Below, one piece after another: positions 1-64,000 of a stretch of DNA of 64,000 nt. The notes under the pieces are model-generated. The model searched no databases. It was not told the DNA's origin and saw only the letters and a list, made by a program, of their open reading frames with translations. The stretch comes from Primulina eburnea (taxonomy: Eukaryota; Streptophyta; Magnoliopsida; Lamiales; Gesneriaceae), in assembly GCF_022965805.1 (NCBI RefSeq), contig NC_133103.1, positions 29,998,329 to 30,062,328 on the forward strand. Reading direction: 5' to 3'. The number at the start of each line of letters is the position of its first letter. Position 1 is the first letter of the stretch. The position numbers and the translations under genes were made by a program.

Positions 1-705
1 AAGAGATCATCATTCATTCTTAAGGACACCAGTTACGCCAATGGGATAAAATGATTATTTGATAAGTTTTTCAGTACTCTATTAAAAATACACTACATTT
101 TGTATGGATGTAAAAGAATGATGATGTGGAAAAAATACATGTCAACAGACACATTTATTTGAAACATATCTTTTTTGAAACATGATACCATTTGAATTAG
201 AGCATATAAATAGAGAAGAAATTCATTTTAGTGAAGCTCTACGACCTTTACACTTCAAGCATTAAACCTTTCAGATATTTGAGCTAAACTTAGTCAGTCA
301 AGCTTACTTTACAGATAATCGTACCTGATCATTGATGATCATTAAGTGTTAGGAGAATTCATTGTATTAGATAATAGTTTATATAGTGTTTCTTTGTTCA
401 GTTGAGTAGATTGGGAGTTCCAGTTTTGGCAGTGTTAAAACCATACTGAACTACGTTTTTACAAATTGCTTGTAAAGATTAAAGTCTTCTATTGTGAGTC
501 TTCAGTTCTCTGAACATCCAGAAACAAAATTGCATACATTTTATTTTCAATTTACGTATCCAAGTCATTATTTGAACTGTTCTAATATGTTAATTTGGAT
601 TCTTTCCGCAAATCTGTCATACTCAATCAAAACAAGTTAAACAGACCTAATTATCATGGTTGGCTAAGGAATCTAAAAATTATTCTAAATTTGAAAAAGA
701 TAGCA
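1..705 (+). repeat. Old, diverged SIRE-like LTR fragment
   Basis: No coding capacity. Several blocks occur in the same order as in the SIRE-like LTR at 26929-27879: a TATA-like TATAAATA at 205-212, CAGTTTTGGCAGT near 421, CATCCAGAAACAA near 516 and TTTCCGCAA near 604. The left end is cut by the window and the match fades after about 640. It is the flank into which Gypsy-1 inserted; TATGT at 706-710 is the left target-site duplication of that event. It could also be a relic of another long-LTR Copia family. Confidence 0.6.
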
Positions 706-710
706 TATGT

Positions 711-2306
711 TGTGACGCCCCGAGACCGCGGCGTCGTTGACATCCGACATTGTTAATCAATTACTTGAAAACAATTAAGCCTCGTATCGAAATGCCAAAT
801 AACCAGTCTTTTTCATAACTAAAACATTATCTTTACATTGACAATAGAATAAAAATACATCAGAGTTGCGGAAATAGAAACTAAACAAAAGGAAAATAAA
901 ATCTTGATTCATGAATCTTGCTCATCGACTACCATCTCCAGAAAGCTTCTTGTTCCTCCTCATTCAGTTGCTCTTCATTTTTATCTGATCTTTATAAGGG
1001 GTGAGTGTTTTGGGAAACACTCTGCAAGTGGGGGTCGATCGATTTCCAAAGATACATATAGAACTTAATTTTCTCAAAACATATTTTTAACAAACTTTCA
1101 ACACTTATTAATTTTAACTTATCATAACATAACCGAATCCAAAATGAGACAAAGGCTATCAGACGAATCAGAGCTGTTCAGAAGCAAATCATAACAATTC
1201 AAAGCAATTCAGAAAAATTCAGAACAGAACACTGTTACTCATCTCATTTCAATGATCAAATTGTCCCCAATATATTAGTCCTTTAAGGGGTGAGGCCAGA
1301 ACACGGTTTTATACCCACCAATGGGGGCCAGACAGAACATGGTTTTATACCCACCAATGGGGGCCAGACAGAACTACAATTCTCGTTCTATTTCAAATCG
1401 AGTTGTAACAGTGCGTAACAGAATTCAGATTTATCGAACATAACTTATCAGAACTTCGAACGAATACAGCGGAATCAAAGAATATCGAAGACTAGAAAGA
1501 AACACAATATTCATCGATTGAAATTTTAAAGATAAGAATATGCTGACTTTCGAAAATAAGAACATACATATCGTACGTCACGATATTTTATTCATTTAAT
1601 AAAATACAACGAATTATATAACAGAAACCCACTCACATTCTTGAAATTACGGTATATAACATGCAGAGCTTGTTCGAACGAAACTTGTTGAATTTTGGTC
1701 GAATAATGACCGAACCCGGATAGAATCTTCACGTTAATGTAAAGAGCAATTCACAGCACTTGAAACGCCGGAACAATTTCTCCTTCTTCCTCCTTGCAAG
1801 CGATGACCGAGAAGTGATTTTGGAGGTGGGGGACCGAAATTTTGAGAGGATTTTGGGTGTGGTCTCACATTAAACTAAAACCTCTATTTATAGGCCTCTT
1901 AGGGTAAAGTGAATGGTCACTCCATTCAATGCCATATATCTCACATTAAATGTCATTATTCATGGCCAATAACCTTCTCTTAATACACATATTCATGACC
2001 ATTACTTTCACATTTAAAGCACCTATTCATGGTCATTAACCTCCTATTAATGACACCTATTCATGGTCATTAACCTCCTATTAATTATCATTATTTTTCT
2101 TTTAATATGATAGTTTAATGGCTGATTTATTGTGGTTTAAATTAGTCATTAAAAATAGTGATAAATGGTCAATAATGAGGGGAAAATGATTATTCAAACT
2201 TTCAAGATTATGATTGCATGGGACAATAAAAATGTTGTGCCAAAATGAGCTGAAATTTCCTATGACATATACAGGTTTTTTCGTTGCAAGATTTCGGGTC
2301 TTCACA
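711..2306 (-). repeat. Gypsy-1 3' LTR
   Basis: This 1596-bp repeat matches 24837-26418 throughout. It starts TGTGACGCC and ends GGGTCTTCACA. It includes a tandem-like AT-rich part (1915-2100) in which a short 'attcatggtcattaacctc' phrase recurs. No gene is seen in it. Confidence 0.92.
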
Positions 2307-2825
2307 TCCCTCCCTCCTTATTAGAAGTTTCGTCCTCGAAACTTGATTCAGCTCGACTGTTGAAGAGATGAGGATATTGTGTGCGTATCTTCTCTTCTAG
2401 TTCCCAGGTTGCTTCCCGTTTAGTATGATTCGACCACTGTATTTTGACATATGGAATGGTCCTGTGTCTCAACACTTGATCTTTTGTATTCACTATTCGA
2501 TTAGAGACCTCTTCACATTTAAATTCTTCATTCAGATGTCCTTCAATCATTAGCGGTGCAACTTTGAGAACATGACTGGGGTCTGGGACGTATTTCCTCA
2601 GTTGTGAGATGTGGAAAACGTTTTGAATTCTGGACATATCCGGTGGTAACGCCAGTTGGTAGGCTAGAGTTCCCACTTTCTCCAGTATCTCGAATGGTCC
2701 TACATATATTGGATTTAGCTTTCCAGACTTGCTGAATCGGACCACTCCCTTCATAGGGGATACTTTAACAAACGTCTTTTCGTCGATCTCAAACTCCAAC
2801 GATCTCCTCTTTAAATCTGCCCAGC
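2302..2825 (-). pseudogene. Gypsy-1 pol C-terminus: integrase tail and chromodomain-like end
   Basis: The reading frame holds the end of a chromovirus integrase (a GPFEILEKVG-type segment, then VFHISQLRKYVPDPSHVL) followed by a chromodomain-like tail with IQWSNHTKREATWELEE. In this family these parts bind DNA and help target integration. The frame stops at the first bases of the 3' LTR (TGA at 2304-2302). The upstream part of the same integrase lies 18 kb away at 20744, because a solo LTR separates the two pieces between 2830 and 20739. Confidence 0.85.
2307..2320 (-). promoter_or_regulatory. Gypsy-1 polypurine tract
   Basis: On the minus strand TAAGGAGGGAGGGA lies directly before the 3' LTR. 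This is the expected place and composition for the plus-strand primer of reverse transcription, and it fixes the orientation of the element. Confidence 0.85.
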
Positions 2826-4413
2826 TCTTTTGTAGAACCCGTAAATTGGACTGCGTATAAGAAAATTTAAATTAAAATGATTTTTATTGCATGAATATTT
2901 AAATTTTTTTCTTTAAATTTATTTATTTTACGCAGTAGTTTAATTGTTACCTTTTCAGTTAAATAAGTGAGGCCGGACCGGAGTTGGAGTATTGAGATAA
3001 AATTTAAGAAAACATTCTTAGAATTTATTTTAGTTAAATAATATGGTAATTTTTATGTAAAAGAAAGTTTAAGAATTTAATTAATTATTTGAAGACAAGT
3101 AGTGGATAAATTTCTTTGGTATTTTATTTAATGGTTTTAAAGCATTAAATGCATGTTTATTTCATTAATTTGTATTTAAATATTTTATGCATAATTCATG
3201 CATGGTAGAATTATTTTGGGAATTTTAAAGGTTCATGCATTAAAGATTTTTAAGTTTCATTTCGCGCTCGAACGAGGAACGAAGACAGGAGAATTTTCAG
3301 GAAAATTATTTTTTTATTTCATAATTTATTTTTATTTATTAATATAAGGTGTTTTTAAGCATATTTTTCAAAAACGGGATTTTATTGGGTATTTTTACTC
3401 GAAGGATTTTAATTTTAACGGTACGCAAATTTATCGAATCGGGAGAATTTTTTAGGCTTCGGCTAATATTTTCAAAATCTTTCCAACACGAAATATTTTT
3501 CGGAATTGTGTTTGAATTTAATGGGTCTACTTTTAAACTTGTTAGGCTTAAATATTTTTTAAACTTTAATTAACAAATAAAGGGCCATTAGTTGAATTTT
3601 TAACCATTTAATTATTGTACAAGTGGTGACCCTATATCTATTATTCTTTAAACCAACCGACACCCTCTTCATTCCTCTTTATTCTCTCGGTTCCAACCAT
3701 TTCCCCACCACCTTTCCTCTCTCGTTTCATTAATTAATCCATCAGCTAAGGTCTCGGATCTTGCTTGTCTTGAAATAAAGAATTTCTTCGGCTTTCGGCT
3801 CGATTCCCTCCCGCATTCTGCATCATTCAGGCACGCTACGTATTATTATTTCTGCATCTTACACGTCTTATGTATGCTATTTTGTGTTCATTTATTCAAG
3901 GATTTTTCCATCCAAACATGAGCATGAAGGGTTACCGATTTTACATGTGTTTCCTTGAATCCTTTAATTTTGCTCACGATTTTCTGAATATAAGTGCAAG
4001 GGGCCGCTGTTCTTGGTTGTTTTGTTAGAGTAGATGCCCTGCAAGCCAACGGTTGGCTAGAGATTTTATTGACTCAGTTGTAATAAACAATCTTTATTTT
4101 AATATAATTCAACTTTTTATGGTCTTGTTATACTTTATTTGTATACCCATGCAAACAGCATAGATAAAGTCCTTGATTATGCTTTAATACAAATGAATCG
4201 TAATTCGATGTTGAAATTCATTTGTAAACACTGCATATTCTAAATTCGTTCCTAGTCGATTCTGTAAGGCCCGAGAAATTAATCCGGTTAAACTGAAAAG
4301 ATTTGGAAATGATTATTATAATCTATGGTTGATAATTAAGATGATTATAGACGGAACGGATCAGACCGGGAAAGCCGAAAGAAGAAATCTCATTAAGTGG
4401 GAAGATTATGCTT

Positions 4414-4622
4414 GGCGCATATGCACGAAGAAAATGGCGCATATGCGCGGAAGGTCCAGAAGGATTGGCGCATATGCGCGACTTAAATGGCGCATATGCG
4501 CGGGTGGGACAGAATGTTTGGCGCATATGCACGAGTAAAGTGGCGCATATGCGCGAGATGCAGAAAATGCCGGACAGCACTACCGGCGCATATGCGCGGC
4601 TTTGTGCGCGCATATGCGCGCA
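4414..4622. repeat. Array of eight GCGCATATGCGC palindromes
   Basis: CATATG cores begin at 4418, 4440, 4471, 4493, 4524, 4546, 4589 and 4611. Spacings are 22, 31, 22, 31, 22, 43 and 22 bp, so the array is four pairs with 22 bp inside each pair. A TATATAAAG box follows at 4681-4689. The placement suggests U3 promoter elements. The short repetitive peptides that all frames give here are artefacts of the repeat. Confidence 0.9.
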
Positions 4623-4680
4623 GCATGCACCATGAAAAATCGCCACATGGTGTTTTGGAGGCAACGTGTAAGTATATGTG

Positions 4681-4689
4681 TATATAAAG
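4681..4689 (+). promoter_or_regulatory. Solo LTR TATA box
   Basis: TATATAAAG lies about 60 bp after the palindrome array and just before a pyrimidine-rich start region. The same sequence occupies the same place in the Gypsy-3 5' LTR at 35277-35285. Confidence 0.75.
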
Positions 4690-7389
4690 AACAAGCAATT
4701 CTCCCTCTTTATCAAGAAGAAAGAACCGAGGGAAGAAAGCTCTTTTCGTGTGAGATTTGAGTGTACGTAAAATCCGTCCGTCTGTTTTGAAATCCGAGTA
4801 CGACACCGTGTTCCTCTCGACTCGGGCTATACAAGGACGTAAGTTTTGTTACGTTTTGAGATGTTTTGAAAATATGATGTTGCTAGAATTCAATATGACT
4901 CAGATATGGTGTTTCTGCTACCGTAGACATTATAGAATTGAAGTCAGATTTAGAAATAGACTGTTTATGGAATTTGTATGATTTTCAGAAATGATTTGAT
5001 TTAGATTTGATATCAGAATTGTGTTATTATTGATTCAGAGTGTACAGATATTGAGTTATAGATTGTACTGAAATATATTATGAATTCTGTATGATATTGT
5101 GATGTTAAGAAGGACGGGATTACAAGATTGTGTTATTATGCCGTTGAAATATCAGTTAAATTAGATTGATCAGATTCAGATATGATTTAGATTATATCGA
5201 GAGATTGTTGATATGAATCAGATTGTATTTTGTTCAGATATTGATCAGATTTTGTACTGAGTTGAGTATTGATCAAAACATCTTGTGTTTTGAGTTACAC
5301 ATTGATACAGTGTATTTATATTGTCATGTCAGATCGGATATGGACAGACTGAACTTCGAGACTTCGTCTTCGTCAGACGGGGACGACAAAGGTATAATTC
5401 ATGTAATATTCGGGAAGAAACAACTCAATCGAAATCATCCTTGAGTTGCCCAATAAATCACATACTATATTCTTGTTTATGTTTTATCCAATTATGCTTT
5501 GTTTACAGATCATGTTGCATTGCATTAAGATGATTATGCTTGTTTACAGATTGTGTATTCATGCATTAAGATAGGAAAGTCTGCGAGATCATCCAGACTT
5601 CTAGATGTTCGGCGATATCTCAGCTTAGGGGAAGATCACCGCCCCTTCGTAGATGTGGATACAGATCAGGCCGAAGTCTAGGAATAAGACGTACAGCACC
5701 TCGATTGGTAGGGTAGGTGACAGCCAGTGACGTCTTATTCACCACGGGATCCCTAGAGTTCCAGATCGAGTCGAGTCTAGACATGATATGATTAGGACTG
5801 CATGCTTATATGGATGTGGCTCCTAGATAATGGGACCCATCGTTATTGCTTTCAGATGTGCTAGCATGTTTTATGATTTAGATTGTTTATATGCATGTTA
5901 TCTGATTTGAATTGCATGCTTAATCTCATAGATTATGAAATATATTGGGTTTCTACATGACGGCATGTTTTATGAATTAGTTTATTTATATACATGCTTA
6001 CCATGTTTTATACTGGGATTTGTTCTCACCGGAGTTATCCGGCTGTTGTCTTGTTTTGTATGTGTGCATGACAACAGGTGGGGCCCCTATGAAAATAGAA
6101 AATAACGCTGCTCGTCCTTCTTCAGGGGGCCGGACTGAAGACGTGAAGCTAGCAATCAAAGTGTTCCTGCGCACTCGGGATTGATCGACCAAAGATGTCG
6201 CACCTGGATATTCGAATGAGTATTCCGCAAACGGGCTGGATCAGGGTCGAGATGACGATCAGAGAAGACGAGTTAGCGTGGTGATTCCGGACTTGTAGCA
6301 GACTTGGGTTATTACTTGAATTTAGTAATTGAACCTTAGACTTAGGTTGTACAGTATTGTACTTTTCTACTGAACTGTAGTTTTATACAGATATGTATAT
6401 TATGTAGATGCCATTACCATCCGCACTTTATTATAAAAAGAAAATTTTTTAGACCCTGTTTTATTAAAACTGATAATTAAATCCCCAAAGATGATTAATA
6501 AGAAGATGAGTAGCGTCCGGGTCCCCACAGATTCAGCCGCCTAAAACGGGGATAAAGGTTGCTTGAGCTCGAAACAAGCATCTGTGATGTCGTGTACTGC
6601 GTTTCTTAGTAAGGGCATAGAGATGTCCAAACATACAGATGGGTAGTCATATGATGATTATACCGAAAAACCCTCCCTCGGACTTTCCAAGTGGTTATCA
6701 TTTATCGAGAGGATGAGTCCGTGGTTATGATTGTACACCATTAGTTCTTACGACCCGGGACAACACTGAGGCTCTATATGCTAGGGTTGTGCTTTGACTC
6801 GTTTACCGGCTCCAGGAGAGTCATCAGGTGGCGAGGTTGGGTACAGTTGCGACACATATAGGAGCCAGTGCATTGTAGTCGGGGATTCACCGCTCACCTG
6901 CGGGTGTGGATATCCTATGTGATCTGATGTAATAATAGTGCATGGAATCTCTGGCCAGAGTATGAGATGTACGTTGGAGAAGGAGTTCTCCAATAGTACA
7001 CGCGATGCCACTATTAAAGTTATCACATTGTTATCGAATTAATATGCAACCCTCGATGAACCAATGGTTGCAGATTCGATCGGGATATATGAGATGAAGG
7101 GACCGTACTATACGTTAATCATAATCGACTGGTTCTTGCAGGCACTATCAGTGATACCTAGGGGATCATGGGGCGATGCTACTAGACGCTCTTACCATGA
7201 TCCGATGGGTCCAATCAGAAATGAGTTCTGACATTCTTGATCAAGGTGTTGATGGAAAGAATGGGGCTAACAAGGGTAAGCCTGAATAAAAGATTATGTC
7301 CTGAATCACAAAGAGTTGTGAACCCACGGCTAGCTGTATCCCTGAACCATTGAGGGTCACACAAGTACTGGATTGTTTGTTCCCGTTGA

Positions 7390-7745
7390 GAGAATAAATT
7401 CAAGAAGTTGAATTTATATTATATAGTAAATTCAGGGAGTTGAATTTATGATAATTAAATTTTGAGAGAATAAATTCAAGAAGTTGAATTTATATTATAT
7501 AGTAAATTCAATAAGTTGAATTTATGATAATTAAATTTTGAGAAAATAAATTCAAAGAGTTGAATTTATAAAATTTGAGAATTTAATTTATTAAACTCAA
7601 AAGTTGAGTTTATTAAATATTAAATTTTGGAGGTGATAAATTCAAGGAGTTGAATTTATAATTTAAATATTAAATTCAAATGTTGAATTTATAATTAATT
7701 TAATTTATTAAACTTAAAAGTTGAGTTTATTAAATATTAAATTAC
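7390..7745. repeat. Cluster of AAATTCAA/TTGAATTT hairpin motifs (5' LTR)
   Basis: About ten short imperfect palindromes of the form AAATTCAAG-AGTTGAATTTA, with variants such as AACTCAAAAGTTGAGTTTA, follow each other in AT-rich DNA. The same cluster is present in the 3' LTR (about 15218-15565) and, reversed, in the inverted solo LTR (about 17070-17390), so it belongs to the LTR family. No gene is present. Confidence 0.85.
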
Positions 7746-7925
7746 ATATAATGATAAGTATGTTTAATGGGCTTGTAGGAGCACAAATCCAACATACTAA
7801 ATAATTAAAGTTCTTAATGGACTTTGATTAATTAATTAAACTAGTTGGACTAGCTCAATTAATTAATAAAGCCTATTAATTTTAATTATGGTAATTAGGT
7901 CATGTAAATTTTTTTTAAATATATA

Positions 7926-8107
7926 TGAGTGAGTCTCATGTGAGACCGTCTCACGGATCATAATCTGTGAGACGGATCAACCCTACCCATATTCACAATA
8001 AAAAGTAATACTCTTAGCATAAAAAGTGATACTTTTTCATGGGTGACCCAAATAAGAGATCCGTCTCACAAATAATACCCGTGAGACCGTCTCACACAAG
8101 TTTTTGC
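7926..8107. mobile_element. Short inverted-repeat element (MITE-like), only in the 5' LTR
   Basis: Its ends are GTGAGACCGTCTCACGG and the reverse complement of a nearly identical motif, forming inverted ends of about 17-20 bp. It is absent from the matching place of the 3' LTR (near 15745), where a poly-A and short TA run is found. It therefore inserted after the Copia element, next to a TA-rich target. Similar GAGACGGTCTCAC-ended sequences are, as far as I recall, common in asterid genomes. Confidence 0.7.
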
Positions 8108-8108
8108 C

Positions 8109-8109
8109 A

Positions 8110-8160
<51 letters not shown>
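8109..8160. repeat. (TA)n microsatellite
   Basis: An almost pure TA dinucleotide run of about 50 bp sits beside the MITE-like insertion. The 3' LTR has only a short TA run here, so it expanded in this copy. Confidence 0.9.
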
Positions 8161-8162
<2 letters not shown>

Positions 8163-8793
8163 ACCTAAAATCATAGCCTCCACGATAAAAGGGAATCGAG
8201 ATTGTCTTTGATATGGCATGAATTTAGAATCTTTAATTAACTTAATTAATTTGATTAATTAAGTAAATTAAGGATTAGAAATTAAGATAAGGATTTTGTT
8301 TCTTATTTTTGAAAAAGACATCCGAGAGTTTTTAAAAATAAAAAGGAGGTGCTGCCCTCGTCATTATGATCCCGTGGGCAAGAAGATAATTTTTGGCTCT
8401 CCCCAATTATCATATAAACTCTCGAAAATTCCTTCAAAATAAAGAAAAATTTGGCTTGGATTATTGAGTTGAATTTTTCGTGTTATATCTCTACGCAAAA
8501 TATCTTCTAATTTTCTAGTGCGAATTAAAAGAGGAACAAGTAATCCGGTCGTGGACCTGATTCGAAGATTAAAGAAGTTCATCGAAGAAAGTTCGTAGGG
8601 AATCATCAAGAGCTAGATCCGTCATACCGGATCAGTTGGTGCCATGTGATTTATTCACAAAAGGTATAAATTTAAACGCCCTATGTTTAAGTTAAAATCA
8701 TACGAACGTCCAAACATATTTTGATTGTCAAAATAAAATAAAATTTTTAAACTTCCGCTGCGTTTGGGCGTGTAGAAAACCGAGATCCAACAG

Positions 8794-8810
8794 TGGTATC
8801 AAAGCCAGGT
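8794..8810 (+). promoter_or_regulatory. Copia primer-binding site
   Basis: TGGTATCAAAGCCAGG begins two bases after the 5' LTR end. It is a one-base variant of the tRNA-Met complement TGGTATCAGAGC, the usual minus-strand primer site of plant copia elements. Confidence 0.85.
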
Positions 8811-8959
8811 TTCTCTAGATCGTATGGTTTTGATATTGAATAATTTTTTTTTCCTAACCACACAAGAAAATTTTTTAGAAAATTATGGCACCATGAAAAT
8901 TTATTTTTCAGATTTTCGAAAAAAAATAAAATAAAAAAAATTCGTTTCTGCCCGGAACT

Positions 8960-9245
8960 ATTCCGGGCAGCCCGTGCGCGCAGGGCCGTGCACGGGGGCG
9001 CGCAGCGGCCGCGCGCGCTATGCGGGGCGTCCGCACAGCGCTCGGCGGCCGCGCTGGCGTGTGCTGTGCGGAGCGTCCGCACAGCGCTCGGCGGCTGCGC
9101 TAGCGCGGCATGCGGAACGTCCGCACGGGCCGCGTGCACCTGTGCGCCCAGCGCGCACAGGGGCTGCCGCCACTGCCCGAAACGTTCGGACAGCGTGCGG
9201 GCAGCGCGGGCGGCTGCCCGGGAGCGTCTCGGGAAGCGCGCTGAA
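8960..9245. repeat. GC-rich leader with a 46-bp tandem repeat
   Basis: In otherwise AT-rich DNA, this leader is strongly GC-rich. The unit starting GCGTCCGCACAGCGCTCGGC occurs at 9027 and 9073, with a partial third copy near 9118. Long reading frames occur in several phases on both strands but have very biased composition (Arg/Ala/Gly), so I treat them as side effects of GC content. It lies just after the primer-binding site and may affect packaging or translation; that is inference. Confidence 0.75.
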
Positions 9246-10728
9246 TAATGGGCTTGAATTTTTTGGGCCTGGGGTGCGATTTTCTGATTTTTCAAATTTT
9301 TGGGTAAAATTGATATTTTTGAAAATTAGTTCAATTTTTATTTTGGAAATTAGTTTTTGGAAAATTAATAATTTTCTTGTGAAATAAATAATTAGAATAT
9401 GATTTTAATTATTTATGATAAAAATGAGTTTTTACAAGAAATCAATTATTATTGATTTAATTGGAAATTAAATAAAGGAGTTTATTTAATTTATTAAATC
9501 TTTTAATAATTGTGGTGGTTAGTGATAAAATTATTAGATATATGATTTATCAATTAAATAAATTTTTTAATTAAATTGATGTTAATATTCTATATTAAAT
9601 GTATGAAGGATGATCGAGAGCCTTGACCAATGTGTTAGGTGTATGTTAGGATATTTTACAGTTTTATTCATTTTTAATATTTGATATTATTAAAGTGGGC
9701 CTTGTTTATGTCTCGTTCCCACCCCATGAGATGTATCTCTTATGTGCCATGGCTATTTAAATGTAATTATTAGAAATAGTGGGAGATCAAGACTGGAAGA
9801 TGGTGGGCCTGATGAACGAGATGAAGACGTGTAAAATATTGGAAGCTCTTGTAATAGTTGCATTTGCATCCCTGCATTCACCTAGATTTGGACCTGGATC
9901 CATGTATGGCTCACATGGATCTAATAGTGTTGGCGATCGATCATCCTTATTTATTGTTGAATGTCATAATACGATATATGCGATATATAGTAGTATGCAT
10001 GTATGTATATTATTAGATAATATAGTTGCATGAATCCGGCAAACATACAAATTCATGACACACAATTTTTAAAATAAAATGATGAGATAATTTTAAAATT
10101 AAAATCCCTCATTTTGAATATGATTCAAAATTTATATCAAACCGAAAAAGTAAAAATTAAAAGAGTTTAATTTTTCTTTGCCTTCCATCAACCGTGGTTG
10201 CATGTTGATCGCTACCCGCGGACAGTGTCTGGCTCATATTATTGGGGAGGCCTGTACGCCGGAAAGCTGTGACTTCCACCGGACATATGATGTGAATTGA
10301 GTAGAACTCCCATGACTTCGGCTCATATTATTGGGGGAACTCATGGCGACCGTCTGCTACAATTCAATATTGATGGGTTGGTTTGACACGCGAAAATAAA
10401 CGACGTCATATTATTGGGTCCTTATTAAACGTGAGGCAAAACACGCGGAGGTTGCATAGGGATGCAATTGGACTCTACCTTTTAGAAATTATAATTGGCT
10501 GATATTATTCGGGATTATAATTGGCTAATTGGACTCTACGTGCCTACTAAGGAAATACGATTTCCCTTTTTTCATGAGAGGGTGGTGGAAATTTCAAAAT
10601 AGCAGGAGGGTAATTTATAAAATAAAATCCATATTTTATATCTTAATATTATTTTAAAATAATCAGCAACTATTATTCTGTTTCCGTATCAGTATATTTT
10701 TGATTTCGTCACGCAACAAATTCTATTA
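9246..10728 (+). other. Copia non-coding leader, AT-rich
   Basis: No convincing protein is seen in 1.5 kb between the GC-rich leader and the gag relic. The phrase TCATATTATTGGG recurs three times (about 10236, 10322 and 10406) in different surroundings. A segment near 9780-9870 is typical, as I recall it, of long plant copia leaders. Confidence 0.6.
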
Positions 10729-11465
10729 TTAACAAGCTAATCGAATATAATTTTCAAGACTGGTTGGGAAAATTGTTCGGAATTCAGAGAAAATGTCATA
10801 CACACTAATGTCAGTCCTGTTGAACTGACAAAGCATGCAAGATGGTAGGACCATAGTATGCAAGCTAAAGTATAACATGCTCGCTTTTACGTCAAATGAA
10901 CTGTAAGGACAGTTTGAGGAAATTTTGAATGCTGCTGACATTCGAATGCACGTGCAAGAGTTGCATGGCGCATGAAACTATGCACACCAGTTTCAAGGAG
11001 CTCATGACTACACGCATGCAAGACAGGGCTTTGGCCCATGAGCATGGTGTACATATGACTGGGCTTATTAAGAATGTGATGGGCCTGGAATATGTGATTC
11101 CTAACGAGTTACTAGATAACATCAATTTGTTGTCTTTCTCTTCCTCATTTGACAGGGTTATGGTGAATTGAATAAGATAGATGATAGCCTTGAAGAGTTA
11201 TTCAATACGCTTATAACTTATGATATCACCATAAAACATGAAATTTTGTTTTTTCTTATGGGCCTCTCGTCAGATGAAAAATGTCCCACAAGGTAAGGGA
11301 AAGAAATGTTCTGCCCCTCACAAGAAAAACAAACCCAATAAGAGGCAAACTCTGAAGGACACTTAAAAGGCCTACAAAGCCCGATAAGTCAGAACATATT
11401 TATTTCACTATAAGAAGTCCGGACATAAGAAATTATATGTGCCAGAAATGTTCTGGAAATGATAA
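10729..11465 (+). pseudogene. Copia gag relic
   Basis: Fragments of a copia gag (UBN2-like) are seen in several frames, for example the stretch beginning near 10929 and the lysine-rich end near 11300-11340 that should precede the zinc knuckle. Stops and shifts break it throughout and I cannot find an intact CCHC motif. The same region aligns with the older relic at 26424-26928 plus 54162-54510, which shows the family relationship. Confidence 0.7.
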
Positions 11466-12440
11466 TTGAATGTCCAAGTAAACATGATTTCAACAAAAAC
11501 CAAAAGAAAGTTAGATGATCCAAATCCCACACAAATATGGCACGCTAGACTAGGTAATATTTCCCAAAGAAGGATGCACAAGCTAGTGGGAGAAGGCATG
11601 TTTGACTTGTCAGACATAAATTCTCTACATGCTTGTAAGTCCTGTCTAAAAGGAAAAATGACTAAGACTCCATTCAATGGAAACGTGGAACGTGCACATG
11701 GTCTACTGGATTTGATCCACACAGACGTTTGGGGCCCGCTAAGTGTTAGCACAAAATATGGGCAATCCTACTTCATTACCTTTACTGATGACCATTCGAG
11801 GTATGGGTGTGTTTGTTTGATAAAACACAAATCTGAAGCATTTGAAAAGTTCAAAGAATTCAGATTTGAAGTAGAAAATCAACAAGAAAGAAGTATTAAG
11901 GCACTTCGATCTGATCGAGGTGGAGAATACTTAAGTGCTGAATTTTTGGGTTATCTAAAAGAGAATGGGATTCTGTCACAGTGACTCCACCAGCAACGCC
12001 ACAATTGAATGGTGTTTCTGAACGTCTAAATCGAACTTTGATGGACATGGTTCGATCTGCGATGGGATTCACTGGATTGCCTACATCGTTTTGGGGCTTT
12101 GCGCTTGAAACTGTGGCAATGTTGTTGAATAATGTCCACACTAAAGCAGTAGATAAAACACCATATGAGATATGGATGGGAAAAACTCTAAATTATTCTT
12201 ACGAGAGAATATGGAGATGTCTTGCTTACGTGAAACAGATAGTGGGAGACAAATTGGATAGTAGATCCACTTTGTGCTACTTTGTAGGATATCCAAGGAA
12301 TTCTGTTGGATATTATTTCTATCATCCCAATGAAGCAAAAGTGTTTGTTTCAAGAAATGCCGCCTTTTTGGAAAGGTAATTTCTATTAGATAGAAAAGGC
12401 AAGATGATAGAACTTGAAGAAATTCAAGATACTCCCTCAA
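11466..12440 (+). pseudogene. Copia integrase (broken)
   Basis: The first frame holds a GAG-pre-integrase segment (WHARLGNISQRRMHKL, then CKSCLKGK, the end of the HHCC finger) and an integrase core with HTDVWGP and LRSDRGGEYLS. A frame change near 11980 is followed by PQLNGVSERLNRTLMDMVRS, the region with the third catalytic acidic residue, and then TPYEIWMGK. The frame ends in a stop near 12379. In life the domain inserts the element's cDNA into the genome; here it is non-functional. Confidence 0.88.
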
Positions 12441-13600
12441 CTATAGAAGTTTAACCCAATTTCCAAGAACCAGTAGTTAAAGTACAAGCCCTTAGAAGGT
12501 CTGAAAGGGTTATGAGACCACCTGCAAGATATACGCTTCTTCATGAACAAGGCCATGTTGAGTCTTGTGTTGGATGTGATCCAATGAATTTCAAAGAAGC
12601 AATATCTGATACTGATTCAACCAAATGGCTTGAAGCCATGCAGTCAGAAATGGATTCTATGTATTCAAACCAAGTATGGACATTGGTGGATCAACCTGAA
12701 GGAATCGTTCCTATAGGGTGCAAATGGATCTACAAAAGAAAGCTTGGGGTGAATGGGAAGGTAGTGACCTTCAAAGCAAAGCTGGTTGCAAAAGATTATA
12801 CTCAAAGGCAATGAGTTGACTATGAGGAAATTTTTCACCAGTTGCTATGTTTAAGTCCATTAGATTACTACTAGCCATAGCATCAAGGTATGACTATGAG
12901 ATATGGCAAATGGATGTAAAGACTGCATTCCTCAATGGAGACATCAAAAAGGAAATTTATATGTCTCAACCTGAGGGACACACATCAGTAGGAAGTGAGA
13001 ATAAGATATGCAAACTTCAGAGATCAATATATGGTCTCAAGCAGGAGTCAAGGAGTTGGAACCTCAGATTTTATAGCACTATCAAAGGGTTTTATTTTGC
13101 TTAGAATCCTGAGGAACCGTGTGTGTACAAGAAAATTAGTGGGAGTGTAGTGACATTCCTAGTACTTTATGTTGATGACATCATGCTCATTGGGAATGAT
13201 GTAGGATTACTGCAATCAACTAAAGGATGGTTAGCAAGTAAATTCTCCATGAAAGACATGGGTGAAACATCCTACGTATTGGGAATACAACCACCTATAT
13301 CGATACCGTTATTAAACGATTCTCTATGGAAGAGTCCAAGAGAAGATACTTACCAATGTGTCATGCTATTACTCTATCTAAAGCTATGTGTCCCAAAACT
13401 GATGAAGAGATAGAGATGATGACACGTATTCCATATGCGTCACCCATTGGTAGTATCATGTATGGTCTGATATAGACACGTCCTGATGTTGTTTGCGCTC
13501 TAAGTGTTACAAGCAGATATCAGGCAAACACTGATCCAATACATTGGAAGGCCGTGAAAGATATTCTTAAGTACTTGAGAAGGACTAAGAACTTGTTCAT
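12441..13600 (+). pseudogene. Copia reverse transcriptase (broken)
   Basis: RT motifs occur in order across three frames: a WLEAMQSEMDSM start near 12630, KWIYKRKLG, then WQMDVKTAFLNG near 12905, the YGLKQ motif, and the catalytic LYVDDIML near 13165. Stops fall near 12814, 13104 and 13413, and the last third is degraded. The integrase-before-RT order identifies copia rather than gypsy. Confidence 0.88.
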
Positions 13601-14117
13601 GGTCTATGGGGTGGAGAATTGAAATTGGAATGCTACACTGATTCTAGCTTCCAATGTGATGTAGATGATTCGTAATCGACCTCTGGTTTTGTATTCATGC
13701 TATATGGTGCGGCTGTCTCTTGGAAAGGTTCCAAGCAAGACACCATTGCGGATTCCACCACTGAAGCTGAATACATTGTTATATCTGATGCAGCCCAAGA
13801 GGTAGTTTGGATGAGGAATTTGGTCCAAGAGTTGGACATTATTCCTAATGGAGTTGATCCAGTCCCGTTGTACTGGGACAACACTGGTGCCGTTGTGCAA
13901 GCAAAGGAACCAAGGTCTCATCAGCGATCCAAACATATGCTAAGGAAGTTCCACATCATACGGGAGATGGTGGGAAGAGGAGACATATCAGTTGAAATAG
14001 TCCCCTATGCAGATAATGTTGCTGATCCACTTACAAAGCCCTTGCCAGGACCATTATTTGAAAAGCATCGCGAAGCAATGGGATTAAGGGTAGTTGTCTC
14101 TAGGGCAAGTGGGAGAT
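13601..14117 (+). pseudogene. Copia RNase H and polypurine tract
   Basis: The frame from 13697 carries the RNase H motif STTEAEY, then LYWDNTGAVVQAKEP and the typical end ADPLTKPLPGPLFEKH. It reaches the LTR and ends inside it at 14128. The purine tract AAGTGGGAGAT (14107-14117) directly precedes the 3' LTR. Confidence 0.88.
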
Positions 14118-16392
14118 TGTTAGAGTAGATGCCCTACAAGCCAACGGTTGGCTAGGGATTTTATTGACTCAGTTGTAATAAACAATCATTATTTTAATAT
14201 AATTTAACTTTTTATGGTCTTGTTATACTTTATCTGTATACCCATGCAAACAGCATAGATAAAGTCCTTGATTATGCTGTAATACAAATGAATCGTAATT
14301 CGATGTTGAAACTCATTTGTAAACACTGCATATTCTAAATTCGTTCCTAGTCGATTCAGCCGCCTAAAATGAGGATAAAGGCCGCTTGAGCTCGAAACTA
14401 GCATCTGTGATGTTGTGTACTGCGTTTCTTAGTAAGGGTATAGAGATGTCCAAACATACAGATGGGTAGTCATATGATGATTATACCGAAAAAACCCTCC
14501 CTCGGACTTTCCAAGTGGTTATCATTCATCGAGAGGATGAGTCCGTGGTTATGATTGTACACCATTAGTCCTTACGACCCGGGACAACACTGAGGCTCTA
14601 TATGCTAGGGTTGTGCTTTGACTCGTTTACCGGCTCCAGGAGAGTCATCAGGTGACGAGGTTGGGTACAGTTGCGACACATATAGGAGCCAGTGCAATGT
14701 AGTCGGGGATTCACCGCTCACCTGCGGGTGTGGATATCCTATGTGATCTGAAGTAATAATAGTGCATGGAATCTCTGGCCAGAGTATGAGATGTACGTTG
14801 GAGAAGGAGTTCTCCAATAGTACACGCGATGCCACTATTAAAGTTATCACATAGTTATCAAATTAATATGCAACCCTCGATGAACCAATGGTTGCAGATT
14901 CGATCGGGATATATGAGATGAAGGGACCGTACTGTACGTTAATCATAATCGACTGGTTCTTGCAGGCACTATCAGTGATACCTAGGGGATCATGGGGCGA
15001 TGCTACTAGACGCTCTTACCATGATCCGATGGGTCCAATCAGAAATGAGTTCTGACATTCTTGATCAAGGTGTTGATGGAAAGAATGGGGCAAACTAGGG
15101 TAAGCCCGAATAAATGATTATGTCCTGAATCACAAAGAGTTGTGAACCCACGGCTAGCTGTATCCCTGAACCATTGAGGGTCACACAAGTACTGGATTGT
15201 TTGTTCTCGTTGAGAGAATAAATTCAAGAAGTTGAATTTATATTATATAGTAAATTCAAGGAGTTGAATTGATGATAATTAAATTTTGAGAGAATAAATT
15301 CAAGAAGTTGAATTTATATTATATAGTAAATTCAATGAGTTGAATTTATGATAATTAAATTTTGAGAAAATAAATTCAAGGAGTTGAATTTATAAAATTT
15401 GAGAATTTAATTTATTAAACTCAAAAGTGGAGTTTATTAAATATTAAATTTTGGAGGTGATAAATTCAAGGAGTTGAATTTATAATTTAAATATTAAATT
15501 CAAATGTTGAATTTATAATTAATTTAATTTATTAAACTTAAAAGTTGAGTTTATTAAATATTAAATTACATATAATGATAAGTATGTTTAATGGGCTTGT
15601 AGGAGTACAAATCCAACATACTAAATAATTGAAGTTCTTAATGGACTTTGATTAATTAATTAAACTAGTTGGACTAGCTCAATTAATTAATCAAGCCTAT
15701 TAATGTTAATTATGGTAATTAGGTCATGTAAATTTTTTTTAAAAAAAAAATATATATATTTGACCTAAAATCATAGCCTCCACGATAAAAGGGAATCGAG
15801 ATTGTCTTTGATATGGCATGAATTTAGAATCTTTAATTAACTTAATTAATTTGATTAATTAAGTAAATTAAGGATTAGATATTAAGATAAGGATTTTGTT
15901 TCTTATTTTTGAAAAAGACATCCGAGAGTTTTTAAAAATAAAAAGGAGGTGCTGCCCTCATCATTATGATCCCGTGGGCAAGAAGATAATTTTTGGCTCT
16001 CCCCAATTATCAAATAAACTCTCGAAAATTCCTTCAAAATCAAGAAAAATTTGGCTTGGATTATTGAGTCGAATTTTTCGTGTTATATCTCTACGCAAAA
16101 TATCTTCTAATTTTCTAGTGCGAATTAGAAGAGGAACAAGTAATCCGGTCGTGGACCTGATTCGAAGATTAAAGAAGTTCATCGAAGAAAGTTCGTAGGG
16201 AATCATCAAGAGCTAGATCCGTCATACCGGATCAGTTGGTGCCATGTGATTTATTCACAAAAGGTATAAATTCAAACGCCCTATGTTTAAGTTAAAATCA
16301 TACGAACGTCCAAACATATTTTGATTGTCAAAATAAAATAAAATTTTTAAACTTCCGCTGCGTTTGGGCGTGTAGAAAACCGAGATCCAACA
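14118..16392 (+). repeat. Copia 3' LTR
   Basis: This 2275-bp LTR starts TGTTAGAG and ends GATCCAACA. It lacks the solo LTR, the MITE-like element and the long TA run found in the 5' copy, so it shows the undisturbed form. It contains the AAATTCAA hairpin cluster at about 15218-15565. No gene is seen in it. Confidence 0.93.
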
Positions 16393-16418
16393 TGTTTAGG
16401 GGCTGCTTGTGGTGTTTA

Positions 16419-18480
16419 TGTTGGATCCCGGTTTTCTACACGCCCAAACGCAACGGAAGTTTTAAAAATTTTATTTTATTTTGACAATCAAAATATTGTT
16501 TGGGCGCTCGTATGATTTTTCATAATAAACATACATTGGATGTTTAGTAAATTATACCTTTGGTGAATATATCACGTGGCTCCAACTACACCGGTATTAG
16601 CGGACGTAGCTCTTGTTGTAAAACCCTACGAACTTTCTTCGATCCCTTAATCCGGTCCACGATTGGAATATTTGTTCCTCTTCTAAATTGTACTAGAAAT
16701 TTAGAAGAACTTTTGCGTAGAGATTAAAAATTTGAGAGAGACTCAAATCTCCTTTCTTGAAAAGTTGGCCAAAAATTTTGGGAGAATTTTTATGTGATTT
16801 ACGTGAATCACAATTGGAATGGTGGAGGCTAGTTTTTTTTTTTTTCTTTCAAAAATTATGAGTGTTGATTAATTAACCCTAAACCTAATACACATATATA
16901 TAAGCTTAGGGCCCATTAATTAAATCAAACACTTAATGGGCTTAATAAATTAATTACTCTAGTCCAACTAGTTTAATTAATTAATTAATCTTTTAAAGTC
17001 CAATTAAGAACTTTAATAATTTGTATGTTGTTCTTGTACTCCTACAAGCCCATAGTACATACACCCATTACATTTAATTTAAATTAATTATAAATTCAAC
17101 ATTTGAATTTAATATTTAAATTATAAATTAAACTCCTTGAATTTATTACCTCCAAAATTTAATATTTAATAAACCCAACTTTTGAGTTTAATAAATTAAA
17201 TCATCAAATTTTATAAATTCAACTCCTTGAATTTATTCTCTCCAAATTTCATAAATTCAACTTCTTGAATTTACTATATCATAAATTCAACTCCTTGAAT
17301 TTATTTTCTCAAAATTTAATTATCATAAATTCAACTCTTTGAATTTACTATATCATAATATAAATTCAACTCCTTGAATTTATTCTCTCAACGGGAACAA
17401 ACGATCCAGTGCTTGTGTGACCCTCAGTGGTTCAGGGATACAGCTAGCCGTGGGTTCACAACTCTTTGTGATTCAGGACATAATCCTTTATTCGGGCTTA
17501 CCCTAGTTAGCCCCATTCTTTTCATCAACACCTTGATCAAGAATGTCAGAACTCATTTCTGATAGCACCCATCGGATCATGGTAAGAGCGTCTAGTAGCA
17601 TCGCCCCATGATCCCCTAGGTATCACTGATAGTGCCTGCAAGAACCAGTAGATTATGATTAACGTACAGTACGGTCCCTTCATCTCATATATCCCGATCG
17701 AATCTACAACCATTGGTTCATCGAGGGTTGCATATTAATTCGATAACTATGTGATAACTATAATAGTGCCATCGCGTGTACTATTGGAGAACTCCTTCTC
17801 AAACGTACATCTCATACTCTGGCCAGAGATTTCATGCACTATTATTTCATTAGATCACATAGGATATCCACACCCGCAGGTGAGCGGTGAATCCCCGACT
17901 ACAATGCACTGGCTCCTATATGTGTCGCAACTATACCCAACCTCGCCACCTGATGACTCTCCTAGAGCCGGTAAACGAGTCAAAGCACAGCCCTAGCATA
18001 TAGAGCCTCACTGTTGTCCCGGGCGTAAGGACTAATGGTGTACAATCATAACCACGAACTTATCCTCTCGATGAATGATAACCACTTGGAAAGTCCGAGG
18101 GAGGGTTGTTCGGTATAATCATCATATGACTACCCATCTGTATGTTTGGACATCTCTATGCCCTTACCAAGAAATGCAGTACACAACATCACAGATGCTA
18201 GTCTCGAGCTCAAGCGACCTTTATCCATGTTTTAGGCGGCTGAATCGACTAGGAACGAATTTAGAATATGCGGTGTTTACAAATGAGTTTCAACATCGAA
18301 TTACGATTCATTTGTATTAAAGCATAATCAAGGACTTTATCTATGCTGCTTGCATGTGTATACAGATAAAGTATAACGAAACCATTAAAAATAAATTATA
18401 TTAAAATAAAGATTGTTTATTACACTTGAGTCAATAAATTCCCTAGCCAACCGTTGGCTTGCAGGGCATCTATTCTAACA
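16419..18480 (-). mobile_element. Inverted solo LTR of the same Copia family
   Basis: The segment reads TGTTGGATCC...CTATTCTAACA, the reverse complement of the Copia LTR. It is flanked by GTTTA at 16414-16418 and 18481-18485, so it is a separate insertion. It is more diverged from the two Copia LTRs than they are from each other and is slightly shorter (2062 bp). With the 3' LTR next to it, it forms an inverted repeat of about 2 kb with a 26-bp spacer (16393-16418). Confidence 0.92.
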
Positions 18481-20015
18481 GTTTAGATACTGTCTTGGAG
18501 TTTAGGTGGGATTCTGAACGCTGCAAGGGAAGGGCCGAGAGAATCGTCCATGGGGAGGCTCATTTGTTTAGTAGAACGAGGGATCGGTTTTGGGGGAGAT
18601 TATGTGCAAGGGCTGAACCAGTAACTCGAGGACTGATCTGAGCCATGGACTCGACCCTTGAGGGTCTGAGTCAAGGCCTGGAGAGGTTCAAGACCTACTG
18701 GAACGAGCCACGAAGTCGATCGAGATGCGGGTAGGAGGTTTGGTCTCATGGTGCGCTTGAGATGATCGGCGATAGGGCGAGTTGTGATTCTTGCATGAGA
18801 GTGTAGCCGTGGTTCCATTGGGTCCAGATGAGTCCTAGGAGGGTCTAGGGGAGGCCGAGCCATGGCTGGTCCATCGGGTCGAGGCTAGGAACGAAACAAT
18901 AGAGGATTAGTGCACTAGAGTAGAGGCGCTCATGTTCTGTAATTTTCCAGCAACATATGGGTCATTGTCGAGGGGTATATAGGTATGGTCTGGATATTTT
19001 TAAGGTCTTTTAAGTGTTTACTAGGTGTGGTAAAAATTTGGGAGGAATTTGGTTAGGTTTCGAGTTTGATTCGGGTTAAAACCGGGACCCCGGTCCAAGT
19101 TTTAAAACAATTCGGTTAATTTATGAATTGAGCTCGAGTTTACGTCTAAAAATGAATTTAAAAATGTTTTGGGACATTTTAATGAGTTTGGTAAGCTTCG
19201 GATTAAAATAATGAGTTTTGCATTTATCCGGGATTTAATCGCCCCACGAAACGCTAATTAAAGAATTATTTGAAACGCCTAGATTTAAGCTTGATAAAAT
19301 TATGGAAAATTATATTTAAGCTCAAATAATTATTAGAAGTCTAATTTTTTAATTTGGGAATTTTATGCTAAAGTTTGGTTTTATTCATTATTAAAACGCA
19401 TTAATATGTTATACTCAAAGATTAATTTAAAAATTATCGATTTAAACCAAATAAAAATATGGGAAAATTCACGTAGGCTTAAATAATTATTTGGGACATG
19501 TTAGAGTCAATGGAATTAAGAAAATATCAAAAACGTGAAATTTTACTTCTAGGGGCAAAACGGTCATTTTTGGGTTTTCAGGGCAAAATGGTCATTTTTC
19601 ACCCGAGGTGAGATTTTGTCCTGGCAGCGCCCTGAGCACATTTTATCATATTTTAAATGTTCATGCATCACGTTTACTATTTTTACGCTATTATAATAAT
19701 TATGGTGCATGCTTGGTTTAAAGGAATTAAGAGAGAAAAAGTGAGAAAGCGAATAGCACTCCGTCTACGCCACGCCGCGTCGTCGTTTTTTTGTTTTCTT
19801 TCAAAACAAACCAAGGCATGTTTATATCTTCTTTCACTCTTCAATCAAGCCATATAGGTATTTTTAAATATCGCAAGTACATGATTTTAATGCAAGAAGA
19901 TCGAAATTGTTCATATTTAATGATGTTATTTAATTATATCACGTGCAAAAATATTCATTTTGAGATTTATGCGATATTGCTTGGGGTCACTTTACTATCC
20001 TGGGATTATTAATTC

Positions 20016-20185
20016 ACCCGGTCGTCAATTACCGGTCCGGTCGTCAGTTACCGGTCAGTTCAGTTCCCGATCGTCAGTTACCGGTCCGGTCGTCAGTTAC
20101 CGGTTAGTTTCACCCGGTCGCCAGATACCGGTCAGTTCCTGGTCGTCAGTTACCGGTACGGTCGCCAGTTACCGGTCAGTTCAGT
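20016..20185. repeat. Minisatellite with CCGGTCGTCAGTTACCGGT units
   Basis: Seven related boxes (core GGTCG or GATCG) begin at 20020, 20039, 20069, 20088, 20116, 20141 and 20160. Each unit is flanked by ACCGGT palindromes, and 19-bp spacing recurs three times. It belongs to the solo LTR 2831-20738. No coding role is apparent. Confidence 0.8.
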
Positions 20186-20743
20186 TCAGGGACCACTTGC
20201 GTGACCATAATCTCACCAGAAAATTATTACATGTTATTTCATTACAGGGCTCCAAGGAGTAAACATTTTCACTTATGATTTTTAGTTCAGTTATGCACGT
20301 ATTATAATTACTCATGATCAGTTATTTTCACTTTATGCCTCATGACATGATATTTCCACTTCGCATGAGATTTTATTATTATTACTTGTTATCTAAGATA
20401 TATGCATGCTGAGTCTTTAGACTCACTAGACTTGATTGTTGTAGGTGCTGATGATGTCGGGATCGAGGGCGGGGACCAGTGAGCCAGCTCGAGTCGGTAG
20501 TAATAGGACCGGAGGACCTCAGTGCAGCATTTATTATCATTCGATTGCGCAAACATTTTAATTATTGTTGGAAAAACTTTTTACTATCATTTCGAAAATG
20601 TTAATTTCTTCCGCTGTCACTTTGAACATCAAACTTTATTTATCAGTTCATTTATGAATGAGGCAATTTTAATTATTTAAAAAGAAAAAATTTTAAATTT
20701 TCCGTAATTTTCTAAGTAAGGATTTATAGGCCTTTACATCTTT

Positions 20744-21854
20744 TGCCTGTCTTGAGCTGTCTTGAGTCTTTCTCTGATTCTGACGACTTTGTCAATGGTT
20801 ACTTGAACAAGTTCAGGTCCAGTAATAGCTTTTTCTCCGACTTAATCCCAGTATAGAGGTGATCTACACTTTCGTCCATATAGTGCTTCATACGAAACCA
20901 TTTCAATGCTACTGCGATAGCTATTATTATACGCAAATTCTATCAGAGGTAACTGTTCGCTCCATTTCCCGGAAAATCCAGAGCACATGCCCTCAATATG
21001 TCCTCGAGGGTTTGAATTGTCCTTTCAGTTTGGCCATCAGTCTGAGGATGATAGGCTGTGCTAAGAGTGACTTTGGTTCTCATGGCTTCTTGGAAACTTT
21101 TCCAAAATCGTGATACGAATCTTGGATCTCTATCAGATAATATGCTTGCCGGAACTCCGTGTAATCTCACTATATTGTCCATGTACAGGGTGGCTAATTT
21201 TTCCAAGTTGTAATTCATCCGTACCGGGAAGAAATGAGCAGACTTGCTTAATCTGTCAATGATTACCCAAATCCCATTGTGACCTTGCCTTGATCTTGGT
21301 AGCCCTACTAGAAAGTCCATGGAGATGTTATCCCACTTCCACTTTGGTATTTCCAACGGTTGTAGAAGTCCTCCAGGTCGTTGATGTTCCACCTTGACTT
21401 GTTGACAGGTTAGGCACTTTGAAACAAAGACAGCTACGTCTTTCTTCATCCTATTCCACCAGTAATTATTTTTCAAATCTCGGTACATCTTGGTGCTTCC
21501 CGGATGAACTGAAAACTTCGATTTATGTGCCTCCACCATTACTTCTTCCCGAATCCCATCGATGTTTGGCACACACAACCGTCCTTTCATCCAAAGAATA
21601 CCATTTTCATCAATCTGAAATTCTGGGGTCTTTCCTTCTTGAACTTGTTCTTTAATTTTGAGGATAGAGGAATCTTGGCTTTGCTTCAATTTGATTGTTT
21701 CTCGAAGGGCTGGTTGCGCTGACAGTGAAGATAAGCTTACTTTTCCAAAGTTCCTTTGGCTCAATGCATCTGCCACCTTATTTGCCTTACCCAGATGGTA
21801 ATTGATTGAAAAATCATAATCCTTTAGAAGTTCCATCCACCTTCTTTGCATCAT
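20744..21854 (-). pseudogene. Gypsy-1 RNase H end and integrase (5' part)
   Basis: The frame begins with the end of RNase H ([20 protein letters not shown], then ADALSQ). The integrase follows with its HHCC zinc finger ([11 protein letters not shown] and [12 protein letters not shown]) and core: [11 protein letters not shown] holds the first Asp and [13 protein letters not shown] the second. A shift near 20945 breaks it, and coding continues to the insertion site at about 20744. The rest of the integrase is at 2302-2825. Confidence 0.9.
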
Positions 21855-21856
21855 GT

Positions 21857-22936
21857 TTAATTCCTTTTGGGTGAATATGTATTTGAGGCTCTGGTGTCGG
21901 TGAATACTTCGTATTTTACTCCATAAATGTAGTGTCTCCAGATTTTGAGCGCAAATACTACAGCAGCTAACTCAAGGTCATGAGTTGGATAATTTTGCTC
22001 ATAAGGTTTTAATTGCTGTGAATCATAGGCAATTACTTGACCTTCTTGCATAAGCACACACCCTAACTCTCCCTTTGAAGCGTCACTGTATGTAGTGAAG
22101 TTCTTGCCGTCCTCAGGAAGAATTAATACTAGTGTAGATGCGAGTTTCGTTTCCAGGGTTTCAAAAATTCTCTCACATGCTTCATTCCAAATAAATTTTG
22201 AATTTTTTTGAGTGAGTTTGGTGAGAGGAATGGCTATCGAAGAAAATCCTTCCACAAATTTCCTATAGTAGCCAGCTAAACCCAGAAAACTTCTTACTTC
22301 AGTCACTGTTTTTTGTTGTGGCCAGTCCTTAATTGCCTCTACTTTCTTAGGGTCCACTGACACCCCTAATTCAGAGAATATATGGCCTAAGAACGTCACA
22401 CTTTTTAGCCAAAATTCACACTTCTTGAATTTGGCATAGAGTTCCTTTTCTCGTAGTGTCTGCAAAGTGAGACGCAGATGTTCTCTATGTTTTTCCTCAC
22501 TTGGTGAGTATACTAAGATATCATCTATGAAAACAACCACGAACTTATCAAGATATGGTTTGAATACACGGTTCATAAGGTCCATGAATGCTGCAGGAGC
22601 ATTTGTTAGACCAAAAGGTATTACCATGAATTCATAGTGTCCATATCTTGTCCTAAATGCGGTTTTGGGGATATCCTCTGCTTTGACTTTCAGTTGATGG
22701 TAGCCCGATCTTAAATAAAGCTTTGAGAAAACATTGGCTACTTTTAATTGATCGAAAAAATCATCTATTCTCGGGAGTGTGTACTTATTCTTTATGGTAA
22801 TCTTGTTTAACTCTCTGTAATCAATGCATAGCCTCATGCTTCCGTCCTTTTTCTTTACGAACAGTACTGGTGCTCCCCATGGGGATGCACTGGGTCGAAT
22901 TTGCATCTTGTCCAGTAATTCCTGAAGTTGCTCCTT
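21857..22936 (-). pseudogene. Gypsy-1 reverse transcriptase and RNase H
   Basis: A 349-residue open stretch carries [33 protein letters not shown] and the catalytic [11 protein letters not shown], then the RT thumb ([11 protein letters not shown]) and the start of RNase H ([16 protein letters not shown]). A stop at about 22936 separates it from the protease side, and a shift near 21857 from the remaining RNase H. These domains copy the RNA into DNA in gypsy elements. Confidence 0.9.
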
Positions 22937-23640
22937 TTATTCCTTTAATTCGGCTGGAGCCATTCGGTATGGTGCCTTTGAAATTGATGCAACATCAGGG
23001 ACCAAATTGATTTCAAATTCCACTTCCATATCGGGTATCTCACCCAATAACTCCTCGGGAAAAACATCTGGAAATTCTTGAACAACTGGAATATCTTCCA
23101 ACCTTGGGACTTCTTCTTCTTTGACCTCATTGATCACTGTCCGATAAATTTTTTCACCGCCTTTTATGATCTTCCAGGCTTGTGAGGCAGATAGAATAAT
23201 TTACGTTCTTTGGATTTTCTGTGATAACCAATTCATTCCAAAGATGATATCAAACTCAATCATATTGAGTTGAATCAATTATGTCTCAAAAATTTGTTTG
23301 CTGATACAAATTTCACAGTTTCGATACACCTTGTGGGTTTCAATTGTTTTACTTACAGGTGTTGCCACTCTTAAGGGTTCACTAAGTATTTCATGCTCAA
23401 GTTTTAAGCTTCTTAGCTAATCTTCTAGACACAAATGAGTGTGTAGCACCGCAATCAAACAAGTAGTATACGCAGGTATTTCATTGAGTAAAACAGTACC
23501 TGCCACCACTTCGTTGGTGTTATCAGCTTCTTCCTGGGTTATTGCGTAAACCCAAGCATTAGTCTTGTTTTCATTTGGTTTGCTGGGTCTCGTCCCTTTG
23601 TCTTTGTTGTCTGGACAATCTTTAATCCGATGACCCACCT
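22937..23640 (-). pseudogene. Gypsy-1 protease region
   Basis: Near 23445 the frame reads DCGATHSF, the aspartic protease active site with Cys in place of the usual Ser/Thr of D-S/T-G. Further on comes the protease-RT linker with FPDVFPEELLGEIP and YRMAPAELKE. Stops and shifts between 23140 and 23420 break it. Confidence 0.75.
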
Positions 23641-24572
23641 TACCACATCTGAAACAAGCGCCTATTTTCCTATAACATTCTCCAACGTGCTTTTGTCGAC
23701 AAGTATCGCACCACTTTCCTTCTGTATTGCCAGCACTGTTAAAGGTTCCTCTTGAGGGGCCGCTTGAATAGTTTCGCCTTTTGAATTTGGGGCCATTCTA
23801 AGCAGATTGACTGACCAACGGTCTCTTGTTCTTGTTTTCATCTTCTCGGAGTCTGATATTAGTTTCCGCGCTCATTGCCACGACTATCAAATCCGCAAAA
23901 TTTCTTGGCCTGAAAACCGCATAAGCCAATTGAATCCGGCTGCTCAGTCCTTTCTTAAAATGGTGCATTTTCAATGTTTCATCAGACATGATCGTTAGAA
24001 CATAGTTTCCCAGATCATTGAAACTTGAGGTATATTCCATCATTGTCATGTCCGACGTCTGTTTGAAGTTTTCAAACTCGCTCAACTTCTGCAGACGAAA
24101 TTCGGCTGGGTAATATTGTTTCAAAAATTCTCTCCTAAATGATTGCCATGTGATTTGTTCCACCCAAGCCAACGATGGTGACACAGTTTCCCACCACTTC
24201 CTTGCCGATATTCCAAAAACGGTGTCACAACTTCCACTCTAAATCCTTCAGGTACCTCCAGTAAATGCAGGTGAGTTTCAACATTCTTGAGCCAATAATG
24301 ACTGACTTTTTGATCTGGGTTTCCATAAAAAGTTCGAACTCGATTCTTCCGAAGGGATTCATAATGATACTTGATCCCTCGCGGTTGTGGTTCTGGGGGC
24401 GGCTGGATAGCATTAGCAATAGTGTTCACGATTCCTTGCAGTGTGGCGACCACAATATAGCTATCATATCCTCCCTGCTGAGATTCACCCTTGGTGGTGA
24501 CGGAGGATTTTCGTCTTTGTTGTTATTGATTCCGCTGGGGTTCCTGTTGTGTCGAGGTGGTCTGCCTGCCAT
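23641..24572 (-). pseudogene. Gypsy-1 gag
   Basis: An ATG at 24572 opens a proline-rich N-terminus followed by a retrotransposon gag fold (FYGNPDQKVSHYWLKNVE). A shift near 24170 moves to the frame with FRREFLKQYYPAEFRLQK. The zinc knuckle CFRCGKVGHRIKDC is encoded near 23620-23665. Gag forms the particle that packages the RNA. The frameshift makes this copy non-functional. Confidence 0.85.
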
Positions 24573-24818
24573 TTTCTAAAATAAATGGAGGTAAAATATC
24601 AGAATCGTATAAAGGCACGAATAATAGAAACAAAGTTGTCGTGGAATTTTCGATACTAAAAATTTGCGGAACGATTGAAGGGATAGATTTTGAGTTTCTC
24701 AGAAATTTAGGAAACAAATGAAAGTTGGATTCAGATTTTGGATACCCTAGGCTTTTGCCAAAATTTGACGAAGTCAAATTTATTCTGTCAAAATCCCAGC
24801 GAGATTATGAGCATGGCG

Positions 24819-24830
24819 GCTCTGATACCA
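24819..24830 (-). promoter_or_regulatory. Gypsy-1 primer-binding site
   Basis: The minus strand reads TGGTATCAGAGC six bases downstream of the 5' LTR, the tRNA-Met complement. Confidence 0.9.
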
Positions 24831-24836
24831 CTAAAA

Positions 24837-26418
24837 TGTCACGCTCCGAGACCGCGGCGTCGGTGACATCCAGCATTGTTAATCAATTACTTGAAAACAA
24901 TTAAGCCTCGTATCGAAATGCCAAATATCCAGTCTTTTTCATAACTAAAACATTGTCTTTACATTGACAATAGAATAAAAATACATCAGAGTTGCGGAAG
25001 CAGAAACTAAACAAAAGGAAAATAAAATCTTGATTCTTGAATATTGCTCATCGACTACCATCCCCAAAAAGCTTCTTGTTCCTCCTCATTCAGTTGCTTT
25101 CCATTTTTATATGAAATTTGTAAGAGGTGAGTATTTTGGGAAACAGTCAGCAAGTGGGGGTCGATCGATTTCCAAAGATACATATAGAACTTAATTTTCT
25201 CAAAAAATATTTTTAACAAACTTTCAACACTTATTACTTTTAACTTATCATAACAGAATGGAATCCAAAATTAGACAAAGGCTATCAGAAGAATCAGAGC
25301 AGTTAAGAAGAAAATCAGAACAATTCAAAGCAATTCAGAACAAAACACTGTTACTCATCTCATTTCAATGTTCAAATTGTCCTCAATATGTTAGTCCTCT
25401 AAGGGGTGATGCCAGAACAAGATTTTATACCCACCGATGGGGGCCAAACAGAACATGGTTTTTATACCCACCAATGGGGGCCAGACAGAACTACAATTCT
25501 CGTTCAATTTCAAATCGAGTTGTAAAAGTGCGTAACAAATTCAGATTTATCGAACAAAACTTATAAAAACTTTGAACGAATACAGCGGATCAAAGAATAT
25601 CGAAGACCAGAAAAAAACACAATATTCATCGATCGAAATTTTAAAGATAAGAATAAGCTGACTTTCGAAAATAAGAACATACATAACGTACGTCACAATA
25701 TTTTATTCAAGTTTTAAAATATAACGAATTATATAACAAAAACCCAGATACATTCTTGAAATTACGGTATGAAATGTGCAGAGCTTGGTCGAACAAAACT
25801 TGTTGAATTTCGGTCGAGTAATGACCGAACCCGGATAGAATCTTCACGTTAATGTAAACAGCAATTCACATCACTTGAAACGCCGGAACAATTTCTCCTT
25901 TTTCCTTCTTGCAAGCGACGACTGAGAAGTGATTTTGGAGGAGGGGGACCGAAATTTTGAGAGGATTTTTGTTGTGGTCTCACATTAAACTAAAGCCTCT
26001 ATTTATAGGCCTCTAAGGGTACGGTGAAGGGTCACTCCTTTCAATGCCATTTATGTCACATTAAATGTCATTATTCATGGTCATTAACCTCCTCTTAATG
26101 ACACCTATTCATGACCATTAATCTCACATTTAAATCACCTATTCATGGTCATTAACCTCCTATTAATGACACCTATTCATGGTCATTAACCTCCTCTTAA
26201 TTATCATTATTTTTCTTTTAATATGGTAGTTTAATGTCTGATTTATTGTGGTTTAAATTATTCATTAAAAATGGTGATAAATGGTCAATAATGAGGGGAA
26301 AATGATTATTTAAATTTTCAAGATTATGATTGCATGGGAAAAAATGTTGTGCCAAAATGAGCTGAAATTTCCTATGACATATACCGGTTTTCTCGTTGCA
26401 AGATTTCGGGTCTTTACA
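24837..26418 (-). repeat. Gypsy-1 5' LTR
   Basis: The 1582-bp copy matches 711-2306 along its length with scattered substitutions and small indels. It is followed by the right target-site duplication TATGT at 26419-26423. No gene is seen in it. Confidence 0.92.
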
Positions 26419-26423
26419 TATGT

Positions 26424-26928
26424 ACTAATTAAGACTCCTCCAAAAGAGACAACTGCCAACGCTAGTGCTGAGAAACTAGGTAAGTTTGAGAAATGGTGAG
26501 CCAATGATCTGCGAGCTAAGTGTTTTATGTTCCCTTTTATGTCAAATGAAATGCAGAGCCGATTCAATGAATCTATAAATGTTGCTGATATTGACAGGCA
26601 CATGCAAGAGTTGTGTTGTTCTCAAACTCATACAGTGAGGCATGCTACTATCAAAGAGCTCGTGATTAAAAGCATGCAAGATGAGCATATGCTCATGAGC
26701 ATGGTGTAAATATTATTGAGAATATGGTGGGTTTGTAATTGGTGATTCTCAACAAGTTCCATGATGAAATTATCGCTAGCCTTGAAGAGTTGGTCTATAG
26801 GCTTACAACTTAGGAGACCACCTTAAAGAAGAAAAAATATGTTTTCCTAGTGGGCTTCTAGTCTGAGAGAAAAAAGGGCCCACAAGGTAAGAGTGAGAAG
26901 CGTTATGCCCCTTCCAAGAAAAACAAGC
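26424..26928 (+). pseudogene. Old Copia gag relic (left part)
   Basis: The sequence reads as a decayed copia gag (KLGKFEKW, then a segment matching the one at 10929-11170). It continues at 54162 after removal of the SIRE-like element. CAAGC at 26924-26928 is the left target-site duplication of that element. It is the oldest layer of the middle block, and Gypsy-1 abuts its left side. Confidence 0.75.
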
Positions 26929-27879
26929 TGTTGGAAATCAAATTTCGGAGTTTGACAAACTGAAGAAACTAACTAAATTATGAGACAACTGAATATTTAA
27001 CAACTGAAACCAGCTGAACAAATGAAGAAAACTGATCAGTTAATATACTCAGCCGCATAAGTTTCCGTTAAAACATATCTCAACTGAATGCTTCTCGGGA
27101 AAGAACATTCAACCGACAAAAGGACATATTAAACATCAAATGAATATGGAAAGCCGCACCTCAATCATTACAGCATAGAACAACGTATTTCGGCTATTGC
27201 AATTAAGACGCCGTATGAAAATCAATGAAGAGAACATTGCCCAACAAATGATGAAGTGGCAATCAACGGATACAAGAATTCAAATACATCTCAAAGTTAC
27301 CGTTGAAAGAGAAGTATATAAATATGACTGAAGAACATCTGAAAAGAAACGATCACTCAATCTTAAGCTTGCTGTTACTCTGCCAAAATCTTAGCTCACT
27401 TTCATTTGAATTACTCGTAGCAATCAAGGCTACAATCTGAGCTTATTAGCACTCTCTAAAAGCTGTTAGATTCAATTGTGCTAATATCAGTTACGTACTG
27501 AGAATATTGTGTAGAACTAAGAGTTTCAGTTTTGGCAGTTGTAAGTCCAAACTGAAGTGGGTCTGTACAAGTGTTGTACTTGATCAAAGTCTTTTAAAGA
27601 ACATCCTATCCTTGTGATAGAAGGGGTGACGTAGGAGTAATTAAATTCTCCGAACATCCAGAAACAACTCTTGCATATTTCTTTCAGTTTCGTATTCTAT
27701 CTTTCAGTCAGTTACTTTCCGCAACTACTCTAGTTTAACTGATTGTTATTGACCAACAAGATTCCGAGATTCAGTTTATCACTAAACTGAACTCAAATAT
27801 TGTTAAAGAACAATTTTAAGTATAAGTGTTTATTCAACCCCCCTTCTAAACACTCTTGTTACGACAACCGATCCTATCA
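26929..27879 (+). repeat. SIRE-like 5' LTR
   Basis: The 951-bp LTR has a TATA box (TATATAAATA) at about 27311-27320. It lacks a ~16-bp segment near 27030 that the 3' LTR carries. It has no GC-rich boxes, unlike several gypsy LTRs in this window. Confidence 0.93.
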
Positions 27880-27881
27880 AG

Positions 27882-27894
27882 TGGTATCAGAGCA
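27882..27894 (+). promoter_or_regulatory. SIRE-like primer-binding site
   Basis: TGGTATCAGAGCA begins three bases after the LTR end and is complementary to plant initiator tRNA-Met. Confidence 0.92.
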
Positions 27895-27939
27895 GTTGAA
27901 TCTTGTTCTTGAATACTTCTGATCTATAAATCTGCTAGC

Positions 27940-29721
27940 ATGACTTCATTCAATAAAATTCCTATGTTCTCAAGAGAAGATTTCGATGACTGGAAAATCA
28001 GAATGCAGGCTCACTTAGCTGCACAAGATGATGATATGTGGTATGTCATAACAGACGGACCCATGAAGATTCTAAAAGCAAACACAGCAATTGCCATAAC
28101 TGAAGGGGCACCACAGAGAATTCAAAACCTCAGAGAAGAGTGGACAACTGAGGACAAAAGGAAAGCTAATCTTTACAATGTGGCCAAAGATACTCTATAC
28201 AAAACACTGGACAAAGCAACCTTCAACAAAATAAAGATGTGCAAAACAGCAAAAGAAATTTGGGAGAAGTTGATTCAGTTATATGAAGGAAATGACCAAA
28301 CAAAAGAAAATAAACTCTCAGTTGTTGTTCAGAAATTTGACAATATCAAAAAGAAGGTTGGAGAATCAATGAATGAGTATGATGAAAGGGTGAGCAGTAT
28401 TGTAAATGAATTAAATGCACTTGGAAAAGTGTATACCAACAAAGAGGTTGCACTAAAAGTGATGAGAGGTCTTCCAATGGAATGGGATGTCAAAACTATG
28501 GCTATGAGAGAATCTAAAGACTTAAACCAGATCGAACTTCATGAACTATTTGCTGATTTAAAAGCTTATGAATTTGAATTGCAGAACAGAGAAGGAGAAC
28601 CATCTACTCCTACAACTACAACTGCTTTAGCAGCTGTCAGAACTAAACCAACTAGTTCAGCCGAGAAATCTGCTGATCAGTTAAGCAATGATGCTATGTC
28701 ATTATTCATCAAAAAGTTTGGGAGGTTCATGAGAAAGAACCAAGGAAACTTTCAGAAGCAATACCAGAGAAATAATTCCAAAGAAGAAACAAATGCTTGC
28801 TACAATTGTGGAAAAACAGGTCATTACATTGCTTACTGTCCTAAACCTAAAAAGGACAGTCAAGGATCAACTGACAGAAGAAATAAACCATATGAGCATA
28901 AGAGAAGACCCAGAGATGATAAGAAAACCTACAGAAAGAAACACGAAGTTCTATTAGCTGAAGAGAACAAATCCAAATGGGCAGAAACTGATAGTGACGA
29001 ATCAGAACCAGGAAGCTCATATAGCTCAAATGATGAAGAGGAAGTCAATTGTCTAATGGCAAATGATACTGAAGCAGAATCTACAAGTCAACAGGTATTT
29101 GATTTTAGTTCAACTGATTTTACACGAGAAGAACTCATTTTAACATTGCATGAAATGGTAAATGAGTACCAGAAACTTGCATCATCATTTGAGGAAATAA
29201 AATCAAAGCAAAATGTTCCCATTGACAACAAAACCAAAACTGATGAATCAGTTGATAGGTTGAGTCTAAAAAGGGAAATTGCTGAGCTAAAAGCAGAGAG
29301 AAAGAAAGATCAGTCACTGATCCAGAAATCGATCCTTGAAAATTCAAAACAGACTAAACTCATTCAATCTTGGAATAAGTCGTCTACTGCATTGAATGAG
29401 ATGCATAATTCACAAAAATCAATTTCTGATAAAACTGGTTTAGGGTTCAGTAATCAAGGAGAAACGTTTTCAAATGATACTCAACCAAAGCTGACAATGA
29501 ACAAAGGGAAGTACATTCAATTTGTCAGATCAACAGTAGAACAAGAGAAATTTGAGCCCAGCAAACTGAATGAAAAACCTATTGAGAATTTGTATAAGGC
29601 CAGAAGACATGGAGTTGGTTACAGTCCAAAAATCTCTACTGACTCAGAAAATCATTCATCAAAAAGATTTAGCAAGAATTATTCAAATTATTATAACTGC
29701 AAACCAGTCCAGAAAAGATAA
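27940..29721 (+). CDS. SIRE-like Gag, intact 593-residue frame
   Basis: The ATG at 27940 follows the primer site by 45 bp. The N-terminal half is a UBN2-type copia gag (MFSREDFDDWKIRMQAHL near residue 9; MRGLPMEWD near residue 184). A CCHC zinc knuckle, CYNCGKTGHYIAYC, lies at about residues 287-300. A long acidic and lysine-rich C-terminal part, likely with coiled-coil sections, follows, as in long SIRE gags. Gag packages element RNA in cytoplasmic particles. The frame is open, unlike pol downstream. It ends in TAA, and pol continues in another register. Confidence 0.9.
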   Translation: MTSFNKIPMFSREDFDDWKIRMQAHLAAQDDDMWYVITDGPMKILKANTAIAITEGAPQRIQNLREEWTTEDKRKANLYNVAKDTLYKTLDKATFNKIKMCKTAKEIWEKLIQLYEGNDQTKENKLSVVVQKFDNIKKKVGESMNEYDERVSSIVNELNALGKVYTNKEVALKVMRGLPMEWDVKTMAMRESKDLNQIELHELFADLKAYEFELQNREGEPSTPTTTTALAAVRTKPTSSAEKSADQLSNDAMSLFIKKFGRFMRKNQGNFQKQYQRNNSKEETNACYNCGKTGHYIAYCPKPKKDSQGSTDRRNKPYEHKRRPRDDKKTYRKKHEVLLAEENKSKWAETDSDESEPGSSYSSNDEEEVNCLMANDTEAESTSQQVFDFSSTDFTREELILTLHEMVNEYQKLASSFEEIKSKQNVPIDNKTKTDESVDRLSLKREIAELKAERKKDQSLIQKSILENSKQTKLIQSWNKSSTALNEMHNSQKSISDKTGLGFSNQGETFSNDTQPKLTMNKGKYIQFVRSTVEQEKFEPSKLNEKPIENLYKARRHGVGYSPKISTDSENHSSKRFSKNYSNYYNCKPVQKR

Positions 29722-29878
29722 GGACTAAAAAATCAGTTGAACGAAGCTAAAATACATATTGTATCATCTGTACATTATTCACCAAGCACACAAAAACCGA
29801 GAAAAACCATTTGGAATACAGCTACTGGAAAGTCAGTTAGACTAATCCAAGTATGGGTTCCAAAGGGACTAATAAGCT

Positions 29879-30955
29879 TTGGACCCAAATAGATATGGGT
29901 GCCAAATCATATTATGTTTGTGTTTGCAGGTAACAAGTACAAATAAAAATTCAATATGGTATTTGGACAGCGGTTGCTCACGACATATGATAGGAGATGC
30001 AAGTATGCTATCTCAACTGATCAAATATAGTGGTCCAAACATCAGTTTCAGAGATAATTCCAAAGTTAAAACCGTGGGTAAGGGTAAGATTATCAATGGT
30101 AACTTTACTATTAAAGATGTTTTATTAGTAGAGAATCTGAAGTATAACTTGATTATTATCAGTCAGTTATGCGAAAATGGATTCTCGGTACAATTTGATA
30201 AAAACTCATGCTTAGTTAAAACATCAACTGATGAAATCATACTAACTGGAAAACGATGTGGAAACACATATAAAGTCAGTTGGAATGAACAGCCTCATGC
30301 ACCAGTCTGCTTCATTGCTTCAAAATCATCTCAAAACTGGTTGTGGCATAAAAGGTTAAATCATTTAAACTTTAAATCCATTGCTTATCTGAGTAAACAT
30401 GAACTTGTAACTGGTTTGCCCAAAATAATTTTTTCAAAAGAAAAACTTTGCTCAGCATGTCAGTATGGAAAACAAGTACGCTCTTCTTTCAAAAACAAGG
30501 GCTATAAATCTTCATCCCGATGCTTAGAACTATTGCACATTGATCTCTTCGGTCCAATACTAGTCATGAGCTTAGGGGGAATGAAATACACCTTGGTGGT
30601 CGTAGATGATTTTTAAAGATTTACTTGGGTTATATTTCTCAAATCCAAAGACCATATGGCTGCACAACTGATTAAACTCTTCAAAAGACTTTTAAATGAA
30701 AAATCAGTTGGGATTGATCGAATCAGATCTGATCGAGGAACTGAATTCATCAATCAAACACTTTCAAGTTTTCTAGAAAATGCTGGAATCAAGCATGAGC
30801 TCTCAGCAGCAAGAACTCCTCAGCAAAACGGTGTAGCTTAGAGAAGAAATCGGACCCTTAAAGAAGCTGCTAGAACAATTCTTGCTGATTCTGGCATTTC
30901 TCAAAGATTTTGGGCAGAGGCAGTAAACACTGCATGTTATACTCAGAACAGATCA
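29879..30955 (+). pseudogene. SIRE-like protease and integrase (broken)
   Basis: The protease active site reads WYLDSGCSRHM (D-S-G) near 29960. GAG-pre-integrase follows (WLWHKRLNHLNFKSIAYL; CSACQYGKQ), then the integrase core with LLHIDLFGP and IRSDRGTEF, and PQQNGVA before the third catalytic acidic position. In-frame stops occur at about 30614 (after VVVDDF) and 30839. Family function would be Gag-Pol processing and cDNA integration. This copy cannot make a continuous protein. Confidence 0.9.
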
Positions 30956-33131
30956 ATGATTAATAAGAACCATATGAAAACACCATATGAGATCTGGCAT
31001 GGAAGAAAAAGTATAATCACTTATTTCAAAATATTCGGCTGTAGATGCTTCATTCATGATAATGGTAAAAATTACTTAAAAGCATTTGATGCCAAATCTG
31101 TAGAAGGAATATTCCTTGGATATTCATCAGTTAGTATAGCTTATAGAGTCTTTAATAAGAAAACTTTAAATGTTGAAGGATCTGCACATGTTGATTTTGA
31201 TGAAACTGTACTAACTGATAAGCCAACTGATCAAGTTGAGCTAGTTGATCGATTTACAGATATCAGTTTGGAAGATGATGACAAAGAAGAAAGTCATAAC
31301 AATCAAGACATCTTTCAAACACCAGAACCAGAAATATTGGATCAATTAAATGAGCAAGAAGTCAATGATGACAATCAGTTATTAAAGCAAACTGATAACA
31401 TTCAAATACCAGCTGACGAGGCATCAATTGAAGCTGAAAATTGCACTCAGTTACCAACTGAAGAAGTTGCTGATGCAACAAATGCAGAGTACAGATGGAG
31501 AAAATCACATCCACCACATCTAGTAATAGGAAATCCATCTGATCCAGTAAGAACTCGCAATCAAATGTTAAATTTATTTATTCATTCAGCCTTTGTTTCA
31601 CAACTGGAACCAAAGAAAACTGATGAAGCTCTTGCTGATCCTAATTGGGTAAATGCTATGCAAGAAGAGCTGAATTAGTTCACTCACAATAACGTCTGGA
31701 ACTTAGTTCCAAGACCAACTTCAAAAAACATTATAGGTACAAAATGGGTGTACAGGAATAAACTAAACGAGGACGGTTCAGTTATACGCAACAAAGCAAG
31801 ACTAGTAGCACAAGAATATGGCAAGAAGAAGGAATTGACTACGATGAGACGTATGCTCCAATTGCAAGATTGGAAGCAATCAGAATATTTCTTGCTTATG
31901 CATCTCACAAAAACTTCAAAGTTTACCAGATGGATGTGAAGAGTGCATTCATAAATGGTCAGTTACAAGAAGAAGTATATGTCAAACAACCTCCGGGTTT
32001 TGTAAACCACAAACTTCCTGATCATGTATATTATTTGAACAAAGCATTATATGGTCTTAAACAAGCTCCCAAGGCTTGGTATGAAACTCTTTCAAAATTC
32101 CTAACTGATCATGACTTTACAGTCGGATCAGTTGATAAGAACCTGTTTAAATTTACTAAAAGTAATCATATTCTACTAGTTCAAATTTATGTTGATGATA
32201 TAATTTTTGGGTCAACTAACCCCAAATTGTGCAAAACGTTTGCTAAGTTAATGCAGGATAAGTTTGAAATGAGCATGATGGGTGAACTGACATTCTTTCT
32301 TGGACTGCAAGCGAAGCAACTGGAAACTGGTATATTCATTAGTCAAACAAAATATACAAAGGAGTTGCTAAAGAAATTTGGTATGGAATCATGTTCAGCT
32401 GCAACAACTCCCATGAGCTCATCAGTTAAACTAGACACTGAGAAGGGGGAATATCAGTGGAGGCGACATTATGTAGAGGGTTAATAGGTTCATTGTTATA
32501 CCTAACAGCCAGTCGTCCTGATATTGTTTTTGCTGTCTGTATGTGTGCCAGATTTCAAGCAAACCCTAAGCAATCACATTTCTCAGCTGCTAAAAGAATT
32601 CTGAGATATCTTAAGAACACGCAAAATGTTGGGCTATGGTATTCCAAAGACTCCATCTTCAATTTAGTTGGATACTCAGATGCAGATTATACAGGATGTA
32701 AGCTTGATCGCAAAAGTACAAGTGGATCTTGTCAGTTCTTAGGAGACAGACTGATCTATTGGTTCAGCAAGAAGCAGACACCCATAGCTACCTCAACAAC
32801 AGAAGCAGAATATCTTGCTGCTGGTAGCTGTTGTGCACAACTGATCTGGATTGAGCAACAACTGAAGGATTATGGAGGAACATCAACTGAATCGCCCATA
32901 TTTTGTGATAATACCAGTACAATTGCCATCACTTACAATCCAGTTCTTCACTTAAGGACCAAGCATATAGATGTCAGGCATCACTTCATCAGAGATCATG
33001 CGTTAAAGAAGGATATTCGACTAGAATATATTTCAACTGAACAGCAAGCAGCTGACATCTTCACAAAACCATTACCCGAGGCTAAGTTTTCTTATTTTCG
33101 AAATATTCTTGGTTTAATTGATTTATCTTAG
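30956..33131 (+). pseudogene. SIRE-like reverse transcriptase and RNase H (broken)
   Basis: The integrase C-terminus (TPYEIWHGRK; GYSSVSIAYRVFNKKT) leads into an acidic linker and RT. Motifs include [28 protein letters not shown] and the catalytic [11 protein letters not shown] near 32190. RNase H shows STTEAEYLAAGSC, FCDNTSTIAIT and the end ADIFTKPLPEAKF. A stop at 31676, a shift between about 31800 and 31870, and another near 32457 break the frame. It ends in TAG at 33131, after which the sense strand has no ORF until 50365. Confidence 0.9.
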
Positions 33132-33209
33132 AAATTATTAGTAATATTGCTTCACTAACAAAATTATACGAAGAAAATAAGAACACAACAAATTAAAAAT
33201 AACACTTCA

Positions 33210-33632
33210 TTAAGAATACCAACGTTCCCATTTTACAGAAGATATCATGGAATCAACTGAATCTAGCCACGCCCTAACCCAATCATTTAACTCATAAATT
33301 CGAACTCTAGCAAATGCCCTAGATTTTGAAATCTTATCAACAACATGTCACTCCTTCCATAGCATCGCCTCCAAAAGACATTTGTCTTCAACCAAATCCC
33401 TAACATGTCTAACTTTAAAACGTTCAAGGTACTTCAGTGCTCTTGCCTCCTGAGCACGAGTAGGAATAGCACCAATGTCACTCACCCTCTTCAACTCATG
33501 AATCTTTTCCCATGTTGACATCACCTTCTGAAAGACATATATCTCCATCTTTCTCTTGATATTTGTTAAACGAGGGGTTGACTGCTCAGTAACATGAACA
33601 TGAGTGCTGCTGCATGCATCAGAATCAGACAT
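33210..33632 (-). pseudogene. Antisense ORF as1 in the SIRE-like spacer
   Basis: An ATG at 33632 opens 94 codons to a TGA at 33350-33348. The same frame then stays open for 45 more codons to a TAA at 33212-33210, so the original product was probably about 140 residues. The start is MSDSDACSSTHVH and the middle part is helical and charged (a WEKIHELKR segment, then VRDLVEDKCLLEAMLWKE). A TATAAATA box lies at 33684-33691, about 55 bp upstream. It aligns by eye with as2 along its length: V-F, W-E, E-L, G and the KE end. I do not recognise the family. Confidence 0.6.
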
Positions 33633-33683
33633 ATTGAAATATTTTTGAACTGATATTGCATCACATTTTTATTACTATCATCT

Positions 33684-33691
33684 TATTTATA
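33684..33691 (-). promoter_or_regulatory. Putative TATA box of as1
   Basis: The minus strand reads CTATAAATAAG about 55 bp before the as1 ATG. The same box and distance occur before as2, which supports a duplicated promoter-ORF unit. Confidence 0.55.
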
Positions 33692-33935
33692 GGAAAATGA
33701 CGTTGGAGATGCTGAAGAGTCTCACGACAATTAACGCGTCTTTCACATTTACCAAGGACTTTAAGTTGTCAGTTGTTCATAGTCAACTGACACCTGTTTG
33801 AATTCTGTTAATAATTGTTTAAATAATCCCAGTTCATGATCAACATATGACAGTTAGTTTCCCATCAGTTTATGTCACAACTGATGAAATATATCACTTA
33901 CAGAAAAATAGAGTTAAAATCAGATAAATATTTCA

Positions 33936-34073
33936 TTACTTATAAATGTTGGTCTGGATTACATCATCATACTGATTCTCCACAACAATTATCCAAAATT
34001 TCAGCCAAACAGATAAAGAAGAAGGAGCAGTCATGAGAAAGCTGTGAGAATGAGCTATGCGACTCAGGATCTT
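33936..34073 (-). pseudogene. Antisense ORF as2, 3' part
   Basis: After removal of Gypsy-2 and one copy of its ATCTT duplication, the reading frame of as2 continues here to a stop at about 33936. This gives a total of about 130 codons with one internal shift. The C-terminal part contains a hydrophobic stretch around VWLKFWIIVV. The matching part of as1 has NDWVRAWLDSV. Confidence 0.5.
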
Positions 34074-34983
34074 TGTGACACCTTGACCCGTTACAATTAA
34101 AATACAGCGGAATTTAAAATTTTCTTGCAAATGGAAGGAGTTTCAAAATATATTTCATTCAAATCTTTACATCAAAATAAATACATGATCATTCAAATGA
34201 CATATCAAAAACACAAAATATCATTTCTATGATCATGTCCAAAATGCCAACCTTCCAACTTCGTATGCATATGACTCCCATCCACAGTCAACGTCCCGGT
34301 CCGTCGCTCTTATCTGCATCACATGAAAATAACTGAAATGAGTATAAAACTCAGCAAGTGGAACTCTTACATAGCAATGAACATAACATACTCTGAAAAT
34401 CAAAGCTTTAAAAACATAAATACCATCAACTTTGAAATAAATATTATAGCAATAACATAGCAATAAGATGGTATTTCTCTTTTCTCTGGTATGGATTGAT
34501 ATCAATAGTAACTCTGTCTGTGGTGCTCGTATCCCATCGATATAAATCGACAACTCTGAGGGATATAAGCCTATGGTCGTTGATCAACTAATTGCATGCA
34601 ATCTCTGACTATGTATCTATCAACCCATAAAACATTTAAACTCTCTTTGACATTATCAAACACTTTGGAAACTACACTCTTTCTTTTCTCTTTTGTATTC
34701 CCTTATCAATATTGAGACATCAATTGTCTCTAAAATATACCATAAAGGTATCAATACATAATAATGAAACAATTGAAGGGAATAACACCATAAAAACTTT
34801 GAAACACAATACATATATAATCATGTGAGCACAATGTAAGGCCCGAGAAATTAATCCGGTTAATCTGAAAAGATTTGGAAATGATTATTATAATCTATGG
34901 TTGATAATTAAGATGATTATAGACGGAACGGATCAGACCGGGAAAGCCGAAAGAAGAAATCTCAATAAGTGGGAAGATTATGC

Positions 34984-35222
34984 TTGGCGCATATGCACGA
35001 AGAAAATGGCGCATATGCGCGGAAGGTCCAGAAGGATTGGCACATATGCGCGTCTTAAATGGCGCATATGCGCGGGTGGGACAGAATGTTTGGCGCATAT
35101 GCACGAGTAAAGTGGCGCATATGCGCGAGATACAGAAAATGCCGGACAGCACTACCGGCGCATATGCGCGGCTTTGTGCGCGCATATGCGCGCGGCTTTG
35201 TGCGCGCATATGCGCGCGGCAT
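34984..35222. repeat. Array of nine GCGCATATGCGC palindromes (5' LTR)
   Basis: This is the same paired arrangement as at 4414-4622, with one additional copy from a 24-bp duplication containing GGCTTTGTGCGCG. Two copies carry substitutions (GCACATATG near 35041). Confidence 0.9.
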
Positions 35223-35276
35223 GCACCATGAAAAATCGCCACATGGTGTTTTGGAGGCAACATGTAAGTATATGTG

Positions 35277-35285
35277 TATATAAAG
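35277..35285 (+). promoter_or_regulatory. Gypsy-3 TATA box
   Basis: TATATAAAG lies about 55 bp after the last palindrome and is conserved in all three LTR copies of this family in the window. Confidence 0.78.
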
Positions 35286-36973
35286 AACAAGCAATTCTCC
35301 CTCTTTATCAAGAAGAAAGAACCGAGGGAAGAAAGCTCTTTTCGTGTGAGATTTGAGTGTACGTAAAATCCGTCCGTCTGTTTTGAAATCCGAGTACGAC
35401 ACCGTGTTCCTCTCGACTCGGGCTATACAAGGACGTAAGTTTTGTTACGTTTTGAGATGTTTTGAAAATATGATGTTGCTAGAATTGAATATGACTCAGA
35501 TATGGTGTTTCTGCTACCGTAGACATTATAGAATTGAAGTCAGATTTAGAAACAGACTGTTTATGGAATTTGTATGATTTTCAGAAATGATTTGATTTAG
35601 ATTTGATATCAGAATTGTGTTATTATTGACTCAGAGTGTACAGATATTATGTTATAGATTGTACTGAGATATATTATGAATTCTGTATGATATTGTGATG
35701 TTGAGAATGACGGGATTACAAGATTGTGTTATTATGCCGTTGAAACATCAGTTAAATTACATTGATCAGATTCAGATATGATTTAGATTATATCGAGAGA
35801 TTGTTGATATGAATCAGATGGTATTTTGTTCAGATATTGATCAGATTATGTACTGAGTCGAGTATTGACCAGAACGGATTGTGAATTGAATTATACATTG
35901 ATACAGTATATTTGTTATTGTCATTTCAGATCGGATATGGACAGACTGGACTTCGAGACTTCGTCTTCCTCAGATGGGGAAGATAAAGGTATAATTCATG
36001 TGATATTCGGGAAGAACAACTCAATTGAGATCGCGTTGAGTTGCCCAATAAATCACATACTATACTCTTGTTTATGTTTATATGATTATGCAATGATTAT
36101 AGATTGTTATTCATGCATTAAGATAGGGCAGTCTGGAGATCAGGCAGACTCTAGACATTCGGCGATATCTCAGCTCTGGGGAAGATCACCGCCCCTTTGT
36201 AGACGTGGATACAGATCAGGTCGAAGTCTAGGAATAAGACGTACAGCACCTCGATTGGTAGGGTAGGTGACAGCCAGTGACGTCTTATTCACAACGGGAT
36301 CCCTAGAGTTTTAGTCGAGTCAAGTCTAGACATGAGTTGATTAGAATTGTATGGATGTGGCTTCCTAGATCATGGGACCCATCGTTATTGCTTTCAGTAT
36401 GATAGCATGTTTCTATGATTGAGAGTGTTTATATGCATGTTTATTTGATTTAAAGTGCATGCATATTTTGATTAGATTTCATAGATTATGAAATCTATTA
36501 TTTTGATTTTATTCATGACAGTATGCTTCATGATTTATTTTGTATATATGCATGTTTACCATGTGTTACACTGGGATTTATTCTCACCGGAGTTATCCAG
36601 CTGTTGTCTTGTTTTGTATGTGTGCATGACAACAGGTGGGGCTGGATCGGGGTCAAGAAGATGATGAGAGAAGACGAGTTTAGCGTGGTGATTCCGGACT
36701 TGCAGTAGAATTGAGTTTACTACTTGAACTTTAATAGTTGAACCTTAGATTAGATTATTGTACTTTTAATACTGAAATGTATTTTATACAGACATGTATA
36801 GTATTTAGATTCCATTACCTTCCGCAGTTACATTTGAAAAAAGAAAAATTTTTAGACCCTGTTTATCAGAACTGATAATTAAATCCCAAAGAAGATTAAG
36901 AAGATGATCAGCGTCCGGGATAAATCCCAAAGAAGATTAAGAAGATGATCAGCGTCCGGGTCCCCACAACAGG

Positions 36974-36985
36974 TGGTATCAGAGC
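36974..36985 (+). promoter_or_regulatory. Gypsy-3 primer-binding site
   Basis: TGGTATCAGAGC starts five bases after the LTR end. Confidence 0.9.
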
Positions 36986-37408
36986 GAGGATCCTTTAGAG
37001 ATAGATCTTTAGACTAAGATAGTTAGAACTGATAGATCTTTTAGATTGACTTAGATGGGGTTAGAAGAGAATGAGCGGGGTAGATGAATTTTCTTTCCTT
37101 GCATGTGTGTGCTAGCATGAGATTGCTTATGATGTTGATTTACATTGTGATGCTAGCATGAGATTATGTGTTACTGCTTGTAGATACATGTTTACCTGAT
37201 TATGTGAATTAGATTGGTATTATGTATCACTGAATACGAATCAGATCGGATTCATGACCAGCAGTAAGATGGTCAGGAAAAGATTTGAAACAGATTTGTG
37301 GTATGGGATTACTGATGTTTTTGGTAATCAGATATAGCTCCCCGTAGAATTCCAGAAAAAGGCAGTACGTCATATGATCAGACAGATAGAACAGAACCTC
37401 AGATAGAC

Positions 37409-38260
37409 ATGTCAGAAATTCAGATGGAAACACAGATACAGAGGTTCCAGTCGTTTCAGCCGCCGGTTCTGAAGGGAAATGAGACGTCAGCAGATTGTGA
37501 GAAGTGGCTTGAGGAGACAGAAATGTTATTTGAATTCCTAAATTTCACAGATGAGTGTAGAATTAGGCTTATTGAGAACTAGTTGCAAGAGACTGCTAGA
37601 AGATGGTGGTTACTCACCAAAGGAGCCTTAGAGCAGAGTCGTTCAGTGATCACGTGGAAGACCTTTAGATTTGAATTTTATCAAAGATTCTTCCCTACCT
37701 CATATAGACAGGATAGAAGTGCAGAATTTGCAAACCTGAGACAGGGTCCTTTGAGTGTTGATGAATACTTGGCACAGTTCTTCACACTTCTACGTTTTGC
37801 TCCTCTTGTGGCTAGAAATGATGATGCTATGTCTAGCCAGTTCATTCAAGGATTGAATCCAGAAGTACGTACGTTGGTAAATGTAAAGCAATCAAGTAAT
37901 TTTGCTGATACCTTGAATAGGGCTAAAAGAGCGGAAACGGTGCTGATAGGACAACCGGGAGCATTATATGATCTTCCAGCACCAGACCCACAGCAACTGC
38001 ATTCTAGAGTTGAGACTGGTAGTAGCAGTGGTAAAAAGAAAGAACCCTTGCAAATTCAGAAGAAGCAGTTCAAGAGATTAGGTAGTAGCTCGTCTAGTTC
38101 CAGTAGTTCCAGCCCGAGCTATACTGGAATATATTGCCGGACTTGTGGAGGGAGACATTCCACAGAACAATGTCAGGGAGTGCTTGGTAAGTGCAATATC
38201 TGTAAGCAGACAGGACACTTTGCTAAAGTTTGTCCGCAGAGACAGTTTCGAAGATCTTAA
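37409..38260 (+). pseudogene. Gypsy-3 gag with one stop codon
   Basis: From an ATG at 37409 the frame gives a gypsy gag: PPVLKGNETSADCEKWLEE, RRWWLLTKGAL, FRFEFYQRFFPTSYR and LRQGPLSVDEYLAQF. A serine-rich linker follows, then a zinc knuckle, CNICKQTGHFAKVC, preceded by a CRTCGGRHSTEQC motif. A TAG at 37580-37582 interrupts it after codon 57. Downstream it is open to a TAA at 38260. The fold matches chromovirus gags. The two LTRs and this gag are the only well-kept parts of the element. Confidence 0.85.
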
Positions 38261-40707
38261 AGAGCAGAATCATTAGTGGTAATGACTGAGAAACAGACCC
38301 AGAATACACAACAGGTACTATTCTTTATGATTATATTACAGATGTATTGATATGTACGAATGCATTTTTGAGTATCTGTGATTGGATAGCCTGGAGATAT
38401 GCTGTATCTGTTGGGTCTGTGTATACTGTAGTATTAATTCCTTGATTGTTGAGGAAAATGTTGATATCAAAGATTTTGGTGATATAGATACATAAACTGT
38501 AGTAAGATAAGATCGAGATCAAGAGAGATGGGGATGTACTTTTGTTATCTGATTTTGATTGCATTCTTGATATTTATATGTTGAACAAGTGCATAGGTAA
38601 GAATCAGACCAGATTTGGCTGATAAACGGAGATTTCCGGTAAGGATTCTAGATTTAGGAGTCCTTAATATTTGTATTGTTAATGAATCGATTAATACAGA
38701 AAGGAACAGATTGTATCTTTATGTATTCAGTAGATCCACTGAAATCGAGCATAACAAGTACAGATGTGATAGTCAAGTATGAGTTAACTGATAGTTGCCT
38801 AGATAAGATTTCAGATAAGTTTTATATCAGAAAGGTAGATTTCAGAACTGAATCAATATCAGGTATTAATTCGGTACAGAATAACAGTGAGTATACAGAA
38901 TGAATGGAAAGAATTGACTGATCAGAACATTGGCTGAGAATTACAGTTGATTGAGTATTTCTTTTGAAGATAGTTCAATTCGGTTTCTAGATTGATAGAT
39001 TTTGTATTCAGAGATATTCTGAAGAGTTATGCTTGTTATATCCATGATATTTGATATGTTAATAGCATCTGATTGATTAAATGGAATATTTGAAGATTTT
39101 ATTGAATATTTAGAGAATTGTGATTATTGTATACAGAAATTAGTCAGGTATGAATCATAATTGAAACAGATTGTATTCAGAATATGTGATATCTGCAGTT
39201 TGTATACCGATTTATGTGCACGGTTGAGACAGAATTCAGCGACTGTAAACGACACAGGTAACAGATATATCAGAATTAGCAGAAATGTCAGAAAGTCAGA
39301 ATTGCTGAGTTTTACAGATTTTCTTAATCTCTTATTCCCTTATTATGATATATCTGCTTGCGTATTATGATTGATCTAAATCAGTATTTGAGACATCTTA
39401 TATTGGTTGGGAGTATATTCTAATTGCAGATGAGATATAGCAGTTGATTTGGGCAGTATGAAGATTGGTCAGCCAGCCAGAATTTATTATGTTATGAGTT
39501 TCTTAAACTCACTAGATCTGTATAAGTTCTTTCTATTCAGAATTCGATGTGATATTACCGTTATTGTGAATCAGTGTAATACAGTTTATTGTAAACAGTG
39601 GAAATCAGAGCAGAGTATCGTTTACAGTAACAAATATGTGACTTTGTGTTTGTATCAGACAGACTACTTCTATTGTGTGATGTCAGAATGTTTCAGAATT
39701 ATTTATAGCTTTTGATATGGGTGGTCAGAGCCGAATATCAGGTAGGTATTTTTTTTAACTTATATTATTGTTGATTTGTTTATATAGAATAGTTCGAATC
39801 TAGAATCACAGATAGTGTCAGAACTGCACAATAGTGAAGTCAGTTTTCATTCAGATGGTTGTGAATGTACTATATTCGAACAGATAGATTGTGATATAAA
39901 CAGATTAGATCAGTTATGGCAGAAATTGTGCAGACATGTTGGCAGAAATTGTACTGATAAGTCTGAGTTGCTAACAGAAGAAGATAGAAAGATAGAAATC
40001 AGAAGATTGGTTACAGAATATGTATATTTCTGAATAGAAATGGGAGTACATTTCTATGGTGTTCGTAATGACATTACAACCATTTTCTTTAGATTTAGAT
40101 ATGATATGATTATGATTGACAGATTTCTCAATCTATATCTATCAGTTTGTACCAGATTACGTGCAAACAGAACTAGATGACATAGATCGATGTCAAAGAA
40201 ATAATCAGATGGATTAGAATATTGAATTAGATGATATCAGATTGTGATTTTGTTGGAGTGGTACTTGTGATAGACCATATCATAAGCTCTCTTGTGCAGA
40301 TTTATTACAGATTGACAGGTAGTCAGAGAGATCGACAGATAGTCAGGGTGTAGTAATCAGATATTGACAGATATTGGTAGAACTATAGTGCTGAATGTTA
40401 GCACTAGTTATCCAGATAGTTTAACATGAATAGATTTAAGACACCAACGTCGGATGATGACGATTGGTATTTAAAGATAAAGACTGAATATGTCCTGGAT
40501 TGGGATAAGCAAATATAATAACAACTACAGGTAGTAGGGTTTTGTTATAACTTACAGGTTGGTATATACGGATGTTTTATAGCCAGCATTGCAAGATTGA
40601 GATTTCAGAACAGATTCATTGAGATGAGTTCTGCTTTGAACTTTGTATACATTTCTTCTGATATATCTGAATTGAGTATTTGCGAGTTCGAGGGCGAACT
40701 CAGATCT
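38261..40707 (+). pseudogene. Gypsy-3 decayed pol remnant
   Basis: This 2.4-kb stretch is AT-rich and full of stops in all frames. Near 38535-38660 a protease-like signature can still be read (SDFDCIL, later SGKDSRFRSP), and the end near 40680-40720 has the typical polyprotein tail before the polypurine tract. I find no RT or integrase motif, so most of pol was lost or decayed before the last transposition. Confidence 0.6.
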
Positions 40708-40721
40708 AAGAGGGGGAGAAA
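40708..40721 (+). promoter_or_regulatory. Gypsy-3 polypurine tract
   Basis: AAGAGGGGGAGAA directly precedes the 3' LTR. Confidence 0.9.
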
Positions 40722-42839
40722 TGTAAGGCCCGAGAAATTAATCCGGTTAATCTGAAAAGATTTGGAAATGATTATTATAATCTATGGTTGATAATTAAGA
40801 TGATTATAGACGGAACGGATCAGACCGGGAAAGCCGAAAGAAGAAATCTCAATAAGTGGGAAGATTATGCTTGGCGCATATGCACGAAGAAAATGGCGCA
40901 TATGCGCGGAAGGTCCAGAAGGATTGGCGCATATGCGCGACTTAAATGGCGCATATGCGCGGGTGGGACAGAATGTTTGGCGCATATGCACGAGTAAAGT
41001 GGCGCATATGCGCGAGATGCAGAAAATGCCGGACAGCACTACCGGCGCATATGCGCGGCTTTGTGCGCGCATATGCGCGCGGCATGCACCATGAAAAATC
41101 GCCACATGGTGTTTTGGAGGCAACGTGTAAGTATATGTGTATATAAAGAACAAGCAATTCTCCCTCTTTATCAAGAAGAAAGAACCGAGGGAAGAAAGCT
41201 CTTTTCGTGTGAGATTTGAGTGTACGTAAAATCCGTCCGTCTGTTTTGAAATCCGAGTACGACACCGTGTTCCTCTCGACTCGGGCTATACAAGGACGTA
41301 AGTTTTGTTACGTTTTGAGATGTTTTGAAAATATGATGTTGCTAGAATTGAATATGACTCAGATATGGTGTTTCTGCTACCGTAGACATTATAGAATTGA
41401 AGTCAGATTTAGAAACAGACTGTTTATGGAATTTGTATGATTTTCAGAAATGATTTGATTTAGATTTGATATCAGAATTGTGTTATTATTGACTCAGAGT
41501 GTACAGATATTGAGTTATAGATTGTACTGAGATATATTATGAATTCTGTATGATATTGTGATGTTGAGAATGACGGGATTACAAGATTGTGTTATTATGC
41601 CGTTGAAACATCAGTTAAATTAGATTGATCAGATTCAGATATGATTTAGATTATATCGAGAGATTGTTGATATGAATCAGATGGTATTTTGTTCAGATAT
41701 TGATCAGATTATGTACTGAGTCGAGTATTGACCAGAACGGATTGTGAATTGAATTATACATTGATACAGTATATTTGTTATTGTCATTTCAGATCGGATA
41801 TGGACAGACTGGACTTCGAGACTTCGTCTTCCTCAGACGGGGAAGATAAAGGTATAATTCATGTGATATTGGGGAAGAACAACTCAATTGAGATCGCGTT
41901 GAGTTGCCCAATAAATCACATACTATACTCTTGTTTATGTTTATATGATTATGCAATGATTATAGATTGTTATTCATGCATTAAGATAGGGCAGTCCGGA
42001 GATCAGGCAGACTCTAGACGTTCGGCGATATCTCAGCTCTGGGGAAGATCACCGCCCCTTTGTAGACGTGGATACAGATCAGGCCGAAGTCTAGGAATAA
42101 GACGTAAAGCACCTCGATTGGTAGGGTAGGTGACAGCCAGTGACGTCTTATTCACAACGGGATCCCTAGAGTTTTAGTCGAGTCAAGTCTAGACATGAGT
42201 TGATTAGAACTGCATGATTATATGGATGTGGCTTCCTAGATCATGGGACCCATCGTTATTGCTTTCAGTATGATAGCATGTTTCTATGATTGAGAGTGTT
42301 TATATGCATGTTTATTTGATTTAAAGTGCATGCATATTTTGATTAGATTTCATAGATTATGAAATCTATTATTTTGATTTTATTCATGACAGTATGCTTC
42401 ATGATTTATTTTGTATATATGCATGTTTACCATGTGTTACACTGGGATTTATTCTCACCGGAGTTATCCGGCTGTTGTCTTGTTTTGTATGTGTGGATGA
42501 CAACAGGTGGGGCTGGATCGGGGTCAAGAAGATGATGAGAGAAGACGAGTTTAGCGTGGTGATTTCGGACTTGCAGTAGACTTGAGTTTACTACTTGAAC
42601 TTTAGTAGTTGAACCTTAGATTAGATTATTGTACTTTTAATACTGAAATGTATTTTATACAGACATGTATAGTATTTAGATTCCATTACCTTCCGCAGTT
42701 ACATTTGAAAAAAGAAAAATTTTTAGACCCTGTTTATCAGAACTGATAATTAAATCCCAAAGAAGATTAAGAAGATGATCAGCGTCCGGGATAAATCCCA
42801 AAGAAGATTAAGAAGATGATCAGCGTCCGGGTCCCCACA
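40722..42839 (+). repeat. Gypsy-3 3' LTR
   Basis: The 2118-bp copy is nearly identical to 34835-36968. It has eight palindromes (40872-41084) and the same 41-bp tandem duplication at 42751-42831, which therefore predates this insertion. It has TATATAAAG near 41140. Confidence 0.93.
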
Positions 42840-43250
42840 CACAAGGGATGAAATTCCACTTACAAACCACAATAACACCTTGAATCTAACTCTTGGTACA
42901 CCACCTACAACAATAATCCATAAATAACACCAACATCAACTCAATATCCAAGAATCCAAGTCAAATAATCCATTAAACCAACATAAACAACAAGCCCAAA
43001 TCATCTCTCACCTCAAACCAAGAAATAATACAACCAAAAGCTTACCTTAGCTTCCTAGAGCAACCAAGAACCTCGATCTCAACTCGAAACTCCAACTAAA
43101 AGCTTGAATCAAAGATGAGAAGTGAAAGAAAATGAAGAAAACCCTTGTTTTCCAAGAGAAAAACGAGAATGGAGGAGAAAAGAAAGGGAAAAGTGAAGTC
43201 AACCCATCCAAAAAGGTACTTAAAATCTCGACCATACCTCTACTATTCAT

Positions 43251-43474
43251 CACCGCGGGTGCGCTGCCAACAAGCACCGCGGGTGCGCTAAGCTCTCGGC
43301 AATCCAAACAGTTCCCCGAAAAATACGACCGCGGGTGCAGTCCTGCAAATACCGCGGGTGCGGTACTAACATCACTGCAGGTGCGGTGTACTCACGGCCA
43401 AAACACCAAAATCCAACAATTACGACCGCGGGTGCGGTCCTCTCCATGAGCGCGGGTGCGGTCTGGTCACGGCC
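43251..43474. repeat. Array of CCGCGGGTGCGG boxes (3' LTR)
   Basis: Boxes begin near 43253, 43277, 43329, 43352, 43375, 43426 and 43450. Spacings are 24, 52, 23, 23, 51 and 24 bp, so most occur in pairs or a triplet with 23-24 bp steps. The second copy of the array is at 49067-49307, with one more box. It lies upstream of the presumed start of transcription. I see no canonical TATA box after it. Confidence 0.85.
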
Positions 43475-43688
43475 AAGAACAATACTAATGCAACTAAAAT
43501 CGATCCAAAACACTGATACAAAACAACCAACACCATATAACAACATCAACCATGCCACAAAACAAAAATACCAACTATACTATAACCCATAACAGAACTC
43601 TTAACAGCACAACTAAACTTAAACTAAATCAATAAATCCATAACATACAAAACTTAAACCGTACTTTACACCGGGCTCGGCTATTACA

Positions 43689-43703
43689 ATCTCCCCTCCT
43701 TAA
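43689..43703 (-). promoter_or_regulatory. Gypsy-2 polypurine tract
   Basis: The minus strand reads TAAGGAGGGGAGAT directly before the 3' LTR. Confidence 0.88.
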
Positions 43704-43743
43704 GGGAATTTCGTCCTCGAAATTGACGTCACTGCACGAACAA

Positions 43744-44526
43744 CTAAGGATACTTCTCTCTCATCTCATCCTCTGGTTCCCACGTAGCCTCTTCGATCAA
43801 ATGGTTCCTCCAAAGAACTTTAACGATGCCGATCTCTTTGTTCCTCAAAACTCTGACTTTGCGATCCAAAATCTGGACCGGAATCTCTTGGTAAGTCAAA
43901 TTCGGCGTCAAATCCAATGGCTCGTGGCGAAGAACATGGGAAGGATTTGCAATATACTTCCTGAGCATCGATACGTGAAAAACATTGTGAACTCTGTCAA
44001 GATCTGGCGGTAGGGCTAACCTGTAGGCTCGATCTCCAACTCTGTCCAATATCTCGAATGGACCAATAAACCTCGGACTCAACTTACCCTTCTTGCCAAA
44101 TCGCATCACACCCTTGAGAGGTGCTATCTTCAGAAACACGTGATCGCCAACCTCAAACTGCAAAGGTCTACGACGAACATCTGCATAGCTCTTCTGTCCC
44201 GACTGCGCAGTCTTCATCCTTTCACGGATAACAACAACAACATCGGCCGTCTGTTGGACCAACTCTGGTCCCAACATCTTCCTCTCACCAACCTCATCCC
44301 AATACAAGGGAGATCTACACTTCCTGCCATAAAGTGCCTCATACGGTGCCATCCCAATCGTCGCTTGGTAGCTATTATTGTACGTGAACTCAACAAGAGG
44401 AAATTTAGAATTCCAGCTACCAGAATAATCGATAGTACAAGCTCTGAGCATATCCTCTAGAATCTGAATGACTCTCTCTGATTGACCGTCGCTCTGAGGG
44501 TGATAAGCTATACTGAAAGCTAACCG
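43744..44526 (-). pseudogene. Gypsy-2 integrase C-terminus and chromodomain
   Basis: The stretch is in the same frame as the RT-integrase part, separated by a TAA at 44529-44527. It holds the integrase end (HPQSDGQSERVIQ with the third catalytic acidic residue; GRKCRSPLYWDEVGE; GPFEILDRVGDRAYRLALP) and a chromodomain tail (VKVLWRNHLIEEATWEPE). The tail is known in chromoviruses to guide insertion to marked chromatin. Confidence 0.9.
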
Positions 44527-46470
44527 TTAACCCATAGCTCTGTGCAAAATCTTCCAAAACTCTGAGGTAAATCTAGGGTCACGATCAGACACAATCGACA
44601 CAGGGACACTGTGAAGTCTAACAATCTCTGCTATGTAATCCTCGGCATACTGGTTCATGGAATACGTCGTCTTGACTGGAAGAAAGTGCGCTGACTTGGT
44701 CAATCGATCGACAATAACCCAAATGGAATTGAAACCCTTCTGCGTCCTGGGAAGACCAGTCACGAAATCCATCGTAATATGCTCCCACTTCCACTGAGGA
44801 ATCGGCAATGACAACAATGTCCCAGCAGGTCTCTGGTGCTCAATCTTCACCTGCTGACAAGTTAGGCACTGAGAAATAAATACGGCAATATCTTTCTTCA
44901 TACCTGGCCACCAGTAAAGTCGACGAAGATCCTGATACATTTTGGTGCTGCCTGGATGTATCGAATATGGCACGGTATGAGCCTCTGTCAAGACGTCTCG
45001 CCGAATATCATCGCCAATAGGAACACAAATACGGCCTCTGAAAGTCACCAAACCATCACCATTCAATCCAAATTCTGAGTTACCCCTCTCCTCTGCTCTA
45101 GCTCTCAACTCTAACAACTGCAAATCAGTAGACTGCTCTCTACGGATCCTGTTCGTCAAAGTAGCCCGAATGACCAACGCTGAAAAGCGAGCAATGGTCC
45201 CCGGAACCACCAAAGAAATCTCCTCTCTCTGCAAGTCCATCAACAACGGCTTCTGAATCAACGAACTCAAGGAAAAACTCGACTTACGGCTCAAAGCATC
45301 CGCTACAACATTCGCTTTCCCTGGGTGGTAACTGATCGTCACATCATAATCTTTAACAAGCTCTAACCACCTCCTCTGTCGCATATTGAGCTCTTTCTGG
45401 GAAAACAGATACTTCAAACTCTTGTGGTCTGTGAAGATCTCACACTTTTCGCCATACAAATAATGTCTCCAAATCTTCAAGGCGAAAACAATAGCTGCTA
45501 GCTCTAAATCATGCGTCGGATAATTCTTCTCATAGTCTTTCAACTGGCGAGAAGCATAGGCGATAACCTTACCTCGCTGCATCAGCACTGCACCAAGGCC
45601 TTTCTTCGACGCATCGGTAAACACAACAAAATCCTCTGAACCACTGGGCAATGAAAGAACAGGAGCTGTCGTCAATCTATCCTTCAACTCTTGAAATGCA
45701 CTCTGGAAATCAATAGACCATTCGAACTTCACAGTCTTCCTCGTCAAATTGGTCAATGGCAAGGCAATCTTGGAGAAATCTGAAATAAAGCGACGATAAT
45801 AACCCGCCAAACCAAGGAAACTGCGTACCTCTGATACAGTGGTAGGAATAGGCCACTTCTGAATCGCCTCTATCTTCACTGGATCAACAGCAATGCCATC
45901 CTTCGAAACGACATGGCCTAGAAAAGAAATCCGATCCAACCAAAATTCATACTTCTTCAACTTGGCTAACAACCTCTTCTCCCTCAACAATCGGAGAACA
46001 ACTCTGAGATGCTCTGCATTAAGCTCTCTGGTCTTGGAATAGATCAAGATGTCGTCGATGAAGACAATGACGAAGCTATCCAAATACGGCTTGAACACAC
46101 GGTTCATCAGATCCATGAAGATCGAAGGAGCATTGGTCAGACCAAAAGACATTACAAGAAACTCATAGTGACCATACCTGGTCCAGAACGCTGTCTTAGA
46201 GATATCAGACTCCCTAACCTTCAACTGATAATAGCCAGACCGAAGATCAACCTTCGAAAATACAGTAGCACCATGAAGCTGATCAAACAAATCATCTATC
46301 CGTGGCAACGGATACTTGTTCTTGATCGTCACTTTTTTGAGCTCCCTATAGTCGATACACAGCCGTAAAGACTCATCTTTCTTCTTGACAAACAGAACCG
46401 GAGCTCCCCAAGGCGAAGAACTCGGACGAATAAAACCCTTGTCCAAAAGATCCTGCAACTGCGTCTTCAA
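44527..46470 (-). pseudogene. Gypsy-2 RT, RNase H and integrase core, 647 codons open
   Basis: RT motifs run from [12 protein letters not shown] to the catalytic [10 protein letters not shown] (about residues 136-145 from the first codon). RNase H follows ([41 protein letters not shown]). Then comes the integrase zinc finger ([30 protein letters not shown]) and core ([23 protein letters not shown]). The frame is flanked by TAG at 46473-46471 and TAA at 44529-44527, both in phase with gag and the chromodomain. It is otherwise undamaged, so decay has hardly begun. Confidence 0.92.
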
Positions 46471-46986
46471 CTACTTCATCTCGGTAGGGGCCATTCTATA
46501 CGGAGCCTTAGAAATAGGAACCGTACCTGGAGCTAGATCAATCACAAACTCAATGTCTCTGTCCGGCGGCAAACCCGGCACATCATCCTCAAACACATCA
46601 GAAAACTCCCTCACAACATCGATATCATCAATATTCAACTTAATCAATCTATCCACATCCACAATCGAAGCCAGAAACACAACACAACCTCTACACATCA
46701 ACTTCTCAGCCTCAAGACAAGAAATAAAAGGAAGGACCAGCGAAGTACCTGCACTGGCGAGCATACCTTCCCTAATGCCATCATCTGCAAAGGTCACCGT
46801 CTTAGCAACGCAATCAATAACCGCACGATAGGTTGAAAGCCAATCCATGCCAAGAATAACATCAAAGGCAACCATCGGGATAACAATCAAATCAGCAAAA
46901 ACAACTCGCTCCTCAATACGAACAGGGCATGCATAAACAATTGACGTCGGGCACAACACGTCCCCCGAAGGCAAAACAACACTAAG
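46471..46986 (-). pseudogene. Gypsy-2 protease C-terminal part and linker
   Basis: This part follows the protease active site (in the gag-side frame) after a TAG at 46989-46987. It carries the protease flap and end (DVILGMDWLSTYRAVIDC) and the linker to RT (FEDDVPGLPPDRDIEF, APYRMAPTEMK). It ends at the TAG at 46473-46471, where Glu is usual in the family. Confidence 0.85.
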
Positions 46987-48150
46987 CTAGAGGGGAAGAA
47001 TGGAAGGAACTATACCCAAAGATCTCAAAAATAACTCAGACATAAAAGAATGAGTAGCACCAGTATCAATCAAAGTCGTAGCTACTCTGCCTGAAATTAA
47101 AATAGTGCTAGAGATCACAGAAGAATCATGGTTTATACCTTCCTTGGTCATCGTAAAGATACGACCCTGCACTTTATCCTTGCTCGCTCCTCTAGGACAA
47201 TCTTTAGCAATGTGGCCTGCCGTGCCACAACGGTAACAAGAATGAGTGCCAAATCTGCACTCTCCTCTATGATGTCTGCTGCACTTAGGACACATCGGCT
47301 TCTCGGGATCAACTGGAACTGGCGGTGGTCTACGACTCGATTCCATCTTACCCTTCCCTTTGAAACGATCTTTGCCTCTCTGATTCGATCCTTGGCCTCT
47401 CTGAACACTAGCTTGATGCCTCTCTTGCCTCTCTCTGGCGATATCCTTCTCGTCTTGTTCGGCCAACAACGCCTTCGACACGATCTCTTTAAAAGTCACA
47501 GCTTTGGACATGTTAATATCCCTCCTGATCTCTGCACGAAGGCCTCGAATGAAGTGAGCGCCTTTGTCCTTGTCGTTAGAAGCAATATACGGAGCAAATA
47601 GGCAACCCTCTTCGAACTTGAGAATGTACTCGTCAACGTTCATACCTCCCTGACGAAGCTCCAAGAACTCAGTCACCTTCCTAGCTCGAAGGGCGTCGGG
47701 AAAGTACATGTCATAGAACAAATCAGTGAACTCTGACCACTTCAGTGTCGAAACATTCACGCCAACCTTGGTCGCATTCCACCAGATACGTGCAGCCTTT
47801 ACCAACATGAATACTGCACAGCTGATCCTGTCTTTATCTTCGTACTGGAGATGATCGAAGATTGCTTCAAGTGCTTTGACCCACTCAACAGCCATTAACG
47901 GATCAGTGCTGCCTGCGAATTCTGGTGGATCCATTCTCTTGAAAGCAGAAAAGACGACATCAGTGCCAACTGCCTGAGCTACTTGGCCTCTCACTTGGCC
48001 TCTACCCTGTCCTGTTCCTTGCAATCGAAGCAGCTGCTGAATCTGCTCGCTATGGACTTTGGCCTGCTCCTTAAGCAACTTGCCGAACTCGTCGACAACT
48101 TTAGAGGAAGAACTATCCTCACCCTCTACTGCTTTCCTCTTAGGTGGCAT
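46987..48150 (-). CDS. Gypsy-2 Gag and protease N-terminus, 387-residue frame
   Basis: The ATG at 48150 starts a lysine-rich MPPKRKAVEGED N-terminus. A gag fold (FKRMDPPEFAGSTDPLMAVEWV; FYDMYFPDALRARKV) follows, then a basic region and a CCHC knuckle (CYRCGTAGHIAKDC near residue 309), with an additional Cys/His motif just before it. The frame continues into the protease active site LIDTGATHSF (D-T-G) near residue 362. A TAG at 46989-46987 ends it. Length and order are typical for Tekay-like chromoviruses. Gag could still be made, but the damaged 5' LTR argues against an active source. Confidence 0.9.
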   Translation of the reverse strand: MPPKRKAVEGEDSSSSKVVDEFGKLLKEQAKVHSEQIQQLLRLQGTGQGRGQVRGQVAQAVGTDVVFSAFKRMDPPEFAGSTDPLMAVEWVKALEAIFDHLQYEDKDRISCAVFMLVKAARIWWNATKVGVNVSTLKWSEFTDLFYDMYFPDALRARKVTEFLELRQGGMNVDEYILKFEEGCLFAPYIASNDKDKGAHFIRGLRAEIRRDINMSKAVTFKEIVSKALLAEQDEKDIARERQERHQASVQRGQGSNQRGKDRFKGKGKMESSRRPPPVPVDPEKPMCPKCSRHHRGECRFGTHSCYRCGTAGHIAKDCPRGASKDKVQGRIFTMTKEGINHDSSVISSTILISGRVATTLIDTGATHSFMSELFLRSLGIVPSILPL

Positions 48151-48208
48151 ACTCTACAATGTGCTCAAAAAACACCAATCAATAGATAACAATGGATAGA
48201 TGCCAAGA

Positions 48209-49521
48209 AAACATACCCTGAAAATCAAAGCTTTAAAAACATAAATACCATCAACTCTGAAATAAATATCATAGCAATAACATAACAATAAGATGGTATT
48301 TCTCTTTTCTCTGGTATGGATTGATATCAATAGTAACTCTGTCTGTGGTGCTCGTATCCCATCGATATAAATCGACAACTCTGAGGGATATAAGCATATG
48401 GTCGTTGATCAACTAATTGCATGCAATCTCTGACTATGTATCTATCAACCCATAAAACATTTAAACTCACTTTGACATTATCAAACACTTTGGAAACTAC
48501 ACTCTTTCTTTTCTCTTTTGTATTCCCTTATCAATATTGAGACATCAATTGTCTCTAAAATATACCATAAAGGTATCAATACATAATAATGAAACAATTG
48601 AAGGGAATAACACCATAAAAACTTTGAAACACAATACATATATAATCATGTGAGCACAAGGGATGAAATTCCACTTACAAACCACAATAACACCTTGAAT
48701 CTAACTCTTGGTACACCACCTACAACAATAATCCATAAATAACACCAACATCAACTCAATATCCAAGAATCCAAGTCAAATAATCCATTAAACCAACATA
48801 AACAACAAGCCCAAATCATCTCTCACCTCAAACCAAGAAATAATACAACCAAAAGCTTACCTTAGCTTCCTAGAACAACCAAGAACCTCGATCTCAACTC
48901 GAAACTCCAACTAAAAGCTTGAATCAAAGATGAGAAGTGAAAGAAAATGAAGAAAACCCTTGTTTTCCAAGAGAAAAACGAGAATGGAGGAGAAAAGAAA
49001 GGGAAAAGTGAAGTCAACCCATCCAAAAAGGTACTTAAAATCTCGACCATACCTCTACTGTTCATCACCACGGGTGCGCTGCCAACAAGCACCGCGGGTG
49101 CGCTAAGCTCTCGGCAATCCAAACAGTTCCCCGAAAAATACGACCGCGGGTGTGGTCCTGCAAATACCGCGGGTGCGGTCTACACCGCGGGTGCGGTACT
49201 AACATCACCGCAGGTGCGGTGTACTCACGGCCAAAACACCAAAATCCAACAATTACGACCGCGGGTGCGGTCCTCTCCATGAGCGAGGGTGCGGTCTGGT
49301 CACGGCCAAGAACAATACTAATGCAACTAAAATCGATCCAAAACACTGATACAAAACAACCAACACCATCTAACAACATCAACCATGCCACAAAACAAAA
49401 ATACCAACTATACTATAACCCATAACACAACTCTTAACAACACAACTAAACTTAAACTAAATCAATAAATCCATAACATACAAAACTTAAACCGTACCGT
49501 ACACCGGGCTCGGCTATTACA
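48209..49521 (-). repeat. Gypsy-2 5' LTR, truncated at its inner end
   Basis: It matches the 3' LTR from about 34388 on, but the first ~315 bp (34074-34388 in the other copy) are missing. So is any primer-binding site between the LTR and gag at 48150. A deletion of the R/U5 end and leader explains this. It also carries the box array at 49067-49307. Confidence 0.88.
49067..49307. repeat. Array of CCGCGGGTGCGG boxes (5' LTR)
   Basis: This is the same array as at 43251-43474, with one additional box (near 49186). The copy number changed between the two LTRs after insertion, as expected for a tandem repeat. Confidence 0.85.
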
Positions 49522-49526
49522 ATCTT

Positions 49527-49786
49527 CAATTCCTTGCGGATTATCAGCTGATACATGTGACCTTCCTTGAAGACGTCCACCCACACAGCAATATTCAAGT
49601 GCTCTCGCACTTGATTCAGTTCTGCCACCAATTCAGGAGTGGTGGCCTCCCCAGAATTGTACAAGAGCTCAAGCTCCTGCAAAGCTCCCAGTAATGCAGA
49701 CTTTCATAGAAGACTTCGTCTTCAATGTCAGCCTTAATGGCCTCTACAGAAAAGGGAGAAAGACTTGAGTCACCCGTATCAGACAT
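49527..49786 (-). pseudogene. Antisense ORF as2, 5' part
   Basis: The ATG at 49786 (MSDTGDSS start, like the MSDSD of as1) opens a frame that shifts once near 49700 into the frame with LNQVREHLNIAVWVDVFKEG and LIIRKELK. Gypsy-2 then interrupts it, and the reading continues in phase at 34068. A TATA box lies at 49833-49841. The leader just before the ATG (CAAAAATATTCAAA) resembles that of as1 (CAAAAATATTTCAAT). It is a tandem paralogue of as1. Function is unknown. Confidence 0.55.
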
Positions 49787-49832
49787 TTTTGAATATTTTT
49801 GATGATATCTCTAAAACTAATTGAGTTATTTC

Positions 49833-49841
49833 TATTTATAA
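49833..49841 (-). promoter_or_regulatory. Putative TATA box of as2
   Basis: TATAAATAG on the minus strand stands about 50 bp before the as2 ATG, matching the arrangement at as1. Confidence 0.55.
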
Positions 49842-49849
49842 GAGAATAT

Positions 49850-50364
49850 CAAGAAAGCTGAAGAGTCGTCAACGGTTCAGCAAGACCAATAACTTCTCGC
49901 ACTCTTAAAATTATTTTGTAGCACTACTTTAATTATTTTATGCACCAATTTAGGGGGAATATTAATTTTAAAAGGTTAACTGAGAAGACAGTTGTTTGTA
50001 ACTTCTCAACAGAAATGAATTAGTTTCCCAACTGATCGTTCAGTTGGATTGTTTAAAATCTTCTCACATATGTTAACTAATTAAAATTTATTATATTCTA
50101 AATCAATTGACGTGACTGCAGATTGACAACGTGGCTTACTTTAAAACCGCTAACTTTTATACACACGATTACAGCACACATACACTTATTTTTTATTCAA
50201 AATTTTCATGGACTGACACATGTCCAGAATTTGAACAGTCACGCTCAAATGTACTATACCCGCTTCAATTCAGTTCTTCTCCTTCACGCATACAATCAGT
50301 TCTAAGAGCATACTAATTTCCAAAGCTTATTTTCTACGAATTTCAGATCATCTTACCTTCCGAA
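49850..50364. other. Non-coding stretch before the SIRE-like third ORF
   Basis: I see no gene here. TTTCAG just before 50347, after a T-rich stretch, could be a 3' splice site for expressing the third ORF from a spliced transcript, as has been proposed for env-like ORFs of this lineage. The region upstream of as2 also lies here. Confidence 0.4.
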
Positions 50365-53047
50365 ATGGCTAATCAGATCCCTGCTCACATGATGAATGCC
50401 ATGGCAATCGATTTTGACTCAGTCTTATCAATTCAAGAAGCTGATATAAAAAATGTCTTTCTGAAGATTGAATCTGCTGGGCTCAGAATGTTCTTGGGAC
50501 AATCTTCACAAGAAATATACTCAAAGGAAGTGAATGAATTCTATTTGAAAGGGTATGTTACTGTTGAAGGAAACATCGCTGTCACTATCAATGATCAGTT
50601 GCTGATCTTATCTGAAGAAAACATTGGAGAAATGTTTTCCTTGCCGACTGATGGATATGTCAGTTTTTCTGAAGTTAAAACATTCGATATTGAGGAAATG
50701 CAATCCTCATTAACCGCTGATGGGCAGAAAATCAAAGTCTCCGACCCAAAGAAAGAACTGAAACCAGAAATTCAGTTGTTGGCTGATATTGTAGCAAAGG
50801 GAATTTTAGCTAAATCTGGCTCATATGCAGCTCTCACTCTTGAGAAATTCCAGGTGATGACAATCATCATGGGTGAGAAGAAAGCCAACTGGAGGTACAT
50901 TATTTTCAGCATTCTAAAGAATATGCTTCAATCAACAAAACAGTCCAGGGGGTTTGCTATTCCAATCAGTTATATTCTGAAACTCAAAGGACTGGTAGCT
51001 AACAATGCCGAAAAATTCTCAAAATTTAAGATATTCACTGCCAAGAATATATTGCCACAAAAAATCAAGATGGATTTCTCGCCTAAACAATTCGTAAAAG
51101 TCAAGAAGGAGATTGGGATGCAGCAAGCTGCTCCTAAATCAGTCAAGAAAGCCAAGACACTGGCCCCACTGAAGGCTACAAAGCGAAAACTGATTCTCAG
51201 TGAATCAGATTCTGAAAAAACTCCATCTCCCAAATTTATCAAGAAACCAAGGACACAAAGAACCAAACCAATACCAGAAGTGGAACCAACCATTATTGAG
51301 AAACTGTCTCAGTCAGCTGCGGAAAAGCCTATTCAGGCTATTCCATTGCAGGTCATCCCTCCTGATGATACAGTTCCAACTGAAAAGATACCCACTAGAG
51401 TAAAAGCCCCCTTCACTCGTGTAAAAAAACCCACTATTTTACCTCAGGCTAGACCGAAAGGCGTCACATTGAAGGAACCAGCGGAGTCTACAAAATCTGG
51501 CTTACAAATTCCTCATATTCTAACCACGGAGAAGGGAAAAGGCAAACTTGAGGAGGAGCCAAGGCCATCTCACACCATTCAAACTCATATCGATCTAATT
51601 TGGGAAGTGGTAAATACATTTGCCACATCAAAACTAACAGCTTTTGACAGTTGGAAAAGCTTCAGGACCGAAATTTTTGCCAAGAAACTGAAGCACAAAT
51701 CCCAACTGAAGACGTTTATTAAACTAGAAAAGATAGTTTTGAAGGTAGTTAAAGATGCTACCATTAATCAAGCACTGGAAAGGAGACAATATTTCTTTGA
51801 TCAAATATGGGCTAATCAACTGACTAAGATGGTTAGAAAGTTAAAATAAAACTACAACCCCACAGGGCCAACTGCATATCAAGATAGAGCTGTGTTCACT
51901 CAACTGGATGCAGATCTTAGTGGCCTACAGAAGGAAATAAGGTTTTGGGAACAAGATCAAGAACTTATTCTTCCAGAAAAATCTTCAGGAACAGAGGAAT
52001 ACAAATCTTCATCACCTCAGCAGAATGAATCTTCTGAAGAACTCATTGCTGAAAAATCAGCCCAGGAGGTTCCACAAACAACAGCCGGGAATCAACATCT
52101 GTACTCTGAGACCGAACTGACCTTAGCCAATATCGATGAAATCATTCAGTCAGTTGCTCACGAAGCTCAAACTGAAGCACATAATCTTGAATCAGTTGAT
52201 CCTCTGACTGAACAAACAGAACAAGAAGTTCTGGTTACATCTGAAGACCCAGTTCAAATTTTTATTGCTGAAAAACATTTTCAATCTCCAGTTGCTGAAG
52301 AACATGTTCAATTCTCTGATAATGCAGAACAAGCTCAATTTTTTGTTGATCCAGAAATAGTTCAGCAAGTAACATCTGAAACTGAAGAGCAAACTGAAGT
52401 GCTCACTCAGAACCAAGAGGAGACACTCACTAAATCCGTGGAAGAGCAGTTGACTAATTTTGGAAATCTTCAAACTGAAGAACCACCCCAAGTTTCAGCT
52501 GTTGATCGAACAGAAGAACAAGCCCATGATTCTCCAATAGAAATTACCACAGATAACCCTGTTATTCTAGAACAAAGTGTTTCTGATGCTCAGAAGCAAC
52601 CTTCTTCATCTCAAGGTCAAGAAGAGACAGTTGATCGCACTAGAAGCATTGTTCGATGAAATCAACACCATCAAGACAAACATGAATCAAATAATGGATG
52701 CCATCAAATCCATTCAGTCAACCCAATACTATCATTCTGTAAAGCTGAATGGATCCGAAGATTTTTGTGCAAAGCTGAAGAATATTCAAGAAGTTGTAAC
52801 TGAACTCTCAGTTGCCATAGAACACAAGCCGAACAAAGCCACAATTGCTGCTCTTTTCGTTACTCAATATGTGATCAACCAACGAATTGAAAGACTAGCA
52901 ACATCTATTGAAAACAAAATAGACTCACTGCAAACCTCAGTTCTTACTGCCATCTCCAGTATTTCAGCCGATGTCGGCATCTTATCTACTGAAGTTCGAC
53001 AATTATCTCTCCACATGGCTCAGTTTGACAAAAAGGGGGAAGTTTAG
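50365..53047 (+). pseudogene. SIRE-like third ORF, about 890 codons with one stop and one shift
   Basis: The ATG at 50365 opens 494 codons: an N-terminal globular part (FDSVLSIQEADIKNVFLKIE; LILSEENIGEMFSLPTDGY; FAIPISYILKLKGL), then a long Lys/Pro/Ser-rich part with nuclear-signal-like KATKRKL and KKPRTQR. A TAA at 51847-51849 is followed in the same frame by an acidic Gln/Glu-rich part to 52659. A +1 frame from about 52630 gives a coiled-coil-like C-terminus (INTIKTNMNQIMDAIKSIQ; ENKIDSLQTSVLTAIS) ending at 53047. I see no signal peptide or clear membrane segment, so it does not look like a classical envelope. It resembles accessory ORFs I recall from Lamiales retroelements. Confidence 0.7.
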
Positions 53048-53173
53048 TATGACTCAGAAAAAGCATTGAAGAGCAGTTAGCAGTTTAGCAGTTTATTTTG
53101 AGACAGTTTTTGTTAAGAAGCAGTCTATAAGAGTTCAATCCTTCAGTTAATATATGCTTAGTTTTGTCAAACA

Positions 53174-53189
53174 CCAAAAAGGGGGAAAT
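53174..53189 (+). promoter_or_regulatory. SIRE-like polypurine tract
   Basis: CAAAAAGGGGGAAAT lies directly before the 3' LTR. A similar AAAAAGGGGGAAGT also occurs at the end of the third ORF near 53030. Confidence 0.88.
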
Positions 53190-54156
53190 TGTTGGAAATC
53201 AAATTTCGGAGTTTGACAAACTGAAGAAACTAACTGAATTATGAAACAACTGAATATTTAACAACTGAAACCAGCTGAAAAAATGAAAAAAACTGATCAA
53301 TTGGAAACCGATCAGTTAATATACTCAGCCGCATAAGTTTCAGTTAAAACATATCTCAACTGAATGCTTCACGGGAAAGAACATTCAACCGACAAAAGGA
53401 CATAGTAAACAGCAAATGAATATGGAAAGCCGCACCTCAATCATTACAGCATAGAGCAACGTATTTCGGCTATTGCAATTAAGACGCCGTATGACAATCA
53501 ATGAAGAGAACATTGCCCAACAAATGATGAAGTGGAAATCAACGGATACAAGAATTCAAATACATCTCAAAGTTACCGTTGAAAGAGAAGTATATAAATA
53601 TGACTGAAGAACATCTGAAAAGAAACGATCACTCAATCTTAAGCTTGCTGTTACTCTGTCAAAATCTTAGCTCACTTTCATTTGAATTACTCGTAGCAAT
53701 CAAGGCTACAATCTGAGCTTATTAGCACTCTCTAAAAGCTGTTAGATTCAATTGTGCTAATATCAATTACGTAATGAGAATATTGTGTAGAATTAAGAGT
53801 TTCAGTTTTGGCAGTTGTAAGTCCAAACTGAAGTGGGTCTGTACAAGTGTTGTACTTGATCAAAGTCTTTTAGTGAACATCCTATCCTTGTGATAGAAGG
53901 GGTGACGTAGGAGTAAATAAATTCTCCAAACATCCAGAAAAAACTCTTGCATATTTCTTTCAGTTTCGTATTCTATCTTTCAGTCAGTTACTTTCCGCAA
54001 CTACTCTAGTTTAACTGATTGTTATTGACCAACAAGATTCCGAGATTCAGTTTATCACTAAACTGAACTCAAATATTGTTAAAGAACAATTTTAAGTGTA
54101 AGTGTTTATTCAACCCCTCCTTCTAAACACTCTTGTTACGACAACCGATCCTATCA
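53190..54156 (+). repeat. SIRE-like 3' LTR
   Basis: The 967-bp copy matches 26929-27879 with about 25 differences by eye and a ~16-bp additional segment near 53297. It is followed by CAAGC (54157-54161). Confidence 0.93.
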
Positions 54157-54161
54157 CAAGC

Positions 54162-54510
54162 ACAATAAGAAGCAAGCTGTGAAGACTACTAAAAAGCCCA
54201 CAAAGCTCGATGGACCAGAACATGTTTGTTTACACTACAAGATACATTTACATTGAAAGTATCTAGTCTAAAAGTGTTCTAGAAATCTCTAGATTGCAAA
54301 GAATATTATGATATTTCAATAAACAATGTCCAAATGATTTCAACAACAAACAAAAGAAAATAAGATAATCTTAACCAAGTAACTTATGGCATGCTAGGAT
54401 ATGACATATTCCCCGAATAGGATGCACAAGTTAGTGGGAAAGGGTATGTTTGATTTGTTATATATAAACTATTTTGATACATGTGAGTTTGTTTTATATA
54501 AACTCTTTTG
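54162..54510 (+). pseudogene. Old Copia relic (right part): gag end and integrase start
   Basis: The sequence continues from 26928 and aligns with 11310-11640 of the inner Copia element: the lysine-rich gag end, then a segment equivalent to WHARLG...MHKLVGKGMFDL. It then ends in a ~37-bp imperfect tandem duplication (about 54440-54510). No intact frame remains. Confidence 0.7.
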
Positions 54511-55263
54511 ATATATGTGAGTTGATAAGGGTTATTTTTGCATATTTTGTTATATTATTTTTAATCCATTATCGCATAAGTTTAGGGCATCAAGTTTTGT
54601 TTTAGTCATAATTTATGCATATTGTTTGTCCCTCATATGTTTCGGTTAATTTGTAGGTAAAATTGATAAAAAATATAAATAAAAAGAATTTTTAACAAAA
54701 GTACGAGCAGGGCGTGCTAGGATAGGTGTTTTTACCTGCCCCAATGCCCAAGAGAGAAAACATGCTAGATCTACGAGGAGTTCGCGCTAGGGCGAGTGTT
54801 TTTGCCCACCCTAGCGCGTTTGACTAAGAAAGACATGCGAGCAGGTCACGCTAGTGCGAGAGTTTTTGCCCGCCCCAACGCGACGCAATATTTAAACATT
54901 GGTCTGGCCAATATATTTCCTTCCGTGGTGAATTTTTTGGACGAAAATAAATGATAGCAGCCTAATACACGGATGTGATTTGATAGAGAGAGGAGGCACA
55001 AAAGAAGGATCCTAAAGCAAGGAGAAGAAGGAGAAGAAGAGACTCAACCAAAGTATAAGAACTTAATAAGCATTTTTCTTCTTTTATGTTTTCTTTAGTT
55101 GGGATTAAGGGGATTCTACCCCCAAACATTTATGTTTTGAATTTTTTTGAAGATTGAATTTGGTTTAAGTATACTTGATTATGTTATTGATTTTTCTTGT
55201 AACTTTGGAGTATGATCAACTTCGAGGAGATTTTATGTGTTATATTTGTGTTGCGACTTTGAT
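54511..55263 (+). repeat. LTR-like segment with GC-rich boxes
   Basis: The segment starts TGATAAGGGTTATTTTTGC. It carries three pairs of boxes (54711-54884; cores GCTAGGGCG and its inverted form, 24 bp apart), a TATTTAAA-like site at 54889-54896 and a purine-rich leader. This is the layout of a gypsy LTR in plus orientation. Its 3' end is probably cut by the next element at 55264. No target-site duplication was found, so the call is tentative. Confidence 0.45.
54711..54884. repeat. Paired inverted GC-rich boxes
   Basis: CTAG cores or their variants begin at 54717/54741, 54787/54811 and 54851/54875. Each pair is 24 bp apart and the second member is inverted relative to the first (CGCGCTAGGGCG versus CACCCTAGCGCG). 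Between the members is a T-run (TGTTTTTGCCC). Each pair could fold into a short hairpin. Confidence 0.75.
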
Positions 55264-55661
55264 TGTTGCACTCTCAAGAGCAGGTTATCCACAAGTAGTA
55301 TAATTCGTTGAGTCCGAATATCGTATCCACAGGGAAGCTAAGGTAATTACAAGTCCACTACAATGTCTTTTTGTTTTTGTTTTTATTTTATTTTAATGGT
55401 TTGAATCTTTAATTGGTAATTTTTAATTGTTCAAATTTTAATTTAAGTAGTTGAGATTAAATGATCCACTCTTGGTATTTTAATAAAGTTAACATTAATG
55501 AACATTATTGAAATCCACTTAATAAAATGGTTCCAATATATATTAAATAATCACATTTTTATTATGTTATATATTATTATCTTATAAGTATATAATATAT
55601 ACCAAAACTTGTAAATGTTGTCAAGTATTTATTGTGCTATATATATATATTTGTAAACACT

Positions 55662-56050
55662 AAATCAAGGTTCCCACTTTAAATGGTTGGTAAACCAAAC
55701 AATCATTTAAATGGTACCAAGAAATTAATATTATGATATTAATATATAATAAATCAAGGCATCCACTTTAAATAGTTGGTAAAACCAAAAAAAAAATTTA
55801 AATGGTACCAAGAAATTAATATTATGATATATTCATATATAATAAATCAAGACATCCACTTTAAATGGTTGGTAAAACTAAAATAACATTTAAATGGTTC
55901 CAAGAAATTAATATTATGATATAATCATATAATAAATCAAGGCATCCACTTGAAATGGTTGGTAATATCAAACTAACATTTAAATGGTTCCAAGAATTTA
56001 GTGTAACATATAGCAACAATAAATCAAACTTCCCACTTATAAGTAGGGTA
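55662..56050. repeat. Tandem array of a ~90-bp AT-rich unit
   Basis: Units beginning AAATCAAG start at 55662, 55751, 55844 and 55934, with a partial fifth at 56021. Each includes TCCACTT, AATGGTTGGTAA, CATTTAAATGGT and CCAAGAAATTAATATT. Steps are 89, 93, 90 and 87 bp. Degenerate pieces occur near 55525 and 56413. Confidence 0.9.
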
Positions 56051-56341
56051 TAATAATACTTAAAGAAATAAATATAACATAAACAATAAATAATGATTAA
56101 ATAATATAAAACATAGATTCTTACCTTTTAATAACCTTATTATCATGCCAAGAGTTTCATCTTTTCATCTCAACTTTGGGAAGTTAGCTACTCATTATTC
56201 AAAGTGTAAAACTTTGAATATGAATTTAACATGCTAATTATATTTAAATGAAGAAATAAAGGAAAAACAAAGAGAGAAATATTATGAACTCAAATGTTTG
56301 TTCATAAAGTGAGTGATATCTCAATACATTACAATGCACCC

Positions 56342-56351
56342 CTATTTATAG
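56342..56351 (-). promoter_or_regulatory. Athila-like LTR TATA box
   Basis: The minus strand reads CTATAAATAG about 570 bp into the LTR and upstream of a pyrimidine-rich leader, so it is the likely core promoter. Confidence 0.65.
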
Positions 56352-56911
56352 CCAAATTTGGGGAGACAACCACAAATAAAATATTAATTTTGACACATAA
56401 GTCTTCATTGGTGTTCCAAGAAATTAATATTTTAATACACATCACTTTTGAAAATCTTCCCATATGAATTTTCTTCTCCACATAAAAACAAACATGTAGA
56501 TATCTGAGTTGTTTGAATCGTGGTATATTTTTTTGAACCATTTGACCAAGTGAGAGATATGGTCAAAATACTAGAGCATGGTAAAACTGCCACTTCTTTG
56601 GTAACTTTTATTGTTGCTTAATTTGATCCCACTTGTGAGAAGATTTTTATCTCATGCTTGCCACCAATATTGTAGATATTAACATCAACTTTCTACCGGT
56701 CCAAGAATCATCTTAATGCCATTTGCAACGCCAAGTTTATTCTTATTTTATCGAACCTGTATAAAATAGTAAAAACTTGTAATTACACAACAACTTATAT
56801 TTTATGCAATTTATTATAAAACATATTATATTTAAAAATTTAATAAAACAAAAACTATATATTTATATTATAAAACATTTAATTAATTTACAATTTTCTA
56901 TCTTTATCACA

Positions 56912-58083
56912 CTCTCCAACTAGCTTATTGCTAGTCCCTAGCAATTTAACCGTTAATAGCAACATAAAACATATTGATTAATTTAAATAGAAATTTAATC
57001 AGAACTATCCAAGTGTTTAAATTAAATTTAAAACTGTCAAAGTTATATCAAGATCATTATAATTATAATTTATGAAATAATCTGAACAGATCAGTTCAAA
57101 GCTTATTTTCAGGTAGTTAAATGAAATGGCCTTCAGAAATTCCTAGTAAGAATCTCAACTCCATATTCTCACAGGTTAATAAGTGTTTCAATTTATGGGA
57201 ATGATTTCTCTCATGGAGTTGGAATACAGATAAATGCTCAGGAAAATGGTTTACAGAATGCAGACAGACAAACGAGCCAAACTAATCAAAAGATAGGAAA
57301 TCCATTGATTTAAAATCCAGTTCTTATTATATATTTTTTCCTGATTTTTTTTACATCATTTAATCAGACCAAGTTTATGCTTCTTGACCACATATTTATT
57401 TAATTTGTACAATATATTTCTCTATTTATTTCCTTTTTTTCTTTTTTTTTATTTGTATTTTTATGAGAGATAAATGGCTCGCAGCATATAACTTAAAAAT
57501 TACATAAATCTTCAACATCTTTTTTTTTATTCAGGAAATATCAATTTTTTTAAAAAAATAAGAACACAAGATCTAAACAATAGATAGCTTCTCTGATGAT
57601 CAATAAAGGCTCGCAAGCTGTTTTCTCAATCCTCTCCACTCACTCACAAAATATGCTCTTATCAGGTATATCTTGGGCCATATACTTTAATAACTGATTT
57701 TATCACAATGATTAATCATTCAAAAAGATTTCATAAATCATATTTTTATAGTGATCAAAATATTAAAATCGACTTTTTTTTTTCAAATAAAAATTTAAAC
57801 ATCCTAAGATAGATTATTACAATTTCTAATCTAAACCTTTCAAACATGTAATATATGATATTTTTACAAAAATTACTAAGATACAAACAATAAATATGTT
57901 TTTATTTTTAAAAAAAAATTTTAAAATTTTTTTTTAAGTTTGTTCTCCCCCAATCAGAATATGACATTGTCCCTAATGTCAAAATAACTATTAATAAAGA
58001 GTGCATAATGAAAGAGATATCAACTGGAATTTTATTGAAGATAACAAACTGAAACAAACGCAAACCAATCCACGATTTTTGAA
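56912..58083 (-). other. Athila-like 3' non-coding region
   Basis: 1.2 kb without a gene. The polypurine tract GTTGGAGAG (56912-56920) precedes the LTR, next to the palindromic GCTAGGGACTAGC. At 57942-57982 the minus strand reads ACATTAGGGACAATGTC followed by GATTGGGGGAG. This resembles a phrase I recall downstream of pol in Athila-like elements and supports that the LOG-like ORF lies inside the element. Confidence 0.6.
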
Positions 58084-58722
58084 TCAATGATCCAACTTTA
58101 TTTTCTTACTGCTTGATTGCGACCAATTGATATTTTTTATCATCGGATCCGGCTTATGAACAAAAGCTTCCAAATCATCAATTAATTGGTCGGCAGTCGA
58201 AGCACAGATGAGCATCCGTCGTGAATTTTCTGAAATGAAATTCTGTTCCACAGCTTTATCAAGAAATGTCAAAAAACTGTCATAATAATTATTGATATTC
58301 AACAAGCCCACAGGTGTATTATGGATATTAAGTTGTGCCCAAGAAACAGTGTGAAAAATTTCTTCTAATGTACCAAAACCACCTGGTAGTGCGATAAAAG
58401 CATCAGAATTTTCAATTATTTTGGTTATTCTTTCATACATAGAAGAAACTTTTAATTCTTCCCCAATCGTAACACCTGTAATATTTCCTTCAGCTAAAGC
58501 TGTAGGAATAATACCTAAAACCTGACTACCTCCAAGATGAGCAGATGTTGAAACAGATCCCATTAACCCAATATTACTTCCCCCATATACCAAGTGAAAT
58601 TTTCTCTCAGCCAATATCTTTCCAAGTTTATTCGCTGCTTCTACAAATACTTCATTTTTTCCAGAACTCGACCCACAAAATACACAAATATTTTTCAATG
58701 TTTGTGCAGAGGATCCAACCAT
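58084..58722 (-). CDS. LOG: LOG-like cytokinin riboside 5'-monophosphate phosphoribohydrolase ORF
   Basis: From the ATG at 58722 the ORF gives 212 residues, the usual length of plant LOG proteins (about 210-230). Family marks in order are ICVFCGSSSG near residue 12, LVYGGSNIGLMG near 44, GIIPTAL, an MYER segment with the expected Arg near 98 and the signature PGGFGTLEE at about 113-121, then WAQLNIH and PVGLLNI. LOG enzymes release active cytokinin bases from nucleotides, in cytosol and nucleus. Plant LOG genes have several introns but this frame has none, so it derives from a spliced copy. Its residues differ from canonical LOGs at several places (YGGSN for YGGGS, KII for MAR), so activity is uncertain. 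The frame is open 21 codons upstream to a TAG at 58788-58786. It could also be a diverged LOG-fold protein with another substrate. Confidence 0.85.
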   Translation of the reverse strand: MVGSSAQTLKNICVFCGSSSGKNEVFVEAANKLGKILAERKFHLVYGGSNIGLMGSVSTSAHLGGSQVLGIIPTALAEGNITGVTIGEELKVSSMYERITKIIENSDAFIALPGGFGTLEEIFHTVSWAQLNIHNTPVGLLNINNYYDSFLTFLDKAVEQNFISENSRRMLICASTADQLIDDLEAFVHKPDPMIKNINWSQSSSKKIKLDH

Positions 58723-58785
58723 GTTTTTACTTTCTTTTTGGTAATTTTCCTCTGGTTTTTCGTCCAGAAACGGCTTCAACGCCTT

Positions 58786-59330
58786 CTATGAGTCGAGGAT
58801 ATGCTTCCCATCCAATTTTCTTATAAATTGGCAAACATGGTCTTTTTTAGTCGGATTCCTAAGACTATGACGCTCATCTTGAAATTGTTTCCATAAACGG
58901 AGAAGTTCAATATACACATGTCCACTAGAATGCGTCTCAAGAGTCAATAAGATGTTATCTAAAGACTCCTTACTCAGCCCATTCTTAATGAAACCATTTT
59001 TATCTTCTCTGTTATCGGAAACACATTCCAAAGATCTGCATCGTTTGTCACAAGTCCATTTTGCACACTTATGACAAACCCTAACCTTTTGGCCCTTCGT
59101 TTTTTCGCATAAGTGCTTTCTCCTAATCCAGACAAATACCGAATGAGCAATGATTGTGGAACTTCTCCTCCTAATAGGACCTTAGCTTCTATTACAAGAC
59201 GAATATCTTCTGGAATTCCTTTTTGCATTAACAATCTCAATCTTTCACACCAACCTGCATAAATATTTCTTAGAACTTTTTCAGAAACAAAAGGAAAATA
59301 TTTACAAATTTTTGAGAGATTTTCATCCAT
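58786..59330 (-). pseudogene. Unrecognised ORF between integrase and the LOG-like ORF
   Basis: The ATG at 59330 opens 118 codons (MDENLSKICKYFPFVSEKVL; GWCERLRLLMQKGIPEDIRL; LIRYLSGLGESTYAKKRRAK). The reading passes by a one-step shift near 59030 into a frame with LLTLETHSSGHVYIELLRLW and VCQFIRKLDGKHILDS. That frame ends at a TAG (58788-58786), in phase with the LOG frame two codons later. An original product of about 180 residues, or a fusion to LOG, is possible. It is helical and charged, without membrane segments. It occupies the place where Athila elements have an env-like ORF, but I see no similarity to one. Confidence 0.55.
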
Positions 59331-59503
59331 TTTGAAAAGAAAAGAAATGATTTTTTTTTTATTTTTGTATCAGCAATTGTGAGAAACTGATTTAACCGAA
59401 TATGAGAGTCATGGAGTACCGTTATCCGCCATTTAACCGGGAAAATAAAAAGATTAAGGAAAACTGAAATAAAAACAAACAAAATTAAATGCAACATAAA
59501 AAT

Positions 59504-60550
59504 TTAAGGATCAGAAAGGGAAATAAACTCTTCTTGAAAGATTTCATTTTCCAAAAATGGTTTAAGTCTTTGTCCATTCACTTTAAAAACATCATCATTT
59601 TTAGGATTTTCAATATCCACAGCTCCATAAGGATACACATGCTTTACAACATATGGGCCTGTCCATCTTGATCGTAATTTTCCTGGGAATATGTGAAGTC
59701 GAGAATTATAAAGCAAAACTTTTTTACCAATCTCAAAAGATTTTCTAAGAATTGTTTTATCATGAAATGATTTGATTTATGCTTTATAAATCCTTGAATT
59801 CTCATACGCATCATTTTCTGAGTTCATCAAGTTCATTAAGTTGCAATTTGCGCAATTTGTTGCAATCATCCATGCTTGAATTAAAAGTTTTGATCGCCCA
59901 ATAAGCTTTATGTTCCAATTCCACAGGCAAATGGCAATGTTTTCCGTAAACCAACCTATAGGGAGGCATATTCAATGATGTTTTAAAAGCTGTTCAATAT
60001 GCCCAAAGTGCATCATTAAGTCGCAAAGACCGATCTTTTCTATTTGAGTTAACAGTTTTTTCCAAAATTTTCTTTATCTCCCTATTAGCTAATTCAACTT
60101 GTCCATTTGTTTGAGGATGATAAGGAGTAGTTACTTTGTGAGTAATACCATATTTTTTCATTAATGAAGCAAATGGTTTATTAACAAAATGAGTTACCCC
60201 ATCACTTATCATGGCTCGAGGAATTCCAAATCTACTAAAAAATTTTCTTTCAAAAATTTGATGACGATTTTATGATCATTTGTTCGACATGGAATTGCCT
60301 CTATCCATTTGGAAACATAATCAACTGCAACTAAAATATACAAGTATCCAAACGACGGTGAAAAAGGTCCCATAAAATCAATTCCCCAACAGTCAAATAT
60401 TTCAATTTCAATGATAGGATTAAAAGGCATCATGTTTCTTTTTGAAATCGCACCCAATTTTTGAAAATTTTCACAGATCTTGCAGATTTCGTGGGTGTCT
60501 TTAATTAAAGTGGGCCAATAAAATCCACACTACAAGATTTTTGCAGCCGT
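59504..60550 (-). pseudogene. Athila-like integrase (broken)
   Basis: Fragments in three frames give [31 protein letters not shown] and [14 protein letters not shown] (first catalytic Asp). [20 protein letters not shown] (second Asp) and [20 protein letters not shown] (third acidic residue) follow, and finally the C-terminus LHIFPGKLRSRWTGPYVVK and FKVNGQRLKPFLE. Shifts occur near 60457, 60210 and 59990. In phase breaks between the parts show long decay. Confidence 0.88.
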
Positions 60551-60609
60551 TTTCTTTGAAGAAAAATGTCCTCTGCATGCTTCTGAATGACAAAATTTAA
60601 TGACCCTAC

Positions 60610-61514
60610 TTACCTCATTGTCGGGTATGCAACGTCGAAAAATTTGATCTGGATAATACTTGAACAGATACGGATCATCCCAATAAATTTTTTTACCTCA
60701 TTCAAAAATTTTCTTTTATCTTGGGAACTCCATTGCGGTGGCATTTTTCCTGTCACAAGAAAATTTACTATGTTAGCTAACCAAGGTGTAGTAGTAACTG
60801 AAAATAGATGTTCATCAGGAAAATAATCGTTAATTGGTGTCATTTCACAAGATGATCCTGTTACTAATCTCGATAAATGATCGGCTACGACATTCTCGGT
60901 TCCTTTTTTATCTTTGATCACAATGTCAAATTCTTGGAGAAACAAAATCCATCGTATCAGTCGTGGCTTTGCATCCTGTTTGGTCAACAAATATCTAATA
61001 GCAGAATGATCAGTAAACACAATAGTCGTTGATCCAATCAAATAAGAACGAAATTTATCTAATGAAAATATTACAGCAAGTAATTCTTTTTCAGTTGTGG
61101 AGTAATTCATTTGAGCATTGTTTAAAGTTCTACTTGCATAATATATTACGTAAGGCTTACCGTTTCTTCTTTGACCCAGTACTGCACCGACTGCATAATC
61201 ACTCGCATCGCACATAATTTCAAATGGTAAAGACCAATCAGGAGGTTGCATGATAGGAGCTGACGTTAAATGTCGAATCATTTTATCAAAAGAATTGTGA
61301 CATTCTTGAGTCCACTCAAATGCAGTGTCTCTTTGTAACCTCTTGTTAAGAGGTTACAAATGGTTTTAGAGATTGAACTAAAGTCCTTTATAAACATCCT
61401 ATAAAATCCAGCATGTCCCAAAAATGAGCGAATTTCTTTAATGGTTTTTGGAGGGGGTAAATTGGCAATGACATCAACTTTGGCTTTATCAACTTCAATT
61501 CCATGAGATGACAC
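60610..61514 (-). pseudogene. Athila-like RT end and RNase H (broken)
   Basis: The RT thumb (IKEIRSFLGHAGFYRMFIKDF) at 61278-61514 is followed after a shift by RNase [59 protein letters not shown] and [10 protein letters not shown] gap with a shift and stops near 61515-61570 separates it from the RT core. Confidence 0.88.
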
Positions 61515-61567
61515 GACATGTCCCAGTTAAATCCCAGAAGTAATCATGTAATAACATTTTTCCCAAT

Positions 61568-62574
61568 TTAAATAAGACCTTTTTCCTCGCATCTTTTCAA
61601 AACTGTTTTCAAATTTTCAAGACAATTATCAAATGTATTCCCAAAAACAGTTAAATCATCCATGAAAATCTCTAAAAAAATTTCAACCATGTCGCTAAGA
61701 ATGCTTAGCATACATCTTTGAAATGTTGCTGGGGCAATGCATAATCCAAATGGCATCCTTCTAAATGAAAATGTTCCAAAAGGACATGTGAATGTAGTTT
61801 TATCTTGATCTTCGAGTGGAATGAGAATTTGATAATAACCTGAATATCCATAGAGAAAACAGTAGTATGGACGACCTGCTACTCTTTCTAAAATTTGATC
61901 CAAAAATGGTAATGAAAAATGATCTTTTCTAGTGGCGTCATTAAATTTTCTATAATCAATACACATCCGCCAACTAGATGGGACTCGACTTGTTAACAAT
62001 TCACCTTTTTCATTTTTTATCACTGTGATGCCAGATTTTTTTGGAACTACATGTGTTGGGCTTACCACTTACTATCAGAAATAGGGTAGATAATCCCAAC
62101 ATCAAGTAATTTGAGAACTCCAATTTTCACAACATCTTTCATGTGTGGATTTAATCTCCTTTGTAGTTGTTGAGATGTTTTTGAATTTTCTTCTAAGTGA
62201 ATTTTGTGAGTGCAAATTAGAGGATTAATGTCCTTGAGATCTTTTAGTGTCCAACCAATTGCATTTTTATGTCTTTTAAGCATATCAACTAATTTACCTT
62301 CTTGATCACTTGCTAGTTTGGAAGAAATTACCACCGGATATGTTTCATCTTCTCCAAGAAATGCATGCTTCAATTCTTCTTGCAAGGGTTTTAACTCCAA
62401 TATGGGTGGTTCGTCTTTTTCATCATATTTTGCATCAAATTCTTTCTCTGATCCTGGTAACGAGTGATACCTGATAAAATCATCAAGATCAATTTCAATA
62501 TTTTCTTTAACAGTTTCAATTGAACAAGTATCTAATTGATCACGAATACTCCATTCTTGAATGTTTTCTTCCAC
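61568..62574 (-). pseudogene. Athila-like reverse transcriptase (broken)
   Basis: The first frame (62062-62574) ends RRLNPHMKDVVKIGVLKLLD and YPISDSKW. A single missing base near 62064 explains the shift to the next frame. It continues with VSPTHVVPKKSGITVIKNEK, WRMCIDYRKFNDATRKDHF, CPFGTFSFRRMPFGLC and the catalytic FMDDLTVFG. The order and wording are those of the Athila lineage. Confidence 0.9.
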
Positions 62575-62625
62575 AAGAGTTTCAATAAGATTTTCATCTT
62601 CACTTTCATCTCCTTTGTCATGTGG

Positions 62626-63130
62626 TTACTTACAAAGATTAAAAATATTGAGCTCCAAGGTCATGTTACCAAATGACAACTTCATTATTCCATTCCTGCA
62701 ATTTATAAGAGCATTAGAAGTTGCTAAAAATGGACGACCCAGAATTACAGGAATTGCATTACAAGCTTCGATAGGTTGTGTATCTAAAACTATGAAATCG
62801 ACAGGATATACAAAGTTATCAACTTGGACCAACACGTCTTTTACCATACCTCTTGGCACTTTAACAGATCTATCGGCAAGTAAAAGTGTTACCGAAGTAG
62901 ATTTTAACTCGCCTAGATTGAGTTCGTGATAAACTGAATATGGAAGTAAATTCACACTAGCTCCAAGATCAAGCAAGGCTTTTTTAATCTTTCGTTCTCC
63001 AATAATACATGAAATAGTAGGACAACTAGTGTCTTTGTATTTCAAAGTATTATTATTTTGAATGATTTCACTTACTTGTTGATGTGAATCTTTGTACGAA
63101 CGAATAGCAAACACGATTAAAATCGAATCG
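62626..63130 (-). pseudogene. Athila-like protease (truncated upstream)
   Basis: The frame carries the aspartic protease region: KKALLDLGASVNLLPYSVYH (active site D-L-G in place of D-S/T-G) and VILGRPFLATSNALINCR near the end. A TAA at 62628-62626 ends it, but the same frame goes on into the RT linker. Upstream of about 63130 the match stops where an unrelated LTR begins, so gag is missing. Confidence 0.82.
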
Positions 63131-63460
63131 TGCCCTCAATTCAGTAACGAACAAAGAATCGTTGTTGTCCCGATCTTTTGAATCAAGTATTTGGAGTGGG
63201 ATATTCACCTCTAAATTATAAAACTTAGCAATAAATATTCACGAATAAACAATTGAAAAACATACGAACCTTCAAAGAACTTGCCCTTGACAATCCGTAT
63301 GAAATCAACCGACAAACACCACAAAGTTAAAAACTTTGATAAGTTTGATTTTGATTACAAAGCAAAGAGCCTTGAAAAGCTTGAGAGAAAATTCTCAAAA
63401 GTTTGATAAACTCAATAATAATCTGAAAAAAAGTTGTCCAAAATTTCGTGCAAATATGTC

Positions 63461-63470
63461 TATATATTAG
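63461..63470 (-). promoter_or_regulatory. TATA-like site downstream of the box array
   Basis: The minus strand reads CTAATATATAGAC. The distance and orientation relative to the boxes match those seen in the Gypsy-3 LTR. Confidence 0.5.
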
Positions 63471-63545
63471 AAAAGATTGCAAATCTAGTTACCAAAATAA
63501 TCAAAACTCTAACTAGGAAACTAGGATTTTCTCGAAACTGACTCG

Positions 63546-63780
63546 CGCTCGGGCGGTAGAATTTGACCGCTCGGGCGCGAGGCTTCTGTACTATTCGCGG
63601 TCGGGCTGTAGAATATGACCGCTCGGGCGCGAGGCTTTCTGGAATTTTTCACCTTGGACAGTAAGTGTGGCGCTCGGGCGGTAATCTTTGGCCGCTCAGG
63701 CACCGATGCTTCTGGACTCATCTTCATCTATCAAGGACAGTAAGTGTGGCGCTCGGAAGGTAATCTTTGGCCGCTCGGGT
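63546..63780. repeat. Array of GCTCGGGCGG boxes in pairs
   Basis: TCGGG cores or variants begin at 63549, 63571, 63601, 63623, 63674, 63696, 63753 and 63775. Spacings are 22, 30, 22, 51, 22, 57 and 22 bp, so there are four exact 22-bp pairs. A 79-bp unit is tandemly duplicated (63656-63734 and 63735-63812). On the minus strand the array lies about 75 bp upstream of the TATA-like site. Confidence 0.88.
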
Positions 63781-64000
63781 GCCGATGCTTCTGGACTCAT
63801 CTTCATATATCACTTGAATAATGTTACTTTGGATCCCAAACTCACTCCCATGCATCAAGAACCCTCCAGCACTTTGCACCTCGCTTGTAAGTCCTTCCTC
63901 CTTGCTCATAAGCCCCTGCAATGCTTCCTTTAATCTCTTTAATCGTCCCCTCATTATTGGTCCCTCCGGCAACTCTAAAGGGTCCCACGCTTTCCTTGGG

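Follow-up and report, generated by a model that had tools for sequence, protein, structure and literature searches.

A putative host-manipulation pair, a NABP-type zinc-finger gene and a LOG-like gene, in a decayed copy of an abundant Athila-type LTR retrotransposon

Steinbauerova 2011 is said to describe, in its abstract, two Athila-like elements with LOGL4-like ORFs. For most accessory ORFs of plant retrotransposons the function is not known; here, two with recognisable domains travel together. That gypsy elements of Citrus and Populus can carry a LOG (YgdH) domain has already been published in PMC9289625, the consulted part of which also cites Steinbauerova 2011. The second of our two genes recalls a class of viral proteins, the NABP/CRP type, for which a basic stretch beside a Cys zinc finger is described in the consulted portion of PMC8742542. 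Viral CRPs appear in excerpts of PMC8742542 and PMC12172455 as silencing suppressors and pathogenicity factors, and one of them is presented in the latter as a transcription factor that induces hyperplasia.

We analysed a stretch of 64,000 nucleotides of Primulina eburnea DNA (hereafter the window) and the 812-Mb assembly that holds it. Our main reading, to which we assign a probability of about 0.72, is that the window contains one decayed copy of an Athila-type LTR retrotransposon that is present in high numbers and has, at its 3′ side, a NABP gene, an intron-like piece and a LOG phosphoribohydrolase gene, and that the two genes would serve as a pair for host manipulation. The gene order integrase-NABP-LOG-polypurine tract is repeated across the family, and the features of the window copy are listed in Table 1.

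Table 1. Features of the element copy in the window (positions are those of the window; L001 is a contig described in the text)
Feature	Position	Strand	Remarks
Aspartic protease region	62626..63114	-	pol piece
Reverse transcriptase region of pol	61568..62068	-	
RNase H region of pol	60610..61281	-	
Integrase region	59504..60457	-	several frames (frameshifts, stops)
Integrase-NABP spacer	59331..59500	-	non-coding; recognisable in L001 and six compared family copies
NABP/CRP-type frame, 5′ part	59082..59330	-	ATG at 59330
NABP/CRP-type frame, 3′ part	58786..59121	-	stop 58788-58786; frameshift from 5′ part
Junction without GT...AG piece	58742..58743	-	exact; piece present in 29/30 family copies
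LOG-like ORF	58084..58722	-	frame open 58785->58084; first ATG 58722-58720; 212 codons + stop at 58084; PGGFGTLEE; Arg99 and Glu122 equivalents present
LOG-like ORF, residues	58084..58722	-	Ile/His at Lys100/Glu125 positions; YGGG loop Gly->Ser
Polypurine-tract block	57947..57972	-	GGACAATG-N11-TTGGGGG; end of internal region
3′ LTR region behind polypurine block	56633..57946	-	~87% with gaps vs family copies; bounds approximate, match clipped where fetched loci end

The pieces of protease, reverse transcriptase, RNase H and integrase follow one another in the order of gypsy elements, upstream of LOG and in the same orientation, with the 3′ LTR region downstream. The arrangement is thus as an earlier note on this DNA had described it, and the full-length LOG-like frame within an Athila-type gypsy element is real; we add the strand, which that note did not give. 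We take the element to be of the Athila type from the likeness of its reverse transcriptase and integrase pieces to those of that clade. A second RNase H (aRH), the mark of Tat according to the consulted part of PMC6317226, gave no match in the window pol pieces scanned, the frames of which are broken. The position of LOG inside the element follows from what lies downstream of it. The spaced motif of the polypurine block has one match in the window and none in 100 shuffles; with a spacing of 8-14 allowed, it is found at the same place behind LOG in 30/30 fetched family copies and once in L001, and all 30 of these copies also match the window in the sequence that follows the block, which we take as the 3′ LTR. 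Significance is confined to this spaced motif, since the polypurine region as a whole reached a local alignment score of 71 against a shuffle maximum of 72. A 5′ LTR was not found in the 27 kb past the right end of the window, where the sole match measured 158 nt at 79% identity. Directly past the protease region, window positions 63200-64000 and the locus L002 look by eye like another gypsy element in the same orientation, which suggests that the 5′ part of the LOG element is interrupted, lost or outside the window.

Elsewhere in the window, four repeat pairs are LTR-like and may mark further nested elements (711-2307/24837-26419, 26929-27879/53190-54156, 34833-36971/40720-42843 and 42840-43692/48655-49525). 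A repeat of ~90 bp stands in four head-to-tail copies at 55639-56027, in AT-rich DNA past the 3′ LTR. No host gene was recognised by eye among the window ORFs of at least 110 aa.

The LOG-like frame is not a chance ORF, as its matches to PF03641 (E 4.4e-36, 124.4 bits against a cut-off of 27) and TIGR00730 (E 1.4e-49, 168.3 bits against 96.35) demonstrate. Aligned over 193 columns, its product shares 48% identity with LOG3 of Arabidopsis. In pol, three frameshifts and three stops fall within the 1475 nt covered by L001, and about four more frame breaks, read from the frames, lie farther upstream; the NABP frame carries one frameshift and the LOG frame no lesion. The contrast that the earlier note drew between a pol with at least six lesions and an intact LOG hence holds as a count, but the zero is not striking: its probability is 0.07, 0.11 or 0.17, depending on the lesion rate chosen, and we rejected the open frame as a remarkable feature in itself.

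A useful outside comparison is L001 (DAIEQH010000041.1), a contig of 3330 nt with pol, an open NABP frame and the polypurine block, and no LOG, whose first 2389 nt align with the window at 72%. It is filed in a bacterial MAG record of the genome reference set and reads as plant retrotransposon DNA; given its gene content, it must be plant DNA. A search of the MAG behind it with P0007 returned no match and is uninformative. Being an element of like kind without LOG, L001 indicates that LOG is not essential, and comparison with its layout places LOG between NABP and the polypurine tract. Upstream of its polypurine block, at 2515-2540, L001 also has pyrimidine-rich sequence that ends with CAG and could serve as a splice acceptor.

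A second accessory gene, missed in the earlier note, lies between integrase and LOG. The profiles that its relatives match (PF05515/PF01623) mark the broken frame found there as a zinc-finger protein like the NABP/CRP of carlaviruses. The window frame as query retrieved 32 relatives, many of which came with PF01623 and PF05515 already assigned, and an alignment of 14 sequences as query gave 925 matches, with records from Populus, Xanthoceras, Rhamnella and Acer among the matches listed. At E 0.001, PF05515 is present in 80 and PF01623 in 78 of 99 aligned relatives (134 fetched), and at least one of the two profiles scores above gathering in 8/8 relatives scanned singly. The two pieces in the window are themselves below the cut-off (16.4 against 20.9 bits for one, no match for the other), and the likeness to the viral proteins is a local profile match of ~90 residues. 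A basic stretch, KKRRAK, and four Cys are conserved at 90% or more in the 99 relatives. The stop of the 3′ part looks like the natural end of the protein, since the nearest relatives, P0122 and P0143, share the end residues. A fold model from 14 sequences (pLDDT 48) was too poor for a fold search, a sequence search of the PDB with NABP gave no matches, and IMG/VR scans with LOG and NABP queries yielded no confirmed match. By analogy, we infer that the element protein would do the same as the viral CRPs.

Between the window and L001, dN/dS is 0.32 for NABP (bootstrap 0.19-0.50) and 0.10 for pol (0.05-0.15, from the 472/500 unsaturated resamples, one pol piece being saturated). The 3′ end of NABP together with the spacer past its stop (window 59000-58744; L001 2160-2389) has a DNA identity of 0.78-0.84 per 90-nt bin, which equals the level of the integrase core, with 72% for the two sequences overall; dS is 0.54 in the NABP 3′ part against 1.9 in pol. 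This conservation hints at a cis-acting RNA element.

To describe the LOG pocket we used the residue numbering of PMC4979012, seen in part and transferred by motif alignment. The window protein has the PGGXGTXXE motif, with the catalytic Arg and Glu present, and the pair Arg99 and Glu122 is retained in 112/120 LOG relatives. Lys100 and Glu125, named in the consulted text among the residues of the adenine/prenyl site, are both present in Arabidopsis LOG3, in LOG8 and in the Pseudomonas enzyme. On the other hand, both are replaced in 114/120 relatives, by Ile and His in the window, and both are kept in the other six, five of which are Xanthoceras records. By alignment, this coupled change suggests an altered base pocket. 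Cytokinin activation, the role given to the protein in the earlier note, is hence not to be assumed: the product is a LOG-family protein for which the label "cytokinin-activating LOG" is unwarranted.

A LOG tree was built from 41 of the 120 relatives and the window, with two LOGs of Arabidopsis and one of Pseudomonas added (45 rows). In it, the window groups with 40 of the relatives in a single clade (98/99) that excludes the Arabidopsis LOGs and contains clusters confined to Paulownia, to Reevesia, to Diplodiscus and to Populus; the tree contains no host LOG of the relatives' own species, and the host is known for the named rows only. For the relatives from other genera, a location in retrotransposons is presumed from their multiplicity and, for Citrus and Populus, from print. 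We rejected a recent capture of LOG, which had been proposed for this locus, on the basis of this single clade and its genus-private clusters.

Two substrates can be weighed against these data. It is a serious possibility, if short of even odds, that the element LOG has switched to another purine nucleotide, for instance to counter a defence based on a modified nucleotide or on a nucleotide signal. The two pocket residues are lost together or kept together while the catalytic pair persists, and the relatives form clusters private to several plant genera, both of which would suit a changed substrate, although hydrophobic replacements could still take prenyl groups. More doubtful is that LOG is a plain cytokinin-activating enzyme, which would raise cytokinin in the cells that express the element and favour meristematic cells that produce the germline. 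The PF03641/TIGR00730 family match and the retained motif and catalytic residues agree with it, and the viral CRP tied to hyperplasia (consulted part of PMC12172455) would point the same way. Against it count the replacement of Lys100 and Glu125 in nearly all relatives and a score of 113 bits where the NCBIfam cytokinin-LOG equivalog demands 300, in a scan that covered the window protein.

Whether the LOG-like ORF is common to the element family, a question raised in the earlier note, is answered by the genome itself. It holds 1464 LOG candidates, of which the best 150 scored all span residues 1-212 at 97-99% identity to P0001 and 148 have no stop. NABP has 1329 candidates, with no stop in 144 of the best 150 scored. 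The scored copies are the best by score, so the open fractions are biased upward; the element has at least 150 copies in this genome, and the true numbers may differ from the candidate counts. Among the 30 best-scoring LOG loci, 29 have NABP and 28 have pol upstream, and all 30 have the polypurine block at the same place. Starting from NABP instead, LOG sequence follows at 10/10 loci; it is full-length and ungapped at five, one of which has a stop. The 30 LOG copies represent 16 different DNA sequences, one of which is shared by 13 copies, a sign of a recent burst of the element. Six copies compared with the window have mean identities of 94-98% over the integrase end, the spacers, NABP, LOG and the stretch from LOG to the polypurine block, and 92% in the LTR (gaps excluded); since LOG is as similar as the rest, it travelled with the element. 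At one place (G000:C15:11054333-11061099), four NABP places follow one another every ~2.1 kb; part of the element may be arrayed in tandem there.

Outside this genome, LOG and NABP matches occur on equal-sized contigs of the same source: two pairs of at least 3000 nt (8723 and 4511 nt) against 0.02 expected, and five pairs of all sizes against 0.99 expected. The pairs at 905, 905 and 1161 nt are too short for both full ORFs and thus coincidental. The test drew on 72/120 LOG rows and 113/120 NABP rows, chromosome-scale, NCBI-named (one kept) and contig-less rows being set aside, and equal size is no proof of one contig. LOG and NABP may hence be together elsewhere too.

Within the family, nonsynonymous segregating changes are depleted in NABP at LOG-chosen loci (pN/pS 0.33, 18 distinct sequences, p 0.02) and in LOG at NABP-chosen loci (pN/pS 0.56, five distinct copies, p 0.04); for LOG at LOG-chosen loci the value is 0.22, biased by the choice. 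This is moderate evidence, from sequence comparison, that the family keeps both genes. The benefit to the element that had been considered for LOG finds support in the same depletion and in the 148 open frames among the 150 best-scored copies. It is unlikely, then, that LOG and NABP are functionless passengers amplified with a successful element. In favour of passengers, LOG is missing from L001; of the ten NABP-chosen loci, five have no full-length LOG free of gaps and another carries a stop; and the window copy itself changes as if neutral. Against them count the NABP dN/dS of 0.32 between window and L001, the depletion of nonsynonymous changes among copies, and one LOG clade across several plant genera.

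Between NABP and LOG, 29 of the 30 LOG-chosen copies contain a piece GTGA...TTTCGCAG, 141-154 nt long in the 26 measured, whose acceptor-like end lies ~20-25 nt before the LOG ATG; the exception, L024, is without the upstream region. The same pattern finds the piece in 6/10 NABP-chosen copies. Three others (L036, L039, L042) fall outside the pattern yet have the full-length NABP-LOG distance, and L043 has a deletion. In the window the piece is absent exactly, the junction 58743/58742 joining the donor- and acceptor-side sequences of L020 with no ambiguity, and the simplest reading is that the window copy probably derived from reverse transcription of a spliced RNA. An ordinary deletion is quite improbable: the piece-less state is known from this one copy, but the missing segment ends exactly on GT and on AG after a pyrimidine-rich stretch, its placement is unambiguous, and the ACC that follows the junction matches L020.

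The window copy itself looks like a decayed relic that has changed as if neutral since insertion. Its LOG differs from P0001 at 11 residues; 8 can be polarised with P0005 and 8/8 changed in the window (p 0.004). Five of the 11 changes hit columns conserved at 90% or more, where 4.15 are expected by chance, and one falls in the YGGG loop. Compared with the 30 copies, the window LOG has 11 private substitutions, of which 9 are nonsynonymous (neutral expectation 78%). We therefore rejected selection on the window copy, and with it the co-opted or selected LOG frame that the earlier note had entertained. An origin of the frame by exaptation of a host gene, or by separate insertion of a LOG into the element, is accordingly very remote, for although the frame is open amid a broken pol and its pairwise dN/dS against the 16 distinct copies is below 1 (0.37-0.63, a range to which both the evolution of the family and the window's own branch contribute), it has diverged from the six copies to a similar degree as the integrase end, NABP and the spacers, all polarisable changes lie on the window copy and reach conserved columns about as often as chance predicts, and its private substitutions are nonsynonymous at the neutral rate.

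Returning to the reading of a retrotransposon with a host-manipulation pair, the most likely use of NABP and LOG would be for the element to handle its host. NABP might act like the viral CRPs, through silencing suppression, transcription activation or both. LOG would hydrolyse a nucleoside 5′-monophosphate. This could be a cytokinin precursor, in which case dividing cells would be favoured, or another purine nucleotide, plain or N6-modified. The acceptor-like site shortly before the LOG start hints at expression from a spliced RNA, in the manner of retroviral env. A fuller version is tentative, and we would not wager on it: a two-gene cassette for host manipulation in which NABP is a silencing suppressor or transcription activator and LOG, with its remodelled pocket, has a new nucleotide substrate, regulated splicing being used as for a retroviral accessory gene and the whole helping the element to spread to well over a hundred, perhaps more than 1000, copies.

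The pair joins a class of plant-virus pathogenicity proteins with a class from hormone metabolism. If it acts on the host, plant retrotransposons use a virus-like control of their hosts, and the role of additional ORFs becomes directly testable with two small proteins. Counts of plant LOG genes and RNA-seq assignments may, moreover, include element-borne LOGs that perhaps do not make cytokinin.

As far as our literature searches show, the virus-type NABP partner of LOG is new: in the parts of the literature consulted we met no published report of NABP in LTR retrotransposons, and neither the LOG pocket change nor the intron-like piece was met in the print examined. With the gypsy elements of Citrus and Populus (PMC9289625) our element shares a LOG-like ORF; it comes from another host genome, and in the consulted part of that paper we met no NABP partner, pocket change, intron or comparable copy number. 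The gypsy elements of Phalaenopsis with an AlkB m6A demethylase, from the consulted part of the same paper, likewise acquired an enzyme with a domain also known from flexiviruses, but the enzyme and the lineage are others, and that enzyme was tested in vitro, while the functions proposed here are putative. The NABP of carlaviruses and betaflexivirids (PF05515, PF01623) is, like ours, a small protein with a basic stretch followed by a Cys zinc finger; the version described here, of ~182 aa, is carried by a plant LTR retrotransposon and continues beyond the matched region in a long, conserved C-terminal part. Finally, the env-like ORFs of Athila and other additional ORFs of plant LTR elements, in the portions consulted of PMC7264820, PMC6317226 and PMC11728184, are also sense ORFs between pol and the 3′ LTR. 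Here that place is taken by NABP and LOG, both with domains that can be recognised, together with an intron-like piece.
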